Assembly (NCBI GenBank): GCA_902517505.1
Contig: CABYCL010000002.1
Coordinates: forward strand, 65,941-112,336
Direction: 5' to 3'
Source: an uncultured SAR86 cluster bacterium
GTDB lineage: Bacteria; Pseudomonadota; Gammaproteobacteria; Magnimaribacterales; D2472
DNA: 46,396 nt
The position numbers and the translations under genes were made by a program. The notes beneath the pieces were generated by a model, which had not been told where the DNA came from, did not search any database, and was given only the letters and a program-made list of their open reading frames with translations. This document shows, one piece after another, positions 1 to 46,396 of this stretch (the stretch's first letter is position 1; every line of letters begins with the position of its first letter).

Positions 1-2
1 GT

Positions 3-485
3 AATCAGGTGTCTATTGTTTTTGAGATGCCATTATCTTCTGTAATAATTGATTTTTTTGACCAGATTAAGTCATCTACTAAAGGATTCGCATCTATAGA
101 GTATTCTTTGATTGGGTTTCAAAAATCTGATTTAACTAAAATAGATGTATTAATTAATAATAATAAAATTGATGCCTTATCAATGATAGTTCATAAATCA
201 TTCTCAACTTCAAAAGCAAGGGAAATAGCAAAGAATCTACAAAAATTAATACCTAGACAGATGTTTGATGTTCCAATTCAGGTAGCCTTAGGTGCTAAAA
301 TTATATCTAGAGAAACTGTTAAAGCTTATAGAAAGAATGTTACTGCAAAACTTTATGGAGGAGATGTAACAAGGAAAATGAAATTACTTGAAAAACAAAA
401 ACAAGGTAAGAAAAAAATGAAGCAACTAGGGAAGGTGTCTATCCCGCAAGATGCGTTTTTAAATTATTTTAACTCGGAAAAATAA
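3..485 (+). CDS. lepA: Elongation factor 4 (LepA), C-terminal part, 5' end cut by window edge
   Basis: LepA is a ribosome-bound translational GTPase that acts on stalled or mispaused ribosomes. Only the last ~160 codons lie in the window; the frame is open to the left edge, so the GTG at 9 is not the real start. The visible part covers the end of the EF-G domain V-like region (a 'YEMPL'-like strand here read as FEMPL, then [12 protein letters not shown]) and the LepA-specific C-terminal domain, including [19 protein letters not shown] and the basic tail [13 protein letters not shown] ending in PQDAFLNYF. These match E. coli LepA closely. Its stop is followed after 1 nt by lepB, the usual gammaproteobacterial lepA-lepB order. 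Confidence 0.97.
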
Positions 486-486
486 T

Positions 487-1437
487 ATGTTATCAGATCC
501 ATTATTTATTGTTGGAATACTCGGGATGACGATATGCTTAATTAGCTGGATAAGATTTGCTATGAGCGATGAGATAATCGAGCCTTTTGTAGTTAGATAT
601 ATTTCTACGTTGAGTTTTATTTCTGGAGCAGCATTACTCTATAGTATATTTGTTAATTCAGGCGATTTAGGCATTGTTTTATTGGTTGGTTCAGCTATTG
701 CATTTATAGTTATGGTTTTGGGCTTTCTTCTAAAGAATAGTGAGATTTCATCAACTGCTAGAGGCTATTTTATTCCCATAATAATAATTTTTATCTTAAG
801 AACATTCTTATATGAACCATACCAAATTCCTTCTGGATCGATGGAACCTCAGTTAAAGAAAGGTGATTTCTTATTAGTAAATAAATACGCATATGGCCTT
901 AAAGTAAATAGGATTGGCACTCCAAATTATTTCAGAAAAGATCCTCAATATGGTGATCCTGTGGTTATATTGCCTCCACATAATCCTGTACCTTATATCA
1001 AGCGACTAATTGGAAAGCCTGGAGATACAATTAGAATAATCAATAAACGACTTTATATTAATGGAATTGCTTTAGAAAGAGATTTTATCGATTCTGAAGA
1101 GTATTCTTTTGATAGAAAAGTCAGATATCAGTCCACTGGCGAAATTAAAATAAATAAAATTGATGCAATAGGTGATTTATATTCTGAAAAGATAGGGAAT
1201 GCAGAATATATAATAAGAAATACGAGAGGACTTAACGAACAATATCCACAAGAATGGACTGTTCCAGAAGGTCACTACTTTGTGATGGGTGACAATAGAG
1301 ATAATTCAAATGACAGCACCAAGGATGTTGGGTTTGTTCCCAGAGAAAACTTTTTTGGAAGAGCAGACTATCTTTGGATGAGTTGGGAATGCTGGATTTG
1401 TCTTCCTTCATTTGAAAAAGCTGGAAAAATTAAATAG
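487..1437 (+). CDS. lepB: Signal peptidase I
   Basis: Membrane-bound serine/lysine protease that removes signal peptides from Sec and Tat substrates on the periplasmic side. About 316 residues, similar to E. coli LepB (324). Hydrophobic segments occur near residues 5-25, 38-58, 60-80 and 92-108. The catalytic Ser118 lies in PSGSMEP and the general-base Lys172 in YIKRLIGKPGD, followed by the conserved box VMGDNRDNSNDS near residue 267. The start codon ATG lies directly after the lepA stop (1 nt gap), and the stop overlaps the rnc GTG by one base, so it is almost certainly translationally coupled within the operon. Several exported proteins in this window would be its substrates. Confidence 0.97.
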   Translation: MLSDPLFIVGILGMTICLISWIRFAMSDEIIEPFVVRYISTLSFISGAALLYSIFVNSGDLGIVLLVGSAIAFIVMVLGFLLKNSEISSTARGYFIPIIIIFILRTFLYEPYQIPSGSMEPQLKKGDFLLVNKYAYGLKVNRIGTPNYFRKDPQYGDPVVILPPHNPVPYIKRLIGKPGDTIRIINKRLYINGIALERDFIDSEEYSFDRKVRYQSTGEIKINKIDAIGDLYSEKIGNAEYIIRNTRGLNEQYPQEWTVPEGHYFVMGDNRDNSNDSTKDVGFVPRENFFGRADYLWMSWECWICLPSFEKAGKIK

Positions 1438-2096
1438 TGGAATTACAAAATCTTGAAAAGCAATTGGGCTACATTTTTAATAATATTAAATTATTAGAAT
1501 TGTCCTTAATACATAAAAGCTCAAATAGCTCATCTAATAATGAAAGACTGGAGTTTTTAGGAGACTCAATCCTAAATGCATCGATATCAAAGTACTTATT
1601 TTTAAAATTTCCAAATGAAACTGAAGGACTTTTGACTCGAATGCGATCATCCATTGTTAAAGGCGAAACATTAACAAAGAAAGCAAAGGAGCTTAATGTA
1701 ATTAAATTTATTAGTCTTTCAAAAGGAACATCAAACTTATCTGATAATAGGAAACACTCAATTTTAGAAGGCACAATTGAATCAATTATTGGAGCAGTAT
1801 TTCTCGATAGTGGATGGGATTCGGCAGATAAATTTATTCAAGACCTATTTAAAACAGAATTATCTCAAATCACTATTGATGATGAGTTTAGGGACTCTAA
1901 AACTGAATTACAGGAACTTTTGCAATCTAAAAAATTAAGTCCTCCCATATATCAAACAACAGAGCTTAAAGATGGATTTGATTGCAAAATTGAATTAAAT
2001 GAAATTAGTTTTATTGCATCTGGTAATTCAAAAAGACAAGCGGAAAGAGCGGCAGCACAAGAAGTGTTAACTCATCTTAAATTATATAATGCTTAA
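1437..2096 (+). CDS. rnc: Ribonuclease III, with one catalytic Asp replaced
   Basis: Double-strand-specific endoribonuclease that processes the rRNA precursor and structured mRNAs. 219 residues, close to E. coli Rnc (226). The N-terminal RNase III domain (about 1-145) has the signature NERLEFLGDSIL with E36, E39 and D43. The C-terminal dsRNA-binding domain (about 150-217) ends in KRQAERAAAQEVL. Oddity: the second catalytic motif reads SILEGTIES where E. coli has SILADTVEA, so the residue equivalent to D114 is Gly112, while the essential E117 equivalent (E115) is kept; Glu111 sits beside it. GTG start overlaps the lepB stop by one base; the 3' end overlaps era by 8 nt. Function is likely kept, since rnc-era linkage and the rest of the protein are normal. 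Confidence 0.95.
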   Translation: MELQNLEKQLGYIFNNIKLLELSLIHKSSNSSSNNERLEFLGDSILNASISKYLFLKFPNETEGLLTRMRSSIVKGETLTKKAKELNVIKFISLSKGTSNLSDNRKHSILEGTIESIIGAVFLDSGWDSADKFIQDLFKTELSQITIDDEFRDSKTELQELLQSKKLSPPIYQTTELKDGFDCKIELNEISFIASGNSKRQAERAAAQEVLTHLKLYNA

Positions 2097-2997
2097 AGAA
2101 TATTGCGGTTATATTTCTATAATTGGCAAGCCAAATGTAGGCAAGTCAACAATATTAAATGCTATTCTTGGAAAGAAAGTATCTATTACTTCTAGGAAAT
2201 CTCAAACAACACGTAATAATATTCTTGGAATTAAAACGAATGACAATAAACAGATGATTTTTATAGATACACCAGGAATGCATGTTAAATCTCAAAAGAC
2301 GATGAATAAAATTTTAAATAAATCTGCTCAAAGTATTATTGAGGATTCAGATATTGTGCTTTTTGTATTACAAAGATTAAGTTTAGACAAGGATGATGAA
2401 TTAATTCTTGAAAAACTTAAGGAAAAAGATCAAAAGGTTATATGCGTTGTTAACAAAATTGATCAAGTTGAAGATAAAAATAAATTATTGCCTTTTATGG
2501 ATAAAATTTCTATGACTTTTGAGTTTAAGGAGATCTTACTGATATCAGCTAAAACAAATAATGGTTTAGATGATTTGATATCCGTTATTAAAAATAATCT
2601 TCCTGAAAACAACCATATTTATGATGATAATTTTGAAATTAATAATAAAGATAAAAAATTCATGTTTTCTGAATTAATCAGAGAAAAAATTATAAGAAAA
2701 CTTGGAGATGAATTACCTCACGATACTTATGTTCAAATTGACTTGATTGATGATAAAAATGATATTACTGAAGTTCATTCCACAATATATGTTAATAGAA
2801 AATCACAAAAGCAAATTGTTATTGGCTCAGGCGGGGATGTTCTAAAACAAATAGGAAAAGAAGCAAGAAAAGAAATGGAAGAGGAATTAGATAGAAAAGT
2901 TTTTTTAAAGACATGGGTTAAGGTTAAAAAAAATTGGAATACCGACTCAGGCTTTATTCAGAGCCTAGGTGTTGGCGGCAATTATGAGTCAAATTAA
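2089..2997 (+). CDS. era: GTPase Era
   Basis: GTPase that binds the 3' end of 16S rRNA and checks 30S subunit assembly. About 302 residues, the usual length. G1 P-loop GKPNVGKST near residues 11-19, switch region SQTTRNNILG, G3 DTPGMH near 60, G4 NKID near 121, and a SAK-like G5 (ISAKT). The C-terminal KH domain has the GSGGDVLKQIG loop followed by VFLKTWVKVKKNW. Overlap of 8 nt with rnc upstream and 14 nt with recO downstream (using the recO ATG at 2984) argues for translational coupling of the rnc-era-recO block. Confidence 0.97.
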   Translation: MLKEYCGYISIIGKPNVGKSTILNAILGKKVSITSRKSQTTRNNILGIKTNDNKQMIFIDTPGMHVKSQKTMNKILNKSAQSIIEDSDIVLFVLQRLSLDKDDELILEKLKEKDQKVICVVNKIDQVEDKNKLLPFMDKISMTFEFKEILLISAKTNNGLDDLISVIKNNLPENNHIYDDNFEINNKDKKFMFSELIREKIIRKLGDELPHDTYVQIDLIDDKNDITEVHSTIYVNRKSQKQIVIGSGGDVLKQIGKEARKEMEEELDRKVFLKTWVKVKKNWNTDSGFIQSLGVGGNYESN

Positions 2998-3679
2998 TAC
3001 TGACCAGTGTTTTCTTCTTCATCACAGGTCATACGGTGAGACAAGTATGATTGCTGATGTTTTTACAAAAAATAGTGGGAAGATGTCTCTCATTGCTAAA
3101 GGAGCAAAGAAACCTAAATCAAAATTTTTTGGATACTTGGTTCCATTCCATAAACTAAATATAACTTTTTCAGGAAGATCTGAATTAAAAACATTAACTA
3201 GTATTGATAGAAATCTAGCAGACTCCTCAAACAGCATGTCTAAAGTAAGTTATAGCTTGCTTTATATAAATGAATTGTTAATTAAACTTCTTCCTAAGGA
3301 CGCAAAACACGAAGAATTATTTTTGCTTTACGATAAATTTCTAGAAGATATTAATAATAAAAAAAATCTGGAATTAACACTAAGACATTTTGAATTAGAC
3401 TTGCTAGATATGCTTGGATATGGATTTGATTATGATGTTGATATAGATGAAAACAATCCAATAGAACTTGAATCTGGTTATTTATTTGTTTCAGAAAGAG
3501 GCTTTAGAAAATCAAAGAATTCAAATTTTACTGGTAAAGATATTATTAATTTAAAAAAAAGAAAACTTAAAGAAATTCCGCGGGAGTATTTAAAAGAAAT
3601 AACTACAAAAGCTATAAGTATTTGTCTTGAGGGGAAGGATTTAGCTAGTAGGAAAATATTTAAAAAGATTAAACAATGA
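2984..3679 (+). CDS. recO: DNA repair protein RecO
   Basis: RecO helps load RecA on SSB-coated single-stranded DNA in the RecFOR pathway. About 231 residues, near the E. coli length of 242. I place the start at ATG 2984, giving an N-terminus of MSQINTDQCFLLHHRSYGE that matches the family's OB-fold start (a strand, then R-x-Y-x-E/D-x-S); the GTG at 2969 would add five residues. The OB fold (residues 1-80, with GAKKPKSKFFGYLVPF) and the helical C-terminal domain are visible; zinc-finger cysteines are absent, as is common in gammaproteobacterial RecO. The stop overlaps the acpS ATG by 4 nt. In many relatives pdxJ lies between recO and acpS; it is absent here. Confidence 0.92.
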   Translation: MSQINTDQCFLLHHRSYGETSMIADVFTKNSGKMSLIAKGAKKPKSKFFGYLVPFHKLNITFSGRSELKTLTSIDRNLADSSNSMSKVSYSLLYINELLIKLLPKDAKHEELFLLYDKFLEDINNKKNLELTLRHFELDLLDMLGYGFDYDVDIDENNPIELESGYLFVSERGFRKSKNSNFTGKDIINLKKRKLKEIPREYLKEITTKAISICLEGKDLASRKIFKKIKQ

Positions 3680-4053
3680 TATTTGGTATTGGAACAGACA
3701 TCGTAGAAGTTGAGAGAATTAAAAAAATTAGCTCAGTTGATAAATTCGCCAAAAAAATTCTTAGTCAAAATGAATTGGATATTTTTAATGAATTAAGTAA
3801 AGATAAAAAAATTTTTTTTCTTTCAATGCAATTTGCTGGGAAAGAAGCAGTCTCAAAAGCGCTTGGTACCGGTGTTGGAAAAGAAGTTAATATGAAAAAT
3901 ATTGAAATACTAAGAGATAACAAAGGTAAGCCAATCTTAAATGCTATCGATGAGCTTGAAACCTATATGAGCAACTTGGGGATAACTAAAACACATGTTA
4001 GTCTTTCAGATGAGAGCAATTATGCAATCGCTATGGCTGTATTAGAGAAATGA
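3676..4053 (+). CDS. acpS: Holo-[acyl-carrier-protein] synthase
   Basis: Transfers 4'-phosphopantetheine from CoA to the ACP serine, activating fatty acid synthesis. 125 residues, standard for the family. The start motif GIGTDIVEVERI carries the magnesium ligand Asp8, and FAGKEAVSKALGTG near residues 54-67 carries the second acidic ligand. Four-nt overlaps on both sides (ATGA with recO, ATGA with adk) mark tight coupling. Adjacent recO and acpS without pdxJ is a small departure from the common gammaproteobacterial order. Confidence 0.96.
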   Translation: MIFGIGTDIVEVERIKKISSVDKFAKKILSQNELDIFNELSKDKKIFFLSMQFAGKEAVSKALGTGVGKEVNMKNIEILRDNKGKPILNAIDELETYMSNLGITKTHVSLSDESNYAIAMAVLEK

Positions 4054-4694
4054 ATAATATTATTTTATTAGGCCCACCAGGTGCTGGAAAGGGAACACAG
4101 GCAGATTTAATATGTGAAATGTGCGACATACCCAAAATTAGTACTGGGGATATGTTAAGAGAGGCAGTTGCATCTGGCAGCGATCTTGGAATAAAAGTTT
4201 CAAATATTCTTGATTCTGGAGGCTTGGTTTCAGATGATATTATTGGGTCTTTAATCAAAGAAAGGCTTACCAAACCTGACTGTGCAAAAGGTTCTTTGTT
4301 TGATGGCGTACCTAGAACAATTGGTCAAGCAGAACAATTAGCTGATATGGGAATTAATTTCACACATGTTATTGAAATATTTGTTGAAGATGAAACTATT
4401 GTTAATAGAATGTCAGGCAGAAGAGTGCATCCATCTTCTGGTCGAAACTATCACATAGATTTTAATCCACCAAAGAATGAAGGAATAGATGATGAGACAG
4501 GAGAACCCTTAATTCTGAGAGAAGATGATAAACCAGATACCGTTTTAAAAAGACTTAACGTATATCACGAACAAACAAAACCATTAACCGACTTTTATGC
4601 AAATTTATCAAATGATGGAAGTTTAATGTTTTTTAAAGTTGATGGATCAAAAACAGTTGATCAAGTATTTAATAACATTTCTTCTCAAATATAG
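4050..4694 (+). CDS. adk: Adenylate kinase
   Basis: Converts AMP + ATP to 2 ADP in the cytoplasm. 214 residues, identical in length to E. coli Adk. P-loop GPPGAGKGTQ at residues 8-17, AMP-binding STGDMLR at 31-37, and a long LID region (about 122-159: GRRVHPSSGRNYH) without zinc cysteines, as in other Gram-negative Adks. The normally invariant DGFPRT motif reads DGVPRT (Val87), a change at the aromatic position next to the catalytic Arg; activity is still expected. Starts on the acpS stop (ATGA overlap) and is followed 2 nt later by the tsaB-like gene. Confidence 0.96.
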   Translation: MNNIILLGPPGAGKGTQADLICEMCDIPKISTGDMLREAVASGSDLGIKVSNILDSGGLVSDDIIGSLIKERLTKPDCAKGSLFDGVPRTIGQAEQLADMGINFTHVIEIFVEDETIVNRMSGRRVHPSSGRNYHIDFNPPKNEGIDDETGEPLILREDDKPDTVLKRLNVYHEQTKPLTDFYANLSNDGSLMFFKVDGSKTVDQVFNNISSQI

Positions 4695-4696
4695 AT

Positions 4697-5128
4697 ATGA
4701 AAATCCTAGCAATGAAAAGTTCTGGTGATCGAACCTCAGTGAGTGTAGTTTTGAATGACGAAATAAATTCATATTCAATGACGCATCAAAGAAAGGAAAG
4801 ACCTAATTTGGAAATATTTTTAAGCAATATAGGACTTAATAAAACCTTTGCTCTTAAAGAAATAGATCTATTTGCTTTTGCAAATAATCAAAATTCTTAT
4901 ACAGCAACTAGAACCATTGCTAGTTATATGAAAGGATTAGCAGTCGCTTTAGAAAAGCCTCTAATTTCAATTAAAGATGAAAATATAGATGACTTTGACT
5001 CAGACTCTATTGCAATGAAAGCTAAAGAAATATTTATAAAAGAAGGAGTCGACTTAACAAAGTTTGATCCTAAAGATGCCAATCCATCATACGAAGAAAA
5101 AACTAAATTTAAAAAATTAAATGAGTGA
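4697..5128 (+). CDS. tsaB: Shortened TsaB-like protein (tRNA t6A synthesis)
   Basis: TsaB is the ASKHA-fold scaffold that pairs with TsaD to make threonylcarbamoyladenosine at A37 of ANN-decoding tRNAs. This 143-residue protein is well below the usual ~230. The N-terminal lobe is recognisable: a KILAMKSSG start like the family's ILAIDTS, then IDLFAFANNQNSYTATRTIASYMKGLAVALEKPLISI, which follows the layout of the GPGSFTGLRIG...KGLA...P segment although the glycine loop is altered. The C-terminal end NPSYEEKTKFKK resembles the P-x-YLR tail. Most of the C-terminal lobe (roughly 80-90 residues) is missing. Start 2 nt after adk; 8-nt overlap with uppP. Assignment rests on weak sequence likeness and length pattern, so moderate confidence. 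Confidence 0.7.
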   Translation: MKILAMKSSGDRTSVSVVLNDEINSYSMTHQRKERPNLEIFLSNIGLNKTFALKEIDLFAFANNQNSYTATRTIASYMKGLAVALEKPLISIKDENIDDFDSDSIAMKAKEIFIKEGVDLTKFDPKDANPSYEEKTKFKKLNE

Positions 5129-5909
5129 TTTTTTACTTAGTTTTATTCTTGGTTTAGTTCAGGGACTAACTGAATTTCTTCCGATATCGAGCTCTGCACA
5201 TCTGCTTTTACCATCATTATTATTTGGCACAAACGACTTGGGTTTATATTTTGATATATCTGTCCATGCTGGTACTTTAGCAGCAGTAATATATTATTTT
5301 AAATCAGATATTTTTTTAATGACTCAATCAGTTTTAACTAAAAATATCGACTTACAGAAATATAAAAATTTATCATTTCAATTATTAATAGCAACGATCC
5401 CAGTAGTGCTTATCGGATATATTTTTAAAGACTTAATTGAACAAAGAATTTTTAGTATAGACAGTATAGCTATATCTAATTTAATCTTTGCAGCTATTTT
5501 ACTTTTGGCTTTTTTAAAAAATAAATCTGGTAAAGGAATATATGAAATCACATTATTCACAGCATTATTTATTGGCATATTCCAATGTTTTGCTCTTATA
5601 CCAGGTGCATCAAGATCTGGAACAGCAATTACAGCAGCATTATTAATTGGGTTAAATTTAAAAGATGCATCCAAATTTGCATTTATGTTAGGTATCCCAA
5701 CTATACTCGGTGCATTGACCTTGCTTGTTATAGATGTTCAAAATACTGATATTCAATTTGACTTTTTAATCTTGATAACTGGATTTTTAACTTCAATGAT
5801 ATTTGCTTTCTTTACAATCAAGCTTTTCTTAAGTTTTGTAGAAAAAATTGGAATGATTCCCTTTGTTCTTTATAGAGTTTTGCTAGGAGTTATTTTATTA
5901 TTAATGTAA
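5121..5909 (+). CDS. uppP: Undecaprenyl-diphosphatase UppP (BacA)
   Basis: Integral membrane phosphatase that regenerates undecaprenyl phosphate for peptidoglycan and O-antigen synthesis; overexpression gives bacitracin resistance in other bacteria. 262 residues versus about 273 in E. coli. The two signature stretches are present: QGLTEFLPISSSAHLLL near residues 13-29 and LIPGASRSGTAITAALLIGL near 160-180, plus about eight hydrophobic segments. The start overlaps the tsaB-like gene by 8 nt, and rsmJ begins on the next base after its stop, so it sits inside the long plus-strand operon. Confidence 0.96.
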   Translation: MSDFLLSFILGLVQGLTEFLPISSSAHLLLPSLLFGTNDLGLYFDISVHAGTLAAVIYYFKSDIFLMTQSVLTKNIDLQKYKNLSFQLLIATIPVVLIGYIFKDLIEQRIFSIDSIAISNLIFAAILLLAFLKNKSGKGIYEITLFTALFIGIFQCFALIPGASRSGTAITAALLIGLNLKDASKFAFMLGIPTILGALTLLVIDVQNTDIQFDFLILITGFLTSMIFAFFTIKLFLSFVEKIGMIPFVLYRVLLGVILLLM

Positions 5910-6641
5910 ATGCAAATTTATATTAAAAAAGAAAACATCGATCAAAACATCCAAAATATTTCAGATCATCTTGAATCAAATATAGTTTTTGATGAACCTA
6001 AAAAAAGTCACTATTTGGTCTATGACTCAAATGGCCTTTCTTTTATAAAAGATTCAAAAAATCCTCGTGAAATTCTTCATATTAATTTTTTAAAAGGAGC
6101 TTTAGGATGGAGAATGAAACGAGCTCAACATGAAAGTAATTTAAAAAAGGCTTTAGGCAAAAATAATGATCAATTAACTATCTTTGATGCAACTGCTGGA
6201 TTGTTAACTGATACTATGATTTTTTTATCTCTTGGACATAAAGTCATTGCAGTTGAACAGAGTAAAATATTATTTTGCCTCGTAAGTGATGCTATTTTTA
6301 GAGCAAAAAAGGATATTCCTGAATTAAAAAATTTAGATTTTATAAATGATAATTCTATTAATGTTTATAAGAAAAAACATCAACAATTAGATGTTATTTA
6401 TTTAGATCCTATGTACCCAATTACAAAAAAAAATATCAAGAAATCAGGAAACATAAATGCAATAACAAAAATTTTGAAACTTGAAAATTTAGAAAACAAT
6501 GAAGATGAATTTATTAGTAGCTTTATGGAAAGCAACTATAAAAAAATAATTTTAAAAAGGCCTTTAAAGTCTAAAAAAAATTATAGTAATATTAATTATC
6601 AAGTAATAGGTAAAACAACAAGATTTGATATTTATTTATGA
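5910..6641 (+). CDS. rsmJ: 16S rRNA (guanine1516-N2)-methyltransferase RsmJ
   Basis: SAM-dependent methyltransferase that makes m2G1516 in 16S rRNA. 243 residues, near E. coli RsmJ (250). The SAM-binding motif is FDATAGLLTDTMIFLSLGH (residues ~95-113) and the catalytic/acceptor-side motif is YLDPMYP (~164-170), the latter characteristic of RsmJ; KRPLKSKK follows near the C-terminus. Lysine content is very high, in keeping with the AT-rich codon use. ATG directly abuts the uppP stop; 4-nt overlap with the dioxygenase gene downstream. Confidence 0.85.
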   Translation: MQIYIKKENIDQNIQNISDHLESNIVFDEPKKSHYLVYDSNGLSFIKDSKNPREILHINFLKGALGWRMKRAQHESNLKKALGKNNDQLTIFDATAGLLTDTMIFLSLGHKVIAVEQSKILFCLVSDAIFRAKKDIPELKNLDFINDNSINVYKKKHQQLDVIYLDPMYPITKKNIKKSGNINAITKILKLENLENNEDEFISSFMESNYKKIILKRPLKSKKNYSNINYQVIGKTTRFDIYL

Positions 6642-7705
6642 TAGAAATTAAAGACAATTCAATTCTTTTATCAGATGGGTCAAATCAATACGATCTCCCT
6701 TTTTTATGGCTTAGAGATAATTGTCAGTGCAATGAATGCAGAATTACTGAGACTCAGGAAAAACAATTTTTATTACATTCAGTTCCAGTTGATATAGCTC
6801 CAAAGCATGTAGAAGAAATCGAAAATAATATTAATATTATTTGGCCTGACGATCATAAAACTTTTATTCCAATAGAGCTTATTAAAAAATTACATTTATC
6901 TCGCTATCCTAAACATAGTTCATGGCCAAATGAATTTGAACCAGAAAAATATAATTGGTCAGAATTTCTAGATAGTAAAAAAACAGCACTTGAAGCTCTT
7001 AAAACTTTTGTGACCTATGGCGTCATTATTCTTAAAAATGCACCACAAGAATCAAACTCATTAGAATTGCTTGCTAAAAGACTTGGACCAATAAATGAAG
7101 TTCTTTTTGAAAGAATTCACAATGTTTCCGTTACAGGCCATATATATAATGTTGCTCACACTCCAAAAGGACTCCCGCCTCATAATGACTTTGCCAGTTA
7201 TAACGCACAACCAAGCGTTCAGGTTTTGCATATGTTAGAAAATGAATGTGAGGGTGGAGAATCTATAATTGTTGACGGGTGGCAAGTTGTAAAAGATTTA
7301 AAAGCCGACATACCAGAATATTTCTATATTCTTCAGAATTTTAATGTCCCATTTAGAGAATTTGATGAAGACAATGAAACATATGCTGAGGCTCCTTTAA
7401 TCAAGTGTACAAGTGATGGAACAATTGAAAGTTTTAGATTTTCAAATCAATTAATGCAAATGATAGATCCAAGAAAAGATGGTGTGGGCAAATTTTATAA
7501 GGCATATCATGAAATTTCATCAAGAGTACATGACAAAAAATATCATTCAACTTTTAGACTTAATGGGGGAGAGGCTTTAGTAGTTGCAAGTTTAAGAGTC
7601 TTGCATGCTCGTGAACCTTTCGAACCTAATGGCAAAAGACATCTACAAGACGCTTACTTTACCTATGATAATGCAGCTAATAACATAGTCTTATTATCAA
7701 ATTAA
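6638..7705 (+). CDS. Gamma-butyrobetaine / trimethyllysine-type 2-oxoglutarate dioxygenase
   Basis: Fe(II)/2-oxoglutarate-dependent oxygenase of the BBOX/TMLH family, which hydroxylates gamma-butyrobetaine or trimethyllysine in carnitine synthesis. 355 residues. The N-terminal DUF971-type domain (1-90) has the zinc-binding set C29-x-C31-x2-C34 in LRDNCQCNEC with a likely fourth ligand H73 (WPDDH). The TauD-like domain (115-345) has the iron facial triad H182-x-D184 (PPHNDF) and H323 (VLHAREPF). Which of the two substrates is used cannot be told from sequence. It overlaps rsmJ by 4 nt and abuts the next gene, so it is expressed with housekeeping genes; carnitine or a related betaine could serve as osmolyte or carbon source. 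Confidence 0.85.
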   Translation: MIEIKDNSILLSDGSNQYDLPFLWLRDNCQCNECRITETQEKQFLLHSVPVDIAPKHVEEIENNINIIWPDDHKTFIPIELIKKLHLSRYPKHSSWPNEFEPEKYNWSEFLDSKKTALEALKTFVTYGVIILKNAPQESNSLELLAKRLGPINEVLFERIHNVSVTGHIYNVAHTPKGLPPHNDFASYNAQPSVQVLHMLENECEGGESIIVDGWQVVKDLKADIPEYFYILQNFNVPFREFDEDNETYAEAPLIKCTSDGTIESFRFSNQLMQMIDPRKDGVGKFYKAYHEISSRVHDKKYHSTFRLNGGEALVVASLRVLHAREPFEPNGKRHLQDAYFTYDNAANNIVLLSN

Positions 7706-7957
7706 ATGAAATTATCTGAAGCAGACATATCAAGGATTATTGAAATGGCATGGGAGGACAGAACTCCGTTTGATGCAATTGAGGCACAATTTAATTTATC
7801 TCATGATGAGGTTGTAAAGATCATGAGAGATAATCTCAATAGAAATAGTTTTAATTTATGGCGTAAAAGAGTTAGAGGGAGAAAAACAAAGCATTCAGAA
7901 TTAAGGTCCTTTAAAGTTGGCAGGCATCATTCATATGACCAAAATAAACATAAGTGA
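7706..7957 (+). CDS. TIGR03643 / DUF2805 family protein
   Basis: 83-residue protein of unknown function. The body matches the TIGR03643 pattern: SEADISRIIEMAWEDRTPF, then an HTH-like segment FNLSHDEVVKIMR, then LWRKRVRGRKTKH. The helix-turn-helix-like spacing and basic C-terminus suggest nucleic acid binding, but this is inference. The ATG begins on the base after the dioxygenase stop. The small gene at 7935 begins inside its 3' end (23-nt overlap), so the two are probably translationally coupled. Confidence 0.8.
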   Translation: MKLSEADISRIIEMAWEDRTPFDAIEAQFNLSHDEVVKIMRDNLNRNSFNLWRKRVRGRKTKHSELRSFKVGRHHSYDQNKHK

Positions 7958-8240
7958 AGATAAGATAAAATTTATTAACCTTCATAAATCTTTTTTTAAT
8001 GACTTAAATAATACTTCATGTGAAATATCTGATAATAAAGTAACTATTTTTGAGAATTCGAGTGAAAATGCAGATCCAGCTTCAGTTGAACTGGAAATAA
8101 AAAATGATGGTCTTTTTTCTATATATTATTGGGATGGTTATTCTTTGGCAGATAGTTATCAGACTGAAGATTATAATTCTGCTATGAAGCAATACAAAAA
8201 GTTTGCTAAGAAGTTAGCAAAGAATCTAAGAAGATATTAA
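7935..8240 (+). CDS. Small uncharacterised protein, last gene of the housekeeping run
   Basis: About 101 residues from ATG 7935 (an upstream TTG at 7917 would add six). Not recognised. It is a mixed alpha/beta sequence with an acidic middle and a very basic C-terminal helix (MKQYKKFAKKLAKNLRRY). No signal peptide or membrane segment. Coding is supported by the 23-nt overlap with the upstream gene, by codon use like its neighbours, and by the lack of another plausible frame here. No terminator with a plus-strand T-run follows; the hairpin just downstream serves the opposite strand. Confidence 0.65.
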   Translation: MTKINISEDKIKFINLHKSFFNDLNNTSCEISDNKVTIFENSSENADPASVELEIKNDGLFSIYYWDGYSLADSYQTEDYNSAMKQYKKFAKKLAKNLRRY

Positions 8241-8266
8241 AAAAAAATGCGGCCAGTTGGCCGCAT
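8240..8266 (-). terminator. Intrinsic terminator for the lipoprotein gene
   Basis: Perfect 8-bp stem ATGCGGCC/GGCCGCAT (8247-8254 and 8259-8266) with a 4-nt loop. Read on the minus strand it is followed by a run of seven T. This fits Rho-independent termination of the gene ending at 8292; read on the plus strand there is no T-run. Confidence 0.85.
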
Positions 8267-8291
8267 CTTCAATGCATGCAGTTAGACGAAA

Positions 8292-10193
8292 TTAATAATC
8301 ATCGCTAATGTTGTCGTCGCCGGATGTAGCATAGTGAGATTTAGCTTTGAATGGTGTATCTGAGCTAGAGGTTTCAGATCCATGATATCCTTGATCAGCT
8401 GGCATATAAAAAGTTAACCCTGGATACTCATAAAAAGTATGAGCATGTTCTGATCCACCTTGAGAATTTAAATATACTTTATATGTATAACCAGACGCAC
8501 CTTTAAATGGGCCGGTTGCGACAGTTCCTTTAACTTGAAGCGCACTAGTTACACTTGTTGTATCAATATTTGCTTGAGTAAACGAAGTTACTTTTACAAT
8601 TTTACCTTGTGAATACATTCCTGAGTGAAAATCACAATAGGGATATAAAGTATCAGGTGTTGATGAGCTTACCGTTAATGTCATAGTATCTTGATTCCAT
8701 CCTTCTGCGGTTCCAATTTGACCTGAATCAGTACTCGTAGCATTTTGAACAGTAGACATCTTAAACGGATGACTTGATGTTACAGCAGTCGTTGCTTCGA
8801 ACTTAATTACATCACCTTCTTTTACATAAATAATAAATTCTGTATCAGAGGGATTAATATTATCTACCAGATAATTCACACTTCCATTATTTGAAAGAGT
8901 GTAGTTCATGTTATTAAGGTTTGATTCGTTATCGGTTATTGTTCCCCCATTCCATGTAGTATCATCATTAATCCAATCTATTGTATTAAAAACTAATTTA
9001 TCTAATTCAGCTGAGGTAGCTGTTCCACTCATCACAGCACTCATAAGAGTAGCAAGCTCAGACACACCAACTTGCATGAAATGCGAATGTGAATTAGAGG
9101 AGTTAGCATTTATTTTTTGCATGTAAGCAGATATGCCTGAGGATAAATCAATTAATTGTTGACTAGAAGGTGTAAAATCAGTGTCATAATTTGTTAAAAG
9201 ATCTTTTATAAAGGTAGTATCGCCAAGAGATGTCTCTGTTGTTGATCTCCCAATGATCGCATCAGCAACCCTATTACCAGCACTTCCAGTGGTAGATGTA
9301 TGAATAGCTTCCAATACCTTGCCTAAAACAGCCAACTGCGTATTAATAACTGCTACTTTATTGCTAGCAGCATTATCGAGATTAGCATATGGATTATCAA
9401 ATCTAATCATAAATGATGGATCAATTCCTAATTTTGTTTTGAAAGTATCATAATCAGTATTATTGTCCTCATTCATAATTTCACTAATAACAGATATGAC
9501 TACATTTTGATCAGTAACAGGTTGACCCAGGGCAAGACTATCGCCCTCACCAAATTGAAGATTTGTAACAGGGTCAAATCCACCTTCACCACGAAGGACC
9601 CCAGTAGTGCCTGAGTCAACTGTTAATGAAAAAGTTCCGTCTTGTGAAGTTGAAGTTGTATATTGAGCTCCAGTACAGTTTCCAGCTTCTACTTGAATAC
9701 ATATAGTTGCACCTTGAACTGGACCTGCAGCAACTAGTGTGCCATCGAAACCTTCTGTTGTCTCATCATCTGATGTATCGTTTATGACTGTAACCATAAA
9801 ACTTTCTGAATCAGTTAGTGAGCCATCAGAGACTGTTGCTGTAACTTCATAAACATTGTCAGAGTTAGAATCAGATGGATTTTCAAAGTCTGGTGCTGAG
9901 TTGAATGTTACAACACCACTAGAAGAAACACTCATAAGAGCGCTATCTGTTCCGGATAAAGAGTAGGTTAGTGTGTCACCATCTGAATCAGATGCTGAAA
10001 TTGTAAATGCAGAAGTTTGATTTTCTTCAACAGAAATACTAAATACGGTGTTTGTGATTGTGGGTGCACTGTTAGTTGGAGTTGGAGGAGTATATGTATC
10101 ATCGTAACCACCTCCACCGCCACCACCTCCACCGCCACATGAGGCAATGACAAAAAAACTAGATAACAGAACAATCCTATTTAAAGTGTTCAT
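8292..10193 (-). CDS. Lipoprotein with cadherin-like domain and cupredoxin-like copper site
   Basis: 633 residues. Type II signal peptide with lipobox VIASC (Cys19), followed by ten consecutive glycines as a flexible tether. Residues ~40-138 form a cadherin-like repeat (DSDGDTLTYSLSG, FENPSDSN, VTATVSDG). The middle (150-440) is helical and unassigned. Residues ~445-540 look like a cupredoxin: a beta-rich segment with His475 (SSHPFKM) and YPYCDFHSGM supplying Cys520, His523 and Met526, the four ligands of a type 1 copper centre. The C-terminus (545-633) has a YHGSE motif and an acidic end. Start: ATG with TAGGAG 6 nt upstream. Probably surface or periplasmic, in electron transfer or copper binding; the partner is unknown. 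Transcribed alone, with the terminator at 8240-8266. Confidence 0.8.
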   Translation of the reverse strand: MNTLNRIVLLSSFFVIASCGGGGGGGGGGYDDTYTPPTPTNSAPTITNTVFSISVEENQTSAFTISASDSDGDTLTYSLSGTDSALMSVSSSGVVTFNSAPDFENPSDSNSDNVYEVTATVSDGSLTDSESFMVTVINDTSDDETTEGFDGTLVAAGPVQGATICIQVEAGNCTGAQYTTSTSQDGTFSLTVDSGTTGVLRGEGGFDPVTNLQFGEGDSLALGQPVTDQNVVISVISEIMNEDNNTDYDTFKTKLGIDPSFMIRFDNPYANLDNAASNKVAVINTQLAVLGKVLEAIHTSTTGSAGNRVADAIIGRSTTETSLGDTTFIKDLLTNYDTDFTPSSQQLIDLSSGISAYMQKINANSSNSHSHFMQVGVSELATLMSAVMSGTATSAELDKLVFNTIDWINDDTTWNGGTITDNESNLNNMNYTLSNNGSVNYLVDNINPSDTEFIIYVKEGDVIKFEATTAVTSSHPFKMSTVQNATSTDSGQIGTAEGWNQDTMTLTVSSSTPDTLYPYCDFHSGMYSQGKIVKVTSFTQANIDTTSVTSALQVKGTVATGPFKGASGYTYKVYLNSQGGSEHAHTFYEYPGLTFYMPADQGYHGSETSSSDTPFKAKSHYATSGDDNISDDY

Positions 10194-10426
10194 AAATTCT
10201 CCTATGATTTATATGCCGGGCGTCCGTAAAATGTAAGAACAGTTTGTGCCCAAACTAACCAAATTTACAGCAAAGCGACTTGATGTAGTACATTTAACAA
10301 TAAATACTTACAGTATGTCAAAATATTTATAAATCCTTTTAAAACAAGCGTTTAATCAATTAATTTTTTGTAGTTTTACTACTTTAATCTTTCTTTTCAG
10401 ATAAAAAATAATCATAATTTTTTAGT

Positions 10427-10511
10427 TGGTGCCCCATATCTGAGTCGAACAGATACTCCCTGAGGAACGCGATTTTGAATCGCGCGCGTCTACCAATTCC
10501 GCCAATGGGGC
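10427..10511 (-). tRNA. tRNA-Leu (anticodon CAA)
   Basis: 85 nt on the minus strand including an encoded CCA (10427-10429). Acceptor stem GCCCCAT/ATGGGGC, anticodon stem CGCGA/TCGCG around loop TTCAAAA giving anticodon CAA, and the long variable arm typical of class II tRNA-Leu (CGTTCCTCAGGGAGT region), then a T-arm with TTCGACT. Reads the UUG leucine codon. Confidence 0.96.
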
Positions 10512-10521
10512 TAGCCGAGCA

Positions 10522-10550
10522 TTGTAGCCAAGTATTATCTATTTTAAAAT
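10522..10550 (+). promoter_or_regulatory. Putative queA promoter
   Basis: -35-like TTGTAG (10522-10527), 17-nt spacer and -10-like TAAAAT (10545-10550). The predicted start site is only about 3 nt upstream of the queA ATG at 10560, so the mRNA would be nearly leaderless; no Shine-Dalgarno is seen. A minus-strand -10-like TACAAT for tRNA-Leu lies at 10526-10521, so the divergent promoters would overlap. Confidence 0.45.
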
Positions 10551-10559
10551 CTGCAACTC

Positions 10560-11576
10560 ATGAAAACTTCTGATTTTGACTATAACTTGCCAGAGGAGCT
10601 TATTGCTGAGTATCCACTTGAATCAAGAAGTTCAAGCAGACTGCTTATTTATAATAATGAAATAGAGCATAAATTTTTTAAAGATATTCTAGATTATTTT
10701 GATGAGGGTGATTTATTAGTTTTAAACAATACCTCAGTCATTCCAGCAAGAATATTTGGTAAAAAAGATTCAGGTGGTCAAGTGGAAGTGATGCTTGAAA
10801 GGTTCATGGAAAATAACAACGCTCTTGTTCAAATCAAATCAGGTAATAGCCCAAAGATTGGCACAAGAATCTTCATAGAAAACTATGAAACCATGTGCGT
10901 TGATAGAAAAGATAATTTTTTTATTCTTAAATTTAAAGATGATCCAGTAGAAGTCTTTAATAGTATTGGTCATATCCCGCTTCCTCCATACATAAAAAGA
11001 ATAGACGAAGAATTAGATAAATTAAGATATGCAACAGTATATGAAAATAAAGATTTACAAAATTCTGTAGCTGCTCCAACTGCTGGGCTTCATTTTGATG
11101 AGGAGCTATTGGATAAAATCAAAAAAAAGGGACTTAATATAGCAAACATCAATTTAAGTGTTGGAGCTGGAACCTTCCAACCAGTTAAGGTGGATGAAAT
11201 AAAGGACCATGATATTCATGAAGAATTTGTAGAGGTAGAACCAGACATCATAGATAAAGTTATAAAAACTAAGGCAAAAGGAAAAAAAGTAATTGCTGTT
11301 GGGACTACAGCCACCCGAGCTCTTGAAACGGCGCTATTAAGCAACGATAAAGGTTTCAAAGGTTATACAAAACTTTTTATATATCCTGGATTTGAATTTA
11401 AGGCTGTTGATCTTTTGATAACAAACTTTCATTTACCCAAGTCTTCTTTATTAATGCTTGTCTCAGCTTTTGTTGGTTTTAAAAATATGAAGAATATATA
11501 TCAAATAGCAATTGAAAAAAAATATAGGTTCCTTTCTTATGGGGATGCTATGCTTTTGAAAAAAAATGAAATTTAA
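10560..11576 (+). CDS. queA: S-adenosylmethionine:tRNA ribosyltransferase-isomerase
   Basis: QueA transfers and isomerises the ribosyl moiety of SAM onto preQ1 in tRNA to make epoxyqueuosine. 338 residues, close to E. coli QueA (356). Family motifs: [16 protein letters not shown] at the N-terminus, [15 protein letters not shown] near 53-67, [14 protein letters not shown] near 169-182, [13 protein letters not shown] near 199-211, and [10 protein letters not shown] near 247-256, then [13 protein letters not shown]. The gene overlaps tgt by 11 nt. The product of Tgt (preQ1-tRNA) is its substrate, so the adjacent pair forms one pathway step after another. Confidence 0.97.
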
Positions 11577-12681
11577 AACTAATAATTTTGCAGAAATTGC
11601 AAGAGAATCTGAGATTAACACTTTTAGAGGAATCATACATACTCCTGCTTTTATGCCAGTTGGTACAAATGGAACTGTTAAAGGACTAACAGTTGATGAT
11701 CTTAACGAAACTAACTCAGAGATTATTTTAGGTAATACTTTTCATCTTATGTTAAGGCCCGGAGATGAATTAATAAAAGATCAAGGTGGACTTCATAAAT
11801 TTATAAACTGGGAAAAACCTATATTAACTGATTCCGGGGGTTTTCAAGTTTGGAGTTTAGGAGATCTAGCTAAGATTTCTGAAGAAGGCGTTAAATTTAG
11901 CTCCCCATATGATGGAAAAAAAATATTTATGAAACCAGAGGACTCAATAATGATTCAAGAAAATCTTGGTTCAGATATCATTATGGCCTTTGATGAATGT
12001 ACTAATTATCCGTCAAGTCATGAAGAGGCAAAAACATCAATGGAGCTTTCTATGAGATGGGCAAAAAGATGTAAGGCTGCTCATAAATCTCAATCTGCTT
12101 TATTTGGAATTGTTCAGGGTGGAATGTATAAAGATTTAAGAGAAGATTCACTAAATAGATTACTAGACATTGATTTTGATGGGATTGCACTTGGTGGCTT
12201 GAGTGTTGGGGAGTCAAAACAAGAAAAAACTGAAATACTAGAATTCATGTCTGATAAGTTGCCAAAAGATAAACCAAGGTATCTTATGGGGGTTGGAACA
12301 CCAGAGGATATCGTTGAGGCTGTTAGGTACGGGATTGATATGTTTGATTGTGTTTTACCAACAAGAAACGCAAGGAATGGTCAATTATTTACCTCTGAGG
12401 GTGTTATAAATATAAGAAATGCAGAATATAAAGATAGTGATGAGCCTATAGATAAAAATTGTAATTCCAAGGTATCTCAGAATTATAGTAGGGCATACCT
12501 TAATCATTTGCATAGAACCAATGAAATGCTCGGATCTATGCTCGCGACATATCATAATATTTATTATTATCAATCTTTAATGAAAGACATTAGAAATGCA
12601 ATAAAAGATAATTTATTCGCGAAGTTCTTAAAAGACTTTTATAATAGACGAAATTTAGATATGCCCAGTGGGCCAATATAG
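11566..12681 (+). CDS. tgt: tRNA-guanine transglycosylase with degraded zinc site
   Basis: Exchanges G34 for preQ1 in tRNAs with GUN anticodons. 371 residues, the family length. Substrate and catalytic motifs are intact: [12 protein letters not shown] with the general acid/base Asp near residue 89, GGLSVGESK near 209, and the nucleophile Asp in [13 protein letters not shown] near 263. Oddity: the structural zinc site, C302-x-C304-x2-C307...H333 in E. coli, reads Cys299-x-Ser301-x2-Ser304...His330 here, so two of four ligands are serine. The surrounding residues ([15 protein letters not shown]) are well conserved, so the protein is not decaying generally. Overlaps queA by 11 nt; yajC follows after 8 nt. 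Confidence 0.95.
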
Positions 12682-12689
12682 GATTTATT

Positions 12690-12986
12690 ATGGAAGGAGC
12701 AGCACCCTCACTTTTCTCGCCACTACTTTTCTTAGGTTTTTTATTGCTATTTATGTATATAGTAATAATCAGACCGCAAAATAAAAGAAATAAAGAAATC
12801 AATGAAATGCTTTCAAATCTTGATATAGGAGCAGAAGTTATAGCTGCTAGTGGGATTATTGGAAAAGTTAAAGCTATTAAAGGAGAATATATCTCACTTG
12901 AAGTAAGTGATAATGTTGTTTTTAAACTTCAGAAGTCGGCTATTGCAAACATTCTTCCAAAAGGCACTATTGATTCAATTAAATAG
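12690..12986 (+). CDS. yajC: Preprotein translocase accessory subunit YajC
   Basis: Single-pass inner-membrane protein that associates with SecDF and SecYEG. 98 residues, normal length is about 110. Hydrophobic segment at residues ~8-30, then the family signature IIRPQNKRNKE, a cytosolic beta-rich domain with GAEVIAASGIIGKVKAIKGEYISLEVSDNV. Sits 8 nt after tgt and 5 nt before secD, the classical tgt-yajC-secD-secF order. Confidence 0.96.
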   Translation: MEGAAPSLFSPLLFLGFLLLFMYIVIIRPQNKRNKEINEMLSNLDIGAEVIAASGIIGKVKAIKGEYISLEVSDNVVFKLQKSAIANILPKGTIDSIK

Positions 12987-12991
12987 ATAAA

Positions 12992-14848
12992 GTGAATAAA
13001 TTTTCAATATACCAATATTTATTAATACTAGTTATATTGATAGTGGGCTCAATTTATGCGCTTCCAAATTTATATCCAACTCAACCATCTATTCAAGTTG
13101 CATATACAGATTCAGGCAGGTCAGCAGACCAGTCATTATTGAACGATTTAGAAAATATTCTTGAAGAGTCAAATACCGAATATGAAGATATCTTTTTGCG
13201 TGAAAATAAAATAGTAATTAAATTTCAGGATGTTGATACTCAATTAAGTTCAAAAACTGTTTTACAAAATGCTTTATTAGATAGGGTGATTATTGCTCTT
13301 TTTTTAGAGCCAGCAACTCCACAATGGCTTAAAGACCTTGGAGCTAATCCTGTAAAGTTAGGACTTGATTTATCTGGTGGAGTCCATTTTCTTCTTGAGG
13401 TTGATATTGACACAGCTCAACAGGGAAGACTTGAATTATTATTAGATACATATAGAAAATCTTTTAAAGAGGACAGAATAAGATTTGATAAATCATCAAT
13501 TAAAGACTTAAAGCTTAATTTTGAATTCTCAGATAACGAAAGTTACAACAGAGGGCTTAAAAGATTTAGAGATGACAGCCCAGTAATTAATGGAGTTCAA
13601 TACATCATTACAGAAAAACCAAGTAGCAATTTACTTATGCTTGAATATTCTGACATTGCATTGAGAGAAATTAGAGATTACGCAGTTGGACAAAACTTAA
13701 TTACATTAAGAAATAGGGTAAATGAGCTTGGTGTTTCAGAGCCTATAGTCCAACGACAGGGATCAAACAGAATTGTTGTACAACTTCCTGGTGTTCAAGA
13801 TCCCACAGCTGCTAAAAAAATTATTGGTAAAACTGCTAATTTAGAATTTAGACTTGAAGCAAATACAAGAACCTCTCCATTAAGAAAAGAAGAATTTAGT
13901 TTTAAAGAAAATGAATTCCAAACCGCCTTTCTTGAAAAAGCGGTAGTTGTTTCTGGTGACAGGGTGACAAATGCTAGTACTGGGTTTGATGAAAGTGGTT
14001 TTTCTCAAGTTAATATCACTCTTGATATGGAAGGTGGAAGAGCCATTCAAAAAGCAACCTCTGGAAATATTGGAAGGCGACTTGGCGTTCTTTTCGTAGA
14101 GCAAAAAACAAAGTCTGAGCTAGTAACTAATCCAGAAGGCAAAAATGTTATTGAACAAACATCATACATAGAAAAAAAGATAATAAGCCTTGCTACTGTG
14201 CAAGCAGTTTTAGGAACAAGTTTTAGAATTACAGGAGTAGGGTCTCCTGCTGAGGCAAGTGAGCTTGCCTTGTTATTAAGAGCTGGTGCACTTGCAGCGC
14301 CAATGAAATTTGTTGAAGAAAGAACTGTTGGCCCTAGCTTGGGTAAAGAAAACATTGAGCTAGGAATGAAATCAATAATGATTGGTTTTTCTTTAGTAGT
14401 GCTGTTTATGATTTTTTATTACAGAATATTTGGATTGGCAGCAAATATATCATTGATAATTAATTTGGTATTGATTACGGGAATTATGTCATTACTTGGA
14501 GCATCCTTAACATTACCTGGTATGGCAGGCATCGTTTTAACAGTTGGCATGGCCGTTGATGCGAATGTTTTGATATTTTCACGTATCAGGGAGGAACTTA
14601 AAGAAAAAGATCCTCAAACGGCAATAAGAGATGGCTTCTCAAGAGCATTTGTAACAATTTTTGATGCAAATGTAACAACGTTAATAACAGCTTTAATTTT
14701 ATACATTATTGGAACCGGCCCTGTAAAAGGATTTGCCATAACGTTATCCATTGGAATAATAACTTCAATGTTTACAGCGATTATGTGTACAAGAGCAATG
14801 GTTAATTTGGTATATGGCAATAAAAATATTCAGGTGTTAAAAATATAA
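12992..14848 (+). CDS. secD: Protein translocase subunit SecD
   Basis: SecD with SecF uses the proton gradient to pull secreted proteins across the inner membrane. 618 residues, matching E. coli SecD (615). TM1 at ~8-26; the large periplasmic P1 region contains LGLDLSGGVHFLLEVD (D1 motif, near 127-142) and RNRVNELGVSEPIVQRQGSNRIVVQLPGV; TM2-TM6 occupy the C-terminal third, with the conserved TM4 motif GMAVDANVLIFSRIREE near 511-527. Start is GTG 12992. The last base of the stop overlaps the secF ATG. Confidence 0.97.
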   Translation: MNKFSIYQYLLILVILIVGSIYALPNLYPTQPSIQVAYTDSGRSADQSLLNDLENILEESNTEYEDIFLRENKIVIKFQDVDTQLSSKTVLQNALLDRVIIALFLEPATPQWLKDLGANPVKLGLDLSGGVHFLLEVDIDTAQQGRLELLLDTYRKSFKEDRIRFDKSSIKDLKLNFEFSDNESYNRGLKRFRDDSPVINGVQYIITEKPSSNLLMLEYSDIALREIRDYAVGQNLITLRNRVNELGVSEPIVQRQGSNRIVVQLPGVQDPTAAKKIIGKTANLEFRLEANTRTSPLRKEEFSFKENEFQTAFLEKAVVVSGDRVTNASTGFDESGFSQVNITLDMEGGRAIQKATSGNIGRRLGVLFVEQKTKSELVTNPEGKNVIEQTSYIEKKIISLATVQAVLGTSFRITGVGSPAEASELALLLRAGALAAPMKFVEERTVGPSLGKENIELGMKSIMIGFSLVVLFMIFYYRIFGLAANISLIINLVLITGIMSLLGASLTLPGMAGIVLTVGMAVDANVLIFSRIREELKEKDPQTAIRDGFSRAFVTIFDANVTTLITALILYIIGTGPVKGFAITLSIGIITSMFTAIMCTRAMVNLVYGNKNIQVLKI

Positions 14849-15762
14849 TGAATATTAGATTTAAATTCATGAAATACAGGAAAATAGCTAGTCTAATTTC
14901 AATATCTTTATTTATTATTTCTGTTTTATCTTTAGGCTTAAGAGGTCTAAGTTTGGGTTTAGATTTTAGTGGAGGTACTTTAATAGAAGTTTCATACGAA
15001 TCTCCTGTTTCTCTAGAATCAATTAGAAATAGTTTAGAAGAAAATGGATATCCTGATTCACAAGTTGTAAATTTTGGCACTAACTTAGATGTGCTTATAA
15101 AAGTTGCTGATCAAAGTGGTAATAGCTCGGTTGGAGAACAAATATTTAATATTCTTAACAATCAAGAAACCACAATTGAATTAAAGAGAGTTGAATTTGT
15201 TGGCCCCCAAGTAGGAGATGAACTAAGAGATCAAGGTGGACTTGGTATGGTTGTAGCTTTATTTATGATACTTATGTACGTTGCTTTTAGGTTTCAATAT
15301 AAGTTTGCTCTTGGTGCTGTAACTGCTTTGGCTCATGATGTTGTGATAATACTTGGGTTGTTCTCAATTTTTGGTTGGGATTTTGATCTAACAGTTTTAG
15401 CAGCACTTCTGGCAGTTATAGGTTATTCCTTAAATGATACGATAGTTGTATCAGACAGAATAAGAGAGAATTTTAGAACTGAGAGAGTTCTTGAACCAAT
15501 AGACTTGATTGATTTATCTTTAAATCAGACTCTAGGCAGAACTTTGGTTACATCATTTACGACATTACTAGTTCTATTCGCATTATTTATTTTTGGTGGA
15601 GAGCTAATTAAAGGGTTTAGTTTAGCCTTGATAATTGGAGTTTTAATAGGAACCTATTCTTCAATATACGTAGTTGCAAATATGTTAATGTCTTTAACAT
15701 TAACTCAAGACGATCTTGCCTTACCAGAACCAGAAGGGGCGGATTTTGATGGAATGCCTTAA
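14848..15762 (+). CDS. secF: Protein translocase subunit SecF
   Basis: Partner of SecD. 304 residues versus 323 in E. coli. TM1 near 14-33, then the D1-like motif LGLDFSGGTLIEVSYE (~34-49), a short periplasmic domain, and five further TMs including the TM4 motif AVIGYSLNDTIVVSDRIREN near 190-209. Starts on the last base of the secD stop. The 3' end is convergent with suhB and overlaps it by 4 nt, so that the two stop codons on opposite strands share bases. Confidence 0.97.
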   Translation: MNIRFKFMKYRKIASLISISLFIISVLSLGLRGLSLGLDFSGGTLIEVSYESPVSLESIRNSLEENGYPDSQVVNFGTNLDVLIKVADQSGNSSVGEQIFNILNNQETTIELKRVEFVGPQVGDELRDQGGLGMVVALFMILMYVAFRFQYKFALGAVTALAHDVVIILGLFSIFGWDFDLTVLAALLAVIGYSLNDTIVVSDRIRENFRTERVLEPIDLIDLSLNQTLGRTLVTSFTTLLVLFALFIFGGELIKGFSLALIIGVLIGTYSSIYVVANMLMSLTLTQDDLALPEPEGADFDGMP

Positions 15763-16547
15763 GCTTTAAAATACGGTTTTACAGATTTTAAAATCGATTT
15801 ATATATCTTTGATGCCGATGCAATTATATTATTTCCTTCTAAGAATTTTGGATCACCATTGAAATTACTAACTAATGCTCCGCCTTCTTGAGCAATTAAA
15901 GCTCCAGCAGCAATATCCATTAAGTCTTTATCGTAAGCCCAGGTGCCATCTAATCTCCCAGCTCCAACATATGAAAGATCTAGAGACAAACATCCACTTT
16001 CTCGCATATTAAGCTTTTGATTGGATAACTCTTTATATGATTTTTCAAAATCATACTCATCAACTTTATTTGATTTTGAAAAGGACAGAATAGATTCTTC
16101 TAAATTGTTTTGTTTACTAGATCTAATCTTATTATTATTTAGATTTGCGCCACCACCAGAATATGCTGAAAACTCTTCTCTTCTAATTGGATCAATTATC
16201 ACTGCTGATGTAACAACATTATCAATTACAGAACACAAAGAGATAGAAAAGTGTGGGTAACCATTTAGAAAGTTTTCTTTGCCATCAATAGGCTTCAATA
16301 CCCATGTTAGGTTTGAATTATTAATAACATGACCTTGTTGACTGCTTAAGAAATTATCCTCTTGATGAAATTTTTGGATTTCTTCAAACACAAGATCTTC
16401 AACCCTTCTTTCGATTGCTTTCAGATAGCCTTCAGGACCACCTTTTGAAGCCTCAAGGCTATGAACTTTTTTTACAGCAAATTCTAGCTCAGCCGCACCT
16501 TTTCGAGCAGCCAACTGGTTTACATTTAACAAAGCTTGTTTTGACAT
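15759..16547 (-). CDS. suhB: SuhB / inositol monophosphatase-family protein lacking metal ligands
   Basis: 262 residues, the length of E. coli SuhB (267). The fold markers are present: NFLNGYPHFSISLCSVID, LDLSYVGAGRLDGTWAYDKDLMDIAAGALIAQEGGALVSNF. The key IMPase metal motif WVIDPLDGTTNF reads WVLKPIDGKENF, so the first Asp (E. coli D84) is Lys85 and the Thr is Lys90; D88 is kept. The upstream EE-S-G segment (E. coli E67) reads SSQQG, with no Glu. D of the late WD motif is kept as MD. This suggests no phosphatase activity. E. coli SuhB also acts in the Nus complex for rRNA antitermination, and the divergent suhB/trmJ arrangement is the same here, so orthology is likely. Start: ATG with TACAAT 6 nt upstream and no Shine-Dalgarno. 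Confidence 0.8.
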   Translation of the reverse strand: MSKQALLNVNQLAARKGAAELEFAVKKVHSLEASKGGPEGYLKAIERRVEDLVFEEIQKFHQEDNFLSSQQGHVINNSNLTWVLKPIDGKENFLNGYPHFSISLCSVIDNVVTSAVIIDPIRREEFSAYSGGGANLNNNKIRSSKQNNLEESILSFSKSNKVDEYDFEKSYKELSNQKLNMRESGCLSLDLSYVGAGRLDGTWAYDKDLMDIAAGALIAQEGGALVSNFNGDPKFLEGNNIIASASKIYKSILKSVKPYFKA

Positions 16548-16553
16548 GTCGCT

Positions 16554-16576
16554 ATTGTAATAGAAATGAGGATAAT
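16554..16576. promoter_or_regulatory. Back-to-back -10 elements for suhB and trmJ
   Basis: Minus strand: TACAAT at 16559-16554, exactly 6 nt before the suhB ATG. Plus strand: GATAAT at 16571-16576, exactly 6 nt before the trmJ ATG. Both spacings predict transcription starting at the A of the start codon. No convincing -35 boxes and no ribosome binding sites are seen. Confidence 0.5.
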
Positions 16577-16582
16577 AGTTAT

Positions 16583-17308
16583 ATGAGTTTGCAAACTAAT
16601 TTAATAAATATAGTTTTAGTAGATACCATTCATCCTGGAAACATAGGCTCTGTTGCAAGAGCTATGAAAACAATGGGTTTAAAAAGATTATCTTTAGTTA
16701 ACCCAAGAGTTTTTCCTTCTGGAGAATCCAATGCGCTAGCTGGAAATGCCACAGATGTTCTTGAAAATGCAAAGATTTTTACTTCAATAAAAGATGCAAT
16801 AATGGATAGCACCTTTGTTTATGCAACATCTTCAAGGGATAGGTCTATTCAATGGCCATTGATGGATGCAGAAGCTGCTGCAATAGATATTTGCGAAGAA
16901 GTAGGCTCAAAAAAAGAAGTTTCAATTATTTTTGGAAAAGAGGATAGGGGGCTTACGAATGATGAGCTTGAGTTAGCAAATAAATTAATAGAAATACCTG
17001 CAAATCCCGAATACCCAGTTCTTAATTTAGCTATGTCTGCTCAGATTATTTCTTATGAGATTCTTAAGGCATCATCAATAAATCAAAATAAGGAATGGAG
17101 AGACTATCCTGAGGTTAATTCAAAGCAACTACAGATGTTAATTGATCATTTTATAGAGACAGCAATTGATATTGATGTAATAGATCCTGATAACCCAAAG
17201 AAGATTATTTCTAGGATCAAAAGAATGTTTACAAGACTCCAGCCTGATGAAATGGAGGCAAGTTTTATGAGAGGTTTTTTATCGGGAATTAAGAAAAAAT
17301 TAAAATAA
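16583..17308 (+). CDS. trmJ: tRNA (cytidine32/uridine32-2'-O)-methyltransferase TrmJ
   Basis: SPOUT-class methyltransferase that makes Cm32/Um32 in tRNA. 241 residues from ATG 16583, matching E. coli TrmJ (246); the longer reading frame upstream runs antisense through suhB and is not real. Motifs: NIVLVDTIHPGNIGSVARAMKTMGL at 8-32, SLVNPR, and the knot motifs IIFGKEDRGLTNDEL near 115-130 and IPANPEYPVLNLAMSAQIISYE near 139-160. The C-terminal extension with FTRLQPDEMEASFMRGFLSGI is typical of TrmJ. Divergent from suhB as in E. coli. Confidence 0.95.
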   Translation: MSLQTNLINIVLVDTIHPGNIGSVARAMKTMGLKRLSLVNPRVFPSGESNALAGNATDVLENAKIFTSIKDAIMDSTFVYATSSRDRSIQWPLMDAEAAAIDICEEVGSKKEVSIIFGKEDRGLTNDELELANKLIEIPANPEYPVLNLAMSAQIISYEILKASSINQNKEWRDYPEVNSKQLQMLIDHFIETAIDIDVIDPDNPKKIISRIKRMFTRLQPDEMEASFMRGFLSGIKKKLK

Positions 17309-17315
17309 ATATGCT

Positions 17316-17343
17316 TTGATAATCTTTTATGATTCCATATAAT
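17316..17343 (+). promoter_or_regulatory. Promoter of tRNA-Glu
   Basis: -35 TTGATA (17316-17321), 16-nt spacer and consensus -10 TATAAT (17338-17343). Predicted start about 6 nt before the mature tRNA-Glu 5' end at 17356. Confidence 0.75.
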
Positions 17344-17355
17344 ACAACCCATCCT

Positions 17356-17431
<76 letters not shown>

Positions 17432-17441
17432 ATTTACTAAG

Positions 17442-17466
17442 AAGCCCACACTAGTGGGCTTTTTTT
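17442..17466 (+). terminator. Intrinsic terminator after tRNA-Glu
   Basis: 8-bp stem AAGCCCAC/GTGGGCTT (17442-17449 and 17454-17461), 4-nt loop, then a T-run to 17466. Ends the tRNA-Glu transcript 11 nt after the CCA. Confidence 0.9.
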
Positions 17467-17483
17467 ATGGCATTATAATTAAT

Positions 17484-17906
17484 ATGTTTTTTCTTAAGAT
17501 ACTGGAGAAATTAGGACGAAAAAGAGTTGTGATGGACAGAGGTCTTTCACACCCAGAATATCACTTAGCTAAACCATGGACTGAAAGGTATTATTTACTA
17601 TTTAGGAAAAGACCAAAATGGTTTCCTTTCAATATATTTATTCATCATATTATAGATAATGACCATGGCATTGGACTGCACAATCATCCCTTTCCATATA
17701 TTACATTTATTTTAAGTGGTGGTTATTGGGAGACAAACATTAAAAAAGAAAAAAAATGGCGTGGAAAATTCTATATAGGTTTTAGAAGTGCTGATAATTT
17801 ACACCGAGTTGACTTAGAACCAGGCATTAAGCCAATTACAATTTATTTTGCTGGTCCTTACGGACTTAGAAAAAAAGGAAGAAGTGAATACGGGACTTGG
17901 AAATAA
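17484..17906 (+). CDS. Cupin-like small protein
   Basis: About 140 residues from ATG 17484 (the frame is open further upstream, but that part lies within the terminator). The core LHNHPFPYITFILSGGYWETN, a later FYIGFRSADNLHRVDLEPG and ITIYFAGPYG follow a cupin layout: the first H-x-H pair, a Gly-rich turn and a second His, so a metal-binding jelly roll is likely. Similar cupin-like proteins are widespread in proteobacteria and phages, with no assigned reaction. Upstream is a good TATAAT at 17474-17479 but only 4 nt before the ATG, with no Shine-Dalgarno. Alone between two terminators and promoters, so probably monocistronic. Confidence 0.65.
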   Translation: MFFLKILEKLGRKRVVMDRGLSHPEYHLAKPWTERYYLLFRKRPKWFPFNIFIHHIIDNDHGIGLHNHPFPYITFILSGGYWETNIKKEKKWRGKFYIGFRSADNLHRVDLEPGIKPITIYFAGPYGLRKKGRSEYGTWK

Positions 17907-17972
17907 TTTTTTTCTGAGTTGGGCTTTTCTTGATATCCCTGCTTAATCGATACATTAATAATGTGTTTTATT

Positions 17973-17998
17973 TTGACAAACTGTTATGGCATTATAAT
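17973..17998 (+). promoter_or_regulatory. Possible promoter of the ABM-fold gene
   Basis: Consensus TTGACA (17973-17978) and TATAAT (17993-17998), but with a 14-nt spacer, which is shorter than the usual 16-18. The 16-nt stretch containing the -10 also occurs at 17465-17480, just before the preceding gene. Start would be ~18005, giving a ~27-nt leader with TAGGAG. Confidence 0.4.
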
Positions 17999-18031
17999 TT
18001 TTTTAATTTTCATAAAATAATAGGAGAATTT

Positions 18032-18328
18032 ATGAGTGGTTTTTCAAATGTTGTTAGATTTGTTGTTAAAGAAGGATGCGAGACTGATTTCATAGAAGTC
18101 TTTAAGACTTTTTCAAATGAGGAAGGCGAAATATACTCTTTTCTTGTTCATACTGGGGATAGAGAATATGTTGCTGTAGGAACATGGGAGTCTGAAGATG
18201 CTTTAGTAAATGCAAGACCCGCTATGATTGGTAATCTTGATAAGATGAGAAATTTTCTTGAAGAAATATCTCCTGAGTTAGGAGTTACTGATCCGAGATC
18301 TGGAAAAATTGTTATGGAATTGAAGTAG
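18032..18328 (+). CDS. Antibiotic biosynthesis monooxygenase (ABM)-fold protein
   Basis: 98 residues from ATG 18032, which has TAGGAG 6 nt upstream; upstream in-frame codons are not needed. The pattern VVRFVVKEGCETDFIEVFKTF, then EGEIYSFLVHTGDREYVAVGTWESEDALVNAR is that of a ferredoxin-like dimeric alpha+beta barrel (ABM/YgiN-like). Such proteins include cofactor-free monooxygenases and haem-degrading enzymes, but many have no known substrate. No signal peptide. It ends at a strong terminator (18347-18369), so it is transcribed alone. One of several ABM-fold proteins in this window. Confidence 0.65.
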   Translation: MSGFSNVVRFVVKEGCETDFIEVFKTFSNEEGEIYSFLVHTGDREYVAVGTWESEDALVNARPAMIGNLDKMRNFLEEISPELGVTDPRSGKIVMELK

Positions 18329-18346
18329 TATTTGTATAATTTTAAT

Positions 18347-18369
18347 GCCCGCTTTTTGCGGGCTTTTTT
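18347..18369 (+). terminator. Intrinsic terminator after the ABM-fold gene
   Basis: 6-bp GC-rich stem GCCCGC/GCGGGC (18347-18352 and 18358-18363) with a T5 loop and a six-T tail to 18369. Confidence 0.9.
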
Positions 18370-18388
18370 ATGCTCATTAAGAAAAAGA

Positions 18389-18394
18389 TATAAT
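18389..18394 (+). promoter_or_regulatory. -10 box giving a predicted leaderless mRNA for the PhoD-like gene
   Basis: TATAAT lies exactly 6 nt before ATG 18401, just after the preceding terminator. No Shine-Dalgarno between them. Confidence 0.5.
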
Positions 18395-18400
18395 AGATGT

Positions 18401-19432
18401 ATGAAGCTTAAAATATTTATTTTTGTTCTATCTATATTTACTTCAAACCTAACTTATTCAAAAGAATATTTAATTGGATTTGGTTCATGTATTGATCAAG
18501 AATTTCCTCAACCTATTTGGAATTCTATTGAAAGCAAAGATGTCGATGCATTTATGTTTCTTGGAGATAACGTATACGGAGATGATCCAAGTGGAGATCT
18601 AAAAAAGCTAAAACAAAGTTACTTAGTACAAGCATCTAAATTTCCAAAATGGTTGAAAGAAAAAAAAGTTATCAGCATTTGGGATGATCATGACTATGGG
18701 ATAAATGACGGTGGCGCAGATTTCAAAAATAAAAGAGAAGCACAAAAGTTATTTTTAGATTTTTGGGACATTCCAAAAGATGATATTAGACGTTCAAGAG
18801 ATGGCCTTTATTTTAATGAAATATTAGATATTGAGGGCTTTAAGATAAATCTTATAGTTCTTGATACAAGATTTTTTAGATCTAAATTAACTTCTGATAA
18901 ATTTCCATATACCTCAACAGATAATCCAGATACAACTATCCTAGGAAATGCGCAATGGAAATGGTTTGAAGAAGTTATAGAAGAAGAATCAGATCTGATA
19001 TTGGTATTGTCTTCAATTCAAGTCCTAGCAACTGAACATGTTTTTGAAAGATGGAATCTTTTTCCTCACGAAAGATCAAAGATTATTAAAACTTTAAATT
19101 CTGTTGAAACCAAGAGTTTAATAATCTCTGGAGATAGGCATAAAGGAGGCTTATATAAAAAAGATTCATTAGTTGAATTGACATCCTCTTCACTTAACAA
19201 ACCAGTAAAAGCTGCAAGAATTAGCAATTTCCTTAAATATATTCCAGAATTCATTATTAACTTTATCCCAAAGACAACAAGAGTGTTACTTGTAGAAAAG
19301 GACAAGCTTTTAACAACAAAAATATATAATTTTGAGAATTTTGGTTTGATTAAAATAAATACTGAATCAGGAAAGGTTGAGATATCACTAAATGATATTA
19401 ATGGTAATAATATATTTTCCGATGAGATTTAA
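18401..19432 (+). CDS. PhoD-like metallophosphatase, exported
   Basis: 343 residues from ATG 18401 with an N-terminal signal peptide (KLKIFIFVLSIFTSNLTYSK, cleavage near 20). The PhoD-type alkaline phosphatase layout is clear: GFGSCIDQ (Cys near 28), the acidic metal-binding segment FLGDNVYGDD (~54-63), WDDHDYGINDGG (~93-104), a conserved LDTRFFRS, and SGDRHKGG (~244-251). Family members cleave phosphomono- or diesters in the periplasm with Ca/Fe. Substrate is unknown; phosphate or lipid phosphate scavenging is plausible. Flanked by a terminator upstream and a convergent gene 3 nt downstream. Confidence 0.85.
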   Translation: MKLKIFIFVLSIFTSNLTYSKEYLIGFGSCIDQEFPQPIWNSIESKDVDAFMFLGDNVYGDDPSGDLKKLKQSYLVQASKFPKWLKEKKVISIWDDHDYGINDGGADFKNKREAQKLFLDFWDIPKDDIRRSRDGLYFNEILDIEGFKINLIVLDTRFFRSKLTSDKFPYTSTDNPDTTILGNAQWKWFEEVIEEESDLILVLSSIQVLATEHVFERWNLFPHERSKIIKTLNSVETKSLIISGDRHKGGLYKKDSLVELTSSSLNKPVKAARISNFLKYIPEFIINFIPKTTRVLLVEKDKLLTTKIYNFENFGLIKINTESGKVEISLNDINGNNIFSDEI

Positions 19433-19435
19433 TGT

Positions 19436-19723
19436 TCATGTAATCAACTTGGGAATTATTTCTAGCTGAGCAAGAATTCCAAAAAGAATCACAAATAAGA
19501 AAGCAAATAAAATTTTTAGATTCTTCCTTTGAATCCATTCAAATAAGTTATCTGTGAATTTTCTTATCCAATCATCAGCTTTACCCATAAATTTAACAGC
19601 TTTTCTTGTCCATTGATCTGTCACGTCAATCAACGGAAGTAAAAATGCTGCAATGATAAGCCAAATAATACCATTTAAGATCATATCAATAATCCATCCA
19701 ACCACTATCCAATTAACTTGCAT
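19436..19723 (-). CDS. Small inner-membrane protein with two predicted helices
   Basis: 95 residues, not recognised. N-terminal hydrophobic helix (WIVVGWIIDMILNGIIWLIIAAFLLP, ~5-30) and C-terminal hydrophobic helix (ILFAFLFVILFGILAQLEII, ~71-90), joined by an amphipathic Trp/Lys-rich linker. It begins 12 nt after the MFS stop and is probably the last gene of the regulator-MFS-membrane protein operon. Convergent with the PhoD-like gene (3-nt gap). Confidence 0.6.
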   Translation of the reverse strand: MQVNWIVVGWIIDMILNGIIWLIIAAFLLPLIDVTDQWTRKAVKFMGKADDWIRKFTDNLFEWIQRKNLKILFAFLFVILFGILAQLEIIPKLIT

Positions 19724-19735
19724 GCATTTATCCAG

Positions 19736-21046
19736 TTAATGTTTAATTGATTTAAGATTAAGTTTTTCCGCATTTTCCCAATCTTTAGGTAACACCTTAG
19801 ACACTAAAAAAAAGCTAACTAATGATGGTATATAAATACAAAAGGTTACAGTCATTGCATATCTCATAGCATCTAATTCATTAAAATTTTCTTTAAAAAC
19901 ATCCATAAGCCATCCTGCAAATGTTGGTCCACCTCCAAGACCAATCATATTCAAAATAAAAAAGAATAAAGCAGTCGACATTGCGCGCATTTTTATTGGT
20001 GCTAATGTTTGAGCAATAGCAAAGCTAGGACCTAAAATAACTCCAGCAAAAACTAAAAATAAAGCACTCCAAATAAGATTCATTTCTACCGAAGATACCC
20101 AGTAACTCCCGATACTAATGGGCAAACATAATAAAATTGCTATTGCTGGCAACCATCCATATGCTCTTATGTCTTTTTGAGCCCATTTATCTGTAAGTTT
20201 TGCTCCAAAGTAAGTACCTCCAACGTATGCCACACCATTAATGATTCCTAAAATAATTACTAATTTTTGAAAATTGAAAGTTGGATCTAGAGCAATTAAG
20301 AATTTTGTATGGAAAGCTGCAGAAGCATAAGAGGCAAAAGAGCCAAAGGCTATTCCAAAACACATAGCCCACCAAGCAGGTATTTTTAAAAGAACTCTTA
20401 GTGAATCTAAAAATGGCGGTTGTTCAATTTCGACTATTTCATCAAACTCCATAGCGCCTCTTTTAGGCTCTCTAATTAACAGCCTTAATAAAACCGCAAG
20501 AGCTATACCTGTAAGACCTAGAAAAATAAAAATTTTTCTCCAGTCTACATCATCAGTTGAGCTTCCCAATAATGCTGCTGTAGCAAAGTAAGCTACCATA
20601 ATACCTATAGGAATTCCCATAGAATAAAATCCCAGGGCTCCTGCTCTTTCTTCTTTTGAATACATATCAGAAATAATTGAATGAGATGGCGGGCTGCCTC
20701 CAGCCTCTCCAATACCAACTCCCATTCTTGCAATAACTATCTGAAAGAAATTATTAGCTAGTCCTGTAAGTGCAGTAAATCCACTCCATGTTGCCAGCGC
20801 AATAGATAAAATATTTACTCTATTGTATCTGTCTGCTAGCCATGCCAAAGGGATAGCAAAAGTTGTATAAAAAACAGCAAAAGCAAATCCTATCAACAAT
20901 CCTAATTCTGTATTTGTTAAATCTAGATCTTTTTGAATAAAAGGAGCAAGTATTCCAACAATCTGACGATCTATAAAATTAAATCCATATACTATAGTAA
21001 GAAGGATTAATGTAAAAAATCTATAGTTTTTATTTTTGTTTGCCAT
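19736..21046 (-). CDS. MFS transporter, Spinster-like family
   Basis: 436 residues, about 12 hydrophobic helices. N-terminal motif YGFNFIDRQIVGILAPFIQKDLDLTNTELGLL and the A-motif-like WLADRYNRVN are typical of the Spns-type major facilitator group, as are ARMGVGIGEAGGSPPSHSIISDMYSKEERAGALGFYSMG. Spinster relatives move lipids or organic anions; in bacteria the substrate is mostly unknown. It lies 6 nt downstream of a MarR-like regulator in the same direction, and the divergent neighbour is a TonB receptor, so a small-molecule import/export link is likely. Confidence 0.85.
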   Translation of the reverse strand: MANKNKNYRFFTLILLTIVYGFNFIDRQIVGILAPFIQKDLDLTNTELGLLIGFAFAVFYTTFAIPLAWLADRYNRVNILSIALATWSGFTALTGLANNFFQIVIARMGVGIGEAGGSPPSHSIISDMYSKEERAGALGFYSMGIPIGIMVAYFATAALLGSSTDDVDWRKIFIFLGLTGIALAVLLRLLIREPKRGAMEFDEIVEIEQPPFLDSLRVLLKIPAWWAMCFGIAFGSFASYASAAFHTKFLIALDPTFNFQKLVIILGIINGVAYVGGTYFGAKLTDKWAQKDIRAYGWLPAIAILLCLPISIGSYWVSSVEMNLIWSALFLVFAGVILGPSFAIAQTLAPIKMRAMSTALFFFILNMIGLGGGPTFAGWLMDVFKENFNELDAMRYAMTVTFCIYIPSLVSFFLVSKVLPKDWENAEKLNLKSIKH

Positions 21047-21052
21047 TTATTA

Positions 21053-21451
21053 TCAAGAAAAAGTTTTATCTAAGAGAATTTTTATATCTTCTGGAATTTT
21101 CATTTTAAATATCTTTGCTCTTTTATCTAAAGGGTTCCTTTCTTCAATAATCCATTTAATTTTTTGTAAATGTTTTATATATCTTTTAACACTTCTTTCA
21201 CTCAGGGAAGTCTCATTTAAAACATCTTCATAAACAAAATATTTTTTTTTCACACATTCCAATACTGCTTTTATGTACACAACTTGATATCTTGAATCAA
21301 AAACATGTTCGGCAAGCGTTTCATAACTATATTTAGTAGTTCCTTTGATATATATATCTTCATATGCTTTAAGATGAATATATCTATTTTTTAGTGCTTT
21401 TAAATACTTTGCTTTATTTTTCACAATTATCAAAATAATAGAGGACTTCAT
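21053..21451 (-). CDS. MarR-like winged-helix transcriptional regulator
   Basis: 132 residues from ATG 21451, chosen over an upstream TTG because GAAGGA lies 3-8 nt before the ATG. Residues ~65-120 form a winged HTH: YEDVLNETSLSERSVKRYIKHLQKIKWIIEERNPLDKRAKIFKM, in which the recognition helix (SERSVKRYIKHL) and basic wing (PLDKRAK) follow the MarR pattern. The N-terminal 60 residues are helical and may dimerise. Transcribed with the MFS gene (6-nt gap) and divergent from the TonB receptor at 21520, with 68 nt between the starts, so it may control both. Confidence 0.7.
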   Translation of the reverse strand: MKSSIILIIVKNKAKYLKALKNRYIHLKAYEDIYIKGTTKYSYETLAEHVFDSRYQVVYIKAVLECVKKKYFVYEDVLNETSLSERSVKRYIKHLQKIKWIIEERNPLDKRAKIFKMKIPEDIKILLDKTFS

Positions 21452-21519
21452 GTCCTTCAAATATTGTGTTTATTCAATTATTGTATATTAATTAAACGTA
21501 TTTATGGGAGAGATAAAAT

Positions 21520-23664
21520 ATGAGTAATTTATGTCGTTTACTTTTTTTATTGTTAATGTTCAATACTTCTTCACTTTTTTCTGATGATGTAGAAGAGATT
21601 GTTGTTACAGGGCTGAAGAGAACTTCATCTGTTGAGGATGCATCCGCATCAATCACTGTACTAAGTGGTTCAGAAATAGATGATAGGGGTATAATTGATT
21701 TAAAAGATATTAAGTTTGCTGCTCCAAGTCTTAACTATACTGAAGTTTTTTATAGTTCAAATATATCAATAAGAGGAGTTGGTGCTTTAGTGGGAGGCTC
21801 TGGTCAACCAGGTGTATCTGTTGTTACTGATGGGGTATACCAGCTAGTTGATACAACTTCGCAATTAGCTTCACTTGATCTATCTAGAATAGAGGTCTTA
21901 AGAGGGCCTCAGGGAACATTACATGGAAGAAATTCTGTTGGCGGAACGGTCAATTATTACACAACTGAACCATCACAAGAATCAGATGGATATCTTAAAA
22001 TTGGATTTGCTGAATATAGCCAACAAAAATTAGAAGGAGCTTATGGGCAAGGCATAAGTGATAACACATCTTTCCGCTTTTCATTTAATACAACCAAAAA
22101 AGATGAAGGCTTTACAAAGAATTTATCTGAAGGAGCCTATGAAATAGGTACTCAGGATACAGAAACTTTTAGGTTAAAAATTAAATCAGATTTGAGCGAC
22201 AACATTACGGCTAGAATGACTTTTGCTAGTACCAGTGTTGAAGGTACGCCTGCTCCATATGTTTGGCTTCAAGATCTTCGTTATAAAGTTGGGGTAATAC
22301 AAAATAAAAATGACCAACTTACACTTAATCCACATGAGGTATATGTAACGCCAGAAGGACCTTTAGGTAAAGATTTTTTAGAGCAAGAATATGATTTTGC
22401 TTCATTAGTCTTAGATATAAATACTGAATTTGGTACCATTAAGTCTATTACATCAAAGCAAGATTATTCTTTTTTAGGAGCTCAAGATCGAGATGCTTTA
22501 GAATTTCCATATACTAGCAACAGAGGTCTTCATGAGTCAGAAGCTCTCACGCAAGAGATAAATTGGAATATTGTAAATGATAATATAGACCTAATCGTAG
22601 GTGTTTATTATCTTAAAGATGATTCTTTAAGAGATGAAATTTTCCAGTTTGCACCAAGCGTATTTAATGGTCTTAAATTTGTATTTGATCAACCCGAATA
22701 TAACACAACTTCTAAATCTATATTTTTAGATGCTACCTTTGACATCACTGACAAAACAAATGCTAGCGTTGGTATAAGAAAAACTGAGGATGAAATAATT
22801 AACACTCAAAATAACAGTAATGTTATTGCAGCATTTGGCCTAACGATACCAACTTGCGATCGTACCATTAAAATTGAAGACTCAAATACAATGTCAAGAT
22901 TGTCTTTAAACCATGAGTTAGATAATGGGAATAATATTTATGCTTCGCTATCAGAAGGTTACAAAGTAGGTGGAGTGAATTATCTAGTATGTGATGATCC
23001 ATATGCATCTGAAGAACTGGAATCATTTGAAATAGGCTATAAAGGTGATTTAAACGATAAAACAACTATTCAGATTGCTGTTTTTGATTATGACTACTCT
23101 AATTTTCAAACTTTTCAAGTTGTTGAAACCACAGCTTTTATAAAAAATGCCGGAGATGCTTCATTAACAGGACTTGAAATAGAAACATTTACTGATATTA
23201 ATGGCCAACTTTCTATGACAACTGGCATTACTTATTTAAATTCAGAGTACGGAGACTTTATTAACAGTTCTTCAGTAGCTCCTGAATTAGGCTTTCAGAA
23301 TGTCAAAGGTAATAGCCTAAATTATATTCCTGACCTAAGCGTAAACTGGGGTTTTATTAGCTCAAAATTTGATTCCAAAGGAAATTCTTGGACTAATAGA
23401 TTAGATATTGCTTATAGAGGTAATACTAGTTTTAGTGAATTCTCACCAGATAAAGGTGGTTTTGAACAATCTGCATATACCGTAGTTAATTTAAATATGA
23501 TTTGGGAAAGTGCTGATGAAGAGTTATCTGTAAGAGCATATGCTAAAAATGCATCCAACTCTGAATATGTTGCTGGATTTAATTCAGGTGGATTTAATGG
23601 AGGAACATTTGGAACCTGGGGAGCACCTAGAGTTTTAGGTATAGAAGTTAAAAGAAATTTTTAA
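21520..23664 (+). CDS. TonB-dependent outer membrane receptor
   Basis: 714 residues. Signal peptide (LCRLLFLLLMFNTSSLFS), then the TonB box-like EEIVVTGLKR (~27-36), a plug domain (~40-155) with SASITVLSGSEIDDRG, SNISIRGVG and IEVLRGPQGTLHGRNSVGGTVNYYT, and a 22-strand-type barrel ending in aromatic-terminal VKRNF. The plug is of the type common in Sphingomonad/Cellvibrio/marine gamma receptors for complex organics. The substrate is not readable. ATG has GGGAGAG 9 nt upstream. Downstream esterase and DUF3089 genes may process the imported compound. Confidence 0.93.
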   Translation: MSNLCRLLFLLLMFNTSSLFSDDVEEIVVTGLKRTSSVEDASASITVLSGSEIDDRGIIDLKDIKFAAPSLNYTEVFYSSNISIRGVGALVGGSGQPGVSVVTDGVYQLVDTTSQLASLDLSRIEVLRGPQGTLHGRNSVGGTVNYYTTEPSQESDGYLKIGFAEYSQQKLEGAYGQGISDNTSFRFSFNTTKKDEGFTKNLSEGAYEIGTQDTETFRLKIKSDLSDNITARMTFASTSVEGTPAPYVWLQDLRYKVGVIQNKNDQLTLNPHEVYVTPEGPLGKDFLEQEYDFASLVLDINTEFGTIKSITSKQDYSFLGAQDRDALEFPYTSNRGLHESEALTQEINWNIVNDNIDLIVGVYYLKDDSLRDEIFQFAPSVFNGLKFVFDQPEYNTTSKSIFLDATFDITDKTNASVGIRKTEDEIINTQNNSNVIAAFGLTIPTCDRTIKIEDSNTMSRLSLNHELDNGNNIYASLSEGYKVGGVNYLVCDDPYASEELESFEIGYKGDLNDKTTIQIAVFDYDYSNFQTFQVVETTAFIKNAGDASLTGLEIETFTDINGQLSMTTGITYLNSEYGDFINSSSVAPELGFQNVKGNSLNYIPDLSVNWGFISSKFDSKGNSWTNRLDIAYRGNTSFSEFSPDKGGFEQSAYTVVNLNMIWESADEELSVRAYAKNASNSEYVAGFNSGGFNGGTFGTWGAPRVLGIEVKRNF

Positions 23665-23719
23665 ATTGGTGTAAATAATAGGCCTTCCTTTGATCCCCTG
23701 GTTGGCCTGTTATAATTAA

Positions 23720-24736
23720 ATGATTAGACCAATAATAATAAATTTATTTTTAATAATTCCTAACTTTTTAGTAAAGCTATTCTTTTGGAAAAAACCTCCT
23801 AAGATTAGAAATCAATATTTTGATATCCAATCCTATTTATATATTAACTTAATACCAAAATTAAATTTATATAAAATTTCAGATACTCAAATACCTTATA
23901 TAAGAAATTTAATTGAAAAAGGAAGAAGTAAATATCGCTTGTCAGCAAAACCAAAAAGTAAAGTACAAATTAATGATTTTTTTATTAGCGTTGATGAAAA
24001 TAAAAAAATTTTGTTAAGAGAATATGTTCCTAAAAACTTAAGTACGAGTAAGGTCATCCTTTATTTTCACGGAGGCGGTTATGTTCTTAACTCTGTAGAT
24101 ATTTATGATGAAGCAGTTTCATTTTTTTCTGATTGCTTAAAAGCAAGAATATTCTCATTGGATTATAGTTTGTCTCCAGAAAGTAAATTCCCTGAAGCAT
24201 TAAATGAATCAATAAAGGCACTTGATTGGCTCAATAACAAAGGATATAAATCTAATGAAATAAGTTTTTGTGGTGACAGTGCTGGAGCACATTTAGCAGC
24301 TTCATTAAATTATAGTTTGATAGAAGAAAACAAAGAATCCTCTTATAGTCAGTTATTAATGTATCCAATGTGTGATCCGAGTTGCAGTTCAGAATCGCAT
24401 TCGTTATATAAAGATGACTTTCTTTTAAGCCACAAAGACATGAAATGGTTTTGGAATAAATTAATGTTTCATCAAAAAGATTGTGAAAACGCTAAATTCA
24501 ATCTTTTAAAAACATCAAAGATTAAAAACTATCCTAAAACACTTATTGTAACCGCTGGATTTGATCCTTTATGTGACGAAGCTGTAGAATTTGAAAATAT
24601 AATCAAAAACCAAGGAGCAATTGTCAAAAGATTGCATTATCCATCTTTGTTTCATGGCTTTGCATCACTAACTAGACTTAGAGAACCATATGTTTCTGTA
24701 ATGGATTTTCTATTAGAATATAAAAAATTACTATGA
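23720..24736 (+). CDS. Alpha/beta hydrolase, hormone-sensitive-lipase type esterase
   Basis: 338 residues. The HSL-family oxyanion motif HGGGY (117-121) and nucleophile elbow GDSAG with Ser187 are clear; the triad is completed by Asp282 (AGFDPLCDE) and His312 (FHGFASL). The N-terminal 20 residues are hydrophobic, so membrane anchoring is possible. HSL-type esterases hydrolyse short or bulky esters. A TATAAT lies at 23711-23716, only 3 nt before the ATG, so the start site is uncertain; the ORF has no Shine-Dalgarno. It overlaps the next gene by 4 nt (ATGA), so the two are coupled. Confidence 0.85.
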   Translation: MIRPIIINLFLIIPNFLVKLFFWKKPPKIRNQYFDIQSYLYINLIPKLNLYKISDTQIPYIRNLIEKGRSKYRLSAKPKSKVQINDFFISVDENKKILLREYVPKNLSTSKVILYFHGGGYVLNSVDIYDEAVSFFSDCLKARIFSLDYSLSPESKFPEALNESIKALDWLNNKGYKSNEISFCGDSAGAHLAASLNYSLIEENKESSYSQLLMYPMCDPSCSSESHSLYKDDFLLSHKDMKWFWNKLMFHQKDCENAKFNLLKTSKIKNYPKTLIVTAGFDPLCDEAVEFENIIKNQGAIVKRLHYPSLFHGFASLTRLREPYVSVMDFLLEYKKLL

Positions 24737-27009
24737 TTCCAAAATTTTATTTAATTTTTACAATTTTATTTTTCTTTACTGGATTTACATTCTCTAATTC
24801 TGAGATATTTTTGCCAGCTCCTGATCATGATTTTGAGTCTTCAAGAAATATACCACAACCAGATTATTCTCAATCAGTTAATTGGGCTGCTATACCTGAA
24901 ACTAAAAATTTATCAGATACAGTTCCTTTGGGTGTCGAACTTCCAAAAGATGCTCCAAAAGCTCAAGTATTTTTTATTCATCCTACAGGATACCTTAATG
25001 TAAATGAGTGGAACGCACCTATGGAATTGGACAGCATAACTGAAGAGAACACCAAGTGGATGATGGCCAACCAAGCATCAGTATTTAATTCTTGTTGCGA
25101 CATTTGGGCGCCTAGATACAGACAAGCCAATGCAGCAGTATTCGTCATAGACAATGAAGAAATTATTAAAAAAGCTTTAAATTTTGCCTATCAAGATGTT
25201 GAAAGAGCTTTTGACGAGTTCTTAATGCGTCGCGACCCGTCTTTACCTTTTATCATCGCTAGCCATTCTCAAGGCACCAACCATGCTACTTCTCTACTTA
25301 AAAATCGTATAGCAGGAACAGCACTAAAAAATCAAATGGTTGCTGCTTATATCATAGGAGGAAGGACACGACTTAGTGATATCTATGATATGGATGATAT
25401 CGATGTTTGCGAAACAGCTCATGATCTTCATTGTGTTATACATTGGAGAACTTATGGCGATGGAGCCAAACTCGAGGATTGGGTGGATGATGATTCACCA
25501 CTTATCTGTGTCAACCCACTTTCTTGGAGTAACGATACCAAATTCGTTGATAGTAAAAAACACCTAGGATCTGTTCTTTTATCAGGATTTTTTCAGATTA
25601 GTTATTATGATGAGAATCCAACAGGGTTAACTTTTAGTCAGCAACCTGCTCCAATTCCAAACCTAACTTGGGCTGAGTGCAGAGACGGTGTGCTTATTGT
25701 AAAAGACCTTTTAGAAAGTCAGATGGAATCAGCATTAGGACCTTTGCAGAAAGCATTAGGACCAGAGGCTAGCAAAAATTATCATCTTCTTGACTACCCA
25801 CTTTTTCATATGAACATTAGAAAGAACTCAGTTACCAGGGTAGCTTCATGGCATTCCTCTAATAAAGTTTTAAAAAATATTGAAAAGGATTTAATTAAAT
25901 GGGATTCAATTAAGCTTCATAGAACTGGAACTGATGGTGACAATGAAACAACTCTTTGGTTGGCTGAAGAGATAAAAAAATCTAACTTAGTTGCCCAAGT
26001 AGATTTATTTAATTTTATCAAAAGAACTCCTGGCAAATCATATGTAACAAATGGTGTGAATACTGCTTATGGGCTCCCCTTATTTGATGGAGGTAGTACT
26101 ACCGAATATGGTGTTGAAGGACTTAATGGAAGTCTGAGCGATACAAATAGAATTGTCATCACAAAATTTGGATCAACTAAATCTAATGAACATACAATTA
26201 AATTAAATAAAGCTAGACAAAAAAATGAACATTTAGCAATTGTGGCTATTACAGATGTTGATCAAAACAAACCAGGTTTAGCAGTTTTAAATGCAGAGTC
26301 TTATAGAAATCCTTTTGGCCCCCCTGTATTACAAGTTGCCAGCACCGAAGCTGATTGGTTATTAAATTTAAATAAAGATGAGAAATTAACATTTTTTGCT
26401 GAATTTAATAATCAAAAATCTTCAGCGTCAAATATTCAAACAAAAGTAATAGGAAAAGATCCATCGCTAGAGCCTATAGTAATAATGACACCAAAAAGTG
26501 GCTGGTGGACTTGTACTTCAGAAAGAGGTGGAGGAATAACGATTTGGCTAAATGCCATTAGATATTTCTCAGAAAACCCCCCATTAAGAACAATTATATT
26601 TACGGCTAATACAGGACATGAATTAAGCCATTTAGGCTTAGATCATTTTTTAGAAAATAATCCTTCATTAGTTCAGGATGCCTATCTTTGGTTTCATCTT
26701 GGCGCAAATTTTGCCGCTAAAGATGGCTCTATTCTGTTGCAAACATCAACCCAAGATTATATGAATTTAACCATGAAACAATTTAAAAAAGAGAATATTA
26801 AAGGAACACAATCTTGGCCAATCTCTGAAAGGCCTTTAGGTGAAGCAAGGAATATTTTCGATGGCGGGGGAGAATATATTTCTTTACTTGGAACCAATCC
26901 TCTATTTCATAACCCAGATGACTTATGGCCTCACTCAATAGATATAGAAAAATTAGAAAAATTAAACAATGCAATGTTAAAAATAATTAACGATATTGCA
27001 AATTCATAA
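24733..27009 (+). CDS. DUF3089 alpha/beta hydrolase fused to degenerate M28-like domain
   Basis: 758 residues. Signal peptide (FYLIFTILFFFTGFTFS). Residues ~35-300 are DUF3089, with the elbow ASHSQGT (Ser179), WAPRYRQAN and HPTGYLN. Residues ~400-755 resemble an M28 zinc-exopeptidase fold: PIVIMTPKSGWW (581 on) is where M28 has the HxD metal residues, SERGGGITIWLNAIRYF stands in for the GADDNxSG loop, and RTIIFTANTGHELSHLGLDHFL keeps Glu630 of the EE pair position. The His/Asp zinc ligands are not there. So an active hydrolase plus a probably non-catalytic M28-like module. Overlaps the upstream esterase by 4 nt. M28 reading is from pattern alone. Confidence 0.75.
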   Translation: MIPKFYLIFTILFFFTGFTFSNSEIFLPAPDHDFESSRNIPQPDYSQSVNWAAIPETKNLSDTVPLGVELPKDAPKAQVFFIHPTGYLNVNEWNAPMELDSITEENTKWMMANQASVFNSCCDIWAPRYRQANAAVFVIDNEEIIKKALNFAYQDVERAFDEFLMRRDPSLPFIIASHSQGTNHATSLLKNRIAGTALKNQMVAAYIIGGRTRLSDIYDMDDIDVCETAHDLHCVIHWRTYGDGAKLEDWVDDDSPLICVNPLSWSNDTKFVDSKKHLGSVLLSGFFQISYYDENPTGLTFSQQPAPIPNLTWAECRDGVLIVKDLLESQMESALGPLQKALGPEASKNYHLLDYPLFHMNIRKNSVTRVASWHSSNKVLKNIEKDLIKWDSIKLHRTGTDGDNETTLWLAEEIKKSNLVAQVDLFNFIKRTPGKSYVTNGVNTAYGLPLFDGGSTTEYGVEGLNGSLSDTNRIVITKFGSTKSNEHTIKLNKARQKNEHLAIVAITDVDQNKPGLAVLNAESYRNPFGPPVLQVASTEADWLLNLNKDEKLTFFAEFNNQKSSASNIQTKVIGKDPSLEPIVIMTPKSGWWTCTSERGGGITIWLNAIRYFSENPPLRTIIFTANTGHELSHLGLDHFLENNPSLVQDAYLWFHLGANFAAKDGSILLQTSTQDYMNLTMKQFKKENIKGTQSWPISERPLGEARNIFDGGGEYISLLGTNPLFHNPDDLWPHSIDIEKLEKLNNAMLKIINDIANS

Positions 27010-27158
27010 TATTGCCTTATATAATTTTTTCATTACATTATGGAGTCTTCGCCTCAATTGGACATAAGCTAATAAAAAATATAAATAAATTAAATTTAAA
27101 GTTTTTAACTATTAAGTACATATTTATTGTAAGATGCATTTTTTAACAAGGATATTTA

Positions 27159-27404
27159 ATGAATATATACGTAGGTAACATATCTTGGGGTTTAACAGAC
27201 CAAGATTTAGAAAATGTTTTTGCTGAGCACGGTACTGTGACTTCTGCAAAAATTATCACAGACAGAGCAACTGGGCGTTCTAGAGGTTTTGGTTTTGTTG
27301 AAATGAGTGATGGCGGCGAAGCTGCTATTGAAGCATTAAATGAAACTGAGGTTGATGGAAGAAGTTTGGTTGTAAACGAATCAAGACCTAGGGATAAGAG
27401 CTAA
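27159..27404 (+). CDS. RRM-domain RNA-binding protein
   Basis: 81 residues, a single RNA recognition motif: RNP2 IYVGNI (3-8) and RNP1 RGFGFVEM (43-50), with the typical ATGRSRG loop. Such short bacterial RRM proteins bind single-stranded RNA and some are cold-induced. ATG is preceded by AAGGA. No clear terminator follows, and its stop codon overlaps that of the convergent SnoaL-like gene by 3 nt. The 149-nt gap upstream shows no other gene. Confidence 0.9.
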   Translation: MNIYVGNISWGLTDQDLENVFAEHGTVTSAKIITDRATGRSRGFGFVEMSDGGEAAIEALNETEVDGRSLVVNESRPRDKS

Positions 27405-27796
27405 CCCAAACTTTCTAACGCTTCTACCATTTTTTGTTGTACTTTTTGAACTGCTTTAAATGGTCTAATCATAACTTTAAAGTTTACAATCTTTCCTTCT
27501 TCATTCCACTCGATAATATCAACTCCGTTGACTGATATGTCGTCGATATAGGTTTCAAATTCAAGAACAGAATTCATGCCATCATGAATTTCTTTCGTAT
27601 ATTTAAACTTCTCCATATTGAATGATTGACCAGCAGCGGATAAATACATCATGGTTATCTCTTTTCCCTCCATGGGCGTAAAAACTACTGGTGATGAAAA
27701 TATAGCATCATCTGCAATGAGATTTTCCAATAAACCCTGATCGTCATTCTTTAATACTTCATGCCATTTTTGTATAAGGTCTTTAGCTGTATTCAT
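27401..27796 (-). CDS. SnoaL / NTF2-like protein
   Basis: 131 residues from ATG 27796 (an upstream ATG at 27835 would place the start in the operator, less likely). Pattern LIQKWHEVLKNDDQGLLENLIADDAIFSSPVVFTPMEGKEITMMYLSAA and a beta-rich second half is that of the NTF2-like cone fold (SnoaL, ketosteroid-isomerase-like), with a hydrophobic pocket likely. No assigned substrate. TACAAT lies 7 nt before the ATG, predicting a leaderless mRNA. Convergent with the RRM gene and divergent from the ABM operon across a double palindrome. Confidence 0.65.
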   Translation of the reverse strand: MNTAKDLIQKWHEVLKNDDQGLLENLIADDAIFSSPVVFTPMEGKEITMMYLSAAGQSFNMEKFKYTKEIHDGMNSVLEFETYIDDISVNGVDIIEWNEEGKIVNFKVMIRPFKAVQKVQQKMVEALESLG

Positions 27797-27810
27797 TTTT
27801 AAAATTGTAT

Positions 27811-27851
27811 AAATATATTGATATATTTTAAACATAAATATATCGATATAT
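27811..27851. promoter_or_regulatory. Paired palindromic operator between divergent genes
   Basis: Two near-identical 14-nt palindromes: ATATATTGATATAT (27813-27826, within AAATATAT-TG-ATATATTT) and ATATATCGATATAT (27838-27851). Their centres are 25 bp apart, about 2.4 helical turns. They lie directly upstream of the -10 for the SnoaL-like gene (27809-27804) and upstream of the ABM gene at 27911. This is the layout of a dimeric repressor site; the regulator is not encoded next to it. Confidence 0.6.
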
Positions 27852-27910
27852 GTTCAATATAGTAGTATCTTATACAAACTGAAGAGATTTATGAATATAA
27901 GGAGATATAT

Positions 27911-28219
27911 ATGGAATACTTAGTTATAGCAGACTTCAAAGCGAATGAAGGCATGGCTGAAGACATGGCAAATGTTTTCAAAGAAGCTTTGGTTGATACA
28001 AGAGCCTTTGAAGGATGTAATGGAATTGATGTTTATTTTGAGGAGAAGACAAATACCTTCACTCTTATTGAGGATTGGACAACATTAGAAAATTACGAAA
28101 CCTATCTTCAATGGAGAATAGATACTGGTATTGCAGATGTTGTAGACCCATTACTTGTTGGGGGATGGGACGGAGTCGTTCAAAGTGTAAAGAGGCTTGG
28201 AGTACCTAAAGATATTTAA
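27911..28219 (+). CDS. ABM-fold small protein
   Basis: 102 residues: MEYLVIADFKANEGMAEDMANVFKEAL, then CNGIDVYFEEKTNTFTLIEDWTTLENYETYLQWR is the beta-alpha-beta-beta-alpha pattern of the dimeric alpha+beta barrel (ABM, PF03992-like). No signal peptide. ATG has AAGGAG 8 nt upstream. Its stop overlaps the next gene start (28219) by 1 nt. First gene of a small operon controlled from the double palindrome. Confidence 0.7.
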   Translation: MEYLVIADFKANEGMAEDMANVFKEALVDTRAFEGCNGIDVYFEEKTNTFTLIEDWTTLENYETYLQWRIDTGIADVVDPLLVGGWDGVVQSVKRLGVPKDI

Positions 28220-28584
28220 TGACAAATCAAGAGCAAATAGAAAAATGTATAGATCTTTATTATGAAGGATGTTGTGAGTCAAACTCTGAAAAAATTAAAA
28301 AAGCTTTTGATGAAAACGCAATGATCTCAGGTTACTTGCCTGACGGGCTGCACGAGATGAATCTTGATGATTTTGCTGGCTTTGTTGCTGCTCAACAACC
28401 TTCGCCAAAAGAGAAAGGAGATGAGGAATTTCTAGAAATAATTTCATGTGAAATAGTTGGAGATACCGCAATTGTTCAAATAAGAGAGGCATACTTGGGA
28501 ATGACTTTTATAGATTCATTCTCTTTTTTAAAAAAAGAAGATACCTGGAGAATATACACAAAATTATTCCATGTTGAATCATAA
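28219..28584 (+). CDS. Putative lumazine-binding / SnoaL-like protein
   Basis: 121 residues, no signal peptide. IEKCIDLYYEGCCESNSEKIKKAFDENAMISGYLPDG, then IISCEIVGDTAIVQIREAYLGMTFIDSFSFLKKEDTWRIYTKLFH is the NTF2-like fold of the 'putative lumazine-binding' family (PF12893). Function in the cell is unknown. One-base overlap with the ABM gene; ends 30 nt before the lipoprotein gene, which has its own RBS. Likely cotranscribed with both. Confidence 0.75.
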   Translation: MTNQEQIEKCIDLYYEGCCESNSEKIKKAFDENAMISGYLPDGLHEMNLDDFAGFVAAQQPSPKEKGDEEFLEIISCEIVGDTAIVQIREAYLGMTFIDSFSFLKKEDTWRIYTKLFHVES

Positions 28585-28614
28585 ATAAAACACATATATT
28601 TAGAGGAGAGAAAT

Positions 28615-29499
28615 ATGTTTAAAAATAAATTACTAATAACTAGTGTAATGGGTGCTTTTTTCATTGCGAGTTGTTCAAATGAGATGGCTGTTGAACCTAC
28701 AGCAGAAGATAATAGCTATTCAGAATTTGTAGATGCACTTGAAAGCACAGGCGGTAAAGCTTTCGCAGAATTTATGGCATGTGAAGCTGGAGCAGATTTT
28801 AATGCTGAAAATGCAACTAAGATGATATCAGATTGGCAAAAACTAATTACTGCAGAGTCATTATTTGGTGTTTGGGGATACGTTCCTGCAGCTGACACAA
28901 ATGCATTTGGAGATACATTATGGTGGGAATTAAATTGGAACTCAAAAGAAGAAGCAGATGCTGAGTGGAATGCCTGGGTTCAAAATGAAGATGCACAAGC
29001 ATGGGCTGAACAATATTCTAATGTAATGGTTTGTGATGGAGAAGGAAGAAATTCTTTTGACGGCGTATATCCAATTTTACCCAATACATATGGTGATGTT
29101 AATGAAAGTGGATATTTTTATGCTGAATTTCATCAGTGTAATTATATTGATGGATCTGATAGAACAGATGCTGAAGCATTTTTACCTGGTTTTACTAATG
29201 CAGTAAGTAATTCTGACTACAATGGTACTGGCTATTCATTTGCTAACTACTTTGCATATAAAAATAAAGATGGCTCTCATGTAGATGCTGATGTTGACTT
29301 TCTTTGGGGTAATTTTACAAAGGGTAAAGATGCAATGGATAAAGCAACTGAATCATTTGAAAATGATGTCAGAGACGAAATGTTTCCTTTATTTAGTGAA
29401 TTTGCAACTTGTGCTGAAGTACCGGATGTTTATCATGGTTGGACATTCTATGCAGGCGACAATAAAGAATTTATGCCTGATTTTACATCTAGAGATTAA
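28615..29499 (+). CDS. Lipoprotein with two ABM-like repeats
   Basis: 294 residues. Lipobox FIASC (Cys20). The mature part seems to be an internal duplication: FAEFMACEAG..FNAENATKMISDWQKLI..GVWGYVP..LWWELNWNSKEEADAEWNAW at ~48-145 and YAEFHQCNYIDGSDRTDAEAFLPGFTNAV..NYFAYK..VDFLWGNFTKGKDAMDKATESF at ~163-270, each ending with a Cys (VMVCDG, FATCAE) and an aromatic tail (FDGVYP, YHGWTFY). This arrangement fits a fused pair of ferredoxin-like ABM domains with a Cys pair in each half. RBS GAGGAGAG. Terminator at 29516. Function unknown; an exported relative lies at 43623. Confidence 0.65.
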   Translation: MFKNKLLITSVMGAFFIASCSNEMAVEPTAEDNSYSEFVDALESTGGKAFAEFMACEAGADFNAENATKMISDWQKLITAESLFGVWGYVPAADTNAFGDTLWWELNWNSKEEADAEWNAWVQNEDAQAWAEQYSNVMVCDGEGRNSFDGVYPILPNTYGDVNESGYFYAEFHQCNYIDGSDRTDAEAFLPGFTNAVSNSDYNGTGYSFANYFAYKNKDGSHVDADVDFLWGNFTKGKDAMDKATESFENDVRDEMFPLFSEFATCAEVPDVYHGWTFYAGDNKEFMPDFTSRD

Positions 29500-29515
29500 T
29501 TTTACTTAAAAAAAT

Positions 29516-29544
29516 GAAGCTGCTTTATGCAGCTTCTTTTTTTT
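29516..29544 (+). terminator. Intrinsic terminator of the ABM/lipoprotein operon
   Basis: 8-bp stem GAAGCTGC/GCAGCTTC (29516-29523 and 29529-29536), TTTAT loop and eight T to 29544. Confidence 0.92.
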
Positions 29545-29563
29545 ATGGTACATTTTACTTATT

Positions 29564-30649
29564 ATGATTATTGGAGTTCCTTCTGAGGTTAAAAATAACG
29601 AGAATCGAGTAGGTCTTACACCTAATTCTGTTCAATCACTTGTCAGCTTAGGCCATGATGTTTTAATTCAAAATAATGCTGGAGCAAATATTGGATTTTT
29701 AAATGATCAATATATAGCTGCTGGAGCAAAATTAATAGATTCCGCTGAAGATGTTTATACATCATCTGAAATGATTGTAAAAGTCAAAGAACCGATACCC
29801 GATGAGTATAAATTTTTAAGAGATGATTTAACTCTTTTTACTTATCTTCATTTGGCTGGAGATCCTGAAAATGCAAAAAAATTAATTGATACTGGAGTTA
29901 CAGGTATTGCATACGAAACAGTAACATCATCTGATGGTTCAATGCCTTTACTTGCTCCGATGAGCACTATTGCTGGCCAACTTGCTTTTATTGTTGGTTC
30001 ATATCATTTACTTAAACACAATAAAGGAAAGGGGGTAATGATAGGTAAAATGGACGATATAGATCCAAGGGTTGTTACAGTTATTGGTGCTGGTGTTTCA
30101 GGGACTCAATCTATTCTTAAAGCGATAGATAACAATGCAATGGTAAAGGTTGTGGATTCGTCTCAATCAAAACTCGATGAACTTCAATCAAAATATGGAT
30201 CTAATAATATTGAGTATGTACTCTCTACTCAAGAATCAATTCAGTCATCAATCAATGATTCTGATTTAGTAATTGGCAGTGTTTATGTTGTAGGAAAAGA
30301 AGCTCCTAAAGTTATTAAACGAGAAATGTTGTCTTCCATGAATCCAGGGACTGTAATGGTTGATGTATCGATAGATCAAGGTGGGTGTTTTGAAACAAGT
30401 AAGCCAACTACGCATGATAATCCGACATTCTTAAAAAATGATATTGTTCATTACTGTGTAACAAACATGCCTGGTGCTGTTCCATTAACAGCAACTGAAG
30501 CTTTGAATAAAGTCACGCTTTCATACGTTGAAAATCTTGCAAATAATGGTATTCAAAATGCTCTTGAGTCTGATGAACATTTGAGAAATGGTTTAAACAT
30601 TCTCGATGGAAGAATTGTTCATCCTGGAGTAAAAGAAGCTCTAGAATAA
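29564..30649 (+). CDS. ald: Alanine dehydrogenase
   Basis: NAD-dependent oxidative deamination of L-alanine to pyruvate and ammonium, or the reverse. 361 residues, within the normal ~370. N-terminal IGVPSEVKNNENRVGLTP with substrate-binding Arg near 15, VKVKEP with the catalytic Lys near 74, YLHLAGD with the catalytic His, the Rossmann motif VIGAGVSGTQS (~169-179), and VDVSIDQGGCFETSKPTTH near the NAD pocket with Asp. ATG 20 nt after the preceding terminator; no clear Shine-Dalgarno. An amidase gene follows after 14 nt. Confidence 0.96.
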   Translation: MIIGVPSEVKNNENRVGLTPNSVQSLVSLGHDVLIQNNAGANIGFLNDQYIAAGAKLIDSAEDVYTSSEMIVKVKEPIPDEYKFLRDDLTLFTYLHLAGDPENAKKLIDTGVTGIAYETVTSSDGSMPLLAPMSTIAGQLAFIVGSYHLLKHNKGKGVMIGKMDDIDPRVVTVIGAGVSGTQSILKAIDNNAMVKVVDSSQSKLDELQSKYGSNNIEYVLSTQESIQSSINDSDLVIGSVYVVGKEAPKVIKREMLSSMNPGTVMVDVSIDQGGCFETSKPTTHDNPTFLKNDIVHYCVTNMPGAVPLTATEALNKVTLSYVENLANNGIQNALESDEHLRNGLNILDGRIVHPGVKEALE

Positions 30650-30663
30650 TTTTTAAACAAGAG

Positions 30664-32022
30664 ATGTTACAAAAGTTAAATTCATATATATTTTTGTTAT
30701 TTTTTTCAACATTGGTTTATACATCTAATGATGAAAAGAATTCTCTTATAGAGATTTACGACAATCCAAATGACACCAATTTAATTAATATTGTTGTTAA
30801 AGATAATATCGATATCGGCGGCAAAGTTACTTCTGCTGGATCTTTGGCACTTAAAGATAACATTGCAGCAAACGATGCTTTCATAATAGATAAATTAAAA
30901 AGAGCAAATTATCATATTCTTGGGAAAGCAAACCTATCTGAATGGGCAAACTTTAGATCTGATGATTCAGTTAGCGGCTGGTCAAGTCTTGGTGGTCAAA
31001 CAAAACATTTTATAGATGATGCATATAATCCTTGTGGCTCAAGTTCCGGATCTGCTGTTGCTGTTTCAATGGGGATTGTAGATATTGCAATTGGTACTGA
31101 AACAAACGGTTCAATTTCATGCCCATCATCTGTAAATGGAATTGTTGGCATGAAACCAACAACAGGTTTGGTTAGTAGGTCTGGTATTATTCCAATATCG
31201 TCTTCTCAGGATACAGCTGGGCCAATGGGAGCAACTGTTGATATTGTTGCAAAAACATTAGAAGTTATTTCAGGATATGATAAAAATGATCCAGCTACTT
31301 CTTTGATACCAACTAATTTTGATTTTAGTTTTTCAACTGCAACAAAGATTATCTCTCTGAGAGGAGTTCGATTAGGTTTGTTGGATTCAAAAAACTTAAA
31401 TCCAGAAGTTATTGAATTACATAAAAAATTAAAAGAAATTGTTAACTCTTTGGGTGGCGAAGTAATTTTGATAAATGATGATAGGGATTATCCTGGAGAT
31501 GCTGAATCTTACGTTCTTCTCTACGAGTTCAGAGTGGGACTGGAAGAATATCTAAAAAATGCTAGTTCTTCTATGAAAAAACTTACGGATATAATTGATT
31601 ACAATAATGCTAATAAAAATATTGTTATGCCATATTTTGGGCAAAACATTTTTTATAAATCTATCGAAAGCACTAGTTATCTAAAATATCTTTGGTCTAA
31701 ATACAAAATAAATAAGTCTTACAAGTCTACAAAAGATCTTATAGATAAATATGATTTAGATGCCTTCATTGGTCTAACCCGAGGACCTGCCTGGAAAATA
31801 AATTTTGATGGTGGAGATTATATTGCTATGAATGATACTCTTCAATTTGATAGTGGCGGATATGCTGCTCATAACGGGATGCCTCACATAACAATACCTT
31901 ACTTTGAAATTAATAACTTTCCTGTAGGAATTTCAATTATTGGAGATCGTTGGACTGACAAGCTAATCGTTGGGTATGCATCAGCAATTGAAAAATCAAG
32001 ATATAATTCAATTATTCAATAA
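30664..32022 (+). CDS. Exported amidase-signature hydrolase
   Basis: 452 residues. N-terminal signal peptide (LNSYIFLLFFSTLVYTS). The amidase-signature Ser-cisSer-Lys set: Lys46 in VVKDNID, the cis-Ser in CGSSSGSAVAV (126-128), and nucleophile Ser150 in GTETNGSIS, followed by VNGIVGMKPTTGLVSRSG. Export is unusual compared with GatA, so this is not the tRNA amidotransferase. Likely releases ammonia from amides or peptides in the periplasm; alanine dehydrogenase just upstream (14 nt) would fit nitrogen metabolism. Starts with weak AAGAG. Confidence 0.88.
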   Translation: MLQKLNSYIFLLFFSTLVYTSNDEKNSLIEIYDNPNDTNLINIVVKDNIDIGGKVTSAGSLALKDNIAANDAFIIDKLKRANYHILGKANLSEWANFRSDDSVSGWSSLGGQTKHFIDDAYNPCGSSSGSAVAVSMGIVDIAIGTETNGSISCPSSVNGIVGMKPTTGLVSRSGIIPISSSQDTAGPMGATVDIVAKTLEVISGYDKNDPATSLIPTNFDFSFSTATKIISLRGVRLGLLDSKNLNPEVIELHKKLKEIVNSLGGEVILINDDRDYPGDAESYVLLYEFRVGLEEYLKNASSSMKKLTDIIDYNNANKNIVMPYFGQNIFYKSIESTSYLKYLWSKYKINKSYKSTKDLIDKYDLDAFIGLTRGPAWKINFDGGDYIAMNDTLQFDSGGYAAHNGMPHITIPYFEINNFPVGISIIGDRWTDKLIVGYASAIEKSRYNSIIQ

Positions 32023-32036
32023 TATTAGGATTTGAT

Positions 32037-33044
32037 ATGGAAAAAGTTTTAGTAACAGGAGCAACAGGATATATCGGATTACATTGTATTCAGCAACTTC
32101 TTGATCAAGGGTATGCAGTAAATGGTACTGTAAGGTCACCTGATAGGAAGAATGAGATCTATGATGCACTTCATAAAAGTAGAACTCCTACTGATAATCT
32201 AGATATTTTTACTGCTAATCTTACAGAAGATGAAGGATGGGATGAGGCAATGAAAGGTTGTGATTATCTTATGCATGTTGCATCACCTCTAACATTTGAA
32301 AAAGAAAGTGAAGAATATTTTGTTGGTCCTGCTGTGGCTGGAGTTAAAAGAGCTTTTGGGTTTGCTAAAAAACATAATGTTAAAAGAGTTGTGCTAACCT
32401 CATCTGTCGCAGCTATATTTGAAACACCTGATTCTAAAGAATATTACGATGAGAGTGATTGGTCAGATCCTAATCACGAATCAATAAGCCATTACTCAAA
32501 GAGCAAGACACTTGCAGAAATGGCTGCTTGGGATTTTGTTAAAGAAGAAAATAATCCATTTGAACTAGCAGTTATAAATCCAGCTCTTGTAATAGGCCCA
32601 TCTTTATCGGGAGATATTGGAGAGTCAAATAAAGCAATCGCGTTAGTAGTTACAGGTAAGATGCCTGTTGGTATTCCTCTGCAATTTGGATATGTTGACG
32701 TTAGAGATGTTGCCGAAGCTCATATACTTGCTATGCAAAATCCGAAAAGTAACGGAAAAAGGTTTGCTTTGGTAGAAAAAGATCTTTGGTACAAAGAAGT
32801 TGCAAAGATTCTTAGAGATAAAGGCTTTAATAAGGCACCAAAATTTAGTGTGCCAGTATGGTTAGTGCCTCTTCTTGCAATTTTTGTTAAAGAATTAAAC
32901 CTTGCACGATCCGCTATTGGACGAGTAAGAAGTGTAAAATATGCAACCAATGCCAAAGAGGTACTTGGTTGGAGTCCAAGGCCTGCTGAAGAATCTATTG
33001 TAGAAATAGCTCAACAGATTAAAGATATGGGTTTGATTAAATAA
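32037..33044 (+). CDS. Extended SDR (dihydroflavonol-reductase / 3-beta-HSD-like)
   Basis: 335 residues. NAD(P)-binding TGATGYIGLH (7-16) and the catalytic Y153-x3-K157 (YSKSK) with TSS near 121-123 are typical of the extended SDR group containing dihydroflavonol 4-reductase, cinnamoyl-CoA reductase and 3-beta-hydroxysteroid dehydrogenase. Later markers INPALVIGPSLSGD and FGYVDVRDVAEAH fit. Substrate is not clear: a carbonyl or hydroxysteroid. 14 nt after the amidase stop, and convergent with the 5-alpha-reductase-like gene (8-nt overlap). Confidence 0.85.
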   Translation: MEKVLVTGATGYIGLHCIQQLLDQGYAVNGTVRSPDRKNEIYDALHKSRTPTDNLDIFTANLTEDEGWDEAMKGCDYLMHVASPLTFEKESEEYFVGPAVAGVKRAFGFAKKHNVKRVVLTSSVAAIFETPDSKEYYDESDWSDPNHESISHYSKSKTLAEMAAWDFVKEENNPFELAVINPALVIGPSLSGDIGESNKAIALVVTGKMPVGIPLQFGYVDVRDVAEAHILAMQNPKSNGKRFALVEKDLWYKEVAKILRDKGFNKAPKFSVPVWLVPLLAIFVKELNLARSAIGRVRSVKYATNAKEVLGWSPRPAEESIVEIAQQIKDMGLIK

Positions 33045-33786
33045 TACCTGGAATAATAGCTTTCCTACTTTTTGGATAATCACTGAATTTTTTCTTATAC
33101 CATTTATGATGAGCTAAAGCTCTCGGGAATAGATTTGCTATAACCCATATTAAAAAGACTATTCCTGAAATACTCCAAGTTAAGATAGCCCATCCTAACC
33201 ATTCAATAATCTCACCAAAATAATTTGGTGCAGATAAATATTTATATAAAAAAGCATCAGGAACATGGTAACCAGGCCCATTTCTTTTTTTCATAGCTAC
33301 AATAATGTAATCAGATCTTATATTTATATACATGCCAATTAAGAAAACTGATAAACCTATTATAAATATTGGGGATGATGTCCAATTATCTGAATATTGA
33401 GTAAAATAAAAAATACCAAATGCTTGAATGCTTACATTAATAATATTAAAAAAGATGGCAGAAAATGCTATTGAAATTGGCATTTTTGGGTTGGTTAATT
33501 TAATTAAAAATGGATATATAAATGTCCTATGAACATAGTGGGTCATCCAAATTAGAAGAAATATATAGTGAATTATTTCTAATTGATCTCTCACAATAAG
33601 AGCATAGATTGCCATTAAAATAACGCATGGTGATTCCATTACAATCCATCCAAGTCGGGCAGGAATTTCTACACCCCAACCATCTTTAATATGTCTTCCA
33701 TATGGAGCATTTTCAAAAAATAAATAAGTAAATGTTGTCAATGCAATTGCAACCCAAATCAATAAAAAGATATAAAATGTGCTCAT
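33037..33786 (-). CDS. Steroid 5-alpha-reductase family protein
   Basis: 249 residues, membrane-embedded with about seven hydrophobic helices. The whole SRD5A pattern (PF02544) is present: APYGRH, then HYVHRTFIYPFLIKL, GMYINIRSDYIIVAMKK, GYHVPDAFLYKYLSAPNYFGEIIEWLGWA and the C-terminal HHKWYKKKFSDYPKSRKAIIP, almost superimposable on human SRD5A1. The family reduces delta-4-3-oxosteroids or related enones with NADPH; bacterial members may act on steroid or polyprenol-like substrates. Overlaps the SDR gene by 8 nt at the 3' end; divergent from the GMC oxidoreductase. Confidence 0.85.
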   Translation of the reverse strand: MSTFYIFLLIWVAIALTTFTYLFFENAPYGRHIKDGWGVEIPARLGWIVMESPCVILMAIYALIVRDQLEIIHYIFLLIWMTHYVHRTFIYPFLIKLTNPKMPISIAFSAIFFNIINVSIQAFGIFYFTQYSDNWTSSPIFIIGLSVFLIGMYINIRSDYIIVAMKKRNGPGYHVPDAFLYKYLSAPNYFGEIIEWLGWAILTWSISGIVFLIWVIANLFPRALAHHKWYKKKFSDYPKSRKAIIPGII

Positions 33787-33866
33787 ATAAATGTTAAAAA
33801 CAAAGTTTACAGTTATGATTCTAAAACATAAACTTATTAAATAGTTTTTTTGGAGAGATTGTCAAA

Positions 33867-35546
33867 GTGGAAAAATATGATTTTATTATTTTAGGTGCAG
33901 GCTCAGCTGGTTGTGTTCTTGCAAATAGGTTAAGTTCAAATCCTGATTATAAAGTTTGCTTAATTGAAGCAGGCTCAAAGGATAGTGACCCAAGAATACG
34001 TATACCTATTGGATTTGCATTTTTTGGAGAGAATAATCCAGTAAGTTGGAATTATGAAACTGTGCCTCAAAAAGAATTTGAAAAAGTTGTTGTTACTGAG
34101 CCAGAGGCAGCTGTTGTTGATTCTGCCGGTGGAATTCATAAAGTTGAATCAGAGTCTCTTGAGCATAGAAAAGGATTTCAACCTCGAGGCAAAACGTTAG
34201 GGGGATCTAGTTCAATCAATGCAATGTTATATGTTAGAGGACATAGATGGGATTATGATCACTGGTCTGAATTAGGAAATGAGGGTTGGTCATATAATGA
34301 AATTCTTCCTTATTTTAAAAAGGCTGAACATAATGAAATGTTTGATAATGATTTTCATGGTCAAGACGGACCCTTAAATGTATCAAAAATAAGGCATGAA
34401 AATAATCCTGTAAAAGATTTTGTTAAAACTGGCTCGGAAGTATTTGGATATAACGAAGATTTTAATGGAGAAAATCAAGAGGGAATAGGATTTTATCAAT
34501 GCACACAGAAAAACGGGAAAAGGTGTAGTACTGCTAAAGGATATTTAGTTCCAATTTTAGATAGAGACAATTTAACGGTTATGACCGATACAAATATTAA
34601 TAGAATCATTATCGAAAATAATAAAGCTGTTGGAGTTGAATGTATTAATAAAGATGGCAAGTACTTTACAGTCAATGCCAACAAAGAAGTTCTTTTATCA
34701 TCAGGAGCTTTCGGTTCGCCACAAATAATGCTTAGGTCTGGGATTGGTCCAGCAGAAGAAATCCTCAAACATGATATTGAACATCAACATGACTTGCCTG
34801 GTGTAGGTAAAAATTTACAAGACCATATAGATTACCTTTCAGTTCATAGATATAACTCAATGGAACTAATTGGGATGTCTTTGAAATCAATATTTTTTAA
34901 ATTCCCATTTGAGATATTGAAGTATATTTTTGCTAAAACTGGGTTGTTCACTTCTACAATTGCAGAAGCTGGAGGTTTCATTAAATCAAATGAAGAAAAA
35001 GATATTCCAGACATTCAATTACATTTTATTCCAACCATGGTTGTTGATCATGGAAGAACTCAACTCTGGGGTCATGGCCTAGGATGTCATATGTGCCTTT
35101 TAAGACCAAGATCAAGAGGTGAAGTCACTCTTAATTCTTCAGATCCATTTGAAGATCCAAATATTGATCCAAAATTTTTATCTCATCCTGATGATATGAA
35201 AGATATGATTGCTGGTTATAAGCAAATGATGACAATTCTCAATAAAGAATCTTTTTCAAAGTATACTTCTGCTCATACAATGAGACCAATTGATATAACT
35301 AACGATGATGATATTGAATTAGCTATAAGAGAAGAGGCTGACACCGTCTATCATCCAGTTGGAACATGTAAAATGGGTAATGACGAAATGGCTGTTGTTG
35401 ATAATAGTTTAAAAGTTCATGGAATTGAAGGTCTAAGAGTTGTTGATGCATCAATAATGCCTACCTTGATTGGAGGAAATACTAATGCTCCAACAGTTAT
35501 GATTGGTGAAAAGGCTGCTGATATGATCTTAGATGACTGGGCTTAA
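33867..35546 (+). CDS. GMC-family FAD oxidoreductase (choline/alcohol dehydrogenase type)
   Basis: 559 residues. FAD-binding GAGSAGCVLANRLS (~9-22) and IEAGSKDSD, GMC signature RGKTLGGSSSINAMLYVRGHRWDYD (~111-135), and the C-terminal active-site pair His in YHPVGTCKMG and Asn in GGNTNAPTVMIGEKAADMI. The group oxidises alcohols such as choline, polyethylene glycol or sterols; the substrate is not determined here. Start is GTG 33867 with GGAGAG ~10 nt upstream. Rhodanese follows after 6 nt, so it opens an operon with rhodanese and patatin. Confidence 0.92.
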   Translation: MEKYDFIILGAGSAGCVLANRLSSNPDYKVCLIEAGSKDSDPRIRIPIGFAFFGENNPVSWNYETVPQKEFEKVVVTEPEAAVVDSAGGIHKVESESLEHRKGFQPRGKTLGGSSSINAMLYVRGHRWDYDHWSELGNEGWSYNEILPYFKKAEHNEMFDNDFHGQDGPLNVSKIRHENNPVKDFVKTGSEVFGYNEDFNGENQEGIGFYQCTQKNGKRCSTAKGYLVPILDRDNLTVMTDTNINRIIIENNKAVGVECINKDGKYFTVNANKEVLLSSGAFGSPQIMLRSGIGPAEEILKHDIEHQHDLPGVGKNLQDHIDYLSVHRYNSMELIGMSLKSIFFKFPFEILKYIFAKTGLFTSTIAEAGGFIKSNEEKDIPDIQLHFIPTMVVDHGRTQLWGHGLGCHMCLLRPRSRGEVTLNSSDPFEDPNIDPKFLSHPDDMKDMIAGYKQMMTILNKESFSKYTSAHTMRPIDITNDDDIELAIREEADTVYHPVGTCKMGNDEMAVVDNSLKVHGIEGLRVVDASIMPTLIGGNTNAPTVMIGEKAADMILDDWA

Positions 35547-35552
35547 AAGAAA

Positions 35553-35864
35553 TTGAAAAAATCATTAGCTCTTCTTTTATTAAGTTTTCAATTATTTGCA
35601 AGTACTTCAATCATTATTGATGTTAGGACTCCAAAAGAATTCGAATTAGGGCATGTCGAAAGTGCGATTAACATAGAATGGCAAGATATTGCGTCAGTTG
35701 AAAATAGTACTAATAAAGATAATCGTATATTTTTATATTGTAGAAGCGGTAATAGGTCTCAAAAAGCTAAAGATATTCTTATTAATATTGGATACAAGGA
35801 TGTTATTAATCTCGGGGGCGTTAAGGAAGCTTCAGAATTCCTAAATAAAAAAATTACTCGATGA
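35553..35864 (+). CDS. Exported single-domain rhodanese
   Basis: 103 residues from TTG 35553; no ATG or GTG lies in a better place, and the reading begins with a signal peptide (KSLALLLLSFQLFAST). Rhodanese core: IIIDVRTPKEFELGHVESAINIEW and the active-site loop LYCRSGNRSQKA with catalytic Cys near residue 65. Similar to PspE-like periplasmic sulfurtransferases. 6 nt after the GMC stop; 4-nt overlap with patatin. Confidence 0.85.
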   Translation: MKKSLALLLLSFQLFASTSIIIDVRTPKEFELGHVESAINIEWQDIASVENSTNKDNRIFLYCRSGNRSQKAKDILINIGYKDVINLGGVKEASEFLNKKITR

Positions 35865-36784
35865 AAAATTTTTTTAGTTTCCTTTCAAAGTTTAATCATA
35901 AAAAGATTATATGTTTTGACGGCGGTGGTGTGAGGACAATAGCATCAATTGTTTTTTTAAAAAAATTGGAAGCTGAGAGCGGTAAGAAAGTTTCAGATAT
36001 ATTTGATATGTTTATAGGTACAAGTGCTGGAGCATTTAATGCTGCTTGTTTTGCATTTGGAGGATTTTCGGCAGATAAAGTTAAGAGATATTGGACTAAA
36101 AGTTATTTAGATAAAATAATGAAAAGTTCTTTTTTCTGGGATAAAGCATCTTTATTTCAAGCTAGACCAAGATATGAAAGCGATGGAAGACTAGAAATGT
36201 TAGATGAAATCTTCAAAAAAAACACATTAAAAGAATCTAACAAACCTTTTTTATGTTATGCCTATGATATTGAAAAAAGAAGCCACGTCGTTTTTGATTC
36301 ATCAAATACACCAGAAGTAACTTTTAAAGACGCAATTGCTGCCTCAAGCGCAGCCCCAATGTATTTTCCTACATATCAAATGCAGGATAAGTCGTGGATG
36401 GTAGATGGAAGTATAATTACAAATAATCCAACTTTAATTGGTTTTTCGTATTCAAAAAAAATTTTAGAGACAAACAATATCAAAATCTTGAGTCTGGGAT
36501 CGGGTCAAAATAAAAATAAAATAAATGGAGATACATCTACAAAATGGGGAGGAGTTGGTTGGTTAAGAAATGATATTATGGGAATGATATTAGATTCTGA
36601 GATTCATAATGAAATTTCAAGTGAACTCTTCACTGATAATTATCTTAGAATAAATTCTCCTTTAGGAAAAATTAATAGATTCTTAGATGATGACTCTGAA
36701 GAAAACCTTGAAAAAATTCATTTAATGGGCATGGATTGGTGGTCTGAGTTTGGAGAAGAGACCCTTAGATTTATTGATTCATAA
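35861..36784 (+). CDS. Patatin-like phospholipase
   Basis: 307 residues. Oxyanion DGGGVR (20-25), nucleophile Ser55 in GTSAG, and the dyad Asp182 in VDGSI with NNP. These define a patatin Ser-Asp lipid acyl hydrolase. There is no signal peptide or beta-barrel domain, so likely cytoplasmic. ATG overlaps the rhodanese stop (4 nt). GMC-rhodanese-patatin form one unit; it could remodel or break down lipids. Confidence 0.9.
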   Translation: MKNFFSFLSKFNHKKIICFDGGGVRTIASIVFLKKLEAESGKKVSDIFDMFIGTSAGAFNAACFAFGGFSADKVKRYWTKSYLDKIMKSSFFWDKASLFQARPRYESDGRLEMLDEIFKKNTLKESNKPFLCYAYDIEKRSHVVFDSSNTPEVTFKDAIAASSAAPMYFPTYQMQDKSWMVDGSIITNNPTLIGFSYSKKILETNNIKILSLGSGQNKNKINGDTSTKWGGVGWLRNDIMGMILDSEIHNEISSELFTDNYLRINSPLGKINRFLDDDSEENLEKIHLMGMDWWSEFGEETLRFIDS

Positions 36785-36835
36785 ATTTTTTAAAATCTTA
36801 TATTCGAAGTATATTTATATAATATATATTTTACC

Positions 36836-36864
36836 TTGACATGATTTAATCAAAAAAGTCTAAT
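36836..36864 (+). promoter_or_regulatory. Promoter of the 986-residue TonB receptor
   Basis: TTGACA (36836-36841), 17-nt spacer, TCTAAT (36859-36864). Predicted start ~36871 and a ~30-nt leader with TAGGGGG before GTG 36901. Best-formed protein-gene promoter seen in the window. Confidence 0.75.
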
Positions 36865-36900
36865 AACCTTATTCAATGTACATTTACCTAGGGGGTTTTT

Positions 36901-39861
36901 GTGAATAAGTATTTATTATCACTATTATTGGTATTACCAATGTCGTTTATTGTTATCGCTCAAGATAATGAATCAGATGACGATGTTGAAGAGGTTGTAG
37001 TAACTGGAATCAAAAAAAGTCTAATAAGCGCAATTGACATTAAGAGAAATAACGTTGGTGTTGTTGATGCTATTACTGCTGAAGATTTTGGTAAATTTCC
37101 AGACAACAATTTAGCTGAATCTTTAGCCAGAGTTGTTGGTATTGGTATTGATAGAAGTAACGTTGAGGGCGAAAGAGTAGCTGTAAGAGGATTTGGACCT
37201 GAATTAAATTTAGTTACACTTAACGGTCGTCAAATGCCTACTGTCCCAGGACAATGGGGCGGCGGAAGATCTTTTAATTTCGGAGACATATCTTCTCATG
37301 GTATTGCTGCAGTTGAAGTTTATAAATCAACTAATAGTTCATTACCTTCAGGTGGTATAGGATCCACTATCAATATGGTTACTACAAAACCATTATCAAT
37401 TGATGGAAGCCTTAGCTCTTTTTCTATTGATGTTCTTAATGATTCAACAAGCAATGAAGATCTAAAGCCTGAATTAAATTTTGTTCATAGTTCTAACTTC
37501 GGTAACTTCGGTTTTGCAATATCAGGATCCTTTCAAGATAGAAATAATATAGAAGAAGGAACAAGAGAATCAAATTGGTTATCAGTTGAAGATATGTCTG
37601 CAATTGAAGGGTATTCAAGAGTTGATAAAACTGCTTCAGGTATTACAGATAATAATCAAAGAGCAGATGGTAAAACTTTTTATCAAGAACCATCCGCATA
37701 TCAAATTAAAGAAAATGATAGAGAAAGAACTAATGCTCAATTAACAATGCAGTATGCATTTTCAGATGATTTAATTGCAACAGTTGATTACACATATTCA
37801 AAAGTTGAGTTTAGTTCAGTAGGTCAAATGTTTGGATCTTGGCTAGGTGGTTGGACAACAACACTTGGAACAATTAATGAAAATGGTGTTTATACTGATG
37901 TTACTGTTGGTGATAGAGGATATGATCATCAATTGATATGGGGTGATACAGAAAATCTAAACCAGTCTGTTGGTATAAATTTAGAATGGAATTATTCAGA
38001 TGCACTAACTTTTGTTTTTGATTATCATGACTCATCTGCAGAAAAAGAAGGAACAGAATTACCAAACGAAATGGGGTTAGTTGCTCCTGCAACAGCAACA
38101 ATTACACATTTTAATGGAGGTACATCTGGTATAAATTCTTTTATATATAATAGAACTTTTGACACAGATGATTATACCTATGGCTCTCTTTATTACAGAG
38201 ATGCATTTAAAGAAAATCAAATGGAACAGTTTCAATTTTCTGGTCTATGGGAAAACCTAGATGGAAAAGTTAGTGATTCTATTAAATCGGTAGAATTTGG
38301 AATATCTAGAGCTGATTCTGCATTCCAAGACATGAGAATGGAAGAAATCAATAATGCTACTCCTGGAACTTCAGCAAGCAGTGCTATGTTAACTAGAACC
38401 TCTTTAGATGATTTTATGAGTGCTTTTAGAGATTACTCAAGTTTACCGACATACTATTTTGCTATTAATAAAGACCTTGCTCTTCAAGATTGGATTGCAA
38501 ACTTTGGTGATATCTCAGCAGGCCCAATTGATATTAATGACATGGTTGAAGAAACACTTGATGCAGCATTTATTCAAGTAAATATGGAATTTATGATTAA
38601 TGACAAACCTCTTAATGTTGTTGCTGGGGTCAGATATGAAGAGTCTGATACGACTTCAACGGCTCTTGAAGCTACTCCATCTCTAATTAGATGGGATATG
38701 ATTAATGGTCTTATCTATCCAAATGGAGGTGAGGTGGCTGCAGCAAGATCTGGAAGCAATGATATTGTTTTACCTCAGCTAGCAATGGCATACGAATTAA
38801 CTGATGATCAGGTTTTAAGACTTAGTTATGGTAAATCTATGGGTAGACCATCTTTACAAGATCTAAGAAGTTCATTCCAATTCGGTAATAGAGATTATCT
38901 AATACCGACTGCATCAGGTGGTAATCCTGGTTTAGAGCCGTTAGAGTCTGAAAATTTAGATATTGCTTATGAATATTATTATGATGAAGGAAGTTATTTT
39001 TCATTAAATTATTTTAGAAAAGATATAGATAATTTTATTAGTTCTGATGTTTCAACCGGAAGCATTGATGCTTTAACTAATCCAGCTAATGGAGAAATTG
39101 GTGCTTTTGCTCAGGCCTGTGTTCAGGCATGGGATGAAGCTGGTAGGCCTGATCCAGGATTCCCTGGTGAATGGGGATCAGGTGACTGTGTTTCTCAGCA
39201 AGCTTTATGGTCTCAATCATGGATGAATATATATCAACACATGGGTTGGGTTGCTGTAGCAATGTCTAGAGGAATTGATGTTACTAATGGTTTTCCGTAT
39301 GGAGCATGTGATTATGATGGTTGGTGGAGATGTGAGCCTGGTTATCTCGATGGTACAAGCTCTGATCCGCTAGCAATCTTCGAAATTACAAGACCTCTAA
39401 ATTTAGAATCTGGTTCGGTTGATGGTTTTGAGGTTGTCTTACAGCATCTCTTTGGAGATTCTGGTTTTGGTACTCAGATTAATGCAACATTTGTATCTGG
39501 TGGTGACGTTGAGATTGATAGATATGATACGAGCCGTCAATTCATATTACCTGGTTTAGGTGATTCAAGTAACTTTTCTCTTTTTTACGAAGATACAAAA
39601 ATTACAGCAAGAATTGCTTTAAATACTAGAGGTGAGACTATTGCAGGTTTTGGTAACTATGATCAGCCATTATATGTTGAAGAAAGAAACCAATGGGATC
39701 TATCAATGGCGTATAACATAAATGAAGACGCTGTAGTTTTCTTTGAAGTTCAGAATTTAAATGATGAACCAACAAGATTATATGCAAGATATGAAGAGAT
39801 GTTATTCTTATCTCAAGATCATGGCCCAATTCATAGATTAGGCTTTAGATATAAGTTTTAA
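36901..39861 (+). CDS. TonB-dependent receptor, TIGR01782-like
   Basis: 986 residues. Signal peptide to about residue 20, acidic stretch, TonB box EEVVVTGIKKSL (~31-42), plug with AITAEDFGKFPDNNLAESLARVVGIGIDRSN and RVAVRGFGPELNLVTLNGRQMPT, characteristic of the Xanthomonas/Caulobacter-type receptors for sugars and complex organics. The barrel ends in GFRYKF. Trp- and Cys-rich insert near 735-830 (several W, six Cys) is specific to this protein. GTG start, RBS GGGGG. Terminator 39881 follows, so it is alone. Confidence 0.93.
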   Translation: MNKYLLSLLLVLPMSFIVIAQDNESDDDVEEVVVTGIKKSLISAIDIKRNNVGVVDAITAEDFGKFPDNNLAESLARVVGIGIDRSNVEGERVAVRGFGPELNLVTLNGRQMPTVPGQWGGGRSFNFGDISSHGIAAVEVYKSTNSSLPSGGIGSTINMVTTKPLSIDGSLSSFSIDVLNDSTSNEDLKPELNFVHSSNFGNFGFAISGSFQDRNNIEEGTRESNWLSVEDMSAIEGYSRVDKTASGITDNNQRADGKTFYQEPSAYQIKENDRERTNAQLTMQYAFSDDLIATVDYTYSKVEFSSVGQMFGSWLGGWTTTLGTINENGVYTDVTVGDRGYDHQLIWGDTENLNQSVGINLEWNYSDALTFVFDYHDSSAEKEGTELPNEMGLVAPATATITHFNGGTSGINSFIYNRTFDTDDYTYGSLYYRDAFKENQMEQFQFSGLWENLDGKVSDSIKSVEFGISRADSAFQDMRMEEINNATPGTSASSAMLTRTSLDDFMSAFRDYSSLPTYYFAINKDLALQDWIANFGDISAGPIDINDMVEETLDAAFIQVNMEFMINDKPLNVVAGVRYEESDTTSTALEATPSLIRWDMINGLIYPNGGEVAAARSGSNDIVLPQLAMAYELTDDQVLRLSYGKSMGRPSLQDLRSSFQFGNRDYLIPTASGGNPGLEPLESENLDIAYEYYYDEGSYFSLNYFRKDIDNFISSDVSTGSIDALTNPANGEIGAFAQACVQAWDEAGRPDPGFPGEWGSGDCVSQQALWSQSWMNIYQHMGWVAVAMSRGIDVTNGFPYGACDYDGWWRCEPGYLDGTSSDPLAIFEITRPLNLESGSVDGFEVVLQHLFGDSGFGTQINATFVSGGDVEIDRYDTSRQFILPGLGDSSNFSLFYEDTKITARIALNTRGETIAGFGNYDQPLYVEERNQWDLSMAYNINEDAVVFFEVQNLNDEPTRLYARYEEMLFLSQDHGPIHRLGFRYKF

Positions 39862-39880
39862 ATTACAATAAAGAAAATAA

Positions 39881-39907
39881 AAAAGAGGGCTTAGACCCTC
39901 TTTTTTT
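39881..39907 (+). terminator. Intrinsic terminator after the TonB receptor
   Basis: 9-bp stem AAAAGAGGG/CCCTCTTTT (39881-39889 and 39896-39904), 6-nt loop, T-run to 39907. Confidence 0.9.
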
Positions 39908-39910
39908 ATA

Positions 39911-39916
39911 TATAAT
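39911..39916 (+). promoter_or_regulatory. -10 box giving a predicted leaderless mRNA for the M64 peptidase
   Basis: TATAAT exactly 6 nt before ATG 39923, immediately after the receptor terminator; no Shine-Dalgarno. Confidence 0.5.
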
Positions 39917-39922
39917 TAAAAA

Positions 39923-41977
39923 ATGCATTTCAAAAAACTGTTACTGATTACAATCATAATATCTTCTTGCGGTGGAGGCGGTGGCGGCGGCGGTGCTACA
40001 AAAGTACCCTTTGCTTTAACACTTGCTCAAAATTCATTTTCAACAAATGAAGATACTTCTTATAATGGATCAATGGCAGCAAGTGCTAACGAGGTTGTTA
40101 CACTTGAATATTCTCTAACAAGCTCTACGTCAAATGGCACTCTTACTTTCTCTACAACAAATGCTGCAATTTCATATACACCGAATACTAATTTTTTTGG
40201 ACAAGATGAATTTACATATTCAGTTACTGCAGTTGAAAAAAACATAACTAGAAACAGCACAGTCTCTATTACTATCACTTCTGTAAATGATAGCCCACAA
40301 ATCTTAATAACTTCAAAGACAAATTTAGATAAAAATAATTTAATTTTTGAATCAAATCCAAAATATTCAATAACATTTTCAGATGTTGATAATGAGGATA
40401 TTGATTTAGTTTTTTCTGCAAGTATTAATCAAGAGGATATTCCAACTTCATTTGTTTCTACCGGTGAAGGGACTGGAGAAGTAACTCTTGATCTGTCAGG
40501 TTTAATAAATGCTGGACTATTAAATGCAGAACTCAAGGTATCAGATGGAGATCTTGTAAGCTCTGATACATTCAATTCATGGTTCATTGCAGATAAAAAA
40601 ATTGTAACGGTTCCTATGGATGATGATAAAAGTGATGGTTTTGACTCAGGTACAACCACTGATAAAGATTATTATGTTTATTATCTTGTTGGAGGTGATG
40701 CATCTTTTGGGAGAACTGATTATTTATTTGTAGCTGATTCATTAGAAGAAAGCCCGACAAATGGAACAAGTTCTGATTTAGAAAATTTTAGAGATGCCTT
40801 ACTAAGTTCAATTAATGGTCTTAATGACTCTGATGTATCAGAATTTTTTGCAGGATATTTTGATATTATTGTTGCAGAGCCTGTAAACCCTGATGGCACT
40901 TCATTAGCTTCAATCGAAACAGGATGTTATGACTGGGATGAAGATGTTTATTGCATTGGTTCCAGCGATATCAATACATCAGTATTTGATGAATTATTTT
41001 CAGAAAATGACCTTGTCTCTGTATTGACAATGATTGATGGCAGAGGTGTAAATTTAGGAAATACCAATATTCAACCAATTGGTACAAGAACTGAATATGT
41101 TCTTATGCATGAGCTTGGACATGCTCATGGTGAAATGGGCGATGAATATATATCAGATGATGACAGAGATGTTAGTTTCTGGGCAGATAGGAATGTCAAT
41201 ACAACAACCCAGTCAGATCCATCCCAAGTAAAATGGAAACATCATATTGACGATTTAACAAATGTTGCTGGAAGTACTTTTAATGTTTGCTATAACTGGT
41301 CAGATGGGACGGTTGGACTTTATGACGACGATGATGATGATCCAACTGCATGTGATTGTCTTTATAACGTTTATGATGCAAATGGAAATAGAACTGGAAG
41401 AAATCCAATATGTAATCAAGTTGGTTTATTTGAAGGAAACTATTATGGTGAATTCGATAATTACAGACCAAAATTTTTAACAATTATGGAAGTTAATACT
41501 GATCAATATGGTGAAGTTAATGTTGAGGGGTTTGCAATTGGTTCAATTCATAATCAAGGTTTTGTTTATGGAGATGATGTAGGTTTTATTTCAGATGATG
41601 CCGGATCAAGAACAGGTTTTGATATTGATATAGATGTTGCATATGATTCATCAAAATTAAGATTAAAATGGTATATTGACGGAGTGGAGGATCCCGCGTT
41701 AGAAAATCAAACCCAAATAACTTTTAATAGACCATCTGATAATTCTGTTAAGGTTTACACTTGGCGAGTTGATGACTTAACAGGAACAGTTACGGCTCCA
41801 GACGATGTGACAGATACCGATGATTTTTATGAAGGTTTATTTAATTCAGATTTTTATTGGTATGATTATAATTCTGAGCAGTGGGGTACTAATCCAACTG
41901 ACAGAACGCAATATGATTATGGGTATATCAATGGTCCAATGGGTGGAACCTGGGGGATAAATTGGGAAAGATGGTAA
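39923..41977 (+). CDS. M64-type zinc metallopeptidase lipoprotein
   Basis: 684 residues. Lipobox IISSC (Cys16) followed by eight glycines. Residues ~28-120 are a cadherin-like/Ig-like module (NSFSTNEDTSYNG, YTPNTNFFGQDEFTYSV, NDSP linker), and ~125-205 another beta module. The peptidase domain (~230-530) has YVLMHELGHAHGEMGDEY, with zinc ligands His396 and His400, catalytic Glu397 and the further GDEY, as in the M64 (IgA-peptidase-like) family. Tail ~540-684 is beta-rich. Acts at the cell surface on unknown proteins. Its stop overlaps the start of the small secreted gene by 7 nt. Confidence 0.85.
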   Translation: MHFKKLLLITIIISSCGGGGGGGGATKVPFALTLAQNSFSTNEDTSYNGSMAASANEVVTLEYSLTSSTSNGTLTFSTTNAAISYTPNTNFFGQDEFTYSVTAVEKNITRNSTVSITITSVNDSPQILITSKTNLDKNNLIFESNPKYSITFSDVDNEDIDLVFSASINQEDIPTSFVSTGEGTGEVTLDLSGLINAGLLNAELKVSDGDLVSSDTFNSWFIADKKIVTVPMDDDKSDGFDSGTTTDKDYYVYYLVGGDASFGRTDYLFVADSLEESPTNGTSSDLENFRDALLSSINGLNDSDVSEFFAGYFDIIVAEPVNPDGTSLASIETGCYDWDEDVYCIGSSDINTSVFDELFSENDLVSVLTMIDGRGVNLGNTNIQPIGTRTEYVLMHELGHAHGEMGDEYISDDDRDVSFWADRNVNTTTQSDPSQVKWKHHIDDLTNVAGSTFNVCYNWSDGTVGLYDDDDDDPTACDCLYNVYDANGNRTGRNPICNQVGLFEGNYYGEFDNYRPKFLTIMEVNTDQYGEVNVEGFAIGSIHNQGFVYGDDVGFISDDAGSRTGFDIDIDVAYDSSKLRLKWYIDGVEDPALENQTQITFNRPSDNSVKVYTWRVDDLTGTVTAPDDVTDTDDFYEGLFNSDFYWYDYNSEQWGTNPTDRTQYDYGYINGPMGGTWGINWERW

Positions 41978-42450
41978 TCAAAAAAAATATAGTATTTTTT
42001 ACATTGATATTTAGTTTATCTTGGTCAGTCCAATCAAATGAAATCATTGATAAGCAAAAACTTAATAAAATTCATGCAAATCCATTTAATGATGCTTATA
42101 TTATTTCTTTTGATGGTTCTCCAAGCAATTTCTCTATAAAAAAAATTACGGTTGATAAACCTAATGAAAGATTACTAAAAAAAATTAAATTTTTAAGTGA
42201 TGATGATACTTATGCTATTAAAGTTTTTGGCAAGGATAATAAATACCTTTATGCAATTGGGATAGGAAATCCTTTTTATGCAACTTATCAACATATTGGT
42301 TATGAAGATAGAAAACATATGGGAGGTCCTGTTAGCTCAGCTATTGTTGAAATAGCAATACCACTTCATATAGAACCGTCGTCTTTTATAGTTTCAAAAA
42401 GAGATATCACTGGTAAATTTAAAGATATACAGGAAATATCATTCGAATAA
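41971..42450 (+). CDS. Small secreted protein coupled to the M64 peptidase
   Basis: 159 residues from ATG 41971 (TTG 41962 is the alternative). Signal peptide KKNIVFFTLIFSLSWSVQS, then a beta-rich body: PFNDAYIISFDGSPSNFSIKKITVDKP, LYAIGIGNPFYATYQHIGYEDRKHMGGPVSSAIVEIAIPLHIEPSSFIVSKRD. Not recognised. The start lies inside the M64 gene end, so the two are translated together; a substrate-binding, inhibitor or chaperone role for the peptidase is an inference only. Confidence 0.65.
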   Translation: MVIKKNIVFFTLIFSLSWSVQSNEIIDKQKLNKIHANPFNDAYIISFDGSPSNFSIKKITVDKPNERLLKKIKFLSDDDTYAIKVFGKDNKYLYAIGIGNPFYATYQHIGYEDRKHMGGPVSSAIVEIAIPLHIEPSSFIVSKRDITGKFKDIQEISFE

Positions 42451-42468
42451 AATTCAAAATTTATACTG

Positions 42469-42497
42469 TTGAAAGCAGATGTTTAAAGGAGTATATT
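42469..42497 (+). promoter_or_regulatory. Promoter of tRNA-Gly
   Basis: TTGAAA (42469-42474), 17-nt spacer, TATATT (42492-42497); start expected ~42504, 5 nt before the mature 5' end. Confidence 0.7.
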
Positions 42498-42508
42498 AAT
42501 CCACCAAT

Positions 42509-42584
42509 GCGGTACTAGCTCAGTTGGTAGAGCGTCTGCTTGCCAAGCAGAAGGCCGCCGGTTCGAGACCGGCGTACCGCACCA
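42509..42584 (+). tRNA. tRNA-Gly (anticodon GCC)
   Basis: 76 nt with encoded CCA (42582-42584). Acceptor GCGGTAC/GTACCGC, anticodon stem TCTGC/GCAGA around loop TTGCCAA giving GCC, T-arm GCCGGTTCGAGACCGGC. D-arm TAGCTCAGTTGGTAGA is standard. No terminator between it and the esterase start 11 nt later. Confidence 0.97.
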
Positions 42585-42594
42585 ATATATAAAG

Positions 42595-43542
42595 ATGAAA
42601 TCTACAACAAAGTTTTTATTGTTATTTCTTATTTCTTCATGCGGTGGAGGCGGATCCTCAAATTCTGATAATCAATCTGTAAGCCCACCAGATACAAATA
42701 CTAATTCTGAAAGTTGTGAAAATACTTCAATTGATAATCTTCAAAAGTGTGATTTAAAACACGATAACCTTGATAGACACTATTATATTTATATACCTGA
42801 AATTTTAGATAATAATTCTAGTATTCCAGTATTATTTGCTCTTCATGGTTATGGTTCTTCTGCATATAGGCACTTTAGTTATACAAACTACATACCAATT
42901 GCTGATTCTAATAATTTAGTAATTATTTATCCTCAAGGGGCAACAACAGACACATTATCTTCACATTGGAATGTTGGTGGTTGGACATCAAAAAGCACAG
43001 TCAAAGATATTGAATTTATTGATACATTAATAAATTTTACTAAAAACAAAATTATGATTGATGAAACCAGAATATATTCATCTGGAATGTCTAATGGTGG
43101 ATATATGAGCTATCACTTAGCTTGTAATCTTGGGGAGAAATTTGCTGCAATTGCATCTATAACAGGCTCTATGACCAATGGAACTTATGATGATTGCTCT
43201 CCTTCGCATCCTACACCGGTATTACAGATTCATGGTCTGCTAGATTATGTCGTTCCATATGATGGTAATGCAGGTTCTAAAAGTATTCCTGATGTTATAG
43301 ATTATTGGGTAAATTATAATTCTTGCAGTTCAGATCCAGACAGATTAATTAAATATTCAGATGATTTTGATTTAATTCTTTACGATACCTATATAAATTG
43401 TTTAAACAATGTAAATGTAAAACTAATTCTTCATCCAACGATGGGACATACTTGGCCTTCCACAGCAGAATATAACGTAAGTGCTTCTAATGAAATATGG
43501 GATTTTGTATCACAGTATGATCTTTATGGCTTAATAAATTAA
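42595..43542 (+). CDS. Lipoprotein esterase, PHB depolymerase / feruloyl-esterase-like
   Basis: 315 residues. Lipobox LISSC (Cys16) followed by four Gly and a Ser/Asn-rich linker. Catalytic set of the Esterase_phd (LpqC) group: oxyanion HGYGSS (84-89), nucleophile Ser166 in GMSNGGY, Asp217 in HGLLDYVVPYDG and His285 in MGHTWP. Extra cysteines may form disulfides. Could cleave polyhydroxyalkanoate, feruloyl or other esters outside the cell. No own promoter seen: the ATG is 11 nt after the tRNA-Gly CCA, so it may be made by readthrough and tRNA processing. Confidence 0.88.
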   Translation: MKSTTKFLLLFLISSCGGGGSSNSDNQSVSPPDTNTNSESCENTSIDNLQKCDLKHDNLDRHYYIYIPEILDNNSSIPVLFALHGYGSSAYRHFSYTNYIPIADSNNLVIIYPQGATTDTLSSHWNVGGWTSKSTVKDIEFIDTLINFTKNKIMIDETRIYSSGMSNGGYMSYHLACNLGEKFAAIASITGSMTNGTYDDCSPSHPTPVLQIHGLLDYVVPYDGNAGSKSIPDVIDYWVNYNSCSSDPDRLIKYSDDFDLILYDTYINCLNNVNVKLILHPTMGHTWPSTAEYNVSASNEIWDFVSQYDLYGLIN

Positions 43543-43622
43543 CTATAAAAATATATACAAATGTAATTTATTTAAGCATTTATGATGTTATATTAATTAA
43601 TCAATTATCAAGGGAGATATAT

Positions 43623-44387
43623 ATGAAATACTTTTTAAGTTTAGCTCTGATGTTTAGTTTTATAGCTATAGCAGATGATCATGAGACACCAGAATATAAA
43701 TATGAACCAGATTGGAATAAGGCTGAATACTACATAGGCAATTTTAACGATAATAAAGATATTGATGATTTAGCCGCCTGGTATGGAAAATTTGCAAAAT
43801 GGACAGAAGGTCAAGGTGAAACTTATGACTCGATGACAGTTGCATTACTTCAACCATATTTTCATTCTGATATGAGTAGCGTTGATGTTATGTGGGTAAA
43901 CACATGGCCAACCCCAGTAGCTCAATTTCAAGGTATGGAAACTTGGATTACAGGCGGAGGTCCAAAACTTCTTGAATCGTTACCTGTCACAAACAGCAGA
44001 CAGATAGATACATGGCAATGGGCTATATCATTACCTGCATCCATGGACGCTGGAAATATGATGTATGCTACTTATGCTGATTGTTCTTTAGAGGAAGGAT
44101 ATGATATGCGACAGGTATATGATCTATACAAAGATTTTGCTATTTTTGCAAAAACGCAAGGTGATACTGTTGGTAGAAAAATGATCGTGCCAGCTGCTGG
44201 ATACGTATTACCAGATGGAGTTGATTTCATAAGATTGATGTATATGTCATCAATCTCAGAGAGAGGAACGAGCCAAAAATTATACCAAGATAAACTTGCT
44301 GACTCAGAAGCTTCAGCAAATTTAAAAGGTTTTTCATGCACTAACGCAAGATCATATTTTGGAATGTCAATGAGATCACCAAGTTAA
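43623..44387 (+). CDS. Exported protein with two ABM-like halves
   Basis: 254 residues, signal peptide MKYFLSLALMFSFIAIADD. Looks like an internal duplication: AEYYIGNFNDNKDIDDLAAWYGKFAKWTEGQGETYDS..VDVMWVNTWPTPVAQFQGMETWITGG (~35-130) and MMYATYADCSLEEGYDMRQVYDLYKDFAIFAKTQGDTVGRK..VDFIRLMYMSSISERGTSQKLYQDKLA (~141-235). The ferredoxin-like alpha+beta order is the same in both halves and like the lipoprotein at 28615. RBS GGGAGAT; its 13-nt stretch GGAGATATATATG also precedes the ABM gene at 27911. Terminator follows. Function unknown. Confidence 0.6.
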   Translation: MKYFLSLALMFSFIAIADDHETPEYKYEPDWNKAEYYIGNFNDNKDIDDLAAWYGKFAKWTEGQGETYDSMTVALLQPYFHSDMSSVDVMWVNTWPTPVAQFQGMETWITGGGPKLLESLPVTNSRQIDTWQWAISLPASMDAGNMMYATYADCSLEEGYDMRQVYDLYKDFAIFAKTQGDTVGRKMIVPAAGYVLPDGVDFIRLMYMSSISERGTSQKLYQDKLADSEASANLKGFSCTNARSYFGMSMRSPS

Positions 44388-44408
44388 ATAACAATCTTAT
44401 AATAAATT

Positions 44409-44436
44409 AAAGGAGGCTTTATGCCTCCTTTTTTTT
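44409..44436 (+). terminator. Intrinsic terminator after the exported ABM-like gene
   Basis: 9-bp stem AAAGGAGGC/GCCTCCTTT (44409-44417 and 44423-44431), TTTAT loop, T-run to 44436. Confidence 0.92.
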
Positions 44437-44444
44437 ATATAAGG

Positions 44445-44450
44445 CATAAT
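44445..44450 (+). promoter_or_regulatory. -10 box giving a predicted leaderless mRNA for the FAD monooxygenase
   Basis: CATAAT exactly 6 nt before ATG 44457, just after the terminator; no Shine-Dalgarno. Confidence 0.45.
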
Positions 44451-44456
44451 AATTAT

Positions 44457-45587
44457 ATGAAAGATTATTCAAATTATATAAGTATTATTGGAGCAGGAAT
44501 TGGCGGTCTTGCATTGGGGAATATTTTAAAAAAAAATGATATTCCTTGTGTAATTTTTGAAAAATCTGAAAAAATTAGTGAGTATGAAGCAGGAATTTCA
44601 ATATCGCCTAATGGACTTAAAGTTCTAGAAAAATTGGATTTAGACGAAAGATTTAAAGAAGTATCAGCTCAACCAGGATATGCAGTTTTTCATTCAAATA
44701 ACGAGATAATTACTGAGATTTCATCCAATGTAGTTACAAGTTTAAGAAAAAATCTTCATAATATTTTACTTGAAAATTATTTAGCATTAGACGGAGAAAT
44801 TCTTTTTAACCATGAATTAGTTGATCTTGATCTTACAGATAAAAATATTTATTTTTCTAATAATATAAAGAGCAATGTAAATCATGTTGCTGCATGTGAT
44901 GGCATAAGGTCTATATGCCAAAAAAAATTATCTACATCAAATAGCAAACCTGAATATAGCGGATATTCTGTTTGGAGAACAATAATGCCATCCCATCAGA
45001 AGAAAATAAATTTTCACTTAGGATCTAATTTCCATGTAGTAAGTTATCCAGTAGATCAAAATAAAATAAGTCTAATAGCTGCTATAAAAGATAAAAATAA
45101 GTTTAATGAATCATGGAAAGAGAAAGGCAGTCTTGAAGATTTATTTTCTACAATACCATCCTCAATAATAGATATGTACCCAACTATAAAAGATTCAAAT
45201 GAAATATATAAATGGGGTGTTTATATAAGACCTAAAATAGAAAGTTTATATAATAATAATATTACCTTCATTGGGGACTCAGCTCATCCAATTGTGCCAT
45301 TTTTAGGACAGGGAGGCTGTTTAGCGTTAGAGGATGCATACATTTTTGGCAATTTATTAAATAAATACAAAAATAATTTTAATAAAGCTCAAAACAAATA
45401 CCAGCAAGTTAGGATAAAGAGAATTAAATCAATAAATAATCAGTCGTTAAATCAAGCAAAACTTAATCATTTAAGTAATCCTTTACTAATATTTGTTAGG
45501 AATATGCTTATGAAATATACAAATGTAATTTTAAGTCGTACTAAGAATATTTGGTCATATGACATATCAAAAATTAAAGACTTATGA
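44457..45587 (+). CDS. Class A FAD-dependent monooxygenase
   Basis: 376 residues from ATG 44457, chosen because upstream in-frame codons lie in the terminator. FAD motif IIGAGIGGLALGN (10-22), DG motif AACDGIRSICQKKL (~143-156), and GD motif FIGDSAHPIVPFLGQGGCLALEDAY (~277-301) define a single-component aromatic hydroxylase/epoxidase type (salicylate hydroxylase, 3-hydroxybenzoate 6-hydroxylase or TetX-like). Substrate is not readable. Ends 28 nt before glcB, which has its own -10. Confidence 0.88.
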   Translation: MKDYSNYISIIGAGIGGLALGNILKKNDIPCVIFEKSEKISEYEAGISISPNGLKVLEKLDLDERFKEVSAQPGYAVFHSNNEIITEISSNVVTSLRKNLHNILLENYLALDGEILFNHELVDLDLTDKNIYFSNNIKSNVNHVAACDGIRSICQKKLSTSNSKPEYSGYSVWRTIMPSHQKKINFHLGSNFHVVSYPVDQNKISLIAAIKDKNKFNESWKEKGSLEDLFSTIPSSIIDMYPTIKDSNEIYKWGVYIRPKIESLYNNNITFIGDSAHPIVPFLGQGGCLALEDAYIFGNLLNKYKNNFNKAQNKYQQVRIKRIKSINNQSLNQAKLNHLSNPLLIFVRNMLMKYTNVILSRTKNIWSYDISKIKDL

Positions 45588-45603
45588 AATATTCAATAAT
45601 TGT

Positions 45604-45609
45604 TATAAT
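45604..45609 (+). promoter_or_regulatory. -10 box giving a predicted leaderless mRNA for glcB
   Basis: TATAAT exactly 6 nt before ATG 45616, no Shine-Dalgarno. Confidence 0.5.
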
Positions 45610-45615
45610 TTAGCG

Positions 45616-46396
45616 ATGAAATTTCTTTCAAAATTATTTAATTCCAGTAAACATTCGTCAAAAGATATTAGTTTAAAAATTTCTTCAAGTTTACAAGACT
45701 TTGTTAGAGACGAAATTTTACCAGGCTTGGATATATCTCCTGATTATTATTGGAGCTCATTTGAAAATTTACTAAATAAATTTTCAGATAGAAATAAAGA
45801 TTTACTTAATAAAAGAAAGGAATTACAAGATCAGATAAGTGAATGGCATATTAAAAATAGGAATTCGGAATTTAATTTAGAGGAGTATAAGAAGTTTTTA
45901 AATGATATTGGATATCTTCATCAAAGAAGTGGTGATTTCACTATTAAAACATTTAATGTAGATCCAGAAATTAGAAAAATTGCAGGTCCTCAGCTCGTTG
46001 TCCCTGTAATGAATGCAAGATTTGCATTAAATGCTGCAAATGCGCGGTGGGGAAGTTTATATGATGCTTTGTATGGTACAAATATTATTAATGAGGAAGA
46101 TGGAGCAAAAAGAGAGGGGGGTTATAACCCAATAAGAGGTGAGAAGGTAATTGCTTTCGCGAAAAAATTTCTAGATGAAACAATCCCAATGGAAGAAGGC
46201 ACATATAACGATGCTATTAAATTTGAATTTATAGACAGTGAATTACTTATAACTTTAAAAGATGGCTTATGTGTGAGTTTAAAAGATAAAGATCAGTATG
46301 TAGGCTATAAGGACAAGGGAGAAGGGGCATATGGCCTTTTATTTAAAAATAATAATCTCCATTTTGAAATACAAATTGATAGATCAAGTCCAATTG
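45616..46396 (+). CDS. glcB: Malate synthase G, N-terminal part, 3' end cut by window edge
   Basis: Condenses glyoxylate with acetyl-CoA to malate. First 260 residues only. The segments GYLHQRSGDFTI, NVDPEIRKIAGPQLVVPVMNARFALNAANARWGSLYDALYGT and GYNPIRGEKVIAFAKKFLDE, plus the NNLHFEIQIDRSSPI run at the edge, match GlcB residue for residue in the conserved core. Glyoxylate use (C2 compounds, photorespiratory glycolate) is common in surface-ocean bacteria. The ORF continues past 46396. Confidence 0.95.
   Translation, partial: MKFLSKLFNSSKHSSKDISLKISSSLQDFVRDEILPGLDISPDYYWSSFENLLNKFSDRNKDLLNKRKELQDQISEWHIKNRNSEFNLEEYKKFLNDIGYLHQRSGDFTIKTFNVDPEIRKIAGPQLVVPVMNARFALNAANARWGSLYDALYGTNIINEEDGAKREGGYNPIRGEKVIAFAKKFLDETIPMEEGTYNDAIKFEFIDSELLITLKDGLCVSLKDKDQYVGYKDKGEGAYGLLFKNNNLHFEIQIDRSSPI

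Follow-up and report, generated by a model that had tools for sequence, protein, structure and literature searches.

The window, the whole stretch of 46,396 nucleotides analysed here, comes from a SAR86 genome. Between positions 27401 and 29544 it holds four small genes, of which SNO lies on the minus strand while ABM, LUM and LPP form a plus-strand trio. A distant relative of LPP, c45, is encoded elsewhere in the window.

27401 to 27796, minus strand: SNO, SnoaL/ketosteroid-isomerase-like, 131 aa (PF12680, 3f8x, ORF lengths, kept Met)
27812 to 27851, no strand assigned: two near-palindromes AATATAT(T/C)GATATAT (27812-27826, 27837-27851), putative operator
27843 to 27871, plus strand: promoter-like element, TCGATA (27843-27848), 17-bp spacer, TATCTT (27866-27871), kept among relatives
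27911 to 28219, plus strand: ABM, single antibiotic-biosynthesis-monooxygenase-family protein, 102 aa (PF03992), without signal-like start
28219 to 28584, plus strand: LUM, NTF2-like Lumazine_bd_2 protein, 121 aa (PF12893; 3duk)
28615 to 29499, plus strand: LPP, predicted lipoprotein, 294 aa, two fused ABM-fold halves (profile comparison, model, lipobox)
28672 to 28674, plus strand: predicted lipobox Cys20 of LPP, next residue Ser
28756 to 29076, plus strand: predicted N-terminal ABM-like half of LPP, residues 48-154, Trp-rich, Cys56/Cys140 (model)
29113 to 29454, plus strand: predicted C-terminal ABM-like half of LPP, residues 167-280, Cys175/Cys266 (model)
29516 to 29536, plus strand: intrinsic terminator, 8-bp stem followed by T8
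43623 to 44387, plus strand: c45, second secreted double-barrel-type protein of the window

Gene calls and transcription signals

All four small pocket-protein genes proposed for this region in an earlier sequence-only reading are present, as judged by open reading frames and by Pfam and PDB matches. ABM (PF03992, 33.7 bits against a Pfam gathering score of 23.1) and LUM (PF12893, 75.8 bits against 22.1) are members of their families; LUM also matches the PDB entry 3duk (E 9.3e-5), and its start overlaps the ABM stop in TAATG. SNO scores 26.8 bits with PF12680 (SnoaL_2), marginally below the gathering cut-off of 27; its top solved relative is 3f8x, titled 'putative delta-5-3-ketosteroid isomerase' (E 5e-18), and it was found in 169 of 203 genomes of the order and in 22/22 genera. 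The SNO start is probably at 27796 rather than at 27835, as suggested by a Met kept at this position in at least 90% of 28 aligned rows and by the length of the open reading frames, 15 of 18 being 130-132 aa long (of the other three, those of the window and L035 have 144 and that of L046 has 138). With this start the divergent intergenic region spans 27797-27910.

The ABM-LUM-LPP trio has a common conserved promoter-like element and terminator. The former occurs in 14 of 19 loci, and its spacer is always 17 bp (16-18 were allowed); the pattern, which was derived from the very sequences scored, has one further match in 690 kb on both strands. A hairpin with a T-rich tail follows LPP in 15 of 17 loci of the genus, window included. 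The palindrome, a pattern chosen only after the sites were seen, gives four hits (two sites on two strands) against 0.10 expected, and none of 100 shuffles reaches four. The suggestion that all four genes share one regulated promoter region and one terminator thus stands for ABM, LUM and LPP, but not for SNO, which is divergent and lies outside the trio terminator because its 3' end converges on the RRM gene with a 4-base overlap. A sensing role, also suggested, gained no support beyond the promoter palindrome.

The predicted tandem lipoprotein and the exchangeable slot beside it

Neither Pfam nor NCBIfam has a family that matches LPP, and a Pfam scan of the whole protein, with both halves scanned as one, gave no match to PF03992 at E <= 1. 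The sequence-only reading had proposed a duplicated ABM-type lipoprotein and had staked its interpretation on an ABM-like fold in the two halves and on a neighbourhood conserved among relatives. The first point is borne out by structure prediction: the tandem of ABM-type halves is confirmed by an AlphaFold model (pLDDT 86.5) that runs through the order b-a-b-b-a-b twice, and by the alignment of the N half with the C half (hhalign probability 93.4, E 2.4e-7), in which the cysteines are aligned. The ABM label rests on this predicted model; profile comparisons of the halves with ABM or with c22, the protein that replaces ABM in other loci, gave no sequence relation, the shallow alignments having low power.

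A lipobox, with its Cys in all 65 aligned rows, a lipobox-like pattern in 62 of them and Ser at position +2 in 47 of these 62, marks LPP as a predicted lipoprotein; the LPP relatives of f2g12, which stand outside the 65-row alignment, have no signal. Signal-like starts occur in 0/28 SNO rows, in 0/36 LUM rows and not in the window ABM, which fits the proposed span from cytoplasm to envelope. Cys56 and Cys140 are both present in 57 rows and both missing in 8, never single, so that this pair is gained or lost jointly, and Cys175 and Cys266 are both present in 65/65; W104, W108 and S110 in the N half are invariant. The C half of LPP is related to the N half of c45 (hhalign probability 97.3, E 2.7e-11), while the c45 halves reach a probability of only 58 against each other. 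Searching PDB sequences with the LPP profile, with c45 or with a further secreted protein, by our guess also a double barrel, yielded no informative hit, and the LPP profile did not retrieve 2pgc. Among viral structures the best match is a Hyperionvirus ABM (E 5.1e-6), which we take as shared fold only; comparison of LPP with phages and plasmids gave no match at E 0.01, and comparison with PHROGs none.

Matches of the LPP model in the PDB include 2pgc, sulfur oxygenase reductase (SOR), the monooxygenase PenE and the anthrone-oxidase-like 5f9p, and LPP itself may be a periplasmic cofactor-free enzyme (oxygenase, isomerase or hydrolase) and not a binder. Several of these nearest folds belong to enzymes or putative ones (SOR, Z 15.5; PenE, Z 12.9; 5f9p, Z 12.2), and S110 (100%), D141 (98%), E105 (88%) and a Trp cluster are conserved. 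However, conservation is strongest at residues that are mostly aromatic, glycine or cysteine, the title of the top match, 2pgc, names no function, and without a conserved histidine (the highest His fraction in any alignment column is 0.35) both a histidine-bound heme and the His-based iron site of SOR are unsupported. We consider an enzymatic LPP possible but unlikely. The lack of a conserved histidine also favours, for LPP, the cofactor-free character suggested earlier, although other cofactors remain compatible.

In 10 of 17 fetched loci of the genus the ABM slot holds c22; the two alternate beside LPP, and the ABM neighbour needs at least three changes on the LPP tree. A signal-like start was recognized by eye in 29 of 32 c22 rows (crude hydrophobic runs gave 13/32 and a hydropathy window 31/32, reduced to 29 when the g7 rows were dropped by eye), which points to a secreted protein; the g7 relatives of c22 are without a signal. 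The predicted c22 model shares its fold with MupZ, an epoxide hydrolase (Z 15.3, rmsd 1.8 across 116 residues; next entry Z 11.1), and the c22 profile weakly matches ABM-fold entries in the PDB (best E 0.017). With offsets of 20 to 23, taken at the two ends of the VIA alignment, MupZ Tyr41 would correspond approximately to c22 positions 61-64 (Y61, Y62, Y64) and Glu54 to positions 74-77, of which E77 is invariant. The slot protein switches its predicted compartment, secreted for c22 and cytosolic for the window ABM, and this is awkward to fit with a single pathway.

Distribution and neighbourhood among relatives

The LPP profile matches 182 of 203 genomes of the SAR86 order. Outside the order it matches one of 365 genomes sampled at class level and none of 298 sampled at phylum level. 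The second point, a conserved neighbourhood, also held: among genomes holding both genes, LPP lies within 2.5 kb of LUM in 25/28, of c22 in 18/24 and of SNO in 21/39. For LUM and LPP this proximity exceeds chance, the expectation being 0.1 if genes were placed uniformly, a model that takes no account of common ancestry. At least one partner lies within 2.5 kb of 34 of the 43 LPP-A genes; the other nine, including all six from g5, have none of the four. Other LPP paralogues were fetched with their loci in 27 cases; 24 of these have no partner and three have LUM, which implies that LPP can work without the others.

The neighbourhood is kept within the genus of the window and partly rebuilt elsewhere. 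The LUM-LPP pair recurs in a second genus, g3, in a different chromosomal setting; all four fetched loci of a third genus, g7 (L146-L149), carry ABM, then a c45-type double barrel, then SNO; and in f2g12, from another family, c22 adjoins an LPP relative in three of five loci and occurs without LPP in the remaining two (L161, L163). LUM is retained without LPP in L139 and L140, the former also with c22, and in fetched loci of families f3 (L135, L136) and f4 (L137) it stands beside other enzymes, again without LPP.

The surroundings of 35 fetched LPP-A genes, taken out to 9 kb, include an epimerase/3beta-HSD-like gene in 27 cases, Steroid_dh in 24 and a GMC oxidoreductase in 24. The DFR-Steroid_dh-GMC flank was considered as a part of the module and rejected because each occurs without the other: LUM-LPP lacks the flank in g3 (L058-L061), and the flank is present without LPP in L139 and L140. 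The earlier reading was right that the four genes include no classical catabolic enzyme; the flanks nonetheless hold redox enzymes.

Conserved synteny in small genomes could also account for the adjacency, the genes being independent of one another. SAR86 genomes are small and syntenic, the RRM, DFR, Steroid_dh, GMC and patatin genes of g1 hold their order as well, and the partners are absent in g5 and at the 24 paralogue loci; most of the co-localisation in g1 could indeed be inherited. This explanation has more difficulty with the other chromosomal setting of LUM-LPP in g3, with the set rebuilt around a different double barrel in g7, with the return of c22-LPP in f2, with the swap of ABM and c22, and with the conserved promoter-like element and terminator of the trio, and as a general account we find it improbable. 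Matches by Foldseek and VIA to chlorite dismutase, coproheme decarboxylase, HmoB and DyP would, by analogy with the IsdG/HmoB and chlorite dismutase folds, fit an envelope protein for heme or iron handling or stress, which we judge very unlikely because LPP has no conserved histidine to serve as axial ligand, its cysteines come in pairs, and no heme-metabolism family is among the window proteins scanned (part of the window).

Proposed function and comparison with known systems

The first interpretation of the locus is partly supported. The pocket-protein set that recurs in related genomes probably handles a greasy small molecule. Our tentative reading, to which we give somewhat less than an even chance, is that SAR86 has a module for a lipophilic small molecule and that the four genes represent one form of it; LPP would capture the molecule and its partners would transform it without a cofactor. 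LPP would be anchored to the envelope by lipid, probably at the outer membrane, each of its fused barrel halves being closed by a disulfide, and the Trp-rich N half would offer the cavity for the molecule. A small single-barrel enzyme would act next: the predicted secreted c22 in those loci that carry it, and the predicted cytosolic ABM here. LUM and SNO, as cytosolic NTF2-fold proteins, may share cofactor-free acid-base chemistry (isomerisation, epoxide opening or hydration), and neighbouring dehydrogenases together with the CoA and beta-oxidation enzymes of the cell would complete the process. No known ligand or activity was found for LPP, c45 or c22; a steroid-, terpenoid- or polycyclic-like ligand is our guess. 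A more far-reaching proposal, which we consider doubtful, is that order-specific, disulfide-stapled, lipid-anchored double barrels, with interchangeable ABM or MupZ-like c22 and NTF2-fold partners, make up SAR86's own cofactor-free envelope pathway, by which sterol-, terpenoid- or epoxide-type molecules would be captured and opened or rearranged at the cell surface before uptake.

In PMC11582366, genome-based inference credits SAR86 with the degradation of steroid side chains and aromatics, its share of the microbial community in the surface ocean is put at up to 6%, and an isolate with a closed genome is reported. Within the open-licence PMC literature, a portion of all that is in print, no paper combined SAR86 with "antibiotic biosynthesis monooxygenase", and no such lipoprotein was named there, mostly at the level of listings. 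The profile of LPP is widespread in the order despite small genome size, and the identity of its ligand would reveal which dissolved lipophilic compounds SAR86 cells take. The module amounts to a short testable list: a lipoprotein, a single slot for a small enzyme and a pair of NTF2-fold proteins.

Among solved structures, the marine metagenome protein 2pgc superposes on both LPP halves (204 residues, Z 15.7, rmsd 3.3) with 7% identity in the structural alignment, and the LPP profile finds no sequence match to it. SOR likewise superposes on both halves (Z 15.2-15.5). It is a cytoplasmic iron enzyme with a mononuclear site and His ligands, whereas LPP is a predicted lipoprotein that lacks the histidines of such a site. 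The heme-degrading or heme-binding ABM folds (IsdG, HmoB, chlorite dismutase) have a conserved axial His, which LPP does not have. The predicted LPP half-fold is the same as that of the ABM family PF03992 (SnoaB, ActVA-Orf6 type), of which the neighbouring ABM is a member, and c22 aligns with SnoaB (3kg0/3kg1, Z 10.7-10.8); LPP differs from this family in its fused pair, a Cys pair per half and a lipobox, and it falls outside the Pfam model. MupZ of mupirocin biosynthesis is described in PMC8827043 as an acid-base epoxide hydrolase with catalytic Glu54 and Tyr41. The predicted fold of c22 is alike and the approximate Tyr and Glu positions are plausible, but c22 has 16% identity to MupZ, mostly carries a signal-like start, and is encoded next to LPP, not within a polyketide cluster.

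Gene cluster and its flanking signals

The sequence-only reading had described a cluster of four neighbouring genes for small pocket proteins, and its observations are correct in nearly all particulars. The open reading frames agree, with one gene on the minus strand and three on the plus strand:

27401..27796, minus strand: SNO, ketosteroid-isomerase-like protein
27911..28219, plus strand: ABM
28219..28584, plus strand: LUM, NTF2-like protein (Lumazine_bd_2)
28615..29499, plus strand: LPP, predicted 294-aa lipoprotein of two fused ABM-fold halves

The end of ABM overlaps the start of LUM in the sequence TAATG; the gap between LUM and LPP is 30 bases. Pfam membership is clear for ABM and LUM, SNO falls 0.2 bits below the Pfam cut-off and has putative ketosteroid isomerases as its PDB relatives (E 5e-18), and LPP has zero matches in Pfam and NCBIfam. 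The source genome is 1.06 Mb and 82.85% complete; LPP relatives in three SAR86 cluster bacteria loci have 72-97% protein identity. SNO and a convergent RRM-type RNA-binding gene overlap by 4 bases (27401-27404), and positions 24733-27009 encode a 758-aa protein, possibly a fusion, with DUF3089 on the N side and a weak, below-cut-off peptidase M28 match on the C side.

Sequence signals suggest that the trio of ABM, LUM and LPP may be regulated. Two near-palindromes lie within 27797-27910 (4 strand-wise matches vs 0.10 expected), and a promoter-type element, TCGATA-17-TATCTT, precedes the trio in 14 of 19 loci (missing in L044, L046, L047, L050 and L139), with a spacer of 17 bp in every match and one extra match across 690 kb on both strands; all these counts are descriptive, since both patterns were derived from these same sequences and the promoter loci include near-copies. 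A hairpin with a T-rich tail is found 3' of LPP in 15 of 17 loci.

The predicted double-barrel lipoprotein

The proposed ABM duplication in LPP was confirmed by the homology of its N and C halves (hhalign probability 93.4, E 2.4e-7), with cysteines in register, and by the b-a-b-b-a-b order of each half in the AlphaFold model (mean pLDDT 86.5, pTM 0.82; pLDDT <50 at residues 1-6 and 14-33). Among the structures near this model (Foldseek, VIA), 2pgc scores Z 15.7 (3.3 A over 204) and sulfur oxygenase reductases score Z 15.2-15.5; PenE is also near, as are putative monooxygenases.

In an alignment of 65 family proteins the lipobox Cys20 is invariant, Cys175 and Cys266 are present in all rows, and 57 rows have both Cys56 and Cys140, 8 have neither and none has just one, a pattern that one disulfide per half would leave. 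No conserved histidine was found in these 65 rows, and a histidine-bound heme or iron is unlikely because no column exceeds 35% His. The N half is Trp-rich, with W104 and W108 invariant and W74, W118, W121 and W130 present in 91-98% of rows. The two invariant residues are four positions apart on the modelled strand 102-108; by strand alternation they would face one side, plausibly that of the predicted cavity.

The LPP profile matches 182 of 203 SAR86-order genomes in 20 of 22 genera (E 1e-4), 5 of 369 genomes in a class-level sample (four of SAR86 order, and one, G368, E 2.6e-10, among the 365 outside it) and only the window's own genome among 299 in a phylum-level sample, these two samples overlapping and this first look possibly missing distant relatives. 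The rare relative in G368 (L119:1273-2172) has an N terminus resembling a signal peptide; by eye, it also has two pairs of cysteines at similar positions. This order-wide double-barrel lipoprotein family outside Pfam and NCBIfam seems to be new.

Conserved and rebuilt neighbourhoods

Within the genus, the gene order is RRM, SNO (minus strand), a slot, LUM and LPP, followed by alanine dehydrogenase, with or without an amidase, the epimerase/3beta-HSD-like DFR, Steroid_dh and a GMC oxidoreductase; RRM and SNO are close to LPP in 17/17 fetched genus loci. In 10 of these loci the slot is occupied by c22, a predicted secreted single-barrel protein, and in 4 by ABM; 3 have neither gene there. Outside the genus LPP may also adjoin either, and c22 and ABM were never found within 2.5 kb of each other (0/47). 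In a phylogeny of 35 LPP-A proteins (LPP genes counted separately from other LPP paralogues), the state of having ABM near LPP needs at least three changes, gains or losses, even if all but the well-supported branches are disregarded. Such an exchangeable barrel neighbour seems to be new. A further single ABM-like protein is encoded at 17930-18328, below the Pfam cut-off (19.8 vs 23.1 bits).

Genes at most 2.5 kb apart were counted as co-localised, giving LUM-LPP 25/28, c22-LPP 18/24, SNO-LPP 21/39, ABM-LPP 5/28, LUM-c22 19/50 and ABM-SNO 9/76, where uniform placement predicts 0.1-0.3 for every pair and kinship among genomes makes the counts non-independent. At least one partner is near LPP-A in 34 of 43 cases; the nine without are in G097, G008, G046 and six genomes of genus g5, some of them at or near contig ends. 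The G097 gene (L048) adjoins a secreted SnoaL-like gene, so assigned by Pfam on its L053 counterpart and left out of the partner count. Other LPP paralogues were covered by 27 fetched loci: LUM is the partner in three, and the remaining 24 lack any. Many loci have LPP by itself, so SNO, ABM and LUM cannot be essential to its role. In g5, a 397-aa protein adjoining LPP (L056:7208-8401) begins like a signal peptide, contains a SnoaL_2 domain and resembles a double barrel in its C part.

Four associations rebuilt in other genera are hard to explain by inherited synteny. In g3, LUM and LPP are together in different surroundings on the chromosome, where neighbouring genes read from their translations as lysC-like and dihydroorotase-like. 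In g7, where ABM is near SNO in five genomes, the order ABM, c45, SNO occurs in 4/4 fetched loci (L146-L149). The c45 protein, which has no Pfam match, is a secreted double barrel distinct from LPP and distantly related to it: the LPP C half aligns with the c45 N half at probability 97.3 (E 2.7e-11), and the two c45 halves with each other at only 58. The window's c45 (43623-44387, plus strand) has an esterase-like gene on one side and, on the other, an FAD_binding_3 monooxygenase that matches squalene epoxidase weakly. In f2g12, a genus of family f2, an LPP relative without signal peptide is directly 3' of c22 in L133, L160 and L162, and c22 has no LPP relative after it in L161 and L163. The reading frame after c22 in L161 (4874-5530) begins, by eye, like the neighbours' LPP and continues as a glutathione S-transferase, an arrangement that looks as after a deletion. 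Finally, three g7 loci (L126-L128) combine a weak signal-less c22 relative, a SnoaL_3-type protein (Pfam on L127 only) and LUM.

A putative module for a lipophilic molecule

The earlier interpretation of the cluster as a sensing, carrier or cofactor-free oxygenase/isomerase system is reasonable, and is unproven. The parts fit a putative module for a lipophilic molecule, which would comprise LPP as a double barrel closed by disulfides and anchored in the envelope by its lipid, together with a small enzyme of barrel fold and two proteins of NTF2 fold. The window's flank has steroid-type reductase and dehydrogenase families; in family f3, LUM has a fatty-acid desaturase on one side and on the other a TauD-type dioxygenase (L135:6646-8806, by Pfam; L136:2536-4845, by eye), and in f2g12 a glutathione S-transferase and a CoA-transferase are near SNO. 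Steroid side-chain and aromatic-compound degradation has been inferred from SAR86 genomes (PMC11582366).

The c22 protein has no Pfam match and a signal-like start in 29 of 32 rows, the exceptions being three g7 rows (hydropathy and eye). Its model is a single ABM-type barrel (pLDDT 88.2), and the closest structure is MupZ (Z 15.3, rmsd 1.8 over 116 residues; Foldseek E 1.3e-7), the next entry having Z 11.1. MupZ uses Glu54 and Tyr41 for the acid-base catalysis that opens its epoxide (PMC8827043). In c22, E77 is invariant and tyrosines occur at 61, 62 and 64, the latter two in at least 90% of rows; matched by range only, these residues are candidate counterparts of the MupZ pair.
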